Below, one piece after another: positions 1-53,589 of a stretch of 53,589 bases of DNA (within the stretch, counting starts at the first letter, position 1; the number at the start of each line of letters is the position of its first letter). The position numbers and the translations under genes are program-made. The DNA comes from Bacteroidia bacterium (GTDB lineage: Bacteria; Bacteroidota; Bacteroidia; B-17B0; Aurantibacillaceae), in contig JAIOZA010000021.1 of assembly GCA_021740825.1 (NCBI GenBank), forward strand, positions 1-53,589, given 5' to 3'. The notes under the pieces were generated by a model that was given only the letters and a program-made list of their open reading frames with translations, was not told the DNA's origin and did no database searches.

Positions 1-644
1 ATTTTGTTTTGCATGAAATAAATACCTGCAATATTATTTAAACTGTATGGCAAGCCTATACTATCATTATTTTCTTTTTTAATTAATAAGGCTTGATTAT
101 AATATATAAGTGCAGAATCTAAATTCTTATTTAACTCTAACAATACTCCATAATTATCAAACAATGCAGCGAGATGTTTTCGCTCATTCTCTTTTTGCAT
201 TATTTGAATGGCCTCCCACATTAAATTAATAGATGCTTTTAAATTTCGCTTCTTACCTTCATAGGCTAAATTGGCCATTGCGTTGGCTTTTTCTATTAAT
301 TGTCCTTTTTTTTCAAATAGCGAAATAGCTTCTAAATGTAGTGTAGCTGACTCTGAATATTTTCCCTTTAAATAATAAATCAAGGCTAACTTTTCTTTAA
401 CCTTAGCAAAAATTAAAGCATTATTCTGTTTAGATAAATTTGAGTGTAAAGATTCAAAAATAAGCACGCTTTTATTTAATTCATTTACAATGACATCATA
501 TGGTAAATTAATGGCAGAGTTTATGTAAGCTTCAGAAATATTCGTATTATCAATACCTTTAAGTAAACTATCAATAGGAGTTTGTTGTGCATAGCTTGAT
601 AGTAATGCTCGCAAAAAAAATACAACTATAACAATTCTTTTCAA
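1..644 (-). CDS. TPR-repeat exported protein, C-terminus beyond left edge (partial)
   Basis: The reverse strand is open from a TTG codon at 644 to the window edge, giving about 214 residues. The first codons read as a signal peptide (MKRIVIVVFFLRALLSSYAQ), followed from about residue 75 by helical repeats of TPR type (for example LIYYLKGKYSESATLHLEA and SALIYYNQALLIKKENN). An in-frame TAA at 662-660 and the lack of any earlier ATG make TTG the only reasonable start; the signal peptide supports it. It begins one base after the stop of the PaaZ-like gene, so it is probably translated from the same mRNA. In Bacteroidota such exported TPR regions often form the sensor half of histidine kinases or LuxR-type regulators, but the C-terminal part that would decide this is outside the window. 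Confidence 0.7.
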   Translation of the reverse strand, partial: MKRIVIVVFFLRALLSSYAQQTPIDSLLKGIDNTNISEAYINSAINLPYDVIVNELNKSVLIFESLHSNLSKQNNALIFAKVKEKLALIYYLKGKYSESATLHLEAISLFEKKGQLIEKANAMANLAYEGKKRNLKASINLMWEAIQIMQKENERKHLAALFDNYGVLLELNKNLDSALIYYNQALLIKKENNDSIGLPYSLNNIAGIYFMQNK

Positions 645-645
645 A

Positions 646-2748
646 CTAACTCTGGTTTTTTAATTTCACCATGGTTAAGATAGTAGCAATACCAACCGTT
701 TGTCCAGCTTGATCCACGGCATCGTATTTTTCTAAAATGTCCGTTGAACTTGCGTCATAAATATCTACTACCCATTTTACAATACCTACTTTTACTTCTT
801 CGCCGCTTGCTGCTGTTAATGGTTTGTCGTTTTCAATTTTTTCTTTGCACGTAAATTTTACACCAATGGTCATGCCTGGATAAATTGGGCGAGTAAAACG
901 GCACTCATCAATGCCATAGTTTAATAACACGGGTCCTTTTGGCGGATCCACAAATAAACCGGCAGCTTTAGATAAAATAAAATACCCGTGCGCAACAGTG
1001 CGTTTAAAAATGGTTCCTTCCAATGCATCAGGTTCTAAATGTGCGTAAAACTTATCGCCAGTTAAATTTGCAAAGTTCACTAAATCTTCTTCGCTAACCA
1101 TATGTGTTGGTGTAATCTCCGTTTCGCCTACTTCTAAATCTTCAAAGTATTGACGGAATGGATGAACATCCTTAATAATTTGTTTAGCGCCTACTTGGTA
1201 GTTATTTAAAATAGCCGTAATCATAGTTGGCGAACCTTGAATAGCTGTGCGTTGCAAGTAATGGAATACACCGCGTTTTCCGCCCATCTCTTCTCCCCCA
1301 CCAGCGCGGCCTGGGCCACCATGCACTAACATTGGCATTGGCGAACCATGACCAGTACTTTCTTTAGCGCACTCTGCATTTAAAATTAAAATGCGTCCAT
1401 GCATACAAGCTGCACCAATCGTGTATTTGCGGGCAACGGTTTCGCTAGCTGTAACTATCGAACTTACCAAACTTCCTTTACCCATTTTTGCTAATTGAAT
1501 AGCGTCTTCAATAGTTTTGTATGGCATAATGGTACTAACAGGTCCAAAAGCTTCTATATTATGGCAATCTGTATTGGTAAATGGCTTATCGTTATAAAAA
1601 ATAATTGGCGGCATAAAAGCACCTTTGTTTTTATCTGCTCCTTTTACTTCAAAGTTTTCGAAATTACCGATGATTATTTTTTGAGTTTTAGAAAGTAATT
1701 CTACTTTTTCTTTTACTTCTATTAGTTGTGATTGCCCCGCTAATGAACCCATTCGGACGCCTTCTATATTTGGGTCGCCAATTACATTTTGAGCTAGCCG
1801 TTTTCCTAATGCAATTTGCACATCTTCTACCATGTTCTCAGGAACGATGATACGACGAACAGCTGTACATTTTTGTCCTGCTTTCGTGGTAATTTCTCTA
1901 GCTACTTCTTTAATAAAAATATCAAATTCAGGCATGGCTGGTGTTACATCTGTTCCCAACACGCAGCAGTTTAACGAATCAGCTTCCATATTAAAATGAA
2001 CCGCTTCTTGTAATAATCGAGGATGCGCTTTCAGCATTTTTCCTGTTGATGCAGAACCGGTAAAGGTTACCACATCTTGACTTTCGACATGATCTAATAT
2101 TCCATTAGCGCTACCACAAATTAATTGCAAAGCCCCATCAGGCAAAATTTTACTTGCAATAATTTCCTTTACAACTGCTTCTGTTAAAAAAGAAGTCAAG
2201 GCAGCGGGCTTCACAATTGCTGGAACTCCCGCCAACCAGTTAACTGCCACTTTTTCTAACATTCCCCAAACTGGGAAATTAAACGCATTAATATGTATGG
2301 CTACGCCTTCTTTTGGCACACAAATATGATGACCTATAAACGTATTATTTTTTGATAAACGCGCAACATCTCCTTCGTAACAAAAAGTTTCATTTGGAAA
2401 TTGGCGACGCAGCGATGCGTAAGCAAATAAATTACCAATCCCTCCTTCAATATCTACCCAACTATCAATGCGAGTTGCTCCGGTTGCCCATGATACTTTA
2501 TAAAAGTCTTCTTTTTTAGACATTAAATGCATGGCTAACGCTTTAAGCATTAATCCTCGCTGCTGAAAAGTTAACTTGCGTAAATTAGGCCCGCCAACGC
2601 TGCGAGCATACTCACACATTTTAGCAAAATCTAATCCTTTGCTACTTGTTGTAGCAACTACTTCGCCGGTGATAGCATTAAATAATTCTTGTCCGTTATC
2701 TGCTCCTGCAGCCCATTGGCCCAAAGCATAGTTTTGTAATTTGTTCAT
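646..2748 (-). CDS. paaZ: PaaZ-type bifunctional aldehyde dehydrogenase / MaoC-like enoyl-CoA hydratase
   Basis: A 700-residue protein, close to the 681 residues of E. coli PaaZ. Residues 1-520 form an aldehyde dehydrogenase domain with the general-base Glu at 255 (NMEADS) and the catalytic Cys at 294 (GQKCTA). Residues 535-700 form a MaoC-like hot-dog hydratase with the Asp/His pair D565 and H570 (TGDKFYAH) and the following TVAHGY. In phenylacetate breakdown this enzyme opens the oxepin-CoA ring and oxidises the resulting semialdehyde. All catalytic residues of both halves are present. No other paa gene lies in the window, so the pathway assignment rests on the two-domain architecture alone. 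A TPR gene starts one base downstream. Confidence 0.9.
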   Translation of the reverse strand: MNKLQNYALGQWAAGADNGQELFNAITGEVVATTSSKGLDFAKMCEYARSVGGPNLRKLTFQQRGLMLKALAMHLMSKKEDFYKVSWATGATRIDSWVDIEGGIGNLFAYASLRRQFPNETFCYEGDVARLSKNNTFIGHHICVPKEGVAIHINAFNFPVWGMLEKVAVNWLAGVPAIVKPAALTSFLTEAVVKEIIASKILPDGALQLICGSANGILDHVESQDVVTFTGSASTGKMLKAHPRLLQEAVHFNMEADSLNCCVLGTDVTPAMPEFDIFIKEVAREITTKAGQKCTAVRRIIVPENMVEDVQIALGKRLAQNVIGDPNIEGVRMGSLAGQSQLIEVKEKVELLSKTQKIIIGNFENFEVKGADKNKGAFMPPIIFYNDKPFTNTDCHNIEAFGPVSTIMPYKTIEDAIQLAKMGKGSLVSSIVTASETVARKYTIGAACMHGRILILNAECAKESTGHGSPMPMLVHGGPGRAGGGEEMGGKRGVFHYLQRTAIQGSPTMITAILNNYQVGAKQIIKDVHPFRQYFEDLEVGETEITPTHMVSEEDLVNFANLTGDKFYAHLEPDALEGTIFKRTVAHGYFILSKAAGLFVDPPKGPVLLNYGIDECRFTRPIYPGMTIGVKFTCKEKIENDKPLTAASGEEVKVGIVKWVVDIYDASSTDILEKYDAVDQAGQTVGIATILTMVKLKNQS

Positions 2749-2834
2749 AGAAATAATAGACTAATTAAAATTGAAAATTAGCGAATAAAAATGGGAATAC
2801 AAATACTATTTAAAATCGTGCAGAAAAAGATAAA

Positions 2835-4790
2835 TTACATAATACGATGTAAATTAATGTCCTTTGGTGGCTTAATAATCATTGGAAATTTTTCAATTTT
2901 TACCGAACTGCTATCTAATCCAAAAGCTTTTGCTTCGCTTAAACTGAAACGTTTTAAGAAGAAGTATGCATTCAAGATTAACTTCTCAAATAAAGGCAAA
3001 TCATTTTCATAGGACAAGAATTTCTCAATAACTACAAATTTAAAATCGCCGATAATATTATTTTTATTTAATGATTCGTATCGACTGGTTATATCCACTT
3101 CTTTATTCTTCACTAAATCTTCCACTACTTTTCTAAACATTAAATTAACGCGAGGCGCTACTCTAAATCCTAATCTAAAATCAACACGTATAATATCATC
3201 TGCGGCTACGTGCGTTACTTTATAATCCATACGATAAGGTTCGTCCATTACATCCACATGCACAAACCAATAAATATCAGCGCGTTTAGGTCGTTTTTGT
3301 AAGATGGAATAAATAATCTTTGATTCAATTTCTTCAGGATTATTTGCACTTGTCATGTAAACTAAATGAGTGGCATATTTAGGAATAGATTCATCATTAC
3401 TTAAATCAACTAATTTTTGCTGATGATCAGCTAATTTAACAGCATCTGCATATCGCTTCCGAATTTTCTTTGCTAAAAACCAAATTGCCATGACTGACAT
3501 TAAAGCAGATGCTATCAATAAAGTAATCCAACCGCCATGAGTAAATTTACTTAAGTTAGCTGCTAAAAAGGAAAATTCAATAACTAAATAAACTGCTATA
3601 GTAATGTATATAAAAAACTTATTATAACGTTTCATATGCATATAAAAATTTAACAAAGTAGTCGTCATTAACATGCATAAAACAATAGCTAAACCATAAG
3701 CAGCTTCCATATTAATGGATTCTCTAAAATATAAAACAACACCAATACACCCTGCTAATAATAACCAATTTGTTGACGGAATATATAATTGTCCTTTCAT
3801 TTCAGAAGGATATTTTACTCTTACTTTCGGCCATAAATTTAAACGCATAGCCTCGTTAATTAAACTAAATGAACCACTAATTAATGCTTGAGAGGCAATA
3901 ACTGCTGCCATTGTAGCAATCACAATACCATATGGCAAAAAGCTTTCAGGCATAATAGCATAAAAAGGGTTGCTTGATTTAAAAGAGTCCAATGTCTGTC
4001 CTTGATGAGCTATCAAAAATGCACCCTGTCCAAAATAATTTAACACCAATGTTGTTTTTACAAATACCCATGAAATGCGAATGTTTTGTTTTCCACAATG
4101 ACCTAGATCAGAATATAAGGCTTCTGCCCCGGTAGTGCAAAGGAAAACCGCACCCAAAATTAAATATCCGGATGGATGTATTTGTAATAAATGATATGCA
4201 TAATAAGGATTTAAAGATGATAAAACACTCCAATTGCTTGTCATTTGATAAACACCTAATGTTCCTAACATTAGAAACCACAACATCATCATTGGTCCAA
4301 AAAACTTACCTATAAAACTTGTACCAAATTGCTGAATAAAAAATAAGGCGCATAAAATTCCAATGACAATTGGAACTGTATTTAATTCAGGATTATATAC
4401 CTTTAATCCCTCAACTGCTGAAGAAACAGAAATTGGCGGCGTAATAATTCCATCTGCTAATAAGGCGCTTCCTCCTATAATTGCAGGAACCAATAACCAT
4501 TTAAACTTCGTACGCTTTACCAAAGTAAATAAGGAAAAAATGCCCCCTTCCCCTTTATTGTCAGCTTGTAAGGTTAAAATTACATATTTAACAGTAGTTT
4601 GCAATGTTAATGTCCAAAAGATACAAGATATGCCTCCTTTTACGATATCCGCATCAATAATACTTTTTCCTATAATAGCACTCATTACATAAAGCGGTGA
4701 AGTACCAATGTCGCCGTAAATAATTCCAAGAGTAACAATTAGACCTGCAAGTGTTACCTTGCTCATTTGACCATGCTGATGAGTGCTCAT
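2835..4790 (-). CDS. kup: KUP-family potassium uptake transporter
   Basis: A 651-residue membrane protein. The N-terminal 430 residues contain about 12 hydrophobic helices and the family hallmark GIIYGDIGTSPLYVM near residue 23; the last 200 residues are a soluble cytoplasmic domain. KUP/HAK/KT proteins bring K+ into the cell with protons. The length is slightly above E. coli Kup (622). It is preceded by a 198-bp AT-rich gap shared with the divergent T9SS gene at 4989. No regulatory RNA (for example a ydaO/kimA-type c-di-AMP switch) was recognised upstream. The plus-strand open frame inside it (4363-4692) is a coding shadow. Confidence 0.95.
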   Translation of the reverse strand: MSTHQHGQMSKVTLAGLIVTLGIIYGDIGTSPLYVMSAIIGKSIIDADIVKGGISCIFWTLTLQTTVKYVILTLQADNKGEGGIFSLFTLVKRTKFKWLLVPAIIGGSALLADGIITPPISVSSAVEGLKVYNPELNTVPIVIGILCALFFIQQFGTSFIGKFFGPMMMLWFLMLGTLGVYQMTSNWSVLSSLNPYYAYHLLQIHPSGYLILGAVFLCTTGAEALYSDLGHCGKQNIRISWVFVKTTLVLNYFGQGAFLIAHQGQTLDSFKSSNPFYAIMPESFLPYGIVIATMAAVIASQALISGSFSLINEAMRLNLWPKVRVKYPSEMKGQLYIPSTNWLLLAGCIGVVLYFRESINMEAAYGLAIVLCMLMTTTLLNFYMHMKRYNKFFIYITIAVYLVIEFSFLAANLSKFTHGGWITLLIASALMSVMAIWFLAKKIRKRYADAVKLADHQQKLVDLSNDESIPKYATHLVYMTSANNPEEIESKIIYSILQKRPKRADIYWFVHVDVMDEPYRMDYKVTHVAADDIIRVDFRLGFRVAPRVNLMFRKVVEDLVKNKEVDITSRYESLNKNNIIGDFKFVVIEKFLSYENDLPLFEKLILNAYFFLKRFSLSEAKAFGLDSSSVKIEKFPMIIKPPKDINLHRIM

Positions 4791-4955
4791 TTTATTGATT
4801 GTTAAAGTTTTTAAAATTACTACTATTACACACGCTAAATTGCTTTTAGCATCAAATAATTATAAAATAAATAGATGAATAAATTTGATTTTTTGAAACT
4901 AATATCGTTTACTTGCAAAAACACAATTTTAGGTCTTTTTTTCAAAATAGTTTCT

Positions 4956-4963
4956 TACCTTTA
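4956..4963 (+). promoter_or_regulatory. Probable -7 box of the T9SS protein gene
   Basis: TACCTTTA matches the Bacteroidetes -7 consensus TAnnTTTG at seven of eight positions and lies 25 nt before the ATG at 4989. No good -33 TTTG box was seen. Confidence 0.35.
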
Positions 4964-4988
4964 AATACTTAATTTTTAAAAATTAAAA

Positions 4989-6842
4989 ATGAAAGCCTTA
5001 AGTTATATTTTCTTGCTTTTAATGTCAATAACATTTATCACCGCTCAAACAAGCAGCAGTAGCAAGTATTTTAATCATGTAAAAAAAGCTACTGTAAATC
5101 TTGCAGCAATCACTCAAGATTTTAGCCCTACTTTGTTAGTTAAAGAAATGCCAAAACCAGGCAATGAAAAAATGGTGTATTATAATTACCCTGAACCAAA
5201 AGAAAAAAATAAACTAAACCAAAGAACTCAAACACCATTATCAAATTTAAATTTGGGAACTAATTTTTTTGGAAATCCATATAGTTCAAGTACTCCAACT
5301 GATAATGATCTTGCTATTTCAGATTCTGGAATGATCGTTTCTGTTATAAACACAAATATCTTAGTATATAATACAAAAACTTCTGTTGCTTCTCCTGTAA
5401 AATCATTAGCAGCCTTTACTACGCCTGTAAATAGTAAACATCAGGAGTTTGATCCAAAGGTTATGTACGATCCAAAAGCAGATAAATTTGTTTTGATGTG
5501 CCCTGTTGGTTTTGTAGATTCTACCAGTAAAATAATTGTGGGGTTTTCACAAACTAACGACCCAAATGGTAATTGGAACTTATATACTTTACCGGGCAAT
5601 CCGCTAAACAATAATCTTTGGTCTGATTATCCAATGATATCCATGACTGAAAAAGAATTATTTTTAAGTATCAATTTGTTGTACAACGACAGCTCATGGC
5701 AAACCGGATTTGTAGAAACAGTTATTTGGCAAATGAAAAAAGATAGCGGTTATGCTGGGTTACCATTAGGTTCTCTATTACATCACACTATTAAATTTAA
5801 TGGAAAAGCTATTCGCAATTTATGTCCGGCAAAAGGTGGCAGTAAATTATATACCCCAAATATGTACTTTGTTTCTAACAGAAATTTAGCTTCACAAAAT
5901 GATACGGTTTTTTTAGTTGAAGTTACCGATACTATTGGAGCGCCAACAAATACAATTACTACCAAAGTGCTAGTAACGCCTCAGCCATATTACTTTCCGC
6001 CAAGCGGCAGGCAAACTTCGGTCACACAAAGTTTAGCTACAAATGATAGCAGAAATTTAGGGGCTTTTTATGAAAACAATAAAATACAGTACGTGCATAA
6101 CACAAAAAATCCTATTAATAATCAGGTTACTATTTATTATGGTGTTATTGATAATCCACAAAATACAAATCCAACTATAAGTGGTTACATAATCAATAAC
6201 GACACCGTTGATTTTGCCTATCCAAATATCTCGTATGCAGGTTTAAATAATTTAGATAACACAGCGATTGTTTCATTTGATCATTCTTCTAATAAAATAT
6301 TTGCGGGCGTTTCTGCTTTAAAGGCAGATGGAAATGGTAATTTTTCGAATGTATTAAGAATAAAAAGTGGGACTAATTTTGTAAACGTACTATCTGGTAA
6401 TTTAGAACGTTGGGGAGATTATTCAGGCTCACAACGCCAATACAATAAACCAGGAATAGTTTGGATGAGTGGCTACTATGCATACAATATCAATTTAACT
6501 AATAAAAATAAGCATGGCGCTTGGATTGCTCAACTTTCTGTTGATACACTCTTAGTTACAAATACACAAGGTCATACTGATAACAATGATTTTGCTCCGC
6601 TAATTTTTCCAAATCCGGCACAGGATATCTTTAATGTAGATATTAATTTAACTCGTCCGGAATATTTAAGTTTTGAGCTGTATGATGTAAACGGAAAATT
6701 AATTGAACTATTATTAAAAGATTGGGTAAAAACAAAAACAAATACCTTTAGTTTTAGTTTAAAAGATGTAAGTAGTGGTATATACCTTTTAAAAATAACA
6801 GGAAGCACAACCAACCTTACAAAAAAAATTATTAAACAATAA
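4989..6842 (+). CDS. Secreted protein with type IX (type A) sorting domain
   Basis: A 617-residue exported protein. Residues 1-19 form a signal peptide (MKALSYIFLLLMSITFITAQ). Residues 535-617 form a type A T9SS C-terminal domain, opening with FPNPAQDIFNVDI and ending GIYLLKITGS...KKIIKQ, which directs passage through the outer membrane and attachment to the surface. The middle 500 residues are rich in Asn, Thr, Ser and Tyr with alternating short strands (for example FDPKVMYDPKADKFVLM and LWSDYPMIS), suggesting a beta-propeller. I recognise no catalytic motif, so the activity is unknown. Five bases separate its stop from the next T9SS gene, so the two are probably co-transcribed. Confidence 0.85.
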   Translation: MKALSYIFLLLMSITFITAQTSSSSKYFNHVKKATVNLAAITQDFSPTLLVKEMPKPGNEKMVYYNYPEPKEKNKLNQRTQTPLSNLNLGTNFFGNPYSSSTPTDNDLAISDSGMIVSVINTNILVYNTKTSVASPVKSLAAFTTPVNSKHQEFDPKVMYDPKADKFVLMCPVGFVDSTSKIIVGFSQTNDPNGNWNLYTLPGNPLNNNLWSDYPMISMTEKELFLSINLLYNDSSWQTGFVETVIWQMKKDSGYAGLPLGSLLHHTIKFNGKAIRNLCPAKGGSKLYTPNMYFVSNRNLASQNDTVFLVEVTDTIGAPTNTITTKVLVTPQPYYFPPSGRQTSVTQSLATNDSRNLGAFYENNKIQYVHNTKNPINNQVTIYYGVIDNPQNTNPTISGYIINNDTVDFAYPNISYAGLNNLDNTAIVSFDHSSNKIFAGVSALKADGNGNFSNVLRIKSGTNFVNVLSGNLERWGDYSGSQRQYNKPGIVWMSGYYAYNINLTNKNKHGAWIAQLSVDTLLVTNTQGHTDNNDFAPLIFPNPAQDIFNVDINLTRPEYLSFELYDVNGKLIELLLKDWVKTKTNTFSFSLKDVSSGIYLLKITGSTTNLTKKIIKQ

Positions 6843-6847
6843 AAAAC

Positions 6848-9556
6848 ATGTTCAAGTTGCGTTATAATTTACTTTTACTTTTTTGTATTGGACTTGCCTT
6901 TACTTTAAAAGCTACGCATAATCGTGCAGGAGAGATAACTTATAAATGGTTATTTGGTTATACCTATGAAATAAAAGTGACAACTTATACAAATGTTGGC
7001 GGAAATAATTTAGCAGATAGATGCGAAGACACCGTTTATTTTGGAGATGGAACACGTGCAATTGTTTTACGAAGTAATGGCCCTTGTAATGGAGGCTGCT
7101 CTCCGGGATGTGAAGGCGTAATTTTACCTGGAGGCACTATAAAGATAAATGAATATGTTACTACTCATAGTTATAATGGACCAGGAAATTATTTAATTAG
7201 TATGGAAGACCCAAATAGAAATGCCAATGTCATAAATATTCCCAACTCTGTAGATCAAGTATTTTATATAGAATCTTATTTAGTGATTCCAACTTACGGA
7301 ACCGGTATAAATAATTCGCCTATTCTTACCTACCGACCAATTGATAACGGATGTGTTGGCAAATGTTTTTTACATAATCCTGGCGCGTATGATATAGATG
7401 GTGATAGTATATCATACGAATTAACTAAGTGCAGAGGGCGCTTGGGTATTCCTATTCTAAACTACACTTATCCCGCAACTGGAGGAGGAACTTATAATGT
7501 TAATGCAACAAATGGTGACTTAACTTGGTGTACACCACAGTTACAAGGAGAATATAATTTAGCGATGCTCATTAAAGAATGGCGCAAAAACGAAGATGGA
7601 AATTATTTTTTAATTGGGTACATTTTAAGGGATTTACAAGTTGATGTAGGTGCATGCAACAATAATCAACCTTTTATAAATGCTATTACTGATACATGTG
7701 TAGAAGCTGGCAGCATCTTTACAAAAATTATAAAAGCTACAGACCCAGACAACGATATTTTAACCATGGAAGCAAATGGCGGTCCATTTGGAGTAGCTGC
7801 CCCTATCGCTACATTTTCATCTCCAACCGGATTAACTCCTATTGCTGGTTTATTTACGTGGCAAACGTCCTGCAACCATATTCGAAAAACGCCTTATCAA
7901 GTTACCATAAAAGTAAAAGATAATGATCCATCTGTCAACTTGGTGGATTTTAAAACATTTAACATTACGATAGTTGCTCCGCCACCATTAAACTTAACAG
8001 CTGTTGCCTTAGGAACGAGCGTAAATTTAAAATGGACAAAGCCAATATGTCGGCAGTTAACAGGAAACAAAATTGAAAAGTATTGTATTTACAGAAAAGA
8101 AAATTGCACACCATGGCTTCATGCAGATTGCGAAGTGGGAGTTCCTGCTTATACCGGTTATACAAAAATTGGATGCACCACAAATTTAAATGATACAACC
8201 TTTTTAGACACTAATAATGGTAGTGGATTGTCGCAAGGCACCAATTACAGTTATGTAGTGATTGCCGTATATACTGACTTAGCGCTAAGTTACGCCTCTA
8301 ATCAAGTATGTGTTCAATTAAAGCGTGATATTCCAATCCTAGTAAATGTGGATATTCAAACAACTGATATTACTAATGGGTCTGTATTTATTAGATGGCT
8401 TAAACCAAATTTAGGTTCTAATGCGCTAGATACGATTTCAGTTCCTGGTCCTTACGAATTTAGATTAGTGCATCACGATGGATTTACTGGAACATTTACA
8501 ACGGTATATTCTACCACTAGCCAATTTTTTGCAGGGTTTAATCAGCTCTCAGATACAACTTTTGTGCATACAGGAAATTCAACAAGTTTTCCATTTTCAT
8601 TAAATACGCAAAACATTCCTCACACTTATAAAATTGAATTCTATGCCAACGGTCAATTTATTGGCAACGGACAAAAAGCGTCTTCCGTATTTTTATCTAT
8701 TATACCAAGCGATAATAAATTAACTTTAAATTGGCAAAGACAAGTGCCTTGGTTTAATAGTAAATATTACATCTTTAGGAAAACACCATTACAAACTACA
8801 TATACTTTACACGATAGCACAAACGTAGTGACCTACACCGACACAGGATTAGTAAATGGTACTAATTACTGTTATAAAATTCAAAGTAAAGGCAGTTATT
8901 CCGATCCAACCATCTTTAGTCCGTTGTTAAATTTCTCGCAAGAAGTGTGCAACAAACCAAAAGATACAACGCCACCTTGCGCACCAAAATTAAAAATTGT
9001 ATCAGATTGTATTACTCCAAGTTTAATGCTGCAATGGAATAATCCAAATCATTCTTGCAGTGATGATGTTGTAAAATACAATATCTATTTTGCAGAAACA
9101 GAAACCGATAATTTAGTATTAACAGATTCTATTAAACAATTAAATGATACTGTACTTGTATTTGATAATTTAACATCAATAGCTGGGTGTTATGCAATAA
9201 CCGCAGTTGATTCATTTGCAAATGAAAGTGCGCAAAGCGTTAAAGTATGTGTAGATAATTGTCCTGAATATGAATTGCCAAACGTTGTGACACTAAATGG
9301 AGATGGCGTTAATGATTTCTTTAAAGCCATTAAAAACAAATTCATAAAGGATATCGAATTAAAAATATACAACCGCTGGGGAACATTAGTTTACGAAACT
9401 ACTGATTCTAAATTTTTATGGGATGGTAAAACAATTCAATCAAAACAATTATGCAGCGAAGGAACCTACTTTTACGTCTGTCAAGTAAATGAGATACGAG
9501 TAGTTGGAATTGTTTCAAGAAATTTAAAAGGCTTTTTGCAAATTTTTCAAAAATAA
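6848..9556 (+). CDS. Large secreted protein with CHU/gliding-type (type B) T9SS sorting domain
   Basis: A 902-residue protein with a signal peptide (MFKLRYNLLLLFCIGLAFTLKA) and a Cys-containing N-terminal region starting THNRAGEITYKWL, which is widespread at the N-terminus of Bacteroidota surface proteins. Residues 380-830 look like several fibronectin-III/Ig-like domains (repeated pattern of NLKW, YKI and TYTDTGL strands). The last 85 residues match the gliding-motility-associated C-terminal domain: NVVTLNGDGVND, IYNRWGTLVYE, FLWDGK, and GTYFYVCQV near the end. This is a type B signal, processed differently from the type A signal of its neighbour. It is probably a surface adhesin or structural protein; no catalytic site is visible. 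Confidence 0.87.
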   Translation: MFKLRYNLLLLFCIGLAFTLKATHNRAGEITYKWLFGYTYEIKVTTYTNVGGNNLADRCEDTVYFGDGTRAIVLRSNGPCNGGCSPGCEGVILPGGTIKINEYVTTHSYNGPGNYLISMEDPNRNANVINIPNSVDQVFYIESYLVIPTYGTGINNSPILTYRPIDNGCVGKCFLHNPGAYDIDGDSISYELTKCRGRLGIPILNYTYPATGGGTYNVNATNGDLTWCTPQLQGEYNLAMLIKEWRKNEDGNYFLIGYILRDLQVDVGACNNNQPFINAITDTCVEAGSIFTKIIKATDPDNDILTMEANGGPFGVAAPIATFSSPTGLTPIAGLFTWQTSCNHIRKTPYQVTIKVKDNDPSVNLVDFKTFNITIVAPPPLNLTAVALGTSVNLKWTKPICRQLTGNKIEKYCIYRKENCTPWLHADCEVGVPAYTGYTKIGCTTNLNDTTFLDTNNGSGLSQGTNYSYVVIAVYTDLALSYASNQVCVQLKRDIPILVNVDIQTTDITNGSVFIRWLKPNLGSNALDTISVPGPYEFRLVHHDGFTGTFTTVYSTTSQFFAGFNQLSDTTFVHTGNSTSFPFSLNTQNIPHTYKIEFYANGQFIGNGQKASSVFLSIIPSDNKLTLNWQRQVPWFNSKYYIFRKTPLQTTYTLHDSTNVVTYTDTGLVNGTNYCYKIQSKGSYSDPTIFSPLLNFSQEVCNKPKDTTPPCAPKLKIVSDCITPSLMLQWNNPNHSCSDDVVKYNIYFAETETDNLVLTDSIKQLNDTVLVFDNLTSIAGCYAITAVDSFANESAQSVKVCVDNCPEYELPNVVTLNGDGVNDFFKAIKNKFIKDIELKIYNRWGTLVYETTDSKFLWDGKTIQSKQLCSEGTYFYVCQVNEIRVVGIVSRNLKGFLQIFQK

Positions 9557-9582
9557 TTAATTCATACTATCTATAACTACTT

Positions 9583-10542
9583 GTGTCTAAAAGGACTTCG
9601 CTCATATTTTTTGTTCTAGTTGGATACATTGTTTTACAATTTTTATGGTGGGAAATTTTATTAGTAAAACAATCTGATGCTATTATTTCGCTGAAACAAA
9701 ATATAGCTGCCTTGTCATCTACGGATGATAAAATTATTTTGAGGGATGTAGAAACCTTGCAACATAAAAAAACCAATCAGCTATATATGATAGTTGGCGA
9801 GGGAACTGTTTTTTTGCTCATCTTATTATTTGGAGTTTATCAAGTTAGAAAATCTATTAAAAAAGAAACGGAACTAGCAGATCAAAAAAGTAATTTTATT
9901 TTAAGTGTATCGCACGAATTAAAAACACCAATTGCAGCTACTAAACTTCAACTGCAAACTTTACTAAAACACGATTTAGAAAGAGAAAAGCAAAAAGAAT
10001 TATTAAATAATGCACTTAACGAAACAAGTCGTTTGCATAAACTAGTGGATAATGTTTTAATGGCAAATCAAATTGACAACAACCACTTAATAGCAAATAA
10101 AGAAAATTTAGATTTAAGTAGTTTAACTGAACAAACGGTTAAACGTTATTTTATGGACTTTATTGAAAACCATCAACTTCAATTACAAATTGAAAAAGAT
10201 GTTACCTACTTCGGCGATAAAGAATTACTATCATCCATCATTATAAATTTGATTGAAAACGCCATTAAATATTCTACTGAATTAGCAGATATTAAAGTGC
10301 TTTTAAAATCGGATAACAGCAAAATAATTTTAGAAATTCAAGATTTAGGTTGCGGTATTGCAGAAAAAGAGAAGGAAATTGTTTTTCAAAAATTTTTTAG
10401 GAGTGGTGATGAAAACACCCGCAAAACAAAAGGGACTGGTATAGGATTATACATTGTAAAAAGTATTTGTGATATCCATCAAATAAAAATAAATATATTA
10501 AATAACACGCCAAAGGGAAGTATTTTTCAACTTCACTTATAA
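9583..10542 (+). CDS. Membrane sensor histidine kinase (orphan)
   Basis: A 319-residue two-helix sensor kinase. Transmembrane segments are at about residues 7-27 and 68-88 and enclose a short periplasmic loop of some 40 residues. The phospho-acceptor is H111 (SVSHELKTPIAA), followed by the N box (NLIENAIKYS), G1 (DLGCGI), F box (FQKFFR) and G2 (GTGIGLYIV). All kinase motifs are intact. The start is GTG; no ATG precedes the first helix. No response regulator is adjacent on either side. The lipoprotein of an ABC importer follows 17 nt downstream, so the signal sensed may concern metal or cofactor uptake; that is inference from position only. Confidence 0.87.
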   Translation: MSKRTSLIFFVLVGYIVLQFLWWEILLVKQSDAIISLKQNIAALSSTDDKIILRDVETLQHKKTNQLYMIVGEGTVFLLILLFGVYQVRKSIKKETELADQKSNFILSVSHELKTPIAATKLQLQTLLKHDLEREKQKELLNNALNETSRLHKLVDNVLMANQIDNNHLIANKENLDLSSLTEQTVKRYFMDFIENHQLQLQIEKDVTYFGDKELLSSIIINLIENAIKYSTELADIKVLLKSDNSKIILEIQDLGCGIAEKEKEIVFQKFFRSGDENTRKTKGTGIGLYIVKSICDIHQIKINILNNTPKGSIFQLHL

Positions 10543-10559
10543 TTAGTAGTAGCTAAACT

Positions 10560-11690
10560 ATGTATTTTAAATATTATTTATTTGTAATTAGTGCCATTAT
10601 TACTGCATGCTCTTCAAGTAATCAAAAAAAAGATGAAGGCGAGAAATTTCAAATAGTTCCAACGCACTATGCAAAGCGCTTTGCCATTAAACAAACAACG
10701 CACTACACTATTTTAGAATTGCTGGGCAATAAAAATAACTCGGAAGTAACTGCCACTTTTGTACTCTATAAAAATCAAAAGCCTGCCTACAGTGAAAATG
10801 CTTATTATATAAAAACTCCTGTAAAAAGCGTTGCCTGCATGAGTTCCATCTATTCAGCGATGTTGTCGAAATTAAAATGTGAGCAAGCTATTGTTGCTAT
10901 AGATAACATCGATTATTATACAAACTCTTTTATTCAAAATAAGGTACGAGAAAAAAAAATTATTGAACTATCAAAAGGAGCACAAGTTGATGTTGAAAAA
11001 GCAATAGCCTTAAAGCCAGATTTATTTTTAACTTTTGGAATGGGAAATCCTAAAGAAGATGTTGATCAAAAATTAGTAAGCGCAGGTATTCCAATTGCAA
11101 TTAGTATAGATCATTTAGAGGAAACGCCTTTAGCTAGAGCCGAATGGATAAAGTTTTTTTCCTATTTTTTTAATAAAGAAAATTTAGCTGATTCGTTGTT
11201 TACTGAAACCGAAAAAAAATATACCCACTTGAAATCGCTAACCGAAAACCTAAAAATAAAACCAACTGTATTAACTGAAATAAAATACGGCGATGCATGG
11301 TATGTGCCATCTGGAAAAAGCTACATGGCGCATTTAATAAATGATGCTGGCGGCCACTATTTTTGGAAAGATGACCATAAAACAGGAAGTACTCCCTTAT
11401 CTTTTGAAACAGTTTATGCTAAAGCGAAAGATTGCGATTTTTGGATTAATTTATATAATATTAATACCAAAAAAGAATTATTGAGCTACGATGAACGTTA
11501 TAGCTTTTTTAAAGCTTATAAAAAAAATTGCTTGTACAATAATAACAAGAATCAAAATGCAAATGGCTATAGCAATTATTGGGAAACAGGCATTACCAGT
11601 CCCGAAGAGGTGTTAGCGGATTTAATTTATATATTCAACCCTAGTCTATTGCCCAATCATCAATTTACATATTATAAAAAAATTGATTAG
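10560..11690 (+). CDS. ABC transporter substrate-binding lipoprotein (BtuF/FepB-type)
   Basis: A 376-residue protein with a lipoprotein signal ending in ITAC (Cys at about residue 17), so it should be anchored in a membrane facing the periplasm. The body fits the Peripla_BP_2 fold used for cobalamin, haem and iron-siderophore capture: KPDLFLTFGMGNP, then the long inter-lobe helix (LFTETEKKYTHLKSL), then a C-terminal lobe including AGGHYFWKD. Permease and ATPase genes follow on the same strand after a 204-bp gap. Substrate is not determinable: no cobalamin riboswitch or TonB-dependent receptor is present, though the haem cluster close by makes iron plausible. Confidence 0.8.
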   Translation: MYFKYYLFVISAIITACSSSNQKKDEGEKFQIVPTHYAKRFAIKQTTHYTILELLGNKNNSEVTATFVLYKNQKPAYSENAYYIKTPVKSVACMSSIYSAMLSKLKCEQAIVAIDNIDYYTNSFIQNKVREKKIIELSKGAQVDVEKAIALKPDLFLTFGMGNPKEDVDQKLVSAGIPIAISIDHLEETPLARAEWIKFFSYFFNKENLADSLFTETEKKYTHLKSLTENLKIKPTVLTEIKYGDAWYVPSGKSYMAHLINDAGGHYFWKDDHKTGSTPLSFETVYAKAKDCDFWINLYNINTKKELLSYDERYSFFKAYKKNCLYNNNKNQNANGYSNYWETGITSPEEVLADLIYIFNPSLLPNHQFTYYKKID

Positions 11691-11696
11691 AGAATG

Positions 11697-11863
11697 GAAC
11701 GCAGATGACGCAGATGGTTATGATAAAAAAGGATAAAAAATTGTTGCGATTATTTTTAACCTAATTTCTCAATATGCTATAATACAAAGACACTTAAATT
11801 TGACTAGTGCTTAAAAATTACTCTCATCGTTTTTAATCTGCTTAATCAGCGCTATCTGCGTTC
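11697..11863. repeat. Bacteroidota-type intergenic inverted repeat
   Basis: Two arms flank about 115 bp of AT-rich DNA. The left arm (11697-11735) starts GAACGCAGAT and contains the 8-base unit CGCAGATG twice (11700-11707 and 11709-11716). The right arm (11826-11863) ends ATCTGCGTTC, the exact reverse complement of the left start. The match continues imperfectly inward (AAAAAAGGAT against AAAAACGAT on the reverse strand). Similar ATCTGCG-rich repeats occur between genes in many Bacteroidota genomes. It sits between the binding-protein and permease genes of one transporter, so it may affect expression or mRNA ends between them. Confidence 0.6.
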
Positions 11864-11882
11864 TATAATAAAAAAAGAAACG

Positions 11883-11890
11883 TAAATTTG
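11883..11890 (+). promoter_or_regulatory. -7 promoter box of the permease gene
   Basis: TAAATTTG is a perfect match to TAnnTTTG and ends 4 nt before the TTG start codon at 11895, so transcription would begin at or next to the start codon. A -33 TTTG is not clear. Confidence 0.5.
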
Positions 11891-11894
11891 CACA

Positions 11895-12893
11895 TTGAAA
11901 CAATCTAAATTCATATTAACAACTATTTACTTATCGCTAATTTTAGTAGCATTAACAATTGGTGATTTATGTTTTGGAAGCATCAATTTATTTTCTTTAG
12001 AAACAACAGATCCTCTATTTTCAACTATTCTTTTTGATATTAGATTACCAAAAACATTAACCTGCATACTAGCCGGTTCGGGTTTAGCATTGTGTGGTTT
12101 ATTAATGCAGAGCTTGTTCCGTAACCCGCTAGCAGGGCCTTATGTTTTGGGAGTGAGCAGCGGCTCAAGTTTATTTGTAGCAATTGCTACTATGCTTATT
12201 TCATCCATTCAAGTATCAGGATTTCATTTTATGGGAAAAAGTATTGTCACCCTTTTTTCAATAGCTGGAGCTTTTTTGGTAACACTAGTCATTTTAATAA
12301 TTTCTAAAAAAAACAAAAGCAATATTACTATTTTATTAGTTGGTTTAATGTTAGGTCAAATTTTAGGGGCTGTTCAAGCGTTAATTGAATACACAAGTAG
12401 CGCTAATAATTTAAAAACTTTCGTTATTTGGGGTATGGGTAGTGTTGGGAGTACAACTCTACAGGATTTATTTTTTGTAATACCAATTTATGCTATTGCA
12501 ATTACATCAAGTTTCTATTTTATAAAACCACTCAATGCTATTTTACTAAACGAACAGTATGCGCAAAATTTAGGCATTGATGTCAATAATTTAAGATTAT
12601 CAATAATCATCATCACTGCTATTTTAGTTGGACTTATTACAGCATTTTGCGGGCCAATCGCTTTTGTTGGCATCTCTGTTCCAATAGCTTCACGTTTATT
12701 TTTTAAAACATCCCATCATTTACATCAAATAGTTTTTTGTTTAATTATTGGTGCTTGCGTCCTATTATCTGCTGATTTTATTTGTCAATTATTAAGTAAT
12801 CAATTTCTTTTGCCAATTAATACAGTAACCACGTTGATTGGATCGCCGGTTGTAATTTATTTATTATTCAAATCTAAATTTAGTATAGGATGA
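11895..12893 (+). CDS. FecCD/BtuC-family ABC transporter permease
   Basis: A 332-residue, very hydrophobic protein with about ten predicted helices, the normal size for the iron-siderophore/cobalamin permease family. Family landmarks include LCGLLMQSLFRNPLAGPYVLG near residue 68, GPIAFVGISVPIASR near residue 255, and the C-terminal region with LLPINTVTTLIGSPVVIYLL. It probably forms the transmembrane dimer that takes substrate from the lipoprotein encoded upstream. The start is TTG at 11895; no ATG, GTG or other TTG occurs in frame before the first conserved helix. Its last four bases overlap the ATPase gene (ATGA). Confidence 0.9.
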   Translation: MKQSKFILTTIYLSLILVALTIGDLCFGSINLFSLETTDPLFSTILFDIRLPKTLTCILAGSGLALCGLLMQSLFRNPLAGPYVLGVSSGSSLFVAIATMLISSIQVSGFHFMGKSIVTLFSIAGAFLVTLVILIISKKNKSNITILLVGLMLGQILGAVQALIEYTSSANNLKTFVIWGMGSVGSTTLQDLFFVIPIYAIAITSSFYFIKPLNAILLNEQYAQNLGIDVNNLRLSIIIITAILVGLITAFCGPIAFVGISVPIASRLFFKTSHHLHQIVFCLIIGACVLLSADFICQLLSNQFLLPINTVTTLIGSPVVIYLLFKSKFSIG

Positions 12894-13564
12894 TAGATAT
12901 AAAACACTTAGAAGTTGGATATAGAGAAAAGCGCAAAAACATCAGCGTTTTTAAAAATATCAATTTGACATTACATGCTGGAAATTTAATTGGTTTAATG
13001 GGTGATAATGGTATTGGCAAATCCACTTTCTTAAAAACCTTAACAGGAAACTTAGCTCCATTATCAGGAGAAATCGTGTTGAATTCAACCAATATCAATA
13101 ATTATTCGACACAGCAATTAGCGCAATTACTTTCAATTGTAATTACAGAAAAAGTTGGTGGCTTTAATTTAACGGTTTGGGATGTTGTAGCTTCTGGAAG
13201 AACGCCTTATATTTCTATTTTTGGAAAACTAAATGCAGAAGATGAAGGCATTGTTAACTCTAGTTTACAGCAATTAAATTTAGAACCATTAAGAGATAAA
13301 TTGATTGATGCATTAAGTGATGGGCAGCGCCAAAAAGTGATGATTGCAAAATCGCTAGCGCAACAAACTCCAATTATCGTTTTAGATGAACCAACTGCTT
13401 TTTTAGATTACACATCAAAACATCTGTTATTTGATACGCTAAAAAAATTATGTGTGGAACAAAATAAACTCATTATTGTTTCTTCTCATGATATCGATTT
13501 AATGAAGCAATACATTACAAAATCAATTACCATGACTGCTGAAAATAAGTTGGAAGTGTTTTAA
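12890..13564 (+). CDS. ABC transporter ATPase for iron-siderophore/cobalamin-type importer
   Basis: A 224-residue nucleotide-binding subunit. Visible motifs are Walker A (GDNGIGKST), a Q loop near VITEKVGG, the signature LSDGQRQ (the usual LSGGQ with one change), Walker B (IIVLDEP) and the H loop (IIVSSHD). It is somewhat shorter than typical FepC/BtuD proteins (about 250). It overlaps the permease gene by 4 bp, so translation is likely coupled. Its stop lies only 21 bp from the end of convergent hemB; I see no terminator between them. Confidence 0.9.
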   Translation: MIDIKHLEVGYREKRKNISVFKNINLTLHAGNLIGLMGDNGIGKSTFLKTLTGNLAPLSGEIVLNSTNINNYSTQQLAQLLSIVITEKVGGFNLTVWDVVASGRTPYISIFGKLNAEDEGIVNSSLQQLNLEPLRDKLIDALSDGQRQKVMIAKSLAQQTPIIVLDEPTAFLDYTSKHLLFDTLKKLCVEQNKLIIVSSHDIDLMKQYITKSITMTAENKLEVF

Positions 13565-13585
13565 TGAATTTCTTTTACCACTACA

Positions 13586-14563
13586 CTATTTATTTTTATT
13601 CTTCATTGCCCACTCTTTAGCAAAGTAGGTTAAAATAACAGAAGCGCCAGCACGTTTTATACTTAATAAAATTTCATCGCGCACTCTGTCGCCATCAATC
13701 CAACCTTTAGCTGCTGCTGCTTTTACCATGGCATATTCGCCACTTACATTATAAGCGGCAATTGGCAAATCAAAATTAGTACTTAAATCTTTTATTATAT
13801 CTAAGTAAGATAAGGCTGGTTTTACCATTAAAAAATCAGCGCCTTCTTCTAAATCTAACTGAGCCTCAATCATTGCTTCTTTACTATTTGCCGGATTCAT
13901 TTGATAGGTTTTTTTATCCCCAAATTTTGGAGCACTATCTAACGCATCTCTAAACGGACCATAAAAGGCACTTGCATACTTAGCTGTATAACTCATAATA
14001 GATACATTTGTAAATCCTGCATCATCTAGTGAATCTCTCAAGTAACCTACACGCCCATCCATCATATCGCTTGGCCCTATAATATCAATGCCACACTCCG
14101 CTTGCGCAACAGCCATCTTGGCTAAAATCTCTAATGTTTCATCATTCACAATTTCTCCGTTTTTCACTAAGCCATCATGACCATCGCTACTGTATGGATC
14201 CATTGCTACATCAGTCATAATGCACGCTTCCGGAAACTTCTTTTTAATAAGCGTTAATGTTTTTAAGTACAAACTATTTTTGTTATAACTTTCTGTTGCT
14301 GTTTTATCTTTAAACTTGTCGGTTAAACTTGGAAATACATCAAAGGTGGTGATGCCTAATTTTAAACACTGCTCAATTTCTTTCAGCATTAAGTCCGAAC
14401 TGAAACGAAAAATCCCAGGCATTGATTTCACTTCAGTTTTTTTATTTTTTCCATCAATTAAAAATAACGGAGAAATAAAATCGTTTACAGTAACATGATT
14501 TTCTTGTACTAAATTTCTGATTGCTGCAGATTTACGATTTCTGCGCGGACGATGTGTTATCAT
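13586..14563 (-). CDS. hemB: Porphobilinogen synthase (delta-aminolevulinate dehydratase), Zn-independent type
   Basis: A 325-residue enzyme joining two 5-aminolevulinates into porphobilinogen. Both substrate-binding lysines are present: K195 (SYTAKYASAF) and K248 (FLMVKPALSY). The metal loop, which holds three zinc-binding cysteines in E. coli, reads DVAMDPYSSDGHDG at residues 118-131, with Ala120, Asp122 and Asp130 in place of Cys. This is the pattern of Mg-stimulated, zinc-independent enzymes. The first 31 bases overlap the end of the upstream membrane-protein gene; the N-terminus (HRPRRNRKSAAIRNLVQE) is typical, so the ATG at 14563 is accepted. Confidence 0.95.
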   Translation of the reverse strand: MITHRPRRNRKSAAIRNLVQENHVTVNDFISPLFLIDGKNKKTEVKSMPGIFRFSSDLMLKEIEQCLKLGITTFDVFPSLTDKFKDKTATESYNKNSLYLKTLTLIKKKFPEACIMTDVAMDPYSSDGHDGLVKNGEIVNDETLEILAKMAVAQAECGIDIIGPSDMMDGRVGYLRDSLDDAGFTNVSIMSYTAKYASAFYGPFRDALDSAPKFGDKKTYQMNPANSKEAMIEAQLDLEEGADFLMVKPALSYLDIIKDLSTNFDLPIAAYNVSGEYAMVKAAAAKGWIDGDRVRDEILLSIKRAGASVILTYFAKEWAMKNKNK

Positions 14564-15239
14564 GATTTATTGATTGCTTAGTTGAATATAATTTAACGCC
14601 TTTATAAAAATAATACATTGAGCCACACAAAACTATATGACTAAGATCTAAATGATTAAACCAAACTGATAGTGCTAATTTAAATAGGTGCACTAATACA
14701 GCGAGAATAGTTACTCCTACGCCTATTAACATGTATTTACTTAATTCGGATTTTGTTTTTTTATAGTGGATACCTTCTAATACACAAACAATAAATAACA
14801 AACTCATAGCTGCATGAATTTCTACAACCAGAAATGAAAATATAGTATACGTCAAAATAATAGCGCAAGCAATTTGAATATAATTTAAAATCAATAAAGG
14901 TTTAAATAGCGATTGCTTAATGGAAGGTTTAGTATGATAAATGGCAGCTGTTTGGGCAAAAGCAACACCTAATACATTGGCTTCCCAGCCATAAATTTTT
15001 GCTTTAAATCCAAAGTAGTACAAAAAGCCGTGACCAATAAATGCTGCAATAAACGCTGATAAACCAATGGCTAAAAAAAACCAACGGTATAAATTTGGAC
15101 CAATAAATTGCTTTTGCTCTTTTGTATTTAAAAATGCAATTAAACATATTCCAACAAATAGCAGATTTGTAGCAGCTGTAATTGGTTCATCTATTCTTAA
15201 ACCGCCAATGTATATAGTTGGATTTTGAAAGGGTGTCAT
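14532..15239 (-). CDS. Conserved polytopic membrane protein within the haem cluster
   Basis: A 235-residue protein with about seven hydrophobic segments (for example LLFVGICLIAFL, FFLAIGLSAFIAAFIGHG and YMLIGVGVTILAVLVHLF). It resembles an uncharacterised Bacteroidota membrane family (DUF6962-like from memory, not verified). Histidines lie inside or next to helices (GHGFLYYFG, HAAMSLLF, HLFKLALSVWFNH), so binding of haem or a metal is possible but unproven. It is 32 bp downstream of the hemC-hemD stop and overlaps hemB by 32 bp, so it is almost certainly in the haem operon. Function unknown. Confidence 0.75.
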   Translation of the reverse strand: MTPFQNPTIYIGGLRIDEPITAATNLLFVGICLIAFLNTKEQKQFIGPNLYRWFFLAIGLSAFIAAFIGHGFLYYFGFKAKIYGWEANVLGVAFAQTAAIYHTKPSIKQSLFKPLLILNYIQIACAIILTYTIFSFLVVEIHAAMSLLFIVCVLEGIHYKKTKSELSKYMLIGVGVTILAVLVHLFKLALSVWFNHLDLSHIVLCGSMYYFYKGVKLYSTKQSINHDNTSSAQKS

Positions 15240-15271
15240 TGCTTATTTAATTTCATATCTCTTTGGTCAAT

Positions 15272-16849
15272 TTATAAGGTATGTAGAATCGCTCTATATA
15301 AACCTAAATCATCAAACGAATAAGGTTTAGAAATTTGCTCAGATTTTACTTTAGCTTTTAATAATGATTTTTCAGTTGCTTCGCCCATTGCAATAACTTT
15401 TTGATGTGGATGAATTTTATTTTTTTCTAAATAAGATTCCGCATTACTTGGACTTGTAAATACCAATATATCAGTTGTTTCAGGCACTTCATGAGGTACT
15501 TTTAAAGCAGCGTAAATTGGTAAATCAATTACATTTTGTTGTTTTGGAAACTGCCATTGTATCGTTCTAATGCTTTCACGAGCCACCGGAAAAACTACTT
15601 TTCCTAATCCAACGCGAGCTGAAAATTGTTTTCCAACTAATTTAGTATCGGTACTTTGACCAATAAAATCGGCGCGTAAACCTAATTCGCGAATGGCTTG
15701 CGAGGTTGACTTTCCAATGCATCCAATTTTAGTATTACCAATGTCAGGTTTTTGCATAAAGAAAAACTCAACGGCATGTTTACTGCTAAAAAACAACCAA
15801 TCGCTTTTAGGTAAATCCTTAATCGTTAGTTTTTTTAAATCAATTAAACTTTTGCTTTCAATAGTAAAACCAAGGTTGGATAACCATCTATTTAAATTAT
15901 TGCTTTCATGCGGATCTCTTGAAATAAAAATAGATTTGGCATTAATGCGATGAATATGTTCTACTATTTTTTCGGGTAACTCCTCTGTGTTAGTTGTTTC
16001 GTAGTATAAATGTTTTGCTTGCGTATTCCAGGCATCAGCCACAGAAACCCACACTTTAAATAGTTTTCGGTCTTGATCATTCATTTCAGTGTCGCAAAAA
16101 ACACCTAATGGTAACTGGCAACCGCCATCCAATAAATTTAAAACTCTGCGCTCAATGTTAATGTTAATCATCACATCATAGTCGCAAACCGTATCAAAAA
16201 TATCACTTAATTTATAATCATCTTCGCGTATTTGCCAAGCCAAAACGCCTTGTGCTGGCGCAGGAATAAATTCACTTGGTTCTAATTGTTCAACAGTAAA
16301 ATCAGATAAGTCTAAATCCAAGCGCTCTAATCCAGCGGCTGCTAAAATAATAGCATCGTATTGGCCTTCTCTTAATTTATTAATGCGGGTTGGAACATTA
16401 CCTCGCAAATCGGCAATCTCTACATCTGGTCTAAATGCTAATAATTGTGATTTTCTTCTGGCAGAAGAAGTTCCAACTTTTGCGCCTTTTTTTAAATTAA
16501 ATTTTTGTTTATCATCTTCGGCTTCATCTCGCATAATTAACCAATCAGCAGGATTTTCGCGAGAAGATACACCGGCAATAATTAATCCATCTGGATTTTC
16601 TGTTGGTAAATCTTTGTGCGAATGAACAGCTACATCAATTGTTTTTGCTAATAAAGCCTCTTCTAATTCTTTTGTAAAAAAACCTTTCCCTTCTAATTTA
16701 TCAAAACTAGTATTCCATTGTTGTGAGGTATCGCCTTTAGTTTCAATAATTTTTATTTCAACTTCATGCCCTTTTTTTTCTAATAAGTCCTTTGTGAAAT
16801 TAGCTTGCCAAAGTGCTAAATCGCTACCGCGTGTGCCAATAATTATCAT
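15272..16849 (-). CDS. hemC-hemD: Fused hydroxymethylbilane synthase / uroporphyrinogen-III synthase
   Basis: A 525-residue fusion. Residues 1-300 are porphobilinogen deaminase: GTRGSDLALWQ at the start, catalytic D80 (HSHKDLP), GTSSARRKSQL, and the dipyrromethane-carrying C244 (GGCQLPLG). Residues about 303-525 have the two-lobed HemD pattern, beginning SIFISRDPHESN, with FFSSKHAVEFF and a C-terminal VFTSPSNAESY. The product would make linear hydroxymethylbilane and close it to uroporphyrinogen III without release of the unstable intermediate. HemD is poorly conserved, so that half is assigned by position and the VFTSPS-type motif. No frameshift or internal start suggests two separate products. 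Confidence 0.93.
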   Translation of the reverse strand: MIIIGTRGSDLALWQANFTKDLLEKKGHEVEIKIIETKGDTSQQWNTSFDKLEGKGFFTKELEEALLAKTIDVAVHSHKDLPTENPDGLIIAGVSSRENPADWLIMRDEAEDDKQKFNLKKGAKVGTSSARRKSQLLAFRPDVEIADLRGNVPTRINKLREGQYDAIILAAAGLERLDLDLSDFTVEQLEPSEFIPAPAQGVLAWQIREDDYKLSDIFDTVCDYDVMININIERRVLNLLDGGCQLPLGVFCDTEMNDQDRKLFKVWVSVADAWNTQAKHLYYETTNTEELPEKIVEHIHRINAKSIFISRDPHESNNLNRWLSNLGFTIESKSLIDLKKLTIKDLPKSDWLFFSSKHAVEFFFMQKPDIGNTKIGCIGKSTSQAIRELGLRADFIGQSTDTKLVGKQFSARVGLGKVVFPVARESIRTIQWQFPKQQNVIDLPIYAALKVPHEVPETTDILVFTSPSNAESYLEKNKIHPHQKVIAMGEATEKSLLKAKVKSEQISKPYSFDDLGLYRAILHTL

Positions 16850-16898
16850 AAGTATTTGTAATAAAATTAGAGGCTACAAGATAACCTATTTTTTTGTG

Positions 16899-16920
16899 AG
16901 TTCGAGCGGAGTCGAGAACT
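16899..16920. repeat. Short near-palindromic intergenic repeat (TTCGAGCGGAGTCGAGAA type)
   Basis: Between hemA and hemC-hemD lies AGTTCGAGCGGAGTC followed by GAGAACT. The ends are self-complementary (AGTTC/GAACT) and the inner TCGA pairs across a short loop with a small bulge. It is markedly more GC-rich than its surroundings. The GAGCGGAGTCGAG core resembles short intergenic repeats seen in many Flavobacteria and Cytophagia; only this copy was found here. Confidence 0.5.
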
Positions 16921-16947
16921 TTTTTGAAGTCTTTTTAAAACAGAAAA

Positions 16948-18177
16948 CTAAATATCTTCTTCTAAAAAAACTTTTTTAGCGGTTTTAATGGCTAAAGCGT
17001 TATACTTTTTTTCCATATAACTTAATACTTTTTCAATCACTTCTTTGCCTTGCGGATCAAGCGCGTTCATTTCTTTTGCAAACACTTCGTTTAATGCTAA
17101 CTCCTTAATGTATTTAATTTGCTTAGGAATTTCACCGAAAGCTAATTCGATTTTTCGCTCTTGAAAAAGTTGCTTAAATCCTTCCACTTTTTCATTAATA
17201 ATTATATTGCATGCCTCTATTTCATGCTCTCGTTTTAATAAATTTTCGGCAGCTTGTATTTTTAATGATTCAATATCAATATAACACAAATCATTTGATG
17301 CTATAATTGAAACGTCCACATCTGCAGGCAAAGCCAAATCAATAATTACTTTTTTAGAACAATCGTTTCCTAGCAAAGAGCTATAAACATCCTTTGTAAT
17401 TATTGGTTCCTGGGCTGAGGTGCATGTAATTAACACATCAAAGCCCTCCTGATAGTCTTTAATATTTGCTAACTCACGAGCATTGCCATTAAGTTCTTTA
17501 GCTAACTTTTCAGCATTTGCTAAGGTTCTATTAAAAACTATAAAATTAGCATATTGGTGTTTTTTTAAATACTTAGCCATGTTAGAGTTTGTTTCTCCAG
17601 CACCAACAAAAATAATACGCGCATTATTTTTAATTCCTAAACTCCTTAATTGGCGATATGCTAATGATACAATTGAAACGGGATTTTTTGCAATATCCGT
17701 ATCGGTATATACCTGCTTAGCAGTTTCAATAGTTTGCTTAATTGCCATGCGTATCGTGTCGCCGGTTAATCCTAATAAATTGCAAAATTCATATGATTTT
17801 CTCACCTGAGTAATTATTTCTCGCTCGCCAACAACAAGCGAATCTAGCGAAGCCGACACTTCAAATAAATGCTTTAAAGCAGCGTCTCCTTCAAATAGTA
17901 TTGTTTTATCAATTAATAATTGTATGTCTTCGGTATTTAATCTAGAGTTAACCGAACTGTACAAATCTGCTAGAAATAATGTACTAATCTCGCGGTCTGT
18001 TTTAATAATAAACTCTACACGATTACATGTACTTAAAAACATTAGCTCTGATAATTCCATTCTAATTTTTAAACCACCTAAATAATCTTGTTGATGATTT
18101 TCATCTAAATGCAATTTCCCAATAAGCTCTAGTGGAGCTAATTTATAAGTTATAGAAATTATTTTAAAGGAGTTCAT
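16948..18177 (-). CDS. hemA: Glutamyl-tRNA reductase
   Basis: A 409-residue enzyme reducing glutamyl-tRNA(Glu) to glutamate-1-semialdehyde, the first step of the C5 haem pathway. The catalytic Cys is C51 in LSTCNRVEF. The substrate pocket SLDSLVVGEREI, the NADPH-binding segment IIFVGAGETNSNMAKYL and the C-terminal dimerisation helices are all present. It is the first gene of the minus-strand haem cluster, 98 bp before hemC-hemD, and is divergent from acs across a 152-bp gap. hemL (the next enzyme) is not in the window. Confidence 0.96.
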   Translation of the reverse strand: MNSFKIISITYKLAPLELIGKLHLDENHQQDYLGGLKIRMELSELMFLSTCNRVEFIIKTDREISTLFLADLYSSVNSRLNTEDIQLLIDKTILFEGDAALKHLFEVSASLDSLVVGEREIITQVRKSYEFCNLLGLTGDTIRMAIKQTIETAKQVYTDTDIAKNPVSIVSLAYRQLRSLGIKNNARIIFVGAGETNSNMAKYLKKHQYANFIVFNRTLANAEKLAKELNGNARELANIKDYQEGFDVLITCTSAQEPIITKDVYSSLLGNDCSKKVIIDLALPADVDVSIIASNDLCYIDIESLKIQAAENLLKREHEIEACNIIINEKVEGFKQLFQERKIELAFGEIPKQIKYIKELALNEVFAKEMNALDPQGKEVIEKVLSYMEKKYNALAIKTAKKVFLEEDI

Positions 18178-18329
18178 TTTTCTGCGATAAAGGTCGTTAA
18201 ATCAAGCCTTTCGTGTGTCATAGAATTGTCATAACTTTATATTTAAATTAAGTCTAAATAAGGATAAGGCTTTAATCGTCTTGTAATTACATAAAGTTTT
18301 ACGTTACTTAGTTATAAATTTTAGTAATA

Positions 18330-20264
18330 ATGAAAACAATCACATCATTTGAACAATATAAGGCTGATTATAAAAAATCTATTGAAGATCCGGAAACATT
18401 TTGGACAGATATTGCCAATGATTTTTTGTGGAAACAAAAATGGACTAAAACGTTGGAGTGGAATTTTGATAGTCCAGAAGTAAAATGGTTTATAGATGGC
18501 AAGTTTAATATTACCGAAAACGCCATTGATAGGCATCTTGCAACCAAAGCTGACAAAACAGCTTTTATTTGGGAGGCAAATGATGAGAACCATTTACCAA
18601 GAAAAATAACGTATCAAAATTTACATGATGAAGTTTGTAAAATTGCCAATACGTTAAAATCCTTAGGAATTAATAAAGGAGATAGAGTTTGCATTTATAT
18701 GCCAATGATTCCCGAAGCTGTTTTTGCTATGTTGGCTTGTGCCAGAATTGGGGCTGTGCATTCTGTTGTTTTTGCAGGATTTTCAGCTTCAGCATTAGCT
18801 GGCCGTATTCAAGATAGCGATTGTAAAATTGTATTAACGACAGATGGTGCTTATCGGGGCGCAAAAGATATTGTCATTAAGGCATTAGTGGATGAAGCCT
18901 TAGAAATTTGTCCAAGTGTGCAAAAGGTATTAGTTTATAAACACACTCACTCGGCAATTAATATAATAGAAGGCAGAGATGTTATTTGGCAAGACGTTGT
19001 TCCTAATGCATTAAGTGTTTGCGAAGCAGAACTAATGGATAGTGAAGATGTGCTTTTCATTTTATACACTTCTGGCTCTACGGGTAAACCAAAAGGTGTT
19101 GTGCATACGTGCGGAGGATATATGGTTTATACTTGTTATACCTTTCAAAATGTGTTTCAGATGGATTCATCCGTGTCTTCTCTCCCTGAGGGAGAGATGC
19201 CGAAGGCAGAGAGGGAACTATTTTGGTGCACAGCAGATGTAGGTTGGATTACCGGGCATTCATACATTGCATACGGACCATTATTAGCTGGGGCAAGCTC
19301 TATTTTATTTGAAGGTGTTCCTACATTTCCGGATGCAGGACGTTTTTGGAAAGTGATTGATAAACATAAAGTAACTCATTTTTATACAGCACCAACAGCT
19401 ATCAGAGCGTTAGAAGCACAAGGATTAGATTTTGTAAAGCCGTATAAGTTAGATACTTTAAAAGTTTTAGGAAGCGTTGGAGAGCCAATTAATGAAGAAG
19501 CTTGGCAATGGTATCACAAAAATATTGGAAAAGAAAAATGTCCAATTGTTGATACATGGTGGCAAACGGAAACCGGTGGCATTTTAATTTCATCCCTAGC
19601 AGGTGTTACGCCATCAAAGCCAAGCTTTGCAACTTTGCCAATGCCTGGCATTCAGCCCTTACTAGTGGATGAAAAAGGAAATGAAATTTTAGGAAATAAT
19701 GTAGAAGGTAATTTATGTATTAAATTTCCATGGCCATCTATGATTCGTACAACTTATGGAGATCATAATCGCTGTAAGCAGGAATATTTTTCAACCTATA
19801 AAGGATTGTATTTTACAGGTGATGGCTGCCGAAGAGATGAAAATGGGTTTTATAGAATTACAGGACGTGTAGATGATGTGATGAATATTTCGGGACACCG
19901 CATAGGAACTGCAGAAGTTGAAAGCGCTATTAATATGCATATTGATGTTGTTGAAAGTGCAGTGGTTGGTTATCCTCACGACATTAAAGGGCAAGGTATT
20001 TATGCATTTGTGATTGTTCCATCCACAACAAAAAATCATGACAGTTTACGACAAGAGATTATTGCAGAGGTTAATAAGATTATTGGGCCCATTGCTAAAC
20101 CCGATAAAATACAAATTGTAACTGGCTTGCCTAAAACCCGTAGTGGTAAAATTATGCGACGGATTTTACGCAAAGTAGCTGAGGGAGACGTTAGTGATTT
20201 AGGGGATACTTCGACGCTACTTGATCCATCAGTAGTTGATGAAATTGTAAATGGAAAAATATAG
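18330..20264 (+). CDS. acs: Acetyl-CoA synthetase with an in-frame palindromic insertion
   Basis: A 644-residue AMP-forming acetate-CoA ligase. It has the P-loop-like YTSGSTGKPKGVVHT (residues 246-260), the acetate-pocket region WCTADVGWITGHSY, WWQTETGG, the hinge segment ITGRVDDVMNISGHR and the regulated C-terminal lysine in PKTRSGKIMRRILRK. Between VF276 and F298 it carries about 14 more residues than usual (here QMDSSVSSLPEGEMPKAEREL; related enzymes have about 7). The DNA for this stretch is the double hairpin at 19177-19217. The insertion is in frame, and the rest of the enzyme looks intact. The gene is monocistronic and ends convergently with the epimerase gene. Confidence 0.96.
   Translation: MKTITSFEQYKADYKKSIEDPETFWTDIANDFLWKQKWTKTLEWNFDSPEVKWFIDGKFNITENAIDRHLATKADKTAFIWEANDENHLPRKITYQNLHDEVCKIANTLKSLGINKGDRVCIYMPMIPEAVFAMLACARIGAVHSVVFAGFSASALAGRIQDSDCKIVLTTDGAYRGAKDIVIKALVDEALEICPSVQKVLVYKHTHSAINIIEGRDVIWQDVVPNALSVCEAELMDSEDVLFILYTSGSTGKPKGVVHTCGGYMVYTCYTFQNVFQMDSSVSSLPEGEMPKAERELFWCTADVGWITGHSYIAYGPLLAGASSILFEGVPTFPDAGRFWKVIDKHKVTHFYTAPTAIRALEAQGLDFVKPYKLDTLKVLGSVGEPINEEAWQWYHKNIGKEKCPIVDTWWQTETGGILISSLAGVTPSKPSFATLPMPGIQPLLVDEKGNEILGNNVEGNLCIKFPWPSMIRTTYGDHNRCKQEYFSTYKGLYFTGDGCRRDENGFYRITGRVDDVMNISGHRIGTAEVESAINMHIDVVESAVVGYPHDIKGQGIYAFVIVPSTTKNHDSLRQEIIAEVNKIIGPIAKPDKIQIVTGLPKTRSGKIMRRILRKVAEGDVSDLGDTSTLLDPSVVDEIVNGKI
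19177..19217 (+). repeat. Palindromic element inserted inside acs
   Basis: Two adjacent perfect hairpins: TCTCTCCC-TGA-GGGAGAGA (19179-19197) and TGCC-GAA-GGCA (19198-19208), followed by GAGAGGGAA (19209-19217). The element is more GC-rich than the gene around it and resembles dispersed intergenic repeats beginning with a CTCTCCC/GGGAGAG stem. It encodes the extra SSLPEGEMPKAERE segment of the protein. Confidence 0.75.
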
Positions 20265-20312
20265 CGCCAATTGATTTACTGTTACTTACTATTCTGTTTT
20301 TAAATGAAACCT

Positions 20313-21458
20313 CTACGATAAATTTTCCAGCATTTCTTCGCAAATAAATTCTGCTGCTTTTCCATCACCGTATATTTTAGGGAATTTCATGTTTGTTTTT
20401 GAAGTTAATGTTTTATATGCTTCCATAATTTTTCGCTCATCAGCATCTGCTATCATTGCGGCACCACATTCAACTAATTCCACCCATTCTGTTTCGGTGC
20501 GCAAAATCACGCATGGTTTTTCAAAATAAAAGGCTTCTTTTTGCACGCCGCCGCTATCGGTCATTACAATTTTACAATTTTTTTCAAGGGCAATCATTTC
20601 TAAAAACGAAACCGGAGGAATGATTTTAAAGTGCTTGCTTGCTTTCATTTTTTGATGAAGTTCAGCTTCTAAATTAAATTCTAATAATTTGGCTGTTCTA
20701 GGATGTAATGGTAATAAAACATCTAATTTATTTGCTTCACTAATTTTATATAACGCATTAAATAATGCATTTAATCTTGCTGGTTCATCAGTATTATTAT
20801 TGCGATGAATAGTTGCCAAAATAAAATTATTTTTATGTAAATTATTTTTGGAAATTATAGTTGTTTTTTCGTCAGCTACTTCTGAAAAATATAAACTATT
20901 ATCAAACATCACGTCACCACTATGATAAATCTTTGGATTATTCGCATTAAATGGTTTTTCATTTTTTGCTTTAAAACCTTCGTTTTGTAAATTTTGAAAG
21001 CCTGTTTTTGTTGGAGAAAATAATAAGGTAGAGACATGATCACACATGATTCTATTAATTTCTTCGGGCATGGCTTTATTAAATGATCGTAAACCAGCTT
21101 CAATATGAACCACGGGTACGTGAATTTTACTGGCAGCTATTGCTCCTGCCAATGTTGAATTTGTATCTCCATATAATACAATAGCACTTGGTATTTCTTG
21201 AAGTAAAATGTCCTCAATGCCAGCTATCATAGTGGCTGTTTGTTTTCCATGACTGCCACTTCCTACATTTAAATTATAGTTTGGTTCAGGAATTCCTAGT
21301 TCATCAAAAAATACTTGGCTCATGTTTTCGTCGTAGTGTTGACCAGTATGAACGATTATTTCTGTAATGGAATTTGAAAATTTATTTTTAATAGCTCTGC
21401 TTAACGCTGCCGCTTTAATAATCTGAGGCCTTGCACCAATAATTGTTACTATTTTCAT
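20313..21458 (-). CDS. wecB: Non-hydrolysing UDP-N-acetylglucosamine 2-epimerase
   Basis: A 381-residue, two-Rossmann-domain enzyme interconverting UDP-GlcNAc and UDP-ManNAc for surface polysaccharide. Landmarks are GARPQIIKAAALSRA at the N-terminus, TGQHYDENMSQVFFDELGI, the loop VLYGDTNSTLAGAIAA, HIEAGLRSF, PEEINR and the C-terminal TDSGGVQKEAFYF with LRTETEWVEL. Catalytic acidic and histidine residues of the family (Asp in GDTNS, Glu in PEEINR, His in HIEAG) are kept. No other polysaccharide genes are adjacent, so the end product is unknown. Converges with acs. Confidence 0.93.
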   Translation of the reverse strand: MKIVTIIGARPQIIKAAALSRAIKNKFSNSITEIIVHTGQHYDENMSQVFFDELGIPEPNYNLNVGSGSHGKQTATMIAGIEDILLQEIPSAIVLYGDTNSTLAGAIAASKIHVPVVHIEAGLRSFNKAMPEEINRIMCDHVSTLLFSPTKTGFQNLQNEGFKAKNEKPFNANNPKIYHSGDVMFDNSLYFSEVADEKTTIISKNNLHKNNFILATIHRNNNTDEPARLNALFNALYKISEANKLDVLLPLHPRTAKLLEFNLEAELHQKMKASKHFKIIPPVSFLEMIALEKNCKIVMTDSGGVQKEAFYFEKPCVILRTETEWVELVECGAAMIADADERKIMEAYKTLTSKTNMKFPKIYGDGKAAEFICEEMLENLS

Positions 21459-21496
21459 TATTCAATTTATTATTTCGAATTTACATTAAGTGTTTT

Positions 21497-22198
21497 TTAC
21501 AACATTCCTTCATCAGCAAAACTTAAGTAGGCTTGATCGCCAATTATTAAATGGTCTTGCAAGGTAATATCCATTAGCATTGCAGCCTCTTTTATTTTTT
21601 TAGTTAAGTTAATATCTTGCTGACTCGCTTTTAAATTTCCTGATGGATGATTATGAGCTAATATGATAGAACTAGCTAAACATTCGATGGCTGGTTTTAA
21701 AATTAAGCGAATATCCACAACAGTTCCGCTAATTCCTCCTCTACTAATACACTCTTTTTTAATCACACTATTGCTTCTACTCATATATAAAACCCAAAAT
21801 TCTTCATGCGGTAAATCGGATAATCTTGATTTTAAAACAGAGTAAGCATGTTTAGATGAGGATATAATTATTTTTTCTCCTAGCGATTCATCAGTGCGTC
21901 TTCTGCCAATTTCTAAGGCGGCTGCAATCGTTACTGCTTTTGCTTCACCAACCCCTTTATATTTTTTTAAATCGTTAAGTTGCAGTTTAGCTAGCTCATT
22001 AATAGAATTTTTATTTTCTTGCAAAATGCGCTGCGCTAATTGCACAGCGGTTTCATCTTTGCTTCCCGAACCAAGTAATATAGCCAATAATTCAGCGTCA
22101 GAAAGAGCTTGCCTACCTTTTGTCATCAACTTTTCTCGGGGCCTATCATCTTCGGCCCATGCTTTTATACTTAAATGTTTATTTGGAGATTCTTTCAA
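21497..22198 (-). CDS. radC: RadC-family JAMM domain protein
   Basis: A 233-residue protein with a helix-hairpin-helix-like N-terminal half (ALSDAELLAILLGSG, YKGVGEAKAVTIAAALE) and a C-terminal JAMM/MPN metal site, HNHPSGNLKASQQD. It starts at TTG (22198): the conserved opening LSIKAWAEDDRPREKL begins nine residues later and no ATG precedes it. Despite its name, the cellular role of RadC is unsettled. It is divergent from an MFS gene with 55 bp between start codons and 38 bp upstream of wecB on the same strand. Confidence 0.92.
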   Translation of the reverse strand: MKESPNKHLSIKAWAEDDRPREKLMTKGRQALSDAELLAILLGSGSKDETAVQLAQRILQENKNSINELAKLQLNDLKKYKGVGEAKAVTIAAALEIGRRRTDESLGEKIIISSSKHAYSVLKSRLSDLPHEEFWVLYMSRSNSVIKKECISRGGISGTVVDIRLILKPAIECLASSIILAHNHPSGNLKASQQDINLTKKIKEAAMLMDITLQDHLIIGDQAYLSFADEGML

Positions 22199-22239
22199 TA
22201 TGTTTTAAAATTAATGCTTTTTAATAAACTATAAAATAA

Positions 22240-22247
22240 TACTTTTG
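22240..22247 (+). promoter_or_regulatory. -7 promoter box of the MFS gene
   Basis: TACTTTTG, a perfect TAnnTTTG match, with a T-rich stretch (GCTTTTT) about 19 bp upstream at the -33 position. It ends 6 nt before the ATG at 22254, giving an almost leaderless mRNA, and it overlaps the upstream TTG codon at 22245, which argues against that TTG as the start. Confidence 0.5.
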
Positions 22248-22253
22248 CAAGAC

Positions 22254-23507
22254 ATGTCTTTTTCATCTTCACTCCAAATTTTAAAACATAAAGAATTTAG
22301 ACGGTTTGTTTTTGCTCGTTTTTTTTTAACACTAGCAATACAAATGCAAATGAGTACAGTTAGTTTGCAAATTTACTATGAGTATTCAAAAGAAGAAATT
22401 ATCTTGGGAATGATTGGACTTGCAGAGGCGTTGCCATTTATTGTAACTTCTTTTTTTTCGGGACACTTAGCAGATATTATTAGTAGAAAGAAGATTTTAT
22501 TAGTTGGTTCTATCGCCTTATTTCTTTGCTCTTTATTTTTATTTGGTTTTAGTAGCAACTTATTTATCTGGGTTCAAAGCTTTGGAATGTATGCGTTATT
22601 TGCAATTGTATTTGTGTTTGGCATTATCCGTTCATTTTTGGCGGTAAGCACTCATCCATTTATGAGCCAAATAATTCCAAGAGAATTATATACACAATCA
22701 GCTACATGGAATAGCACTGCTTGGCACATAGCATCTGTTTTGGGGCCTGTTATTGCAGGCTTAATGTATGGCTACAATCATTCATTTCATGCTAATTGGT
22801 GTTATGGTACTACATGTGTTTTATTTATTTGTGCTATTGTTTGTTTCGCATTAATCAAATCAAAACCAATTCCCGGAAAAACTAAAGAGGAATCTTTTTT
22901 TGAAAGCATGACCGTTGGAGTAAAATTTGTGTTTAAAAATAAGTTAGTGTTAAGTGCTTTATCTTTAGATTTATTTGCGGTTCTATTTGGCGGCGCAGTT
23001 GCCTTAATACCAGCATTTACTGATAAAGTTTTGCATTTAGGTCCCGAAGCATATGGCTTATTGAGAACGGCGCCAGCTATTGGTGCTGTATTAATGGCAT
23101 TTTACATGGCTGCAAATCCACCTACAAAAAAAGCAGGGATTAGTTTGCTGCTTGGTGTTGGAGCTTTTGGTTTATTTACCGTATTCTTTGCACTTTGTAC
23201 CAATTACTGGTTGGCCTTTTTAATGCTATTATTTACAGGAGCTTTTGATAATATTAGCGTTGTTATAAGACATAGTATTTTGCAACTGAGTACCCCAGAT
23301 GAAATGAGAGGTAGGGTTGCTGCTGTTAATAGTATATTTATTGGAAGTAGTAACGAAATTGGAGCATTCGAATCGGGAGTTGCTGCAAAATTATTAGGAT
23401 TAATTCCGTCGATTGCATTTGGTGGCGTAATGACTATTTTAGTTGTTTTAGGAGTTCATAAATTGAATCCTGAATTAAAAAACCTAGATATTTCAAAATT
23501 AGAATAA
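22254..23507 (+). CDS. MFS transporter (EntS/MFS_3-like)
   Basis: A 417-residue transporter with about 12 hydrophobic helices. The loop between helices 2 and 3 has the MFS-type GHLADIISRKKILLVG, and the C-terminal half contains ISVVIRHSILQLSTPDEMRGRVAAVN, typical of the enterobactin-exporter-like branch. Substrate cannot be told. The open frame extends three codons further to a TTG at 22245, but that codon is inside the -7 promoter box, so the ATG at 22254 is preferred. It ends 8 bp from the convergent CNNM gene. Confidence 0.88.
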   Translation: MSFSSSLQILKHKEFRRFVFARFFLTLAIQMQMSTVSLQIYYEYSKEEIILGMIGLAEALPFIVTSFFSGHLADIISRKKILLVGSIALFLCSLFLFGFSSNLFIWVQSFGMYALFAIVFVFGIIRSFLAVSTHPFMSQIIPRELYTQSATWNSTAWHIASVLGPVIAGLMYGYNHSFHANWCYGTTCVLFICAIVCFALIKSKPIPGKTKEESFFESMTVGVKFVFKNKLVLSALSLDLFAVLFGGAVALIPAFTDKVLHLGPEAYGLLRTAPAIGAVLMAFYMAANPPTKKAGISLLLGVGAFGLFTVFFALCTNYWLAFLMLLFTGAFDNISVVIRHSILQLSTPDEMRGRVAAVNSIFIGSSNEIGAFESGVAAKLLGLIPSIAFGGVMTILVVLGVHKLNPELKNLDISKLE

Positions 23508-23515
23508 TGCAATTA

Positions 23516-24811
23516 TTATTGCACCTTGTCGGTTTCTAAAACTCTCAATTTTACAGATTCAACGGTTTGTTTTTTGCGTTGCAAAATAGTGATTTCGTAA
23601 CCTCCATATTGTTTTTTTTCGTTAACACCAGGAATTCTGCCCCATAAAAAATTAATTAAGCCAGATACAGTTTCGTATTTTGGACTTTCAGGCAATGTCA
23701 TTGGTAAAGATTCATTCACGTCACTTATACTGCTATGTGCATTAACAAGATATTCTGTTTCGCTTTTCTTTTCAACTTTAGGATGCTCTTCATCATGTTC
23801 ATCTTGTATTTCTCCAACTAATTCCTCAATAATATCTTCCATTGTAACAACGCCAGATGTTGCGCCAAATTCATTAGTAACTATTGCCATTTGAATATGC
23901 AGTTTTTGAAAATCTCTTAATAGATTATTAACATGCATACTTTCGGGAATAAAATGCGCAGGACGCATGATGTCTCGGATAGTTTTAAATTTATTATCTA
24001 TCACAGCTTTTAACAAATCTTTTGAATGAACAATTCCAATAACGTTATCAATATCACCCAAATAAACAGGCAAGCGCGAGTACCCTTCATCAATTACTCG
24101 CTTCGTCATTTCATTTCTTCCTAATTCAACATCTAAAGCACTAATTTTATTTTGAGGAACCATAATTTGCTTTACCAAACGATCATCAAAATCAAATACG
24201 TTTTGTATTAACTCATTTTCACTTGGCTTAATCATTCCACCTTCTTCACTTTCGGTAAGAATTAATCTAAGTTCTTCCTCTGTATGAACATCGTCTTCGC
24301 CAACTTTTTTTATACCAATAATTCTTAAGATTAAATTTGATGTTTTATTTAGCAACCAAATAAACGGACTAAAAACCATGAAGAATAATCTCATTGGATA
24401 GCCAATAAACAAAATCATTTCTAATGGGTATTTTATTCCAAACATTTTGGGCACTTGTTCGCCAATTGTAATATGCAAAAATGTAATTAATGTAAATGCT
24501 AATGGAATAGTAACTAAATGCTCGTTTACTTGCAGATTAATATTTATAAAAAATTCCCTAACAATCTGGCTCATAACGTGCTCGCCAAAAGCCCCTAAAC
24601 CTAAGCTGGCTAAAGTGATTCCTAATTGAGTTGCAGATAAGTATGAATCTAAGTGCTGAATTAGCTGTTGCGCTATTTTAGCTCTCTTGCTGCCTTTTTG
24701 AACTAATAAATCAATTTGCGAGCCGCGCACTTTAACCAAAGCAAATTCAGCTGCAACAAAATAACCATTTAATAAAACCAATAATAAAGTAAGAAGAAGG
24801 TCTGAAATCAT
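23516..24811 (-). CDS. CNNM/CBS-domain membrane protein (hemolysin/CorC family)
   Basis: A 431-residue protein with an N-terminal CNNM (DUF21) membrane domain (LLTLLLVLLNGYFVAAEFALVKVR, four helices), a CBS pair (MVPQNKISALDVELG near residue 215; DIMRPAHFIPE near residue 280; MEDIIEELVGEIQDE) and a C-terminal CorC_HlyC domain. Members are linked to Mg2+ or Co2+ efflux or resistance. The frame is open to an ATG at 24841, but a perfect -7 box lies inside those ten codons, and the family usually begins at the residue encoded at 24811 (MISDLLL), so the shorter start is chosen. Overlapping neighbours: none; rodA ends 124 bp upstream. Confidence 0.92.
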   Translation of the reverse strand: MISDLLLTLLLVLLNGYFVAAEFALVKVRGSQIDLLVQKGSKRAKIAQQLIQHLDSYLSATQLGITLASLGLGAFGEHVMSQIVREFFININLQVNEHLVTIPLAFTLITFLHITIGEQVPKMFGIKYPLEMILFIGYPMRLFFMVFSPFIWLLNKTSNLILRIIGIKKVGEDDVHTEEELRLILTESEEGGMIKPSENELIQNVFDFDDRLVKQIMVPQNKISALDVELGRNEMTKRVIDEGYSRLPVYLGDIDNVIGIVHSKDLLKAVIDNKFKTIRDIMRPAHFIPESMHVNNLLRDFQKLHIQMAIVTNEFGATSGVVTMEDIIEELVGEIQDEHDEEHPKVEKKSETEYLVNAHSSISDVNESLPMTLPESPKYETVSGLINFLWGRIPGVNEKKQYGGYEITILQRKKQTVESVKLRVLETDKVQ

Positions 24812-24828
24812 ATAAAATAATACTTTAG

Positions 24829-24836
24829 CAAATATA
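24829..24836 (-). promoter_or_regulatory. -7 promoter box of the CNNM gene
   Basis: On the minus strand TATATTTG, a perfect TAnnTTTG match, ends 17 nt before the chosen ATG at 24811 and inside the longer alternative open frame. Confidence 0.45.
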
Positions 24837-24935
24837 GGCAATAGTATTGGTTATTAGAAAACCAATAAAAGTGGATGTTATTTTAATCAAAGCATCGTAA
24901 TTTTTCTAGAGTGCTTATTAATTATATTTGATCAG

Positions 24936-26240
24936 TTATCTTAAAATCACTAACCTATTTGCATCGAGCTTAACAAATATAAATAACAAAATTGTAAATG
25001 ACCAAAGCGAGGATCCACCGTAACTAAAAAAAGGTAATGGTATTCCTATTACAGGCATCAAGCCAATTGTCATACCAACATTTACTGCCACATGAAAAAA
25101 CAAAACGCAAGCCACTCCGTATCCATATATTCTGCTAAAAGGCGAGCGCTGTCGTTCGGCCATAAAAATTACCCTTAGTATCAAAAAAAGTTCTAACATA
25201 ATTACAGTGCTCGTTCCAACAAAGCCCCATTCTTCGCCTACTGTACAAAAAATAAAATCGGTGTCTTGCTCTGGCACAAAATCATATTTAGTTTGAGTGC
25301 CTTGTAAATATCCTTTTCCAAAAAAACCTCCCGAACCAATGGCAATTTTTGCTTGGTTTACATTATAGCCCTCTTTTTTTAAATTAACAGTGCCTCGCCC
25401 TAATAGCACATCAATTCTGATACGCTGATGATCTTCTAAGTGATCATAAACATAATTTGTTCCTAGTACTACAACACTTGCTGATACAAAAAAAACGGAT
25501 ACAAATATCAAATTTTTTCTAGAACGTTTAATAAATAGAAATGCCAGTAATCCAATTATTCCCAACGCAATAATTAATGTTTGCGATGCAAGTACCAGAG
25601 ATAATACAAATAATATGGCAGAAAATATTCCAGCTATTAAAAAGTTAACCGAAAGCCCTTCTCTATAGAGTGTAATAATAAAAGCAATAAATACGATAGC
25701 TAAACCAGTTTCATCTTGTAATATTTTTATAATGAGTAATGGCAACCCTAAAATAACAACTGCAATTATTGTGTTTCTATAATTTTTAAGCAAATCGGCT
25801 AGTTTATTTCTGCGCGTAGTTTGCACCTCTATATTTACATTACTTAAATATTTTGCTAATGCTAAATTGGTTGCAAACTTCATAAATTCGGCCGGTTGGA
25901 TACCAAAGGAACCAAATCTGAACCACGAGCGACTTCCTTTTACTTCTCTTCCCAAGTAAGGAACTGCGATGCAAGCTAGCAGCAAAAATGCATAAAAAAA
26001 ATACGCAAAAACGGTGTAAAATCCAGCGTCAATAATCAATATTAGTATAGCGATGAAAAAAGCGCTGCTAATCCAAATTAACTGCATCCCATATTTTTGA
26101 GAGGTGTCAAAAATATTTTGATGCTCTTCATTATAAACTGCGGCGTAAATATTTAGCCAGCCCATAAACACTAAAAGTGTATAGGTTAATACAGTAATGG
26201 TATCAATTCCATAAAATAAACTATGTTCTTGTTTTCTCAA
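24936..26240 (-). CDS. rodA: RodA, SEDS-family peptidoglycan glycosyltransferase
   Basis: A 434-residue membrane protein with about ten helices. SEDS landmarks are present: GSRSWFRFGSFGIQPAEFMKF (residues 111-131; lipid II/PBP2 contact region), LPLLIIKILQDETGLAIVF with the catalytic Asp in QDETG, the large extracellular loop with AIGSGGFFGKGYLQGTQTK and FVPEQDTDFIF, and the C-terminal GIPLPFFSYGGSSLW. It polymerises glycan strands during side-wall growth with PBP2. Its start overlaps the PBP2 stop by 4 bp, and it is the last gene of the mreBCD-mrdA-rodA operon. Confidence 0.96.
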   Translation of the reverse strand: MRKQEHSLFYGIDTITVLTYTLLVFMGWLNIYAAVYNEEHQNIFDTSQKYGMQLIWISSAFFIAILILIIDAGFYTVFAYFFYAFLLLACIAVPYLGREVKGSRSWFRFGSFGIQPAEFMKFATNLALAKYLSNVNIEVQTTRRNKLADLLKNYRNTIIAVVILGLPLLIIKILQDETGLAIVFIAFIITLYREGLSVNFLIAGIFSAILFVLSLVLASQTLIIALGIIGLLAFLFIKRSRKNLIFVSVFFVSASVVVLGTNYVYDHLEDHQRIRIDVLLGRGTVNLKKEGYNVNQAKIAIGSGGFFGKGYLQGTQTKYDFVPEQDTDFIFCTVGEEWGFVGTSTVIMLELFLILRVIFMAERQRSPFSRIYGYGVACVLFFHVAVNVGMTIGLMPVIGIPLPFFSYGGSSLWSFTILLFIFVKLDANRLVILR

Positions 26241-28108
26241 TCTTTCTTTTTAACTTCTTTTTTTCCTAATAAATTTTTACCACCAATTAAATCAGCTTCC
26301 ATCATTCGTTTTTCCATTTCAGGTCTTGTAACCTTTCCTGTTAAATATTTTTCAATCATTAAACTAACTATCGGCGCACTCCATGTTCCACCAAATCCTG
26401 CATTTTCTACAAAGCAAACCATCGCTATTTTTGGCTTATCTCGAGGTGCGAAAGCCGAAAAAACTGCATGATCTTTTCCGTGAGGATTTTCTGCAGTTCC
26501 CGTTTTTCCGCAAGCTACAATGCCAGGAACTTTAGAAGCGGTTGCGGTGCCGGCATCAAAACACTTTTGCATCCCATCATGCACATTATCGTAAGCAAGT
26601 TGATTTTGTACATAATTAAAATGTTTCACTTTATATTTAGCTTCTAATGATTTTTCTATTCCAACCCCTTTAATACAATGTGGCGTGTAAAAGTATCCTC
26701 TATTTGCTATGGATGCTACTACATTTGCCATTTGCAATGGAACTAATGTTAATTCAGCTTGTCCAATTCCTAAAGAAACAACTGTATTACTTCTCCAATG
26801 ATTTTTTCCAAAAACTTTATTGTAATATTCTACCGATGGCACATTACCCGGTTTATCAAATGGTAAATCAGTTCCTAACTTAGTTCCAGGTCCAAAAGAT
26901 CGAACGGCGTCTCGCCAATGATTATAGCCATCTTCAAATTTTGGATATTTTTTTTGATCCACAATTTCTCTAAATACATAACTGTAATAGGAGTTGCATG
27001 AAGTAGCAATTGAACCCGGTAAATCAGTTGATGGATGGGGATGACATTTTGGATGGCCGCCCATTGGAGGATAACCACCATGGCAAGGAAAAACAGTTGA
27101 ACGACTTATTAATTCATCTTGCTGCGCAATTAATGCATCAATTAATTTAAAAGTTGAGCCTGGAGGATACATGGCGGTTAGTGCTCTGTTAAATAATGGA
27201 AGATTCAAAGAATCATAATAAAGTTTGGTGTAATTTCTGGATCTTTCTTTTCCTCCAACTAATAGGTTTGGGTCGTACCCTGGACTAGAAATTAAGCAAA
27301 GTATTTCTCCACTTGATGGTTCAATGGCAACAATAGCCCCTTTTTTTCCTTGCATTAATTTTTCGCCATATTCTTGTAATACTATATCAATACTGCTAAA
27401 TAAAGGCTTTCCAGCAATAGCAGCTGTATCATAAAGTCCATTCATATAACGACCTTTGGTTTTGTTATGAACGTCTACCATTACTATTTGCTTGCCTTTT
27501 TTCCCTCGTAAAACCTCTTCGTAAGAACGTTCAACTCCACTAATACCGATGTAATCCCCTTCAATATAGTAAGAATCTTTCGCTGCTTTTTCTTTACTTA
27601 CCTCACCAACATAACCTAATAAATGAGCCGCTACAGGCCTTGGATACTTTCTTATAGTTCTTGATTGAACGTCAAATCCTTTAAACCTATAAATTTTTTC
27701 TTGAAGTGCGGCATATACTTTTGCGGATAGCTGCTTTTCGAAAACACTTTCTTTGCGAGGTGAATTTGGCGCTTGACATGCTTTCTTCATTTTACGTAAA
27801 AATTCTGCTTTAGTGATTTCTAAAATTTTGCAAAGCGCCATTGTGTCGCAATTTTTAGCAAGTTTAGGAGTTACTAATAAATCGTACGAAAGTACATTTT
27901 GAACAAGTAACTTTCCGTTCCGATCATAAATGTAACCGCGCAAAGGATATTCTGTTCTATTTCTAAATGCATTGTTTCGAGCGTATAATTTATATTTATC
28001 ATCAATTAGCTGAATATAAAATAATCGACATATATAAATAATAGCAACTAATACAAAGAAACCACCAATGAAAAATTTTCTATCAGAAAGGTGAGAGCTT
28101 TTAATCAT
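26237..28108 (-). CDS. mrdA: Penicillin-binding protein 2 (elongation transpeptidase)
   Basis: A 623-residue class B PBP: one N-terminal membrane helix (about residues 12-32), a dimerisation/pedestal domain, then the transpeptidase domain. Active-site motifs are S318-T-F-K321, S370-C-N372 and K535-T-G537. Between the first two lies a Cys/His-rich loop (residues 341-358: PCHGGYPPMGGHPKCHPH) suited to bind a metal; a zinc site near this place is known in E. coli PBP2. The protein cross-links peptidoglycan in the elongasome. Its ATG shares one base with the mreD stop (TAATG) and its end overlaps rodA. Confidence 0.96.
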   Translation of the reverse strand: MIKSSHLSDRKFFIGGFFVLVAIIYICRLFYIQLIDDKYKLYARNNAFRNRTEYPLRGYIYDRNGKLLVQNVLSYDLLVTPKLAKNCDTMALCKILEITKAEFLRKMKKACQAPNSPRKESVFEKQLSAKVYAALQEKIYRFKGFDVQSRTIRKYPRPVAAHLLGYVGEVSKEKAAKDSYYIEGDYIGISGVERSYEEVLRGKKGKQIVMVDVHNKTKGRYMNGLYDTAAIAGKPLFSSIDIVLQEYGEKLMQGKKGAIVAIEPSSGEILCLISSPGYDPNLLVGGKERSRNYTKLYYDSLNLPLFNRALTAMYPPGSTFKLIDALIAQQDELISRSTVFPCHGGYPPMGGHPKCHPHPSTDLPGSIATSCNSYYSYVFREIVDQKKYPKFEDGYNHWRDAVRSFGPGTKLGTDLPFDKPGNVPSVEYYNKVFGKNHWRSNTVVSLGIGQAELTLVPLQMANVVASIANRGYFYTPHCIKGVGIEKSLEAKYKVKHFNYVQNQLAYDNVHDGMQKCFDAGTATASKVPGIVACGKTGTAENPHGKDHAVFSAFAPRDKPKIAMVCFVENAGFGGTWSAPIVSLMIEKYLTGKVTRPEMEKRMMEADLIGGKNLLGKKEVKKKD

Positions 28109-28626
28109 TACTTATTTTTATATGTTTTGTAAAACAAAAATTGAATAATGTAAACGAAACAAAATGTGCCAATGGTACTCAAAAAAACTCGTGATAAGGT
28201 TCTCATAAATTCGCCAAATCGAAAAATCTCTAAATAGAAGAAAAATAAATGATGAATGAATATGATTATTAATGAATAGGTAATAAACCAAACAGAACCC
28301 ATTGAATCTACATTTGGCATTAATCCTAGTTCATAGCCTTCTCGAGGAGATAATAATTTTAAAACATAGAATCTTGCAAATCCTATAAGCGTGCATGCTG
28401 CAGCGTGCATACCTGCTGTGTCATAAAACATATCAACCGTTAAGCCAGTAATAAATGCGCAAAGTAGTACAACTAATTTTGGAGTTTCGAAAGGCAATAA
28501 TAAAATAAATAAAATATATGGTAATAAAATAATATAGGATCCTAAGCGAATATTTTGAACTATTAGGACTTGCAGTAGCACTAATACAATAAAACGAATA
28601 CTATTTTTTAGGATATTATTTATCAC
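28108..28626 (-). CDS. mreD: Rod shape-determining protein MreD
   Basis: A 172-residue membrane protein with about five helices. Sequence is poorly conserved, as is normal for MreD; ITGLTVDMFYDTAGMHAAACTLIGFAR in the middle, with its conserved D-x-FY-D, is typical of the family. Position between mreC and PBP2 makes the call firm. It overlaps mreC by 11 bp and shares one base with the PBP2 start, so the genes are translationally linked. It has the usual length for the family (about 160-170). Confidence 0.9.
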   Translation of the reverse strand: MINNILKNSIRFIVLVLLQVLIVQNIRLGSYIILLPYILFILLLPFETPKLVVLLCAFITGLTVDMFYDTAGMHAAACTLIGFARFYVLKLLSPREGYELGLMPNVDSMGSVWFITYSLIIIFIHHLFFFYLEIFRFGEFMRTLSRVFLSTIGTFCFVYIIQFLFYKTYKNK

Positions 28627-29455
28627 TTTGTACTTGCGTTTTAATTTCTAAACTATCTCGTTCTGTTTTATAATTATATTTTATAACGGATACATAATTT
28701 ACTTTTTTAAAATCGGCACTTAATTTAACCTTTACAGTATAAAACGATTCATTGGGTCGCTGCTCATAACTATCAACAAATCCTACTAAAATTCCTTCAG
28801 GAAAAATCCCTGATAATGAACTTGTAATGACAGTATCTCCTCTTTTTATTTTAGCATTTGTAGGTATGTCGGTTAAATTTGAAAAACGATAATCGGTTCC
28901 ATCCCAAATGAGCGGACCGTATGTACCATCTTTTTTTAATTGGCAATTCACTCGCACGTCTTTATGTAAAATTGACATTGCTGATGCAAAGTTCTCTGAA
29001 ACATCTTTTACTATTCCAATAATACCATCGCTTGTTATTACAGCCATATCGTGGGTTACGCCTTGTTTAGAACCAATATTTAAAGTTAAATAGTTGTTTC
29101 TTTTATTTACACTACTACTAATGGCTTTACCATTCATAAACTCGTATTCTTGTTTATAAAGCGTGTCGTTTTTTTTGTATATCTTTAAAGGTATAGCGGC
29201 ATATCCTAGCTTAATTCTATTTAATAAAAATGTATTCAACTTTGCAAGCCTTTCGTTTTCGTCTTTTAATAACAAGTACTCTTTTGCATTAGCTTCCATT
29301 TGGTATATATTGGCGCTTATCTTATTAGAAGAGTTTAAAAGGCTTGAACCTTGGTAACCATTATTCTTAATTAAAATAAGAATGCAAAAAAATTCTAAAA
29401 ATAGAAATGCAAAAAAGAAATTGTTTCTATATAAAAAATTTAGAAGGTTTTTCAT
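28616..29455 (-). CDS. mreC: Rod shape-determining protein MreC
   Basis: A 279-residue protein with one N-terminal membrane anchor (about residues 10-30), a periplasmic coiled-coil (IYQMEANAKEYLLLKDENERLAKLN) and the beta-barrel MreC domain: NIGSKQGVTHDMAVITSDGIIG, ILHKDVRVNCQLKKDGTYG, and KIKRGDTVITSSLSGIFPEGILVG. It links cytoplasmic MreB to the PBP2-RodA synthase. A 78-bp gap separates it from mreB and contains its own promoter-like box, so the mreC-rodA part may be expressed apart from mreB. Confidence 0.95.
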   Translation of the reverse strand: MKNLLNFLYRNNFFFAFLFLEFFCILILIKNNGYQGSSLLNSSNKISANIYQMEANAKEYLLLKDENERLAKLNTFLLNRIKLGYAAIPLKIYKKNDTLYKQEYEFMNGKAISSSVNKRNNYLTLNIGSKQGVTHDMAVITSDGIIGIVKDVSENFASAMSILHKDVRVNCQLKKDGTYGPLIWDGTDYRFSNLTDIPTNAKIKRGDTVITSSLSGIFPEGILVGFVDSYEQRPNESFYTVKVKLSADFKKVNYVSVIKYNYKTERDSLEIKTQVQSDK

Positions 29456-29478
29456 TTTCTTTTAAGAAGTGGTAAATG

Positions 29479-29486
29479 CAAAATTA
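29479..29486 (-). promoter_or_regulatory. Possible internal promoter between mreB and mreC
   Basis: On the minus strand TAATTTTG matches TAnnTTTG perfectly, 23 nt before the mreC start. A weak -33-like TTGT is about 20 nt upstream. It would allow mreCD-mrdA-rodA transcription independent of mreB. Confidence 0.35.
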
Positions 29487-29533
29487 GCGCAACAACAATT
29501 ATTACAACTTAAATTTAAGTCAGATTTAAAAGT

Positions 29534-30556
29534 TTATTTAATTAAGAATGGGAATTTGTGAACATTCTTAAGTGCAATTCCAGTACCACGCGCAACCGCT
29601 CGCAATGGATCTTCGCAAACATGAACAGATAATTTTGTTTTTAATGATATTCGCTTATCAAGGCCTCTTAATAATGAACCGCCGCCTGCCATATAAATTC
29701 CTGTGCGATAAATATCTGCTGCTAATTCTGGCGGAGTCATTTCTAAAGCATTTAATATAGCTTCTTCTATTTTAGAAATTGATTTGTCTAAACAGTGAGC
29801 AATCTCTACATAACTAACAAATACTTCTTTAGGAATTCCACTCATTAAGTCTCTACCTTGAACAGCGAAGTCAGCAGGAGGATTTTCGATTTCCGTCATT
29901 GCAGCACCTACTTCTATTTTTACCTGCTCCGCACTTCTTTCTCCAATTAAAATATTATGTTGTCTGCGCATATATTCTTCAATATTTGCGTTAAAGTCGT
30001 CACCAGCAATACGAGTTGATTTATCACACACAATACCTCCTAAGGCAATAACCGCAATTTCAGATGTACCGCCACCAATGTCAATAATCATATTTCCCAT
30101 AGGTTCTTCCACATCTATTCCCATACCAATAGCCGCTGCCATAGGCTCATGAATCATATAAACTTCTTTAGCGCCAGCATGTTCTGCACTATCTCTTACG
30201 GCACGTTTTTCAACTTCCGTAATCCCACTTGGAATACAAATTACCATACGAAGTGAGGGTTTAAAAAAGCGATTTGTCGGATTAATCATCTTAATCATTC
30301 CTTTAATCATTTCTTCAGCTGCCTGAAAATCTGCAATTACACCGTCTCGCAAAGGACGAATAGTTTTAATATTCTCATGCGTTTTACCATGCATCATTTG
30401 CGCTTGCTTACCAACTGCAATTACCCTTCCTGTTGTTCTATCAACTGCCACAATACTGGGTTGATCGACAACCACTTTGTCATTATGAATTATAATAGTG
30501 TTGGCTGTACCTAAATCTATTGCAATTTCCTGTGTTAAAAAGTCAAATAACCCCAT
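29534..30556 (-). CDS. mreB: Rod shape-determining actin-like protein MreB
   Basis: A 340-residue actin-fold ATPase. Nucleotide-binding motifs are IAIDLGTANTIIIH at the N-terminus, MIDIGGGTSEIAVIALGGIV in the middle and GIYMAGGGSLLRGLDKRI near the C-terminus. MreB filaments under the inner membrane steer elongasome movement and give the cell its rod shape. It is the first gene of the cell-elongation operon; 111 bp separate its start from the purH stop. The only promoter-like element seen upstream (TAACTTTA on the minus strand) is imperfect. Confidence 0.97.
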   Translation of the reverse strand: MGLFDFLTQEIAIDLGTANTIIIHNDKVVVDQPSIVAVDRTTGRVIAVGKQAQMMHGKTHENIKTIRPLRDGVIADFQAAEEMIKGMIKMINPTNRFFKPSLRMVICIPSGITEVEKRAVRDSAEHAGAKEVYMIHEPMAAAIGMGIDVEEPMGNMIIDIGGGTSEIAVIALGGIVCDKSTRIAGDDFNANIEEYMRRQHNILIGERSAEQVKIEVGAAMTEIENPPADFAVQGRDLMSGIPKEVFVSYVEIAHCLDKSISKIEEAILNALEMTPPELAADIYRTGIYMAGGGSLLRGLDKRISLKTKLSVHVCEDPLRAVARGTGIALKNVHKFPFLIK

Positions 30557-30667
30557 ATAATTTTTTTTATTTTTTTATTTTAAAATAAATATCAAGCGTT
30601 TTATTTTAAAGTTAAATAGTTTTTGTCAAATAGCCTAATTGTTTATTTACAGAAATACTAAAGTAAG

Positions 30668-32197
30668 TTAATGTTTAAAATGTCTAGTTCCAGTAAATAC
30701 CATACTCATTCCATGCGCATTACAGTATTCTATACTGTCTTTATCTTTTATAGATCCTCCTGGTTGAATTACAACATCAATCCCTTCGTTATGTGCAATT
30801 TCTACACAATCTGCAAACGGGAAAAACGCATCGCTTGCCATTACGGCTCCCGTCAATTCAAATCCAAAATTATGCGCCTTATCAATAGCGTGCCTTAAAG
30901 CATCTACGCGAGATGTTTGTCCGGTACCACTTGCAATTAATTGATTGTTTTTTACGATAACAATTGTATTTGATTTTGTGTGTTTTGCTAATTTATTTGC
31001 AAATAATAAATCTTTTATCTGCGATTTTGTAGGAGTGGCTGTTGTTACTGTTGTTAAATTAGCTTCCGTTTCGGTAACTAAATCTTTATCCTGTTCCATA
31101 ATTCCATTTAATAACGTTCGGATTTGTTTTTTTGGCAAAGGCACAGTTTTTTGCACTAAAATAATGCGATTGTTTTTTGATTTAAGAATTGCTAATGCAG
31201 TATCAGAAAAGCTAGGCGCAATTACTACTTCGCAAAATAACTTGTGTATTTCTTCAGCAGTTTCAAAGTCAATTTCCGTGTTACTAATCAATATGCCACC
31301 GAATGCAGATACTGGGTCTCCAGCCAATGCATCTAAATAGGCATCTACTATTTTAGGTCTACTTGCAACTCCACAAGCATTGTTATGTTTTAAAATAGCA
31401 AAGGTTGGCTCTGCTGTGAAATCGGCCATTAAATTAACTGCTGCATCAACGTCTAATAAATTATTATAAGACAATTCCTTACCGTTTAATTTCTCAAACA
31501 TAGCCTGCATATCACCATAAAAAACACCTTTTTGATGCGGGTTTTCTCCGTAACGCAAAGTTGCGCCATTGTTGATGCTTTGCTTTAATATTGGCAATTG
31601 CTCCGTTTGATTAAAATAATTAAATATCGCAGCATCATAATGACTACTCATTGCAAAAGCTTTTGCTGCAAATGTTTTACGGTCGCTTAATTCAGATGAG
31701 CCATTTTGTTCATTCAGTAAATTTAGTAATGATGAGTAGTCGTTTCTTGAGGCAACAATAACAACATCATTATAGTTTTTAGCAGCCGCTCTAATTAATG
31801 AAATTCCTCCAATATCAATTTTTTCAATGATATCTTCTTCGTTTGCACCACTTGCTAATGTTTCTTCAAAAGGGTACAAATCAACAATTACTAAATCAAT
31901 TTCAGGGATTTCGTGCTGTTGCATTTGCGCAATATCACTGTCTAATTCTCTGCGTCCTAAAATTCCACCAAAAATCTTAGGATGTAACGTTTTAACTCTT
32001 CCACCTAATATTTCAGGAAAAGAAGTTAATCCTTCCACTGATTTTACTGGTATCCCAAGATTTTCTATAAACGCTTGTGTGCCACCCGTGCTGTATAATA
32101 TTACACCTAAATCGTGCAATTTTTTAATGATAGGATCTAAATTATCCTTGTAAAAAACGGAAATTAATGCACTATTTATTTTCTTTGTACGGCTCAT
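30668..32197 (-). CDS. purH: Bifunctional AICAR transformylase / IMP cyclohydrolase
   Basis: A 509-residue enzyme for the last two steps of IMP synthesis. Residues 1-195 form the MGS-like cyclohydrolase (ALISVFYKDNLDPIIKKLHDLG, ILYSTGGTQAFIENLGIPVKSV, GGRVKTLHPKIFGGIL). The rest is the formyl-transferase domain with LRYGENPHQKG, LSYNNLLDVDAA, the catalytic KHNNACGVA and the C-terminal VVIQPGGSIKD and MVFTGTRHFKH. Length is normal for the family (about 510-530). The antisense open frame at 30945-31340 is a shadow. Confidence 0.97.
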   Translation of the reverse strand: MSRTKKINSALISVFYKDNLDPIIKKLHDLGVILYSTGGTQAFIENLGIPVKSVEGLTSFPEILGGRVKTLHPKIFGGILGRRELDSDIAQMQQHEIPEIDLVIVDLYPFEETLASGANEEDIIEKIDIGGISLIRAAAKNYNDVVIVASRNDYSSLLNLLNEQNGSSELSDRKTFAAKAFAMSSHYDAAIFNYFNQTEQLPILKQSINNGATLRYGENPHQKGVFYGDMQAMFEKLNGKELSYNNLLDVDAAVNLMADFTAEPTFAILKHNNACGVASRPKIVDAYLDALAGDPVSAFGGILISNTEIDFETAEEIHKLFCEVVIAPSFSDTALAILKSKNNRIILVQKTVPLPKKQIRTLLNGIMEQDKDLVTETEANLTTVTTATPTKSQIKDLLFANKLAKHTKSNTIVIVKNNQLIASGTGQTSRVDALRHAIDKAHNFGFELTGAVMASDAFFPFADCVEIAHNEGIDVVIQPGGSIKDKDSIEYCNAHGMSMVFTGTRHFKH

Positions 32198-32213
32198 AAA
32201 TTCAAGTAAAGGA

Positions 32214-32221
32214 CAAAGATA
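32214..32221 (-). promoter_or_regulatory. -7 promoter box of purH
   Basis: On the minus strand TATCTTTG, a perfect TAnnTTTG match, ends 16 nt before the purH ATG at 32197. No PurR-like operator or purine riboswitch was recognised. Confidence 0.4.
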
Positions 32222-32355
32222 ATTTTTAGCTTAGCATGTAGGAGATTTGTTGAAAAGTGCTTAAAATTCAGTAAAACGCAAATAATAACAAGTTTTTAAC
32301 AATTAGTCTCAATACAAAACTCCATTTTTTAAGACTTTTTTTCTACTTTTAAATA

Positions 32356-32940
32356 ATGATAGACCAATTAGAATTATTAGATCGTCAGTTATTTTTATTA
32401 ATAAATGCTTGCAATTCCCCTGTTTTTGATTTAGTGATGTATTATGTCTCTCAGATGTGGATATTTTTACCTTTATTTTTTTATTGGTTTTACCTTGTTT
32501 ATAATAAAGTTGGCATTAAAAAACTATTGATTCTACTAAGTTTTTTAGCTGTATTGATTGCTTTAACCGATCAAACATCCAACCAAATTAAACATACTGT
32601 TAAACGCTATCGGCCTTCGCATAATATAGAAATTCAAGCTCAGGTGCATTCTGTAAATGGCTACAAAGGTGGTCAGTATGGCTTTTTTTCTGGGCATGCT
32701 ACAAATTCCTTTGGCGTAGCCATGCTATTATTTTTGTTGTTTAGTAAGAATAAAGTATGGCTTAGACTTTCTTTTTTTTTATGGGCAGCATTAACGGCCT
32801 ATTCTCGCGTTTACCTTGGCGTTCATTATCCCTCAGATATATTGGTTGGTATGCTTGTAGGCGTATTTTGGGGCTTTGTAGTTTATCAATTCATACAATA
32901 CACTTTCAAAAAACAATTTAATGAAACTATTAATATTTAG
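32356..32940 (+). CDS. PAP2-family membrane phosphatase
   Basis: A 194-residue membrane protein with five or six helices and the three PAP2 motifs: KHTVKRYRPSH (C1), FFSGHATNS (C2) and SRVYLGVHYPSD (C3), with both catalytic histidines present. Members remove phosphate from lipid substrates such as undecaprenyl pyrophosphate or phosphatidic acid derivatives. A TACTTTTA box ends 4 nt before the ATG, so the mRNA may be leaderless. The 3' end overlaps the next gene by 20 bp, making this the first gene of a four-gene operon. Confidence 0.9.
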   Translation: MIDQLELLDRQLFLLINACNSPVFDLVMYYVSQMWIFLPLFFYWFYLVYNKVGIKKLLILLSFLAVLIALTDQTSNQIKHTVKRYRPSHNIEIQAQVHSVNGYKGGQYGFFSGHATNSFGVAMLLFLLFSKNKVWLRLSFFLWAALTAYSRVYLGVHYPSDILVGMLVGVFWGFVVYQFIQYTFKKQFNETINI

Positions 32941-33778
32941 CCTTTTTTTATCTTTTTCCGCCTTTGCACAATTGCCTGAAACGGATGTTTGGCTTTTTAA
33001 AATAGAGAAAAAAGCAAATAAGTACACCTACACAAATCCTTTAAATATTACACAACGATTAGGTTATGACAACCAACCAACTTTTACAGCCGATGGAAAA
33101 TCTATATTGTATGTATGCATTGATTCGAGTAAACAAGCTGATATTTATCAATATAATATCAGTAAAAAGACAGGAATTAATATTACTAAATCAGATGTAT
33201 CAGAATATTCTCCAACCATACTCCCTAACGGTTTAGGGTTTAGTGCTGTTGTAGTTGAAAAGGACTCCTCACAACGCGTTTGGGAATTTAATTTTAACGG
33301 GAAGTTCAATAAAATTTCTCACAAAGGAACGGATTCTATTGGCTATCATACCTGGTTAAATGACGATACATTACTGTATTATAAATTAACGGATCCTCAC
33401 TCGTTAAGAATTTTAAATGTAAAAACAAACGAAGATGTTTGGTTATGTGATTTTCCAACAAGGGCTTTTAAAAAAATAGGAAACTCTTCGCAATTTATTT
33501 ACGCAATTAAAGACTCGATCAATACTGAATTTAGAATATATAATTCCGCCTTAAGAGAGAGTAAAGCTTATACCACTTACGCTTCATTAAACGAAGATTT
33601 TATATGGCATCATGAATTAGGATTAATTAAATCGGAAAATTCAGATTTGATGAATTATAATGAACAAACTAAAAATTGGGAACTTTTATTTTCGTTTACT
33701 AGTTTAGGAATTAAAAAAATTACACGCTTTGTTTTTGATGCTAAAACAAAACAATTAGCCATTGTTAGCAACTTATGA
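32921..33778 (+). CDS. Exported TolB-like beta-propeller protein
   Basis: A 285-residue protein with a signal peptide (MKLLIFSLFLSFSAFAQ). The mature part shows PD40/TolB-type blades: NQPTFTADGKSILYVCID, TPNDI-like turns, and YSPTILPNGLGFSAVV. Such proteins occur both as soluble periplasmic factors and as sensors. It has neither a T9SS sorting domain nor a lipobox, so it should stay in the periplasm. It overlaps the PAP2 gene by 20 bp and the acetyltransferase gene by 4 bp. The precise function is unknown. Confidence 0.7.
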   Translation: MKLLIFSLFLSFSAFAQLPETDVWLFKIEKKANKYTYTNPLNITQRLGYDNQPTFTADGKSILYVCIDSSKQADIYQYNISKKTGINITKSDVSEYSPTILPNGLGFSAVVVEKDSSQRVWEFNFNGKFNKISHKGTDSIGYHTWLNDDTLLYYKLTDPHSLRILNVKTNEDVWLCDFPTRAFKKIGNSSQFIYAIKDSINTEFRIYNSALRESKAYTTYASLNEDFIWHHELGLIKSENSDLMNYNEQTKNWELLFSFTSLGIKKITRFVFDAKTKQLAIVSNL

Positions 33779-34212
33779 TTGATGAAAAAAAGATAGGAGC
33801 ATTTTTATATTCATCGGATAAAAAAAAATTGGATGTCAATTATATTCACCATTATTTAGGTGAGGAAAGTTATTGGGCAAAAAATATACCTAGAGAGATT
33901 GTTCAAAAATCAATTGACGGAAGTTTGTGTTTTGGCGTTTATTACCAAGATAAGCAAATTGGTTTTGCCAGAGTGATTACTGATTATGCCACTTTTGGAT
34001 ATTTAGCAGATGTATTTATTGATAAGCATTACAGAGGAAAAGGGTTAAGTAAAGAGTTGATGAAATTTATTATGAAGCAAGATGTGATTAAAAAATTACG
34101 CCGTTTTATGTTAGCGACATTAGATGCACATAGTCTATACACTCAATTTGGATTTGAAAGTCAGGAAGGAAACAAACGATTAATGGGCATTAAATTTTTT
34201 GAAGAGTATTGA
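33775..34212 (+). CDS. GNAT-family N-acetyltransferase
   Basis: A 145-residue GNAT protein. The acetyl-CoA-binding motif A is visible as LADVFIDKHYRGKGLSKELMKFIM, preceded by the strand IGFARVITDYATFGYL and followed by the C-terminal LYTQFGFE. It resembles the single-domain YjgM/ElaA-type group, for which substrates are rarely known. Start ATG overlaps the previous stop by 4 bp (ATGA); its own stop overlaps the TTG start of the next gene (TTGA). Confidence 0.88.
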   Translation: MIDEKKIGAFLYSSDKKKLDVNYIHHYLGEESYWAKNIPREIVQKSIDGSLCFGVYYQDKQIGFARVITDYATFGYLADVFIDKHYRGKGLSKELMKFIMKQDVIKKLRRFMLATLDAHSLYTQFGFESQEGNKRLMGIKFFEEY

Positions 34213-35747
34213 TACTAACAGTCCTATATTTTTTACTCTTTGTCTTTTTGATAAGTAGGTTGTCTTTTTTTAAAGATGATGCTATTTCATTAAAATTTAT
34301 TATAGGAATTTTATTGCTTAAATCTTTAGGATGTTTAGCTTACTATTGGGTTTATTTTTGCTATTATCCTGCAGGTTTTAATGGCGATAGCGCTTCCACA
34401 TTGCATGATGCAAAAATAATGTATGATGCATTGCCAAATCACCCATTTGATTTTTTAAAAATGGTTTTAGGATTGCATTCCAATTTAGATTCTGATCCAT
34501 TATATGAACCCTACTTTAAATTTATTGAAAAATGGGGCAGAACAGATATCACTTCCGATTTTTTTTTAAATGATAATCGAACTCCCATTCGCGTTAATGC
34601 CATTATTATGCTTATTTCTTTTGGTAATTATTCCGTTCATGCACTCGTGATGTTGGTATTATCCTTTGTGGGACAATTTGCTTTTTACAAGGCATTTAAA
34701 AAGTATGTTCCAAAAAAAGAAATATTACTAGCTATCATAATTTTTATAACTCCTTCTATTTTGTTTTGGACATCAGGCGTTCTCAAAGAGCCTATTGCTA
34801 TTGGATTACTAGGCCTTTTTGTTTATGTATTTATGAAATTATTTATAGAGTTTCAATTTAAACTTAAGTATTGCTTATTTTTAATTTTTACTTCATTATT
34901 ATTTTTAATTCTGAAGCCCTATATTTTACTTCTCATTTTAATTCCCTTAATTTTATTTACATTAGTTAAAGCTTTTAAGTTTGATGTTTATAGTTTAAAG
35001 AAAATTATCGTTTTTTACGCATTGGCATTATCTGTAATTTACACTGGAACATTTTTCATATTGAAATTTGGTTTTCAAAAAGATGTTATTAATACCATTG
35101 TGGTGCGACAGAATGATTTTATAAATTTAAGTAAGGGGGGCACTTTTTTTTTAAATGGTCAAAAATATGTACGTTTCGAAGTGAACGATACAACGCATTA
35201 CAAATTAGTAGATAATGAACGAATGCTTTTTAAATTTAATGTTCATTCAACTTTCATGTATTGGCATATTAATAATTTGCGCGATACTATTTATGAAACT
35301 AATAATCAAGATACTACATTATTTAAATTTATTAGTGCTTGCGGGCCTTCAGGATCTGCAATTAGCATGGAAAGGTTAGAATATAATTTTACTTCGTTTG
35401 CCAAAATTATTCCTCAATCGTTTTATAATGTACTATGTAAGCCATTCTTTTTTGATAGTCATTCGCTACTAGAATTAATTGCTTCACTAGAAAACTTATG
35501 TTTTATATTATTTTTTGTTTTTTGTTTTATTTACAGAAGTAAAAATAGAGTTGATATAAACTTATTGCTGTTTTGCATCACACTTATTATGACGTCTTTT
35601 ATTTTAATAGGATTAACAACTACTGTTATGGGAGCAATTGTAAGGTATCGTATTCCATTTATTCCTTTTTTATTATTGATACCACTCCTATTTTTAGACA
35701 TAAATTCTCTAAAAAAAATTCCTTTTATCAATCGTTTGGTTAAATAG
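34209..35747 (+). CDS. Polytopic membrane protein of unknown function, possibly a GT-C-like glycosyltransferase
   Basis: A 512-residue protein with about ten or eleven hydrophobic segments. After the second helix comes a loop with FNGDSASTLHDAK, and later helices include ILFWTSGVLKEPIAIGLLG. The acidic first loop and the overall layout recall membrane glycosyltransferases and polysaccharide polymerases of Bacteroidota, but no diagnostic motif was recognised. A periplasmic domain of about 110 residues (280-390) sits between helix groups. It starts with TTG overlapping the acetyltransferase stop (TTGA), so it depends on coupling. The preceding PAP2 phosphatase would fit lipid-linked sugar chemistry; this is inference. 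Confidence 0.65.
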   Translation: MILTVLYFLLFVFLISRLSFFKDDAISLKFIIGILLLKSLGCLAYYWVYFCYYPAGFNGDSASTLHDAKIMYDALPNHPFDFLKMVLGLHSNLDSDPLYEPYFKFIEKWGRTDITSDFFLNDNRTPIRVNAIIMLISFGNYSVHALVMLVLSFVGQFAFYKAFKKYVPKKEILLAIIIFITPSILFWTSGVLKEPIAIGLLGLFVYVFMKLFIEFQFKLKYCLFLIFTSLLFLILKPYILLLILIPLILFTLVKAFKFDVYSLKKIIVFYALALSVIYTGTFFILKFGFQKDVINTIVVRQNDFINLSKGGTFFLNGQKYVRFEVNDTTHYKLVDNERMLFKFNVHSTFMYWHINNLRDTIYETNNQDTTLFKFISACGPSGSAISMERLEYNFTSFAKIIPQSFYNVLCKPFFFDSHSLLELIASLENLCFILFFVFCFIYRSKNRVDINLLLFCITLIMTSFILIGLTTTVMGAIVRYRIPFIPFLLLIPLLFLDINSLKKIPFINRLVK

Positions 35748-35748
35748 T

Positions 35749-35756
35749 TATATTTG
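35749..35756 (+). promoter_or_regulatory. -7 promoter box of the amino acid permease
   Basis: TATATTTG, a perfect TAnnTTTG match, ends 22 nt before the ATG at 35779. A TTTG lies only 10 bp upstream, too close for a normal -33 element. Confidence 0.4.
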
Positions 35757-35778
35757 TTTAAAGCATTAATTTATAAGT

Positions 35779-37413
35779 ATGGGTTTTATTTTTAACAATT
35801 TATTTCGTAGAAAGTCAGTTTCAGCAATTACCGATGACGGAGGACATAGTGCAGGTTTACACCGCGTATTAACCGTTAGAGACTTAACTTTTTTTGGAAT
35901 TGCCGCCATTATTGGAGCAGGCAGTTTTAGTAGTATTGGTTCTGCTTGTTTTTCTGGTGGACCGGCAGTGGTGTTTTTGTTTATCATTTGTGCTGTTGCT
36001 TGTGGCTTTACTGCTATGTGCTATGCCGATTTTGCTACAAGAGTTCCAGCGTCTGGTAGCGCCTATACTTACGCTTATGTTTCTTTTGGCGAATTGGCCG
36101 CTTGGATTATAGGTTGGGCTTTATTAATGGAATATTCTATCGGTAATATTTATGTTGCATTTTCTTGGAGTGGATATTTTGTTAACTTAATTGAAAGTGT
36201 AGGATTGCATATCCCAGCGTGGTTAACCAACAATTATTCTGATGCTCATCAGGCATTTAATAATGGCTTAACAAGTAAATTAAGTAATGCATGGATTACC
36301 GCACCCATTATTGCTGGTGTAAGGTTTATTATTGACTTGCCAGCTATTATGATTAATATTTTAGTAACCTGGCTAGTATACGTTGGTACAAAAGAATCTC
36401 GAAACGTAAGCAATGTTATGGTTATTGTTAAGTTAGCAATTATTTTTTTGGTAATCATTGTTGGAGCTTCTTATGTTGATATTGATAATTGGACGCCTTT
36501 CATGCCAAATCAATTTAGTGGTGTGATGGCTGGCGTATCAGGTGTGTTTTTTGCATATATTGGTTTTGATGCCGTTTCTACTTTAGCAGAAGAAAGTAAA
36601 AACCCTCAGCGTGATTTGCCTCGTGGTATGATTTATTCATTAATTATCTGCACTGTTGTTTTTATAATATTGGCATTAGTATTAACTGGGATGGTTTCTT
36701 ATACTACTTTAAATGTATCCGATCCATTAGCAGAAGTATTTGCATTAAAAGGTATTAAGTGGATGCTGTTTATTGTATCTATTGCCGCAGTTGTAGCTAT
36801 GACGAGTGTAATATTAGTTTTTCAAATGGGGCAGCCCCGTATTTGGATGGCAATGAGCAGAGACGGTTTGTTGCCAAAGAAATTTGCGGAGATACATCCT
36901 AAATATAAAACTCCTGGTTTCTCAACCATCATTACAGGTTTAGTAGTTGGAATTCCTATCTTTTTTGTAACACCAAAATTTGTTCTCGATTTTACAAGTA
37001 TAGGTACTTTGTTTGCTTTTGTGCTAGTGTGCGCTGGTGTTTTAATTTTGCCACGCAATATGGATGCCAAAGAAAAGGGGAAATTTAAAATGCCTTATGT
37101 AAATTCAAAATATATTGTTCCTTCAATTACAATAGTATCATTGATTGTTATTTTTTATAATCACGCTAGCATGATTTTAAATGAAGATGGTTCTTGTAAT
37201 TTTCCTATGATTGTATTTTATCTCGTTTGGATAACAATAGCAATTTTTTCTTACATCAAAAATTTTTCATTAATCCCAGTTTTAGGGTTATTATCTTGTT
37301 GCTATCTATTAACTGGTATGGGTTGGACTAACTGGATCATGTTTAGCGTTTGGTTAGTTATTGGATTGGTCGTTTACTTTTTATATGGCTATAAAAAAAG
37401 TAAGTTAGCTTAG
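35779..37413 (+). CDS. APC-family amino acid permease
   Basis: A 544-residue transporter with about 12-13 helices. Helix 1 has the broken-helix motif GIAAIIGAGSFSSIGSA, followed by GGPAVVFLFIICAVACGFTAMCYADFATRVPASGSAYTY in the usual helix 2-3 arrangement (sequence given in two parts for the family: FATRVPASGSAY is the best conserved). VFFAYIGFDAVSTLAEE marks helix 6. It fits the cationic amino acid transporter (YfnA/CAT) group. The substrate cannot be read from the sequence. Separate from the preceding operon by 31 bp with its own promoter-like box. Confidence 0.9.
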   Translation: MGFIFNNLFRRKSVSAITDDGGHSAGLHRVLTVRDLTFFGIAAIIGAGSFSSIGSACFSGGPAVVFLFIICAVACGFTAMCYADFATRVPASGSAYTYAYVSFGELAAWIIGWALLMEYSIGNIYVAFSWSGYFVNLIESVGLHIPAWLTNNYSDAHQAFNNGLTSKLSNAWITAPIIAGVRFIIDLPAIMINILVTWLVYVGTKESRNVSNVMVIVKLAIIFLVIIVGASYVDIDNWTPFMPNQFSGVMAGVSGVFFAYIGFDAVSTLAEESKNPQRDLPRGMIYSLIICTVVFIILALVLTGMVSYTTLNVSDPLAEVFALKGIKWMLFIVSIAAVVAMTSVILVFQMGQPRIWMAMSRDGLLPKKFAEIHPKYKTPGFSTIITGLVVGIPIFFVTPKFVLDFTSIGTLFAFVLVCAGVLILPRNMDAKEKGKFKMPYVNSKYIVPSITIVSLIVIFYNHASMILNEDGSCNFPMIVFYLVWITIAIFSYIKNFSLIPVLGLLSCCYLLTGMGWTNWIMFSVWLVIGLVVYFLYGYKKSKLA

Positions 37414-37467
37414 CTTTGTTTTTTAACAGTTTCAATTTCATGCATTCTGCAACTCAATAAAATAAGC

Positions 37468-37475
37468 TAAATTTG
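37468..37475 (+). promoter_or_regulatory. -7 promoter box of the DHH phosphoesterase gene
   Basis: TAAATTTG, a perfect TAnnTTTG match, ends 17 nt before the ATG at 37493. A weak TCTG is near the -33 position. Confidence 0.4.
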
Positions 37476-37492
37476 TTTTTCAAAATAAAAAC

Positions 37493-38512
37493 ATGCAAAA
37501 AGACTCATTCCCAAAATTTAAGGCATTACTAAAAAAATCAAACCATATTGTTATTGTTACGCATTATAATCCAGATGGAGATGCTATGGGGTCTTCCTTA
37601 GCATTGTATAATTATCTTATTAAAGTCGGCAAAAATGTAACTGTAGTTACTCCAAATGATTATCCTACTTTTTTACAATGGCTGCCTGGCAATAAAAAAG
37701 TCCTTCAGTTCAGTAAAGATTTAAAAAAGGTTGCAGACGTTGTTGCTAAAAGTGATTTAATTTTTACGCTTGATTTTAATAACTACTCTCGATTAGAAGG
37801 TTTAGGAGAACTGCTTAAAGATTCAAAAGCAAAAAAAATAATTATAGATCATCATCAGCAACCCGATAATTATGCAACATTAATGTATCATGATGTAAAC
37901 GCTTGCTCAACTTGCGAATTAGTTTATGAATTTATTTGTGGTTTAGGAGGTAAAAAACAAATTGATAAAGATATTGCAGCTTGCCTATACACTGGTATTA
38001 TGACTGACACTGGATCGTTTCGTTTTGATAGCGTAACTGCAACTACTCATACTATACTTGCAAATTTATTATCTACTGGAATAAAACCAAGCGCAATTCA
38101 TTCTTCTGTTTATGATACTTATAGCGAAAGTCGTGTAAAACTACTAGGATATTGTCTGACAGAAAAAATGGTAGTACTGTCCGACTTTCAAGCGGCATAC
38201 ATAGCTTTAACAGAAGCGGAATTAAAACGATTTAATAATCAAAAAGGGGATACTGAAGGAATTGTAAATTATCCTTTCTCAATTAAAGGCATTACTTTTT
38301 GCGCATTTTTTGCTGAGAGCGAAGGTAAAATAAAAATTTCTTTCCGAAGTAAAGGGAAATTTGATGTCAATCAATTTGCCCGCAAACACTTTAATGGTGG
38401 CGGACATATTAATGCAGCGGGCGGTCGAGGAAATAATTACGATTTGCAAAAAACAGTAGAAAGCTTTTTAGATTTATTACCCGTTTATAAAACAGAAATT
38501 CTAAAAAAATAG
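37493..38512 (+). CDS. nrnA: DHH/DHHA1 phosphoesterase (NrnA-type oligoribonuclease / pAp or c-di-AMP-linked phosphatase)
   Basis: A 339-residue enzyme. The DHH domain holds the manganese ligands H24, D28 and D30 (THYNPDGDAMGSS), the LDFNNYSR aspartate and D119-H120-H121 (IIIDHHQQP), with TGIMTDTGSFRFD following. The C-terminal DHHA1 domain carries GGGHINAAGG. The family degrades short RNA oligonucleotides and 3'-phosphoadenosine 5'-phosphate, and some members cleave pApA. The N-terminal regulatory domains of GdpP are absent. Gene stands alone with 213 bp before the next gene. Confidence 0.92.
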   Translation: MQKDSFPKFKALLKKSNHIVIVTHYNPDGDAMGSSLALYNYLIKVGKNVTVVTPNDYPTFLQWLPGNKKVLQFSKDLKKVADVVAKSDLIFTLDFNNYSRLEGLGELLKDSKAKKIIIDHHQQPDNYATLMYHDVNACSTCELVYEFICGLGGKKQIDKDIAACLYTGIMTDTGSFRFDSVTATTHTILANLLSTGIKPSAIHSSVYDTYSESRVKLLGYCLTEKMVVLSDFQAAYIALTEAELKRFNNQKGDTEGIVNYPFSIKGITFCAFFAESEGKIKISFRSKGKFDVNQFARKHFNGGGHINAAGGRGNNYDLQKTVESFLDLLPVYKTEILKK

Positions 38513-38590
38513 GGTCAATTTGCATTTTGAGGTAGTTTTATCATAATGAATAGTGTTGCCATTTTACTTTATTCTAAAAGCATTGTAAAT

Positions 38591-38600
38591 CGTTGCAACG
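38591..38600. promoter_or_regulatory. Perfect 10-bp palindrome in intergenic DNA
   Basis: CGTTGCAACG reads the same on both strands. It lies between nrnA and the PUR-protein gene, 126 bp before the latter's ATG, in otherwise AT-rich DNA. It could be an operator for a dimeric regulator, but no second copy was seen. Confidence 0.2.
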
Positions 38601-38725
38601 CATTTTCTGCAATAGGTTCTATTTAGCGGGTTTAATATGATATTTATCAACTAATTTTCAACACTATGGCTAGTTTAAACAAAAAATGTAAATATTTGTT
38701 ACGTACTTAATTAAACTAAAAGCAT

Positions 38726-39094
38726 ATGTCTGACGAAATAGAAAGAACAGAAAGAGAAGATTTATTTTCGAAAGCTGTAAAAGCAGGAAAACGCACGTAT
38801 TTTTTCGACGTGAAATCTACAAGAGGGAATGATTACTACTTAACTATTACTGAAAGTAAAAAGCGTTTTGGATCAGATGGTAAGTTTACATACGAAAAAC
38901 ATAAGATTTTTTTGTATAAAGAAGACTTCGAGAAATTCATGGAAGGATTAAATGAATCCATTGAGGTTATTAAAGAAAACGCCCCTCCTATTGTTGAAAG
39001 AGAATCTTATTTTGATAGGGATGCTAGTTATTCTGATAAAGAATCATCCTCTACTACTAATGATACAGTAAACTTTGATGATTTAGGAAAGTAA
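38726..39094 (+). CDS. PUR-family DNA/RNA-binding protein (DUF3276)
   Basis: A 122-residue protein of a family found throughout Bacteroidota and spirochaetes. The first 85 residues (EDLFSKAVKAGKRTYFFDVK, YYLTITESKKRF, YEKHKIFLYKEDFEKF) make a PUR repeat fold of four strands and a helix that binds single-stranded nucleic acid and dimerises; Borrelia BpuR and structural Bacteroides homologues belong here. The last 35 residues are acidic and low complexity, probably disordered. It is monocistronic. Targets are unknown; a post-transcriptional or nucleoid role is likely. Confidence 0.88.
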   Translation: MSDEIERTEREDLFSKAVKAGKRTYFFDVKSTRGNDYYLTITESKKRFGSDGKFTYEKHKIFLYKEDFEKFMEGLNESIEVIKENAPPIVERESYFDRDASYSDKESSSTTNDTVNFDDLGK

Positions 39095-39289
39095 GCGCTT
39101 TCTAAAAATCAAAAACTTACATTATTTAGCATTATTTACTGCATGACTCGTTTATGGTAATAGCTAAAAAATCTTCAATCAAAAAAACAGAAATAGGAGT
39201 TGAAACATTTGATGTATATAAGTCTGTTTTATCCTATTTCGGGCATTTTCCCAAACATTACTATTTCAAATAATATAAAATAATCTCTT

Positions 39290-39841
39290 TTGGAAAATAT
39301 TCAGCTAATTAGTAAACGAAGTTCTGTTTTGATTAAAGATGGAGTATTTAGTTTGGTAATTTTACCAACAGATGATAAGAAAAAAACTAACCTATTATTT
39401 TTGTGGCTTTTAGCATGGACAATAAGTGGCGTTATTGTCATAGGTAATTATTTTACAATTACGCAAGATAAAGCAAAATTGTTACTTATTATTTGGATAG
39501 CATTTTGGGCTTACTTTGAGTTTAAAATAGTTAGAGTTTTTATGTGGAAACGCTTTGGTAAAGAAAAACTTTGGATAAAAAATGGACTTTTATTATATAA
39601 AGAAGATATTAATGGACGGGGCAAAACAAAAGAGTTTGATTTGAATTTAATCTCAAATCTTGAATTGATTACCTTAACGAATGGAAGTATTGCCGATACA
39701 TTTAGTCAAACATTTTGGGTAAAAGGAGGAGAACGTATTCAGTTTACATGCCAATCTAAAGTTATAAAATTTGGTATGCAGCTTGCTGATGATGAAGCAA
39801 AAAAAATAATTAGCGCATTAAATAAGCAGTTAAAAAAATAA
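39290..39841 (+). CDS. Small membrane protein, possibly with a PH-like domain
   Basis: A 183-residue protein I do not recognise. It has two membrane segments at about residues 38-56 and 64-82 (LLFLWLLAWTISGVIVIG; LLLIIWIAFWAYFEFKI) and then a basic cytoplasmic domain with alternating strands (KLWIKNGLLLYKEDI, FDLNLISNLELI, WVKGGERIQFTC) ending in an amphipathic helix, an order seen in bacterial PH-like domain proteins. The start is TTG at 39290; there is no ATG before the first helix. It ends 4 bp from the convergent S4-domain gene. Confidence 0.6.
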   Translation: MENIQLISKRSSVLIKDGVFSLVILPTDDKKKTNLLFLWLLAWTISGVIVIGNYFTITQDKAKLLLIIWIAFWAYFEFKIVRVFMWKRFGKEKLWIKNGLLLYKEDINGRGKTKEFDLNLISNLELITLTNGSIADTFSQTFWVKGGERIQFTCQSKVIKFGMQLADDEAKKIISALNKQLKK

Positions 39842-39845
39842 TAAA

Positions 39846-40232
39846 TCAATCTCGATTTGTAAAGCCAGTCATGTCTCTTCGGTCTTTTTTGGTAGGACGG
39901 CCAGAACCTCGATCACGCTGCATGTTCGGCATAAAAAACACAGAATCCATTTGAGCTATTTTTTCAACAGGAGGAGAATGATCAATGTAATTTTCTTTAG
40001 CAATGTCGTAACTTTGGCGTTTATCAATTAAGCCTGAGACCTCAATTATTTTTTTTACTCCCTGCGGAAAAGATAACGTATAACGTTCTCCAACTTTAAC
40101 TATGTGCGAGGCTTTTACTAATTCATCACTTAGTTTTACTTTGTTGCTTTTTATGGCATCGCTGGCTAGCGACCGAGACTTATACATCCTAATTGCCCAC
40201 AAATAACTATCTAGCCTAATGTTTTTGTCCAT
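39846..40232 (-). CDS. S4-domain RNA-binding protein (Hsp15-like)
   Basis: A 128-residue protein. The N-terminal half is an S4 domain: IRLDSYLWAIRMYKSRSLA, SDAIKSNKVKLSDELVKAS, and VKVGERYTLSF. The tail is basic and rich in Arg/Lys (QRDRGSGRPTKKDRRD). E. coli Hsp15 (HslR) has the same architecture and size; it binds free 50S subunits carrying a nascent chain. The assignment to that function is by similarity only. The gene stands alone behind a terminator at 40299-40330. Confidence 0.88.
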   Translation of the reverse strand: MDKNIRLDSYLWAIRMYKSRSLASDAIKSNKVKLSDELVKASHIVKVGERYTLSFPQGVKKIIEVSGLIDKRQSYDIAKENYIDHSPPVEKIAQMDSVFFMPNMQRDRGSGRPTKKDRRDMTGFTNRD

Positions 40233-40298
40233 TGTATTTTGTAAGATAAAGATAATAAATGTTTTGTCTTCTGCGAAAGCTCAATAAAATCTGAAAAC

Positions 40299-40330
40299 AA
40301 AAAACCCTCGCTTATTAAACGAGGGTTTTT
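40299..40330 (-). terminator. Rho-independent terminator after the anti-sigma/protease gene
   Basis: A perfect 11-bp stem, AAAAACCCTCG and CGAGGGTTTTT, encloses the 9-base loop CTTATTAAA. Runs of A and T at both sides make it able to stop transcription from either direction. It starts 18 bp after the stop of the protease gene on the minus strand. Confidence 0.85.
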
Positions 40331-40347
40331 AATGTTCTGCCAAAAAA

Positions 40348-41439
40348 TTACTTTTTGTATACCATCACGTTAAATACAAATGGTTGAATTCTTTTGATTT
40401 GTTCACTACGCTTTAAACCTCGTAAATTTGATTTTTTGGTTACCAATGTTAACTCTCTTTTTAAAGTATCGTTTTCTAGTTTATCAATTGTTTGCTTAAT
40501 GAAATTTGATTTAATAGCAAAACCAGTCCCTTCCGAAGAACTTTGTTTACCGCGAATCACACCAATAATATTTCCTTGCTCATCCATTAATGGCCCACCA
40601 CTATTTCCAGGGTTTACCGGAATAGAAATTTGGTACATAGTAGTATCGTTATTAAATCCTGTCATCGCACTTAAAGCGCCTTCACCATAAACGGCATCTC
40701 TACGAGGATACCCTAAAGTAAAAATCTTATCTCCTATTTCCGATGCGTTATCTTTAAAAGAAAATGGAAAAGATATATTTTGAATAGCATCAATATGATC
40801 TATTTTATAAATAGCGATATCTAATGATGGCTCGCTTGCAACTAATTTGGCAGGCTCCCTATCTAATGAATTATTTGTAATAAAGACAGAATCTGCATTT
40901 TTTACCATGTGATAGCTGGTAATAAAATATCCTCTATTATTTAATGCAAATCCAGTCCCTTCAATATTAGCGGGCGCATACTTTTTTATACGCTTGCTAG
41001 TTGCTCCGGTAATTCCTTCAATAATTGCATCTTGTGAATATTTCAATTCAGTAACATCACGTTTTAAATCAGTAATATCGTTACTTTGTTGTTTTAACAA
41101 ATAACCACCGGTACTTAAAATGGTTACTGTGCCGATAACGGCAATTATAGCTACAGAAGCAGCAACAGCAAATGTTTTACCGTGTTTTTTGATGAAATTT
41201 TCTTCTTTAAGAGAAATAATTTTAGCATCACTACCAAATTCCTGCTTATGAATAGTAGATAAAATTTGTTTTAAATGTGTGCGTTGTTCTTGCTGATTAA
41301 CAGCTTCAATGAGGGTTTTATGTTTTTCAAAAGAACTCAAAAATTCTAAATCCGTTTTTAATCGATTTTCAAAATCTATTCTTTCTTCGGAAGATAATTC
41401 CCCAAAAATGTAGTTGTCAAATAAATCTGTTACTCTCAT
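40348..41439 (-). CDS. Membrane protein: anti-sigma-like N-terminus fused to trypsin-like serine protease
   Basis: A 363-residue protein with an unusual order. Residues 1-60 (LFDNYIFGELSSEERIDFEN, then RLKTDLEFLSSFEKHK) match the cytoplasmic N-terminus of RskA/ECF anti-sigma factors. One membrane helix is at about 89-113, then a short coiled coil (120-137). Residues 157-320 form a trypsin/DegP-type protease with H177 (ITSYHMV), D207 (EPSLDIAIY) and S280 (PGNSGGPL). No PDZ domain is seen; the 45-residue tail is basic. It follows the sigma factor gene by 23 bp. The likely reading is a sigma regulator whose periplasmic domain is itself a protease or a protease-derived sensor. Confidence 0.8.
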   Translation of the reverse strand: MRVTDLFDNYIFGELSSEERIDFENRLKTDLEFLSSFEKHKTLIEAVNQQEQRTHLKQILSTIHKQEFGSDAKIISLKEENFIKKHGKTFAVAASVAIIAVIGTVTILSTGGYLLKQQSNDITDLKRDVTELKYSQDAIIEGITGATSKRIKKYAPANIEGTGFALNNRGYFITSYHMVKNADSVFITNNSLDREPAKLVASEPSLDIAIYKIDHIDAIQNISFPFSFKDNASEIGDKIFTLGYPRRDAVYGEGALSAMTGFNNDTTMYQISIPVNPGNSGGPLMDEQGNIIGVIRGKQSSSEGTGFAIKSNFIKQTIDKLENDTLKRELTLVTKKSNLRGLKRSEQIKRIQPFVFNVMVYKK

Positions 41440-41462
41440 GTCTCTCTCAATTAATGTTCTCT

Positions 41463-42023
41463 TTACTTGTCTTCAAAAAAATAACGTTTTAAACGTTGTA
41501 AACATTTATACTTTTGTGTTTTAGCGTTATCTGAATTGGTGTATCCAAATTTATCAGATATTTCATCCATGCTTAATTTATAAACATAAAAATCTTTCAA
41601 AATTGTTTTGCAAGGTTCGCCGAGGCTTTCCATACATACATTCATTTTCTCAATATCCGATTCTTTCTTAAGATGCTCGGTTATTTCATCTGTTACATCT
41701 ACTACTTCTCCTTCTTCATCCTCCTTAAAACGAGTTAGATGACCATTTCCTCTTAATTGCTTTAACCAAAGGCGCTTTGCAATCGAAAAGATAAAAGTTT
41801 GCAGTTGACAAGTTAATTGAAATGTTGGTTTTTGAACCGTTTCATATAACACGATGATTGTTTCTTGATAAATATCTTCAGCAGCATCACTATTACCACT
41901 ATTGTTTACAACATATTTAAGAACGATATTATAGTACTTTTTATATAAAGTGCGTAACACAGCATCATTGTTATGCTTGAGTCCTTCAATAAATTCAAGG
42001 TCTGTGTATGCTACTTTTGACAT
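41463..42023 (-). CDS. ECF-type RNA polymerase sigma factor
   Basis: A 186-residue sigma-70 family protein. Region 2 covers LYKKYYNIVLKYVVNNSGNSDAAEDIYQETII (written here across two helices; the DAAEDIYQE part is the diagnostic section), with FIFSIAKRLWLKQLR recognising the -10-like element. Region 4 is LGEPCKTILKDFYVYKLSMDEISDKFGY followed by the recognition helix with KTQKYKCLQRLKR. An acidic linker with EDEEGEVVDVTDE joins them. It is transcribed with the anti-sigma/protease gene 23 bp downstream. Targets are unknown. Confidence 0.9.
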   Translation of the reverse strand: MSKVAYTDLEFIEGLKHNNDAVLRTLYKKYYNIVLKYVVNNSGNSDAAEDIYQETIIVLYETVQKPTFQLTCQLQTFIFSIAKRLWLKQLRGNGHLTRFKEDEEGEVVDVTDEITEHLKKESDIEKMNVCMESLGEPCKTILKDFYVYKLSMDEISDKFGYTNSDNAKTQKYKCLQRLKRYFFEDK

Positions 42024-42124
42024 AAAGTCACTGTTAGTATTAATACTTAATAAAGCTAAAGGTAACCCAAAAACATTAGCTTTTGCTGTTAATAATTTGA
42101 TTTTTAATGGAATAGAACCTGAAA

Positions 42125-43414
42125 TTAGGCATTCATTAATGCTTCAATTTCATCTGCTTCTAAAGGTATATTTTTCATTAAATCGTCATTTCCACTTGAA
42201 GTAATGATAATGTTATTTTCTAATCGAATACCTAAATTTTCTTCAGGGATGTAAATGCCAGGTTCAACTGTAAAGGCCATTCCTGCTTGCATCGGTTCGG
42301 CAAAAAAACCAACATCATGCACATCTAATCCTATAAAGTGAGAAGTGCCATGCATGAAATATTTTTTATAAGCTGGCCATGCTGGATTTTGATTTTTTAC
42401 ATCCTCTGATTTTATTAAACCTAACTGTAATAATTCTTGCGTCATTAAATCGCCAACAGCAAGGTTATATTTTTCAAACGTATTTCCAATTTTAAGCATG
42501 TTGGTTGCGCCTTTCATAACTCTTAACACAGCATCGTATACTTCGCGTTGGCGTTTTGAAAATTTCCCATTTACAGGAATGGCACGCGTCATATCGCTCG
42601 CGTAGTTAGCATATTCAGCAGCTACATCTAATAAAATAACATCGCCGTCTTTACAAGGTTTATTATTTTCTACATAATGTAAAACACATGCATTTCCGCC
42701 GCTCGCAATAATTGGTCCATAGGCAAAACCTCGACTTCTGTTACGAACAAATTCATGTATTAACTCCGCTTCAATTTCATATTCCATAACGCCCGGCTTT
42801 GTAAAACTCAGTAAACGGCGAAAACCTTTTTCGGTAATATCACAAGCTTGTTGCATTAAGTCAATTTCAATAGGATGTTTGATAGAACGCGTGCGATGCA
42901 TAATGGGAGCTGAACGCTCAATGCGGTGCAATGGATATTGTTTTTTTATTTTTTTATTAAAACGCATTTCAGCAGTCTCCATATCAATATAACGACGAGT
43001 ATGTTCGTTACTATTTAAATAAAAGTTCTCTGCCTGAAATGCAAATGTTTTAAATGTTTTTTCAAATTCGTGGTGCCAGTAAATATGTTCTATACCACTC
43101 ACCTCAGTAGCTTGGGCTTTGGTTAATTTAGCTCCTTCCCAAATAGCAATTAATTCACTTGTTTCTTTTATAAATAGAACTTCTTTATGTTTTCCATCTT
43201 TTACATCCGGAAAAATCATCAAAATTGTATCTTCCTGGTCTACTCCTGTTAAATAAAACAAATCACTATTCTGAACAAAACCTAGCGCTCCATCAGCATT
43301 TGTAGGTAAAATATCATTGCTAACAAATAATGCCAATGAATTTGGTTTTAAATGTTTGGAATAGTTTTTTCGGTTGTCGATAAACAAATCTTTTTTTATG
43401 GCTGAATACTTCAT
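42125..43414 (-). CDS. pepP: Xaa-Pro aminopeptidase (aminopeptidase P, M24B)
   Basis: A 429-residue metallopeptidase that removes an N-terminal residue before proline. The N-terminal 170 residues are the non-catalytic AMP_N domain (FVSNDILPTNADGALGFVQNSD). The pita-bread catalytic domain provides the metal ligands: D in LLDVAAEY, D in YASDMTRA, H in HGTSHFIGLDVHD, E in FTVEPGIYI and E in IRLENNIII. All are present. The size is close to E. coli PepP (441). It stands alone; 101 bp separate its stop from the sigma gene start. Confidence 0.95.
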   Translation of the reverse strand: MKYSAIKKDLFIDNRKNYSKHLKPNSLALFVSNDILPTNADGALGFVQNSDLFYLTGVDQEDTILMIFPDVKDGKHKEVLFIKETSELIAIWEGAKLTKAQATEVSGIEHIYWHHEFEKTFKTFAFQAENFYLNSNEHTRRYIDMETAEMRFNKKIKKQYPLHRIERSAPIMHRTRSIKHPIEIDLMQQACDITEKGFRRLLSFTKPGVMEYEIEAELIHEFVRNRSRGFAYGPIIASGGNACVLHYVENNKPCKDGDVILLDVAAEYANYASDMTRAIPVNGKFSKRQREVYDAVLRVMKGATNMLKIGNTFEKYNLAVGDLMTQELLQLGLIKSEDVKNQNPAWPAYKKYFMHGTSHFIGLDVHDVGFFAEPMQAGMAFTVEPGIYIPEENLGIRLENNIIITSSGNDDLMKNIPLEADEIEALMNA

Positions 43415-43479
43415 AGTAATATGATTTTTTTTAGGAATACTAAGGTAGATGTTTTTATGATTATTAGCTAAATGAAATA

Positions 43480-43512
43480 AAAAATAGCGAGGTTTTATAC
43501 CGCGCTATTTTT
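43480..43512 (-). terminator. Rho-independent terminator after the EEP-family gene
   Basis: AAAAATAGCG and CGCTATTTTT pair perfectly over 10 bp, with an inner GGT/ACC pair around TTTAT. It begins 23 bp after the stop of the minus-strand EEP gene and before pepP. The A and T tracts make it potentially bidirectional. Confidence 0.85.
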
Positions 43513-43535
43513 GTAATCCTATTTATAAATAATAA

Positions 43536-44549
43536 TTAATCTAATGATATATAAATTGATAAATGGTCGCTGTAACCATTATAATATTTTTCTCCACTAT
43601 AAGTGCGATTTGGTTTTTCTTCGCCGGTTTTAGGATTTTTATATAAAACAAAATCTTTGCGTAAAATGTGCGCATTTTTTGGATCAAATTTATACCCTTT
43701 TTTTGCTCCTATAAATGATTGAGAAACAATAATCTGATCTAACACTCTCCATTCTTTGTCGTAATAATGTGTGCCCTGCTTAGCCGCATCTAATGTTTGA
43801 TAAGCGTTATACAAATCTCCCTTATCTTTTGGTTTATCACTAGCTTTTAATGTATTTAAAATACTAGAATTATCAGGATGGTCGTTAAAATCACCCATAA
43901 CAATTACCTTTGCTTTTGCATCTTTTTTTTGCAATTCATTTATTTTATTGCGCACTTGTTCGGCAGCAAAAATACGACGAGGCTCAGATTCCTTTTCCCC
44001 TTCTCGCCTACTTGGCCAATGATTTACAAATACATAAATAACGTCACCATTGGTTGCTTTTAAGGTTGCAAATAGAACATTTCTTGTTTTATAAGCACCT
44101 AATGTCGAATTTGTGGCATTTATTTCTTTAAAATCGACTAAAGTAAAAACAGATTTGTCATATAATAAACCAACATCTATGCTGCGTTCATCTGGACTAT
44201 CAGTTGAAAGTACGCCATATGCTTTTGTTTTAAATTGAGATTTTGAAACAAGCTCCTCTAACACCTCTTTATTTTCAATTTCAACTAAACCAACTAATGC
44301 GGGTAAGCCTTCTCCTGCTACTGTTGAATCTAATACTTGAGCAATCTTAGTTAGTTTATTCATAAAACGAGTTTCATCCCATTTTAATGGAGATTCTGGT
44401 AAAAACTCTTCATCTTTTTTATTTGGATCATCCTTTGTGTCAAAAAAATTCTCGCAATTATAAAACGCGACAGTAATAGAACTTTTAGATTGGGCAAAAG
44501 TTGTTGTTATGCTTAATAATAAGATAACAGAAGAAATGAATTTACACAT
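43536..44549 (-). CDS. Secreted endonuclease/exonuclease/phosphatase family protein
   Basis: A 337-residue exported protein: signal peptide MCKFISSVILLLSITTTFAQ, then an EEP fold with FYNCENFFD (Asn and Glu of the metal site nearby), GLVEIENKEVL (metal-binding Glu), FVNHWPSRR, VIVMGDFNDHPDN (catalytic Asp/Asn) and the final YSDHLSIYI (catalytic Asp-His). It may degrade extracellular DNA or dephosphorylate released nucleotides or lipids. The frame extends two codons to a TTG at 44555, but that lies inside a perfect -7 box, so the ATG at 44549 is used. It is divergent from the haem-binding gene. Confidence 0.9.
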   Translation of the reverse strand: MCKFISSVILLLSITTTFAQSKSSITVAFYNCENFFDTKDDPNKKDEEFLPESPLKWDETRFMNKLTKIAQVLDSTVAGEGLPALVGLVEIENKEVLEELVSKSQFKTKAYGVLSTDSPDERSIDVGLLYDKSVFTLVDFKEINATNSTLGAYKTRNVLFATLKATNGDVIYVFVNHWPSRREGEKESEPRRIFAAEQVRNKINELQKKDAKAKVIVMGDFNDHPDNSSILNTLKASDKPKDKGDLYNAYQTLDAAKQGTHYYDKEWRVLDQIIVSQSFIGAKKGYKFDPKNAHILRKDFVLYKNPKTGEEKPNRTYSGEKYYNGYSDHLSIYISLD

Positions 44550-44552
44550 AAG

Positions 44553-44560
44553 CAAATGTA
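44553..44560 (-). promoter_or_regulatory. -7 promoter box of the EEP-family gene
   Basis: On the minus strand TACATTTG, a perfect TAnnTTTG match, ends only 3 nt before the ATG at 44549. The predicted transcript would start at or next to the start codon. Confidence 0.5.
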
Positions 44561-44650
44561 GCTAAAAATTATATCTATAGGTTAAAGATATCATTTCAAA
44601 AATTAAAGCATATTTACATATTGTTATTATTTCTTAAAATTTAAAACATC

Positions 44651-45127
44651 ATGAAAAAACGTTTCACTCTAAAAAACATTTCTATTGCATTAATATTTAT
44701 TTTATTAATGATTCAGTCTATCCAGATTGATAAAACAATAGAGCCTGTAAATCCTGCTACCGATTTCATTTCGGTAACTGCTGCAAATACAGAGGTTGCT
44801 GGGTTATTAAAAACAGCTTGTTATGATTGTCATTCTAACCAGCCAACTTATCCTTGGTATACCAATATGGCGCCAGTGTCTTGGTGGATTAAACATCATA
44901 TCAACGAAGGAAGCCAGCATTTGAATTTTTCAATTTGGAGAACTTATTCTGAAAAACGCAAAAATCACAAATTAGAAGAGTGCATTGAAATGATTGAAGA
45001 AGGAGAAATGCCAATGTACTCGTATACATTAATGCACAAAGAAGCAAAATTAGCTGATTCACAAAAACTGCAATTAGTGCAATTTTTTAAGGCTTTAAAA
45101 GGAAACGCCAATTTTGAAAATGATTAA
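44651..45127 (+). CDS. Membrane-anchored haem-binding (cytochrome c-like) protein
   Basis: A 158-residue protein with an N-terminal membrane anchor or uncleaved signal (SIALIFILLMIQSIQI) and a covalent haem attachment motif C57-x-x-C-H61 in ACYDCHSNQPTYPWY. The following NMAPVSWWIKHHINEG and WRTYSEKRKNHKLEEC are typical of the Haem_bd family (PF14376) of Bacteroidota. The distal ligand may be the Met in EEGEMPMYSYTLMH. It would lie in the periplasm, facing outwards from the inner membrane, and needs cytochrome c maturation. Electron partners are unknown and no respiratory genes adjoin it. Confidence 0.87.
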   Translation: MKKRFTLKNISIALIFILLMIQSIQIDKTIEPVNPATDFISVTAANTEVAGLLKTACYDCHSNQPTYPWYTNMAPVSWWIKHHINEGSQHLNFSIWRTYSEKRKNHKLEECIEMIEEGEMPMYSYTLMHKEAKLADSQKLQLVQFFKALKGNANFEND

Positions 45128-45193
45128 TTTGAACTATTGACAATTTTATTGCTTAGCAAAAAACATAATAGCTACTTTTTTTAATTCCAAAAG

Positions 45194-45201
45194 TACCTTT
45201 G
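45194..45201 (+). promoter_or_regulatory. Possible promoter of kbl with long leader
   Basis: TACCTTTG, a perfect TAnnTTTG match, lies 110 nt before the kbl ATG. A second, one-mismatch box (TTAATTTG, 45282-45289) ends 22 nt before the ATG, so either or both could be used. The leader between them shows no recognisable riboswitch. Confidence 0.35.
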
Positions 45202-45311
45202 CTAATAAATTGTTTTGAAGCAAAATTTTGATTTTTACTTTAATATTGCCATTAAAAGTCTATAAAATCAATTAATATTTTTTAATTTGCACTTCATAAA
45301 AACTTAAAACG

Positions 45312-46502
45312 ATGTACGGTAAATTTCAAAACCATTTACAAATTCAGTTAAACGAAATAGAAGAAAACGGTCTGCTAAAAAAAGAACGCATTATCACTAC
45401 GCCTCAAGGCGCAACTGTAAGCGTAAGTGGAGGTAAGGAAGTGATTGTATTTTGCTCGAATAACTATTTAGGATTATCATCTCATCCTAAAGTTATTGAA
45501 GGTGCTAAAAAAGCACTAGATACGCATGGTTTCGGAATGTCTTCTGTACGATTTATTTGTGGTACTCAAGATATTCATAAAACTTTAGAGCAAAAGATTG
45601 CGACTTTTTTAGGGCAAGAAGATACTATTTTATATGCGGCAGCCTTTGATGCAAATGGTGGTGTATTTGAGCCGTTGTTTGGCGAAGAAGATGCAATTAT
45701 TTCTGATGAATTAAATCATGCTTCTATTATTGATGGAGTGCGTTTATGCAAAGCGCAGCGTTACCGTTATAAAAATTGCGATATGCAAGATTTAGAGGAG
45801 CAATTAATAAAGGCACAAGCGCAGCGTTATCGTATAATTGTAACAGATGGTGTATTTAGTATGGACGGTTTTGTAGCTCCTTTAGATAAAATTTGTGACT
45901 TAGCCGACAAATACAATGCTTTGGTTATGGTTGATGAGTGCCATGCTTCCGGATTTATTGGCAAAACAGGTCGTGGTACTATTGAATTAAAAAATGTAAT
46001 GAACCGGGTTGATATAGTCACTGGCACCTTAGGCAAAGCTCTTGGAGGAGCTATGGGTGGATTTACAAGCGGAAAAAAAGAAATTATTGAAATTTTAAGA
46101 CAACGCTCTCGTCCTTATTTATTTTCAAACTCATTAGCGCCAAGTATTGTTGGGGCAAGTATTGCCGTATTTGATATACTAAGCGAAACTACTGCACTGC
46201 GCGATTCGTTAGAGCAAAATATTATCTATTTTAAAACCGGCCTTCGTAAAATTGGATTAGAATTTAAAGAGGGCGATTCGGCAATTGTACCAGTAATGTT
46301 GTATGACGCAAAATTATCACAAGTATTTGCCGATAAATTATTACAAGAAGGTATTTATGTCATTGGCTTCTTTTTCCCAGTAGTTGCAAAAGGGCAAGCT
46401 CGTATCCGTGTTCAATTATCTGCAGCTCATACTAAGGAGCATTTAGATAAGGCTTTAGCTGCTTTTGAGAAGGTTGGAAAAGAATTAGGAGTAATAAAGT
46501 AA
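45312..46502 (+). CDS. kbl: Glycine C-acetyltransferase (2-amino-3-ketobutyrate CoA ligase)
   Basis: A 396-residue PLP enzyme of the alpha-oxoamine synthase family; E. coli Kbl has 398 residues. The PLP lysine is K242 in TGTLGKALGGAMGG; the cofactor-contacting D208 and H211 are in MVDECHASG, and H136 stacks on the ring in ELNHASIIDG. FCSNNYLGLSSHPKVIEGA and GMSSVRFICGTQDIHKTLE match Kbl closely, making it more likely than serine palmitoyltransferase or KBL-like acyl-transferases. It cleaves 2-amino-3-oxobutyrate to glycine and acetyl-CoA in threonine degradation. Threonine dehydrogenase (tdh) is not adjacent. Confidence 0.9.
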   Translation: MYGKFQNHLQIQLNEIEENGLLKKERIITTPQGATVSVSGGKEVIVFCSNNYLGLSSHPKVIEGAKKALDTHGFGMSSVRFICGTQDIHKTLEQKIATFLGQEDTILYAAAFDANGGVFEPLFGEEDAIISDELNHASIIDGVRLCKAQRYRYKNCDMQDLEEQLIKAQAQRYRIIVTDGVFSMDGFVAPLDKICDLADKYNALVMVDECHASGFIGKTGRGTIELKNVMNRVDIVTGTLGKALGGAMGGFTSGKKEIIEILRQRSRPYLFSNSLAPSIVGASIAVFDILSETTALRDSLEQNIIYFKTGLRKIGLEFKEGDSAIVPVMLYDAKLSQVFADKLLQEGIYVIGFFFPVVAKGQARIRVQLSAAHTKEHLDKALAAFEKVGKELGVIK

Positions 46503-46679
46503 CGTGTGTTAAATTCTTAATTTATCTTGTCCCTTATTTTTTACTTCGATAGATAAATGATAAAAAAATACGTAAATCTGTATGTGTTTTTTTTCTTCGG
46601 ACAATAAACTTTATTTTATATATTTAATACGTCAAGTGTTGTATTTTTACTAGTCAATAAATTATTAGAACCAAATTCT

Positions 46680-48743
46680 GTGAAAGAAAAAATTTCTTTA
46701 GAAACTCTTAAAAAAGCATATTCATTAATGTCTACTGCCAAAAGTATGGCGGAGTTATATGAAGCAAATAAAGAAATTACGGCAAAATATGTTCACGCTA
46801 CATCACGCGGACATGAAGCTATTCAGATTGCACTAGGGTTGCAATTATTGCCCCAAGACTTTGTGAGCCCTTATTACCGTGATGATAGCATGCTGTTGAG
46901 TATTGGGATTACTCCTTTCGAGCTCATGTTGCAGTTACTTGCTAAACGTAATGATCCATTTTCTGGAGGAAGAACGTATTACTGCCATCCAAGTTTGAAA
47001 AGAGAGGATATGCCAAAAATTCCTCATCAAAGCAGTGCAACAGGAATGCAGGCGATACCAACAACCGGTATTGCCATGGGCTTGCAATATTTAGAATTAA
47101 ATAATTTACAAAAAGACTTCCAAGGAAAAAATCCAGTAGCTGTTTGCTCTTTAGGAGATGCTAGTTGCACAGAAGGCGAAGTAGCGGAAGCTTTTCAAAT
47201 GGCTACTTTAAAAAAATTGCCTATTTTATATTTAGTGCAAGATAATGAATGGGACATTTCGGCGCATGCTAAAGAAATTCGTTCACAAGATATTACAGAA
47301 TACGCTAAAGGATTTAAAGGATTAGAAACACGCACAATTGATGGAACTGATTTTATTGCATCATACAATACAATTAACGAGTGCCTCGATATTATCCGTA
47401 AAGAGCGGAGACCAATGCTTGTGCACGCTAAGGTGCCATTATTAAATCACCATACATCTGGAGTTAGGAAAGAATGGTATAGAGATGATTTAGAAGAGTG
47501 TTCTAAAAAAGATCCAATACCTCGTTTACGCAACCAATTAATAATTGCAGGGATTGATGTATCCGAAATTAAACTGATAGAGGATGAAGCTACAAACGCA
47601 GTTGCATCAGAATATCAAAAAGCATTGTTAGAGGAAGACCCAAAACCTGAAGACTTATTTTTACATGATTTTGCCCCTACTTCAATTACAGAGGAAAAGG
47701 GCAATAGGGAACCAAATGGCAAAGAAAAAACGGTTATGGTTGACAGTGCTTTATTTGCAATAAGGGAAATTATGGAAAAACATCCTGAGTGCTTATTATA
47801 TGGCCAAGATGTTGGAAAGCGCTTGGGAGGTGTGTTTAGAGAAGCCGCTACATTAGCACAAACTTTTGGAGATAATCGCGTGTTTAATACTCCTATTCAA
47901 GAAGCATTTATTATTGGTAGCACGGTTGGTATGAGCGCTGTTGGACTTAAACCTATTGTAGAAGTTCAGTTTGCAGATTATATTTGGCCGGGCTTAAATC
48001 AATTATTTACTGAAGTAAGTCGTTCGTGCTATTTAAGTAATGGCAAGTGGCCGGTGAGTTGTATTATTCGTGTTCCCATTGGTGCATATGGTAGTGGTGG
48101 CCCATATCATTCAAGTTCAGTAGAAAGTGTGCTTGCTAATATCAAAGGGATTAAAATAGCGTACCCAAGTACTGGTGCTGATTTAAAAGGACTAATGAAA
48201 TCTGCTTACTACGACCCAAACCCTGTTGTAATGTTAGAACATAAAGGATTGTATTGGAGTAAAATAAAAGGTACCGAAGATGCTAAAACTATTGAGCCCG
48301 ACGACGATTATATTATTCCATTTGGCAAAGGCCGATTAGTTCAAGAAGCTATTGAAGACAATATTACTCGCGGAAAGTCTCTAACCATTATTACTTACGG
48401 CATGGGAATTTATTGGGCAAAAAGCGCTGCAAAAAAATTTGATGGTCAAATCGAAATCATTGATTTAAGAACCATTGCTCCTATTGATGAAGAAATGATA
48501 TTTGCAAGCGCTAATAAGCATGGTAAGTGTTTAATTATAACGGAAGAGCCTGTATTTAATGGCTTTGCTCAAAGTATTGCCGCTCGAATCTCTGAAAATT
48601 GCTTTAAAAATTTAGATGCGCCTGTTCGTGTAGTTGGTTCAGAGAATTTACCTGCCATACCATTGAATTCTATTTTAGAGAAAACGATGCTGCCAAATGC
48701 AGATAAAGTAGAAAAAGCAATTGCAGATTTACTAAACTATTAA
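46680..48743 (+). CDS. Fused alpha/beta E1 component of a 2-oxoacid (probably branched-chain) dehydrogenase
   Basis: A 687-residue single-chain E1. Residues 1-335 form the alpha part with the thiamine-diphosphate motif starting GDASCTEGEVAEAF (159-172) and ending at N189, where the usual GDG reads GDA. Residues 350-687 are the beta part (LLYGQDVGKRLGGVFREA, NTPIQEAFIIGSTVG, AYGSGGPYHSSSVES, EHKGLYW). It should decarboxylate 2-oxo acids such as those from Val, Leu and Ile and pass the acyl group to lipoyl E2. E2 and E3 genes are not adjacent. The start is GTG; there is no ATG upstream in frame near the conserved N-terminus. Confidence 0.88.
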   Translation: MKEKISLETLKKAYSLMSTAKSMAELYEANKEITAKYVHATSRGHEAIQIALGLQLLPQDFVSPYYRDDSMLLSIGITPFELMLQLLAKRNDPFSGGRTYYCHPSLKREDMPKIPHQSSATGMQAIPTTGIAMGLQYLELNNLQKDFQGKNPVAVCSLGDASCTEGEVAEAFQMATLKKLPILYLVQDNEWDISAHAKEIRSQDITEYAKGFKGLETRTIDGTDFIASYNTINECLDIIRKERRPMLVHAKVPLLNHHTSGVRKEWYRDDLEECSKKDPIPRLRNQLIIAGIDVSEIKLIEDEATNAVASEYQKALLEEDPKPEDLFLHDFAPTSITEEKGNREPNGKEKTVMVDSALFAIREIMEKHPECLLYGQDVGKRLGGVFREAATLAQTFGDNRVFNTPIQEAFIIGSTVGMSAVGLKPIVEVQFADYIWPGLNQLFTEVSRSCYLSNGKWPVSCIIRVPIGAYGSGGPYHSSSVESVLANIKGIKIAYPSTGADLKGLMKSAYYDPNPVVMLEHKGLYWSKIKGTEDAKTIEPDDDYIIPFGKGRLVQEAIEDNITRGKSLTIITYGMGIYWAKSAAKKFDGQIEIIDLRTIAPIDEEMIFASANKHGKCLIITEEPVFNGFAQSIAARISENCFKNLDAPVRVVGSENLPAIPLNSILEKTMLPNADKVEKAIADLLNY

Positions 48744-48789
48744 CCAATGGTTATTAGAGCGTGAGTGGTGGTTTTTATAGATTGCAGAT

Positions 48790-48815
48790 AAAAACCCCCT
48801 TTATCAAAGTAGGGT
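48790..48815 (-). terminator. Terminator between convergent E1 and lytic transglycosylase genes
   Basis: On the minus strand ACCC-TA-CTTT-GAT-AAAG-GG-GGGT folds into a hairpin with one internal mismatch, followed by a T tract (TTTTTATC). It begins 5 bp after the minus-strand stop codon. Confidence 0.65.
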
Positions 48816-48819
48816 AACT

Positions 48820-50331
48820 TTAAGAAACTAATTTTATTTTTTGACCAAGTAATAATTGTGGGTTTTTTTTGAGGCCATTAATTTCTATCAATTTGTTCAC
48901 ACTAATTCCATATTTTTTTGAGATTCCATACAAGGTCTCACCTTTCTTTACTTTATGAATTTTTAAAGTACTGGTTGTATTATTTTCTGCTAATTTAATG
49001 GTTGTGTCTTTTTTTGAATTGGATGCAACATTCGTTTCTGGTTCTTTTGGAGCATCTGATTTTGAAATTGCGGGCTGAGTTATGACATCTTGTTTTACAT
49101 AAACAATTAACTTCTTGCCCGCCTTAACTCCTTTTTTACCAATATAATTCCATGATTTTAAATCAGCAATGGTAACGCCATATTTTCGGGCAATCGTACT
49201 AAGCTTTTCCTTATTTCTAACTGTATGAATTTTTTGAACTTCCTTAACAGCAACCGTGCTTTCTGAAGCCACTAACTGTTGAGATTTGATAGCTGCATAA
49301 ATTTCTGTTTCATTAGAAATAAAAGTTCCAATTTTAGCTTTTGGAAGCGTTAAGCTATTTCCACCAGAAGGAATCATTCCTTTTCGGTATTGAGGATTAA
49401 AGTAAATAATATCTTCTACAGACACATCTAGCGCCGCAGAAATTTGATCAAAAGTCATTGGCTCTTTTAAAACAGCCGTATCAACTTCAAAATAAGTTTT
49501 ACGGGGAGAAGCCGCATAAATATTATGTTCAGCTGGATAATTCATGACGTAATTTGCAGCAATAAAGGCAGGCACATACGCTTGTGTTTCTGTTGGTAAA
49601 AACGGGCGAATTTCCCAATATGTTTTTTTACCACCGCTTCTGCGTATTGCTTTGCTAATGGTTCCGGGCCCTGCATTGTATGCTGCTAAAACCATTTGCC
49701 AATCACCAAACATACCATATAAGCTTTTTAAATACTCTGCTGCTGCCTCAGTAGCTTTATACACATTGGAGCGTTCGTCTATATAGGACGTAACATTTAA
49801 ACCGTACATTTTTCCAGTAGGATACATAAATTGCCATAATCCCGTTGCTCCACATTTAGATCGTGCAATAGGATTAAGAGCAGACTCAATAACTGCTAAA
49901 TGTTTTAATTCTAACGGAATATTATGCCTGTCAAATACTTCTTCAAACATGGGGTAATATAATTGCGACAATCCCATCACCCTACTAACTAATTGACGTT
50001 TACGCACAGCGTATAGTTCTATAAAACCCTTAACGTGAGGATTATAAACCAAGTCAAAAGGAGAGTTGGCATCTAATTTTGCTAGTCGGCTTTCATATAC
50101 AAAATCTTCAAAGCGAGGCACACTGTCTTCAGCATACTTGTATTTATTAACTTTAGGATAAACAGGTTTTAAAAGCGCTTTTTCAAGCACCTTTTGGTTA
50201 GCTAAACTATCTAGCATAGCAGCCACCGGATTATCAGTCATTGTAACCGTATTTTGCGCAAACAATTTACTGATAAACAAAACTGACACTATAAGTGTTG
50301 TGTTGAGTATATGTTTTGATAAGTTAACCAT
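48820..50331 (-). CDS. mltD: Lytic transglycosylase with two LysM domains (MltD-like)
   Basis: A 503-residue exported enzyme: signal peptide ending LFISKLFAQ, SLT domain with catalytic Glu in HLAVIESALNP and the motifs GATGLWQFM and LAAYNAGPGTI, then two LysM peptidoglycan-binding repeats (IHTVRNKEKLSTIARKYGV near residue 370; HKVKKGETLYGISKKYGIS near 455). It cuts glycan strands with 1,6-anhydro ring formation. The open frame reaches an ATG at 50358, nine codons earlier; the start at 50331 gives a more normal signal peptide, but the longer form is not excluded. Confidence 0.92.
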   Translation of the reverse strand: MVNLSKHILNTTLIVSVLFISKLFAQNTVTMTDNPVAAMLDSLANQKVLEKALLKPVYPKVNKYKYAEDSVPRFEDFVYESRLAKLDANSPFDLVYNPHVKGFIELYAVRKRQLVSRVMGLSQLYYPMFEEVFDRHNIPLELKHLAVIESALNPIARSKCGATGLWQFMYPTGKMYGLNVTSYIDERSNVYKATEAAAEYLKSLYGMFGDWQMVLAAYNAGPGTISKAIRRSGGKKTYWEIRPFLPTETQAYVPAFIAANYVMNYPAEHNIYAASPRKTYFEVDTAVLKEPMTFDQISAALDVSVEDIIYFNPQYRKGMIPSGGNSLTLPKAKIGTFISNETEIYAAIKSQQLVASESTVAVKEVQKIHTVRNKEKLSTIARKYGVTIADLKSWNYIGKKGVKAGKKLIVYVKQDVITQPAISKSDAPKEPETNVASNSKKDTTIKLAENNTTSTLKIHKVKKGETLYGISKKYGISVNKLIEINGLKKNPQLLLGQKIKLVS

Positions 50332-50448
50332 CGTGTTTGTTTTTATAATGTAACGCAATGTTTTAGAAAAGGTTACAATAAATTTTTATTCCTATTTACA
50401 AGTATAAAAAATAATAATAATAAATAAAAATTAAAGTAGTTTAATTTT

Positions 50449-50456
50449 TAACTTTA
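50449..50456 (+). promoter_or_regulatory. Probable -7 box of the SCO operon
   Basis: TAACTTTA matches TAnnTTTG at seven of eight positions and ends 4 nt before the GTG start at 50461. No clear -33 TTTG. Confidence 0.35.
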
Positions 50457-50460
50457 CAAT

Positions 50461-50895
50461 GTGAAAAACAAAAGCGAAGAAACTAAAGAGTACTTTGAAC
50501 GAAGTATCTTATTAGTGATTGTAGTTGCAGGTTCGGGTATTTTTTTAGACTGGCTAAGTATAACATGGTTACTAGATGTAAATCCTTGGGGTACAGCTAC
50601 TGCAATACCTGGTTTAATGCTTACGCTGCAGGGCATCTGGTTAATTGTAAATCCTTTTGCGGTGATCTACGAAGATAGGTTTGAAATAAAACAGTCGCTG
50701 TTATATAATAAAGAATTTTTTTATCTAGATGCTAAATCTATTGATGATAAAAAAACTCACTCCGTACAAATAATATATAATGATGGCGATTTAGAAAATC
50801 TTCCTTTATTAGGAATGAGAGCTTCTCATAAACAATTGTTTAAAGATAGGCTTAAAGAGAAAATAGCTGAGAGTGTTAAACATAGAGATTTTTAA
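50461..50895 (+). CDS. Small two-helix membrane protein, first gene of the SCO operon
   Basis: A 144-residue protein I do not recognise. Two hydrophobic segments at about residues 17-38 and 45-66 are followed by a cytoplasmic domain with strand-rich spacing (VIYEDRFEIKQSLLYNKEFFYL, then a short helix SHKQLFKDRLKEKIAE) resembling a PH-like or STM3941-like protein. It begins with GTG because the overlapping ATG at 50459 is followed at once by a stop. It is 21 bp before the first SCO-related gene and probably shares its mRNA, but any part in copper or oxidase assembly is guesswork. Confidence 0.6.
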   Translation: MKNKSEETKEYFERSILLVIVVAGSGIFLDWLSITWLLDVNPWGTATAIPGLMLTLQGIWLIVNPFAVIYEDRFEIKQSLLYNKEFFYLDAKSIDDKKTHSVQIIYNDGDLENLPLLGMRASHKQLFKDRLKEKIAESVKHRDF

Positions 50896-50916
50896 AAACA
50901 AATTAATTACATCCCC

Positions 50917-51585
50917 ATGAAGAATAAAAAACTTATTTTTTTTCTAATTCTTTTGTTTCCGGCTTTATTTAAAATTATTTTAGAATTTACGACTATCAAT
51001 TCTAGAAAATTACCCCATTACGGACCAAAAGAGTTGGCAGGGAAAGATACAGTATTTTACAAAGTGACTTCAGACTTTAAAAGTTTACCCTCGCTTTCCG
51101 CTAATACTATCGAATTACAAAATCTAAAATTAGATACCGTAAACTTTCCGTTGTATGCCGTTTGTTTTATAAAACACAGTTACAAAAAAGATGACTACAG
51201 AATGGCTGGTTTAACGGAATATGCCCAATACAAAAAAGATAAGATAAAATTAATACCTTTTGTTATCATTACTCCTTGTGATAGTGTTAGCGACTCAACT
51301 TGTTTACGTGAAATGCAGCAGCTATCTGTTGGCAATAAAAATATTTATAATTATTATTGGAATTCATCAACTTTTGATAGTTTAAATGTAACCTATTTTA
51401 AAGAAAAACCAATTTATGTAGATTATAGTTTTTTTGTTTTAGTAGATAAAAACAGAAATATTAGAGGTTATTACGATGGTAGATATGTATCTGAAATAAA
51501 AAGATTAACAGAAGAATATCAGCATTTGAGAATGAAGGAAGAAAAACAAAATGTAATTAACTTAAACAAAATTGAAACTAAATGA
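50917..51585 (+). CDS. SCO-related thioredoxin-fold protein without copper ligands
   Basis: A 222-residue protein with an N-terminal membrane anchor (LIFFLILLFPALFKIILEF). It aligns with the SCO protein encoded next to it at both ends: PHYGPKELAG against PIIGEKKLAG, and FVLVDKNRNIRGYYDGRY against FILVDAQKRIRGFYDGTD. The CxxxC pair and the histidine before the second block are missing (the latter position reads D/Y). It is therefore a probable tandem-duplicate SCO or thioredoxin-fold protein that has lost metal binding. The stop overlaps the SCO start by 4 bp (ATGA), so the two products are made together, perhaps as partners. Confidence 0.7.
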   Translation: MKNKKLIFFLILLFPALFKIILEFTTINSRKLPHYGPKELAGKDTVFYKVTSDFKSLPSLSANTIELQNLKLDTVNFPLYAVCFIKHSYKKDDYRMAGLTEYAQYKKDKIKLIPFVIITPCDSVSDSTCLREMQQLSVGNKNIYNYYWNSSTFDSLNVTYFKEKPIYVDYSFFVLVDKNRNIRGYYDGRYVSEIKRLTEEYQHLRMKEEKQNVINLNKIETK

Positions 51586-52211
51586 TCGTAAGGTTTTCTA
51601 TACTATTTTTAGCACTACTCGTTTTTAGTTGTACTGAGCAGTCCGTTAAAACAAACAAATTACTATTACCCATTATTGGCGAAAAAAAATTAGCCGGTGT
51701 TGAAGGCACTGATACTATTTATCATGCCATACAACCATTTTCATTTATTAATCAATTTCATGATACAGTAACCGAAAAGGTTATTGAAAATAAAATTTAT
51801 GTGGCAGATTTTTTCTTTGCTACTTGCCAAAGTATTTGTCCTAAAATGAGTTCGCAATTAGTACATGTGCAAACTGCTTTTAAAAACGATAAAGATGTAT
51901 TGATTTTATCTCACACCGTAAATCCATTGCACGACACGGCAGAAGTATTAAACGGCTATGCTCAAAGTTATGGTGCTATAAAAAACAAATGGCATTTTTT
52001 AACGGGCAATAAAAAGGCAATCTATGATTTGGCGCGATATAGCTATTTAGTAAATGCTTTGGAAGAAGATGGAAGCGCTGAAGGTTTTTTACATAGCGAA
52101 TTATTTATTTTAGTTGATGCACAAAAACGGATTCGTGGATTTTATGATGGCACTGACAGCGTGGCGGTGGTGAAATTAATTTCGGACATTACACTTTTAA
52201 AACAGGAATAA
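51582..52211 (+). CDS. SCO1/SenC family copper-binding lipoprotein
   Basis: A 209-residue lipoprotein with a lipobox-like VFSC (Cys17). The thioredoxin fold has copper-ligating C82 and C86 (FFFATCQSICPKM) and H171 (FLHSELFIL), all three ligands of the SCO family. ILSHTVNPLHDTAEVL is the usual central segment. SCO proteins deliver copper to, or reduce, the CuA site of cytochrome c oxidase. No oxidase gene is adjacent. It overlaps the preceding degenerate copy by 4 bp and shares one base (TAATG) with the TM2 gene that follows. Confidence 0.92.
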   Translation: MIVRFSILFLALLVFSCTEQSVKTNKLLLPIIGEKKLAGVEGTDTIYHAIQPFSFINQFHDTVTEKVIENKIYVADFFFATCQSICPKMSSQLVHVQTAFKNDKDVLILSHTVNPLHDTAEVLNGYAQSYGAIKNKWHFLTGNKKAIYDLARYSYLVNALEEDGSAEGFLHSELFILVDAQKRIRGFYDGTDSVAVVKLISDITLLKQE

Positions 52212-52618
52212 TGAAATACATGTTGTTGGTAGTTTTTTATTTAATGACATCAACGTTATTTTCCAAAAATAAAGTAGTTACTATTCATTATTTAGATAGT
52301 GCCTCAGCCATTATATATTCAGAAAAAATAGCTCTGAACGACAAAAAGCCAAATCCAATTTTTCAATTATTTAAAAAAAAACAACGCTTAAATAAACGTA
52401 TTACAGCGGCAGTATTAGCCTTTCCGTTTCCGTTTGGCATTGTTGGTTTGCACCGCATTTATTTAGGAACCAAGCCACATGTGCCAGTAGTATATATTGC
52501 AAGTTTGGGTGGTGTATTTGGCCTTTTACCTTTTATTGATTTTTGCGCCATAACTTTTGGTAAAAACTTTGATGCTTGCCGAGATAACGGCAATGTATTT
52601 ATGTGGGTAAAAGAATAA
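52211..52618 (+). CDS. TM2-domain protein
   Basis: A 135-residue protein. A signal peptide or first helix (MKYMLLVVFYLMTSTLFSK) is followed by a polar segment and then a TM2 domain: GIVGLHRIYLGTKPHVPVVYIAS, GGVFGLLPFIDF, the family's G-x-x-G-x-HR-x-YLG and D-F signature. TM2 proteins are small two-helix membrane proteins of unclear role. Here it is the last gene of the SCO operon; the last residues contain the only two further cysteines of interest, one in FDACRDNG. Confidence 0.78.
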   Translation: MKYMLLVVFYLMTSTLFSKNKVVTIHYLDSASAIIYSEKIALNDKKPNPIFQLFKKKQRLNKRITAAVLAFPFPFGIVGLHRIYLGTKPHVPVVYIASLGGVFGLLPFIDFCAITFGKNFDACRDNGNVFMWVKE

Positions 52619-52949
52619 AAGTAAAATTTATTTTTAATAATAAAGTTGCACTCCGTTTTTAAAATATAATACAAAATTAAACTATCTCTGAAATCAAAAG
52701 TACCAATAACAGTAATTCTATTTTCTGTTACTTAATTAGTAATTCAATAATAAACTTGATTTCCTATATTTACAATCAACCTTGCTGAACCTAAATTTGA
52801 GTATATTTACTAAGCAGTAGAAATGAAAAAAGCACCTCAATATAAAATATTTATTTTGCTTGGGGTGATAAAGTCACCTATATAAGTAAGTTATGCGGCA
52901 TGCTTTAGAAGAAACCATTCACTTGAAACAGCCTAATTGAGAACGAGAT
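52619..52949. other. 331-bp intergenic region with promoter-like box, 20-codon ORF and strong hairpin
   Basis: AT-rich DNA without a recognisable gene. A perfect -7 box TAAATTTG is at 52792-52799. An ATG at 52823 opens a 20-codon ORF (MKKAPQYKIFILLGVIKSPI) with no clear ribosome site. Overlapping it is a long hairpin at 52833-52867: CACCTCAA pairs with TTGGGGTG (one wobble) and the inner AAAATA with TATTTT. On the minus strand the hairpin is followed by CTTTTTTC, as in a terminator, yet no minus-strand gene lies upstream of it. A TAACAG/CTGTTA pair occurs at about 52709-52732. Confidence 0.5.
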
Positions 52950-53516
52950 ATGATTGAAATAAAAAAATATTTCCAAAAAATGGGTGCTATTTCTGAAAAA
53001 GATTGGGACTTCTTTTCATCTAAACTTGTAAGACGTGAATTTGCCAAAAATTCAATAATTTTAAAAGTAGGTCATAAAGAAAAATACTTATCTTTTATAG
53101 AGAAGGGAATTGTTAGAAAATGTATTCCACAAGAATTTGATGATTTAACTTTTGAATTTGCATTCGTCAATAATTTTGTGTCCGCATATGATTTTTTCTT
53201 GACACAAGAACCATCAACTTACCAATTAGAAACCTTAACAGACACTATACTCTGGAGCGTATCGTATAATGACTTAGAAATAATTTATGACAATACGGAA
53301 ATTGGTAATACAATAGGAAGATTGGCAAGCGAAGACCTGTTTATGAAAAAATCTAAGCGAGAATTATCTTTATTAATCCAATCTGCCCAGGAACGTTATT
53401 TGAACTTGTTTACAGAACAGCCTGAATTGTTGCAATTTATTCCATTAAAATATATAGCCTCTTATATTGGAGTAACGCCACAGGCACTAAGTAGAATAAG
53501 GAAACGTATTTCTTAA
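52950..53516 (+). CDS. Crp/Fnr-family transcriptional regulator
   Basis: A 188-residue protein with an N-terminal cyclic-nucleotide-binding-like barrel (KNSIILKVGHKEKYLSFIEKGIVRK) and a short C-terminal winged helix with the recognition region IPLKYIASYIGVTPQALSRIRK. The phosphate-binding cassette residues needed for cAMP are not evident, as is usual in Bacteroidota members of this group, so the ligand is unknown. The ATG at 52950 follows a purine-rich GAGAACGAGAT. A gene starting at about 53582 is possibly its target; that is inference from position. Confidence 0.88.
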   Translation: MIEIKKYFQKMGAISEKDWDFFSSKLVRREFAKNSIILKVGHKEKYLSFIEKGIVRKCIPQEFDDLTFEFAFVNNFVSAYDFFLTQEPSTYQLETLTDTILWSVSYNDLEIIYDNTEIGNTIGRLASEDLFMKKSKRELSLLIQSAQERYLNLFTEQPELLQFIPLKYIASYIGVTPQALSRIRKRIS

Positions 53517-53549
53517 CCCAAGTTCATTGTTTGAATTTTAGCTTATTAG

Positions 53550-53557
53550 TAATTTTG
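53550..53557 (+). promoter_or_regulatory. -7 promoter box before the last, truncated gene
   Basis: TAATTTTG, a perfect TAnnTTTG match, with TTTG at 53530-53533 (16-bp spacing) as a plausible -33 element. It is the most complete Bacteroidetes-type promoter in the window. Confidence 0.5.
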
Positions 53558-53581
53558 TAACTCATCAATTAAAAAAGAGTA

Positions 53582-53589
53582 ATGGAAAA
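53582..53589 (+). CDS. Possible start of a gene truncated by the window edge
   Basis: ATGGAAAA at the right edge follows a purine-rich AAAAAAGAG and, 25 nt earlier, a good promoter box. Only two codons are visible, so the product cannot be named. Confidence 0.35.

Follow-up and report, generated by a model that had tools for sequence, protein, structure and literature searches.

Homing nucleases are known from introns, from inteins and as free-standing genes, and databases may already show DUF559 domains within tRNA synthetases. Inteins place nuclease domains in frame within conserved proteins, as do the DUF559 inserts described here; unlike inteins, however, these inserts have hairpin-coded ends and, by eye, no intein-like junctions, and unlike the known homing nucleases they form part of a continuous host frame in which inspection by eye revealed no signal for splicing. 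Pfam reported no intein or Hint domain in any of 29 DUF559 frames. The part considered here of an account of the EDxHD homing endonucleases assigns a DUF559 gene to that family (PMC9403480), and the conserved active-site residues of such Vsr-like enzymes are present in the DUF559 copies analyzed below; the element in the window has no nuclease. In Caulobacter, the DUF559 protein VsrA is reported to cause an SOS response in cells without a cytosine methyltransferase (PMC12907096). A literature search by title and start of abstract, with most subscription journals outside its coverage, found nothing joining DUF559 with palindromes or in-frame inserts.

Short palindromic elements that insert in frame into unrelated genes and are translated have been described in Rickettsia; the portion of that account used here gives a length of about 150 bp and names no nuclease (PMC10969869), whereas the elements reported below measure about 30-40 bp, are linked to DUF559 and carry a mirror tail. 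Nematomorph mitochondria likewise hold inverted repeats in protein-coding genes, these coding palindromes being perfect and up to 284 bp long; the consulted part of that source concerns animal mitochondria and draws no link to a nuclease (PMC6649704). REP/RAYT systems and MITEs offer a further likeness in their short dispersed hairpins, terminal inverted repeats and non-autonomous copies, although the DUF559 nuclease is of another family than that of REP/RAYT.

The element considered here lies within the acetyl-CoA synthetase gene (acs) of a Bacteroidia bacterium, in a stretch of 53,589 nucleotides that was analyzed as a whole (the window). A preliminary description of this DNA had compared the element with the Rickettsia palindromic elements, a comparison that seems fair as far as it goes: the element is in frame in acs, and its core is dispersed in one other genome (G139), although its own genome has no further exact copies. 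That comparison leaves out the nuclease, because various hairpin elements have come to occupy the same turn of Acs time and again, in three cases together with a whole DUF559 domain, a situation that the preliminary description did not foresee.

Anatomy and coding of the acs element

The acs gene (18330-20264, forward strand) encodes 644 amino acids with the Pfam domains ACAS_N, AMP-binding and AMP-binding_C, the closest solved chain being that of Salmonella Acs (2p2f). Inside it are the two back-to-back perfect hairpins that had been described. The first (19179-19197) pairs TCTCTCCC (19179-19186) with GGGAGAGA (19190-19197) in an 8-bp stem closed by a TGA loop, and the second (19198-19208) is a linker, TGCC-GAA-GGCA, with a 4-bp stem and a GAA loop; comparable GAA-loop linkers adjoin DUF559 genes that stand free elsewhere in the genus. 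A third part had been overlooked: a tail, AGAGAGGG (19208-19215), that mirrors the arm GGGAGAGA and has base 19208 in common with the second hairpin. The complete unit (19179-19215) thus comprises 37 bases, TCTCTCCC-TGA-GGGAGAGA-TGCC-GAA-GGCA-GAGAGGG, with a GC content of 62% against 33% for the window. Allowing up to three mismatches, the window contains a single copy of this 37-mer, and no copy was present in any of 100 shuffles. A scan of the 53.6-kb window for a hairpin plus mirror tail returned a single site, the acs element itself; in shuffles of other stretches such sites arise at 1.2-5.4 per Mb.

As had been proposed, the acs reading frame remains open across the element. Five of the six possible frames through it are open, which is largely an effect of composition, as 42% of shuffles of its own letters reach five or more. 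RNA folding of the stretch revealed no unusual stability (z -0.75), and Rfam returned nothing at gathering score, with three sub-threshold matches of which the lowest E-value was 0.48. On these grounds, a reading of the element as an RNA structure was dropped.

The encoded segment (19179-19217) corresponds to Acs residues 284-296 and falls within 14 residues that form a gap-insert in the alignment to Salmonella Acs. Among same-genus relatives with Acs of the window's own type (n = 11), the window protein is longer by 10 residues than seven and by 7 than three, and the Acs of G006, where a variant of this element is present, equals it in length. In an AlphaFold2 model built from 27 sequences (mean pLDDT 79.7), residues 282-294 are predicted with low confidence (pLDDT <50) as coil between a helix at 261-275 and a strand at 297, consistent with the earlier placement of the element in a loop; other segments with pLDDT <50 are 248-253, 513-526 and 548-554. 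In 8 of 20 same-genus genomes (loci L015-L022), Acs is only 63-67% identical and groups with Chitinophagaceae-like Acs, which suggests that the gene has been replaced there.

Recurrent hairpin elements in one turn of acetyl-CoA synthetase

The window's genome (G000; 2.95 Mb in 58 contigs, 87.6% complete) and the genomes compared with it are draft assemblies, taken here as correct. The element had been taken for a dispersed palindromic repeat accepted as protein sequence, a reading that on the preliminary description's own terms would fail if the element occurred nowhere else in the genome, and a search of the 2.95 Mb in 58 contigs found no second exact copy. In that genome, recurrence is seen for the wider class of hairpin-mirror elements, of which a 400-kb sample contains five (none in reading frames; 1.2 per Mb in shuffles). 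Across genomes the core is dispersed: GAGATGCCGAAGGCAGAG occurs in 8 of 395 Bacteroidia genomes, with no reversed-control matches, as 12 copies in G139 (seven and five on the two strands) and as a single copy in the other seven, the window's included. It is in frame in HemF in two genomes (G135 and G203) and in a sugar-nucleotide enzyme in another (G217), in a reading frame other than the one used in acs; these hosts were identified by eye. Within the genus, 2 of 20 genomes contain the exact core, each time within acs, and a search at one mismatch gave one reversed-control match, in G007.

Hairpin elements occupy the turn before the Acs motif WCTADVGW in 11 of the Acs genes found. Eight of these are short (G000, G006, G075, G091, G132, G211, G241 and L066, the last on contig RDZG01000003.1 and one of 80 named loci), the element of G211 resembling the right end, and that of G241 the left end, of the common type. 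The other three contain a whole in-frame DUF559 domain. A protein search of 22 genomes revealed Acs split at the turn by about 145 in-frame residues in G173 and about 166 in G296; both inserts contain DUF559 domains (E 1.4e-34 and 2.5e-31, respectively) with hairpins on both sides, and the third, in G171, was found via a DUF559 search. All eleven inserts fall in one short turn, which, on these sequence comparisons, is a hot spot.

These numbers are affected by how the turns were sampled. Our pattern for lengthened turns demands M-V and no more than about 16 extra residues, and the resulting counts are lower bounds because larger inserts and other spellings escape it. It matches 6 of 87 family-level genomes (the order-level set is the same 87), three of them through hairpin elements (G000, G006 and G075); G011, with no palindrome, and G003 and G013, with other palindrome-like sequence, were set aside. 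At class level it matches 33 of 395 genomes, five through hairpin elements (G000, G091, G132, G211 and G241), and those set aside were 26 turns of normal length that matched through the M-V-H of PKGMVH, together with G235 and G459. On a tree of 66 Acs sequences (three loci without the motif were left out, and 66 of the remaining 119 were used), the 11 occupied genes require 10 changes under two-state coding and 11 under three-state coding, and the tree does not distinguish gain from loss at the site.

Several other turns deserve mention in their own right. The long Acs turns of G235 (L187) and G459 (L126), the latter viewed in part at the DNA level, have no visible hairpin and are possibly decayed elements. 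In G013 (L004) and G003 (L006) the turn holds GGCACGGAGGTTGAGC..AGTCGAAACC, which may resemble another palindromic repeat family. The apparently longer Acs of L104 was rejected, since by eye this locus reads as the end of another acs-like gene followed by an acs whose turn is of normal length.

DUF559 genes, their three-part ends and their host proteins

DUF559 (PF04480) was detected in at least 61 of 80 chosen genomes and at least 2 of 14 named controls. The loci fetched contained 109 distinct copies, 45 of which are embedded, defined for the end counts and the core-residue comparison as lying in a frame of 290 aa or more, and 64 free; because long frames were preferred in the choice of loci, this ratio is no estimate of the embedded share. 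Seven loci, six of them replaced by longer versions of themselves and the seventh L220 (the Acs DUF559 of G173, with no other copy in that set), were left out of this count, of the first-set end scan, of the mirror test and of the core-residue comparison; L220 was included in the DUF559 trees.

DUF559 copies are in general flanked by three-part ends of the kind found in acs. With both tail orientations taken, ends are present on both sides of 66 of the 109 copies and on one side of 30; the corresponding figures for both sides, one side and neither are 34, 10 and 1 for embedded copies and 32, 20 and 12 for free copies. Random places (n = 2,935, taken from the far flanks of DUF559 loci and from sampled stretches of G132 and G000) have ends on both sides in 3 cases, on one side in 103 and on neither in 2,829. 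A count restricted to outward tails gave 5, 9 and 27 of 41 copies for both sides, one side and neither. Tails mirror the arms of their own ends in particular: tail and arm agree at a mean of 5.68 of 8 positions over 111 ends, compared with 5.01 when ends were permuted (SD 0.07; highest of 500 permutations, 5.24), and for the same ends there was no clear excess in direct (5.06 versus 5.01) or reverse-complement (3.89 versus 3.90) matching. Among the DUF559 loci L201-L370, tails point mostly outward in embedded copies and most often inward in free ones, so that a single simple plan does not fit all elements.

The plan of the acs element matches that of ends within its own genus. In G001, a free DUF559 gene (L351) is flanked on each side by a hairpin, a GAA-loop linker hairpin and a mirror tail; in G006, the free DUF559 gene (L340) has such an end on one side. 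In the window's genome, the only DUF559 among the matches listed is a free-standing gene on contig C46, outside the embedded clade described below, for which the end scan found no end upstream. Downstream of this gene, at about 77183-77735 of C46 (L249, L294), is a pair of hairpin-mirror elements, oppositely oriented and with small hairpins as linkers.

Embedded DUF559 domains are found in 12 protein families. Pfam analysis of 29 long DUF559 frames identified host domains in 28, the exception being L237, which has DUF559 only. The hosts are LeuRS (9 frames), MetH (4), SpoIIE-type phosphatases (3), RecJ, RecG and MeaB-methylmalonyl-CoA mutase (2 each), and Acs, MutS, TsaD, a TsaB-like protein, urocanase and a pseudouridine synthase (1 each). 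One LeuRS frame (L238, G009:C294) carries a DUF559 domain with hairpin ends at each of two sites. Reading frames can also contain elements that lack DUF559: of ten such cases viewed in G132 and G211, eight were given to Pfam, and their hosts are Mfd, a menaquinone-biosynthesis protein, adenine deaminase, AtpG, HemD, a glycosyltransferase, a TPR protein and a transporter. In two G211 genes (L315 and L330), a left and a right end stand 17 and 15 bases apart, in frame and without DUF559. A 186-kb sample of G211 contains 14 elements (5.4 per Mb in shuffles), 9 of them in frames, two of which are overlapping calls of its acs element.

On a tree of 108 DUF559 sequences, 41 of the 45 embedded copies form one clade (SH-aLRT 98) that includes none of the 63 free copies, L261 being counted as free in this tree; the embedded copies outside it are L237, L247, L259 and L260. 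The DUF559 trees rest on about 103 columns. Host-site labels are clustered on a 69-row tree, requiring 24 changes against a shuffled mean of 42.3, and yet several lineages hold the Acs site (3 changes, 3 rows), LeuRS site 1 (7 changes, 13 rows) and a MetH site (4 changes, 4 rows). As judged from these trees, insertion sites are therefore both kept and exchanged among DUF559 lineages. The core residues D, E, D, H and D are invariant in all 45 embedded and all 23 free copies compared, and the nearest solved chain is that of an endonuclease-like protein (3hrl, E 1.7e-17).

Probable origin of the acs element and proposed movement of its class

The reading that we prefer, with a probability of about 0.7, is that the acs element, 37 bases long, represents a solo end that lacks the nuclease, from a class of mobile elements in Bacteroidota. 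In its complete form an element of this class has a DUF559 frame (PD-(D/E)XK, Vsr-like nucleases) flanked by inverted ends. Three parts make up an end: the pyrimidine/purine hairpin, the linker, which in some cases is a small hairpin too, and the mirrored copy of the hairpin's arm. One DUF559 lineage resides, translated, within housekeeping proteins, inserted in frame either at turns or between domains. The window scan finds hairpin, linker and mirror arm copy together in the acs element, which shares its insertion site with the full elements of G173, G296 and G171. As a single end without a DUF559 between inverted ends, it is classed as a derivative rather than a full member. Against this reading stand the single exact copy in the window's genome, the lack of an embedded DUF559 among the matches listed for that genome, and the DUF559 copies (12 free, 1 embedded) that have no end on either side.

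Movement would presumably be driven by DUF559, which might nick or cut an empty site so that repair copies the element in, in a homing-like manner; no target duplication was seen at the elements. The ends may be what is recognized or copied, and the solo and mini forms could arise from loss of the nuclease or from partial copying and may move in trans. Host frames would stay open because selection retains in-frame copies only.

A different account would make the hairpins a stand-alone REP- or MITE-like repeat, moved by a RAYT or other transposase, with DUF559 caught between repeats or carried as a passenger. The elements do outnumber the nuclease. In G132 a 399-kb sample contains 40 of them (100 per Mb, against 1.3 per Mb in shuffles; 8 within reading frames, including two in a MetH that bears DUF559), compared with at least 3 DUF559 matches genome-wide; the 12 copies of one core in G139 accompany at least 4 DUF559; and 7 of 68 copies in the first DUF559 set have no end. 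In Legionella, DNA that combines a transposase with DUF559 has been described, in the part of the source used here, as a hotspot of mutation (PMC12308824), which would favor a transposase as the mover. We nevertheless consider this account unlikely, as ends on both sides are common at DUF559 copies and very rare at random places, as the ends are inverted around DUF559, and as one DUF559 clade is confined to in-frame inserts.

It is also improbable that the segment is an ancient, vertically inherited Acs insert whose stems were kept by compensating changes for the sake of an RNA or DNA structure and which was lost many times. The comparison of G000 with G006 lends this idea some appeal: the two have the core of the second hairpin and the residues SVSS in common at one site, and their arms (CTCTCCC, GGGAGAG and GAGAGGG in G000; CTCCCC, GGGGAG and GAGGGG in G006) have changed together in all three places. 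On the Acs tree, however, the two are not sisters, the sister of G006 being G002, which is without the element, and the turns that lie between them are empty or different. Inserts of other lineages differ in sequence, occur in both orientations or carry DUF559, and the ordinary fold energy and the Rfam result noted above also argue against a conserved structure. Ordinary loop-length variation through slippage or low-complexity sequence, with palindromes arising by chance, is highly improbable even though G011 and G235 have a lengthened turn with no palindrome, given the shuffling result for the 37-mer, the recurrence of the core in other genes and genomes, and the joint change in three places between G000 and G006.

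The interpretation as a solo end can be set within a broader proposal, for and against which we see about equal odds: that Bacteroidota harbor non-splicing homing elements, in which a nuclease cassette, with hairpin-mirror ends as its borders, places copies of itself at conserved turns of LeuRS, MetH, MutS, RecJ, Acs and other proteins and leaves solo ends behind, the Acs segment in the window being one such leftover. If this is true, a selfish nuclease lineage would persist in core proteins by being read through rather than by splicing out, and it would be a source for in-frame inserts that are otherwise unexplained. The proposal further points to a possible role for DUF559, whose Pfam title is still that of a family of unknown function, and for hairpin repeats that reach, in one sampled genome (G132), about 100 per Mb.
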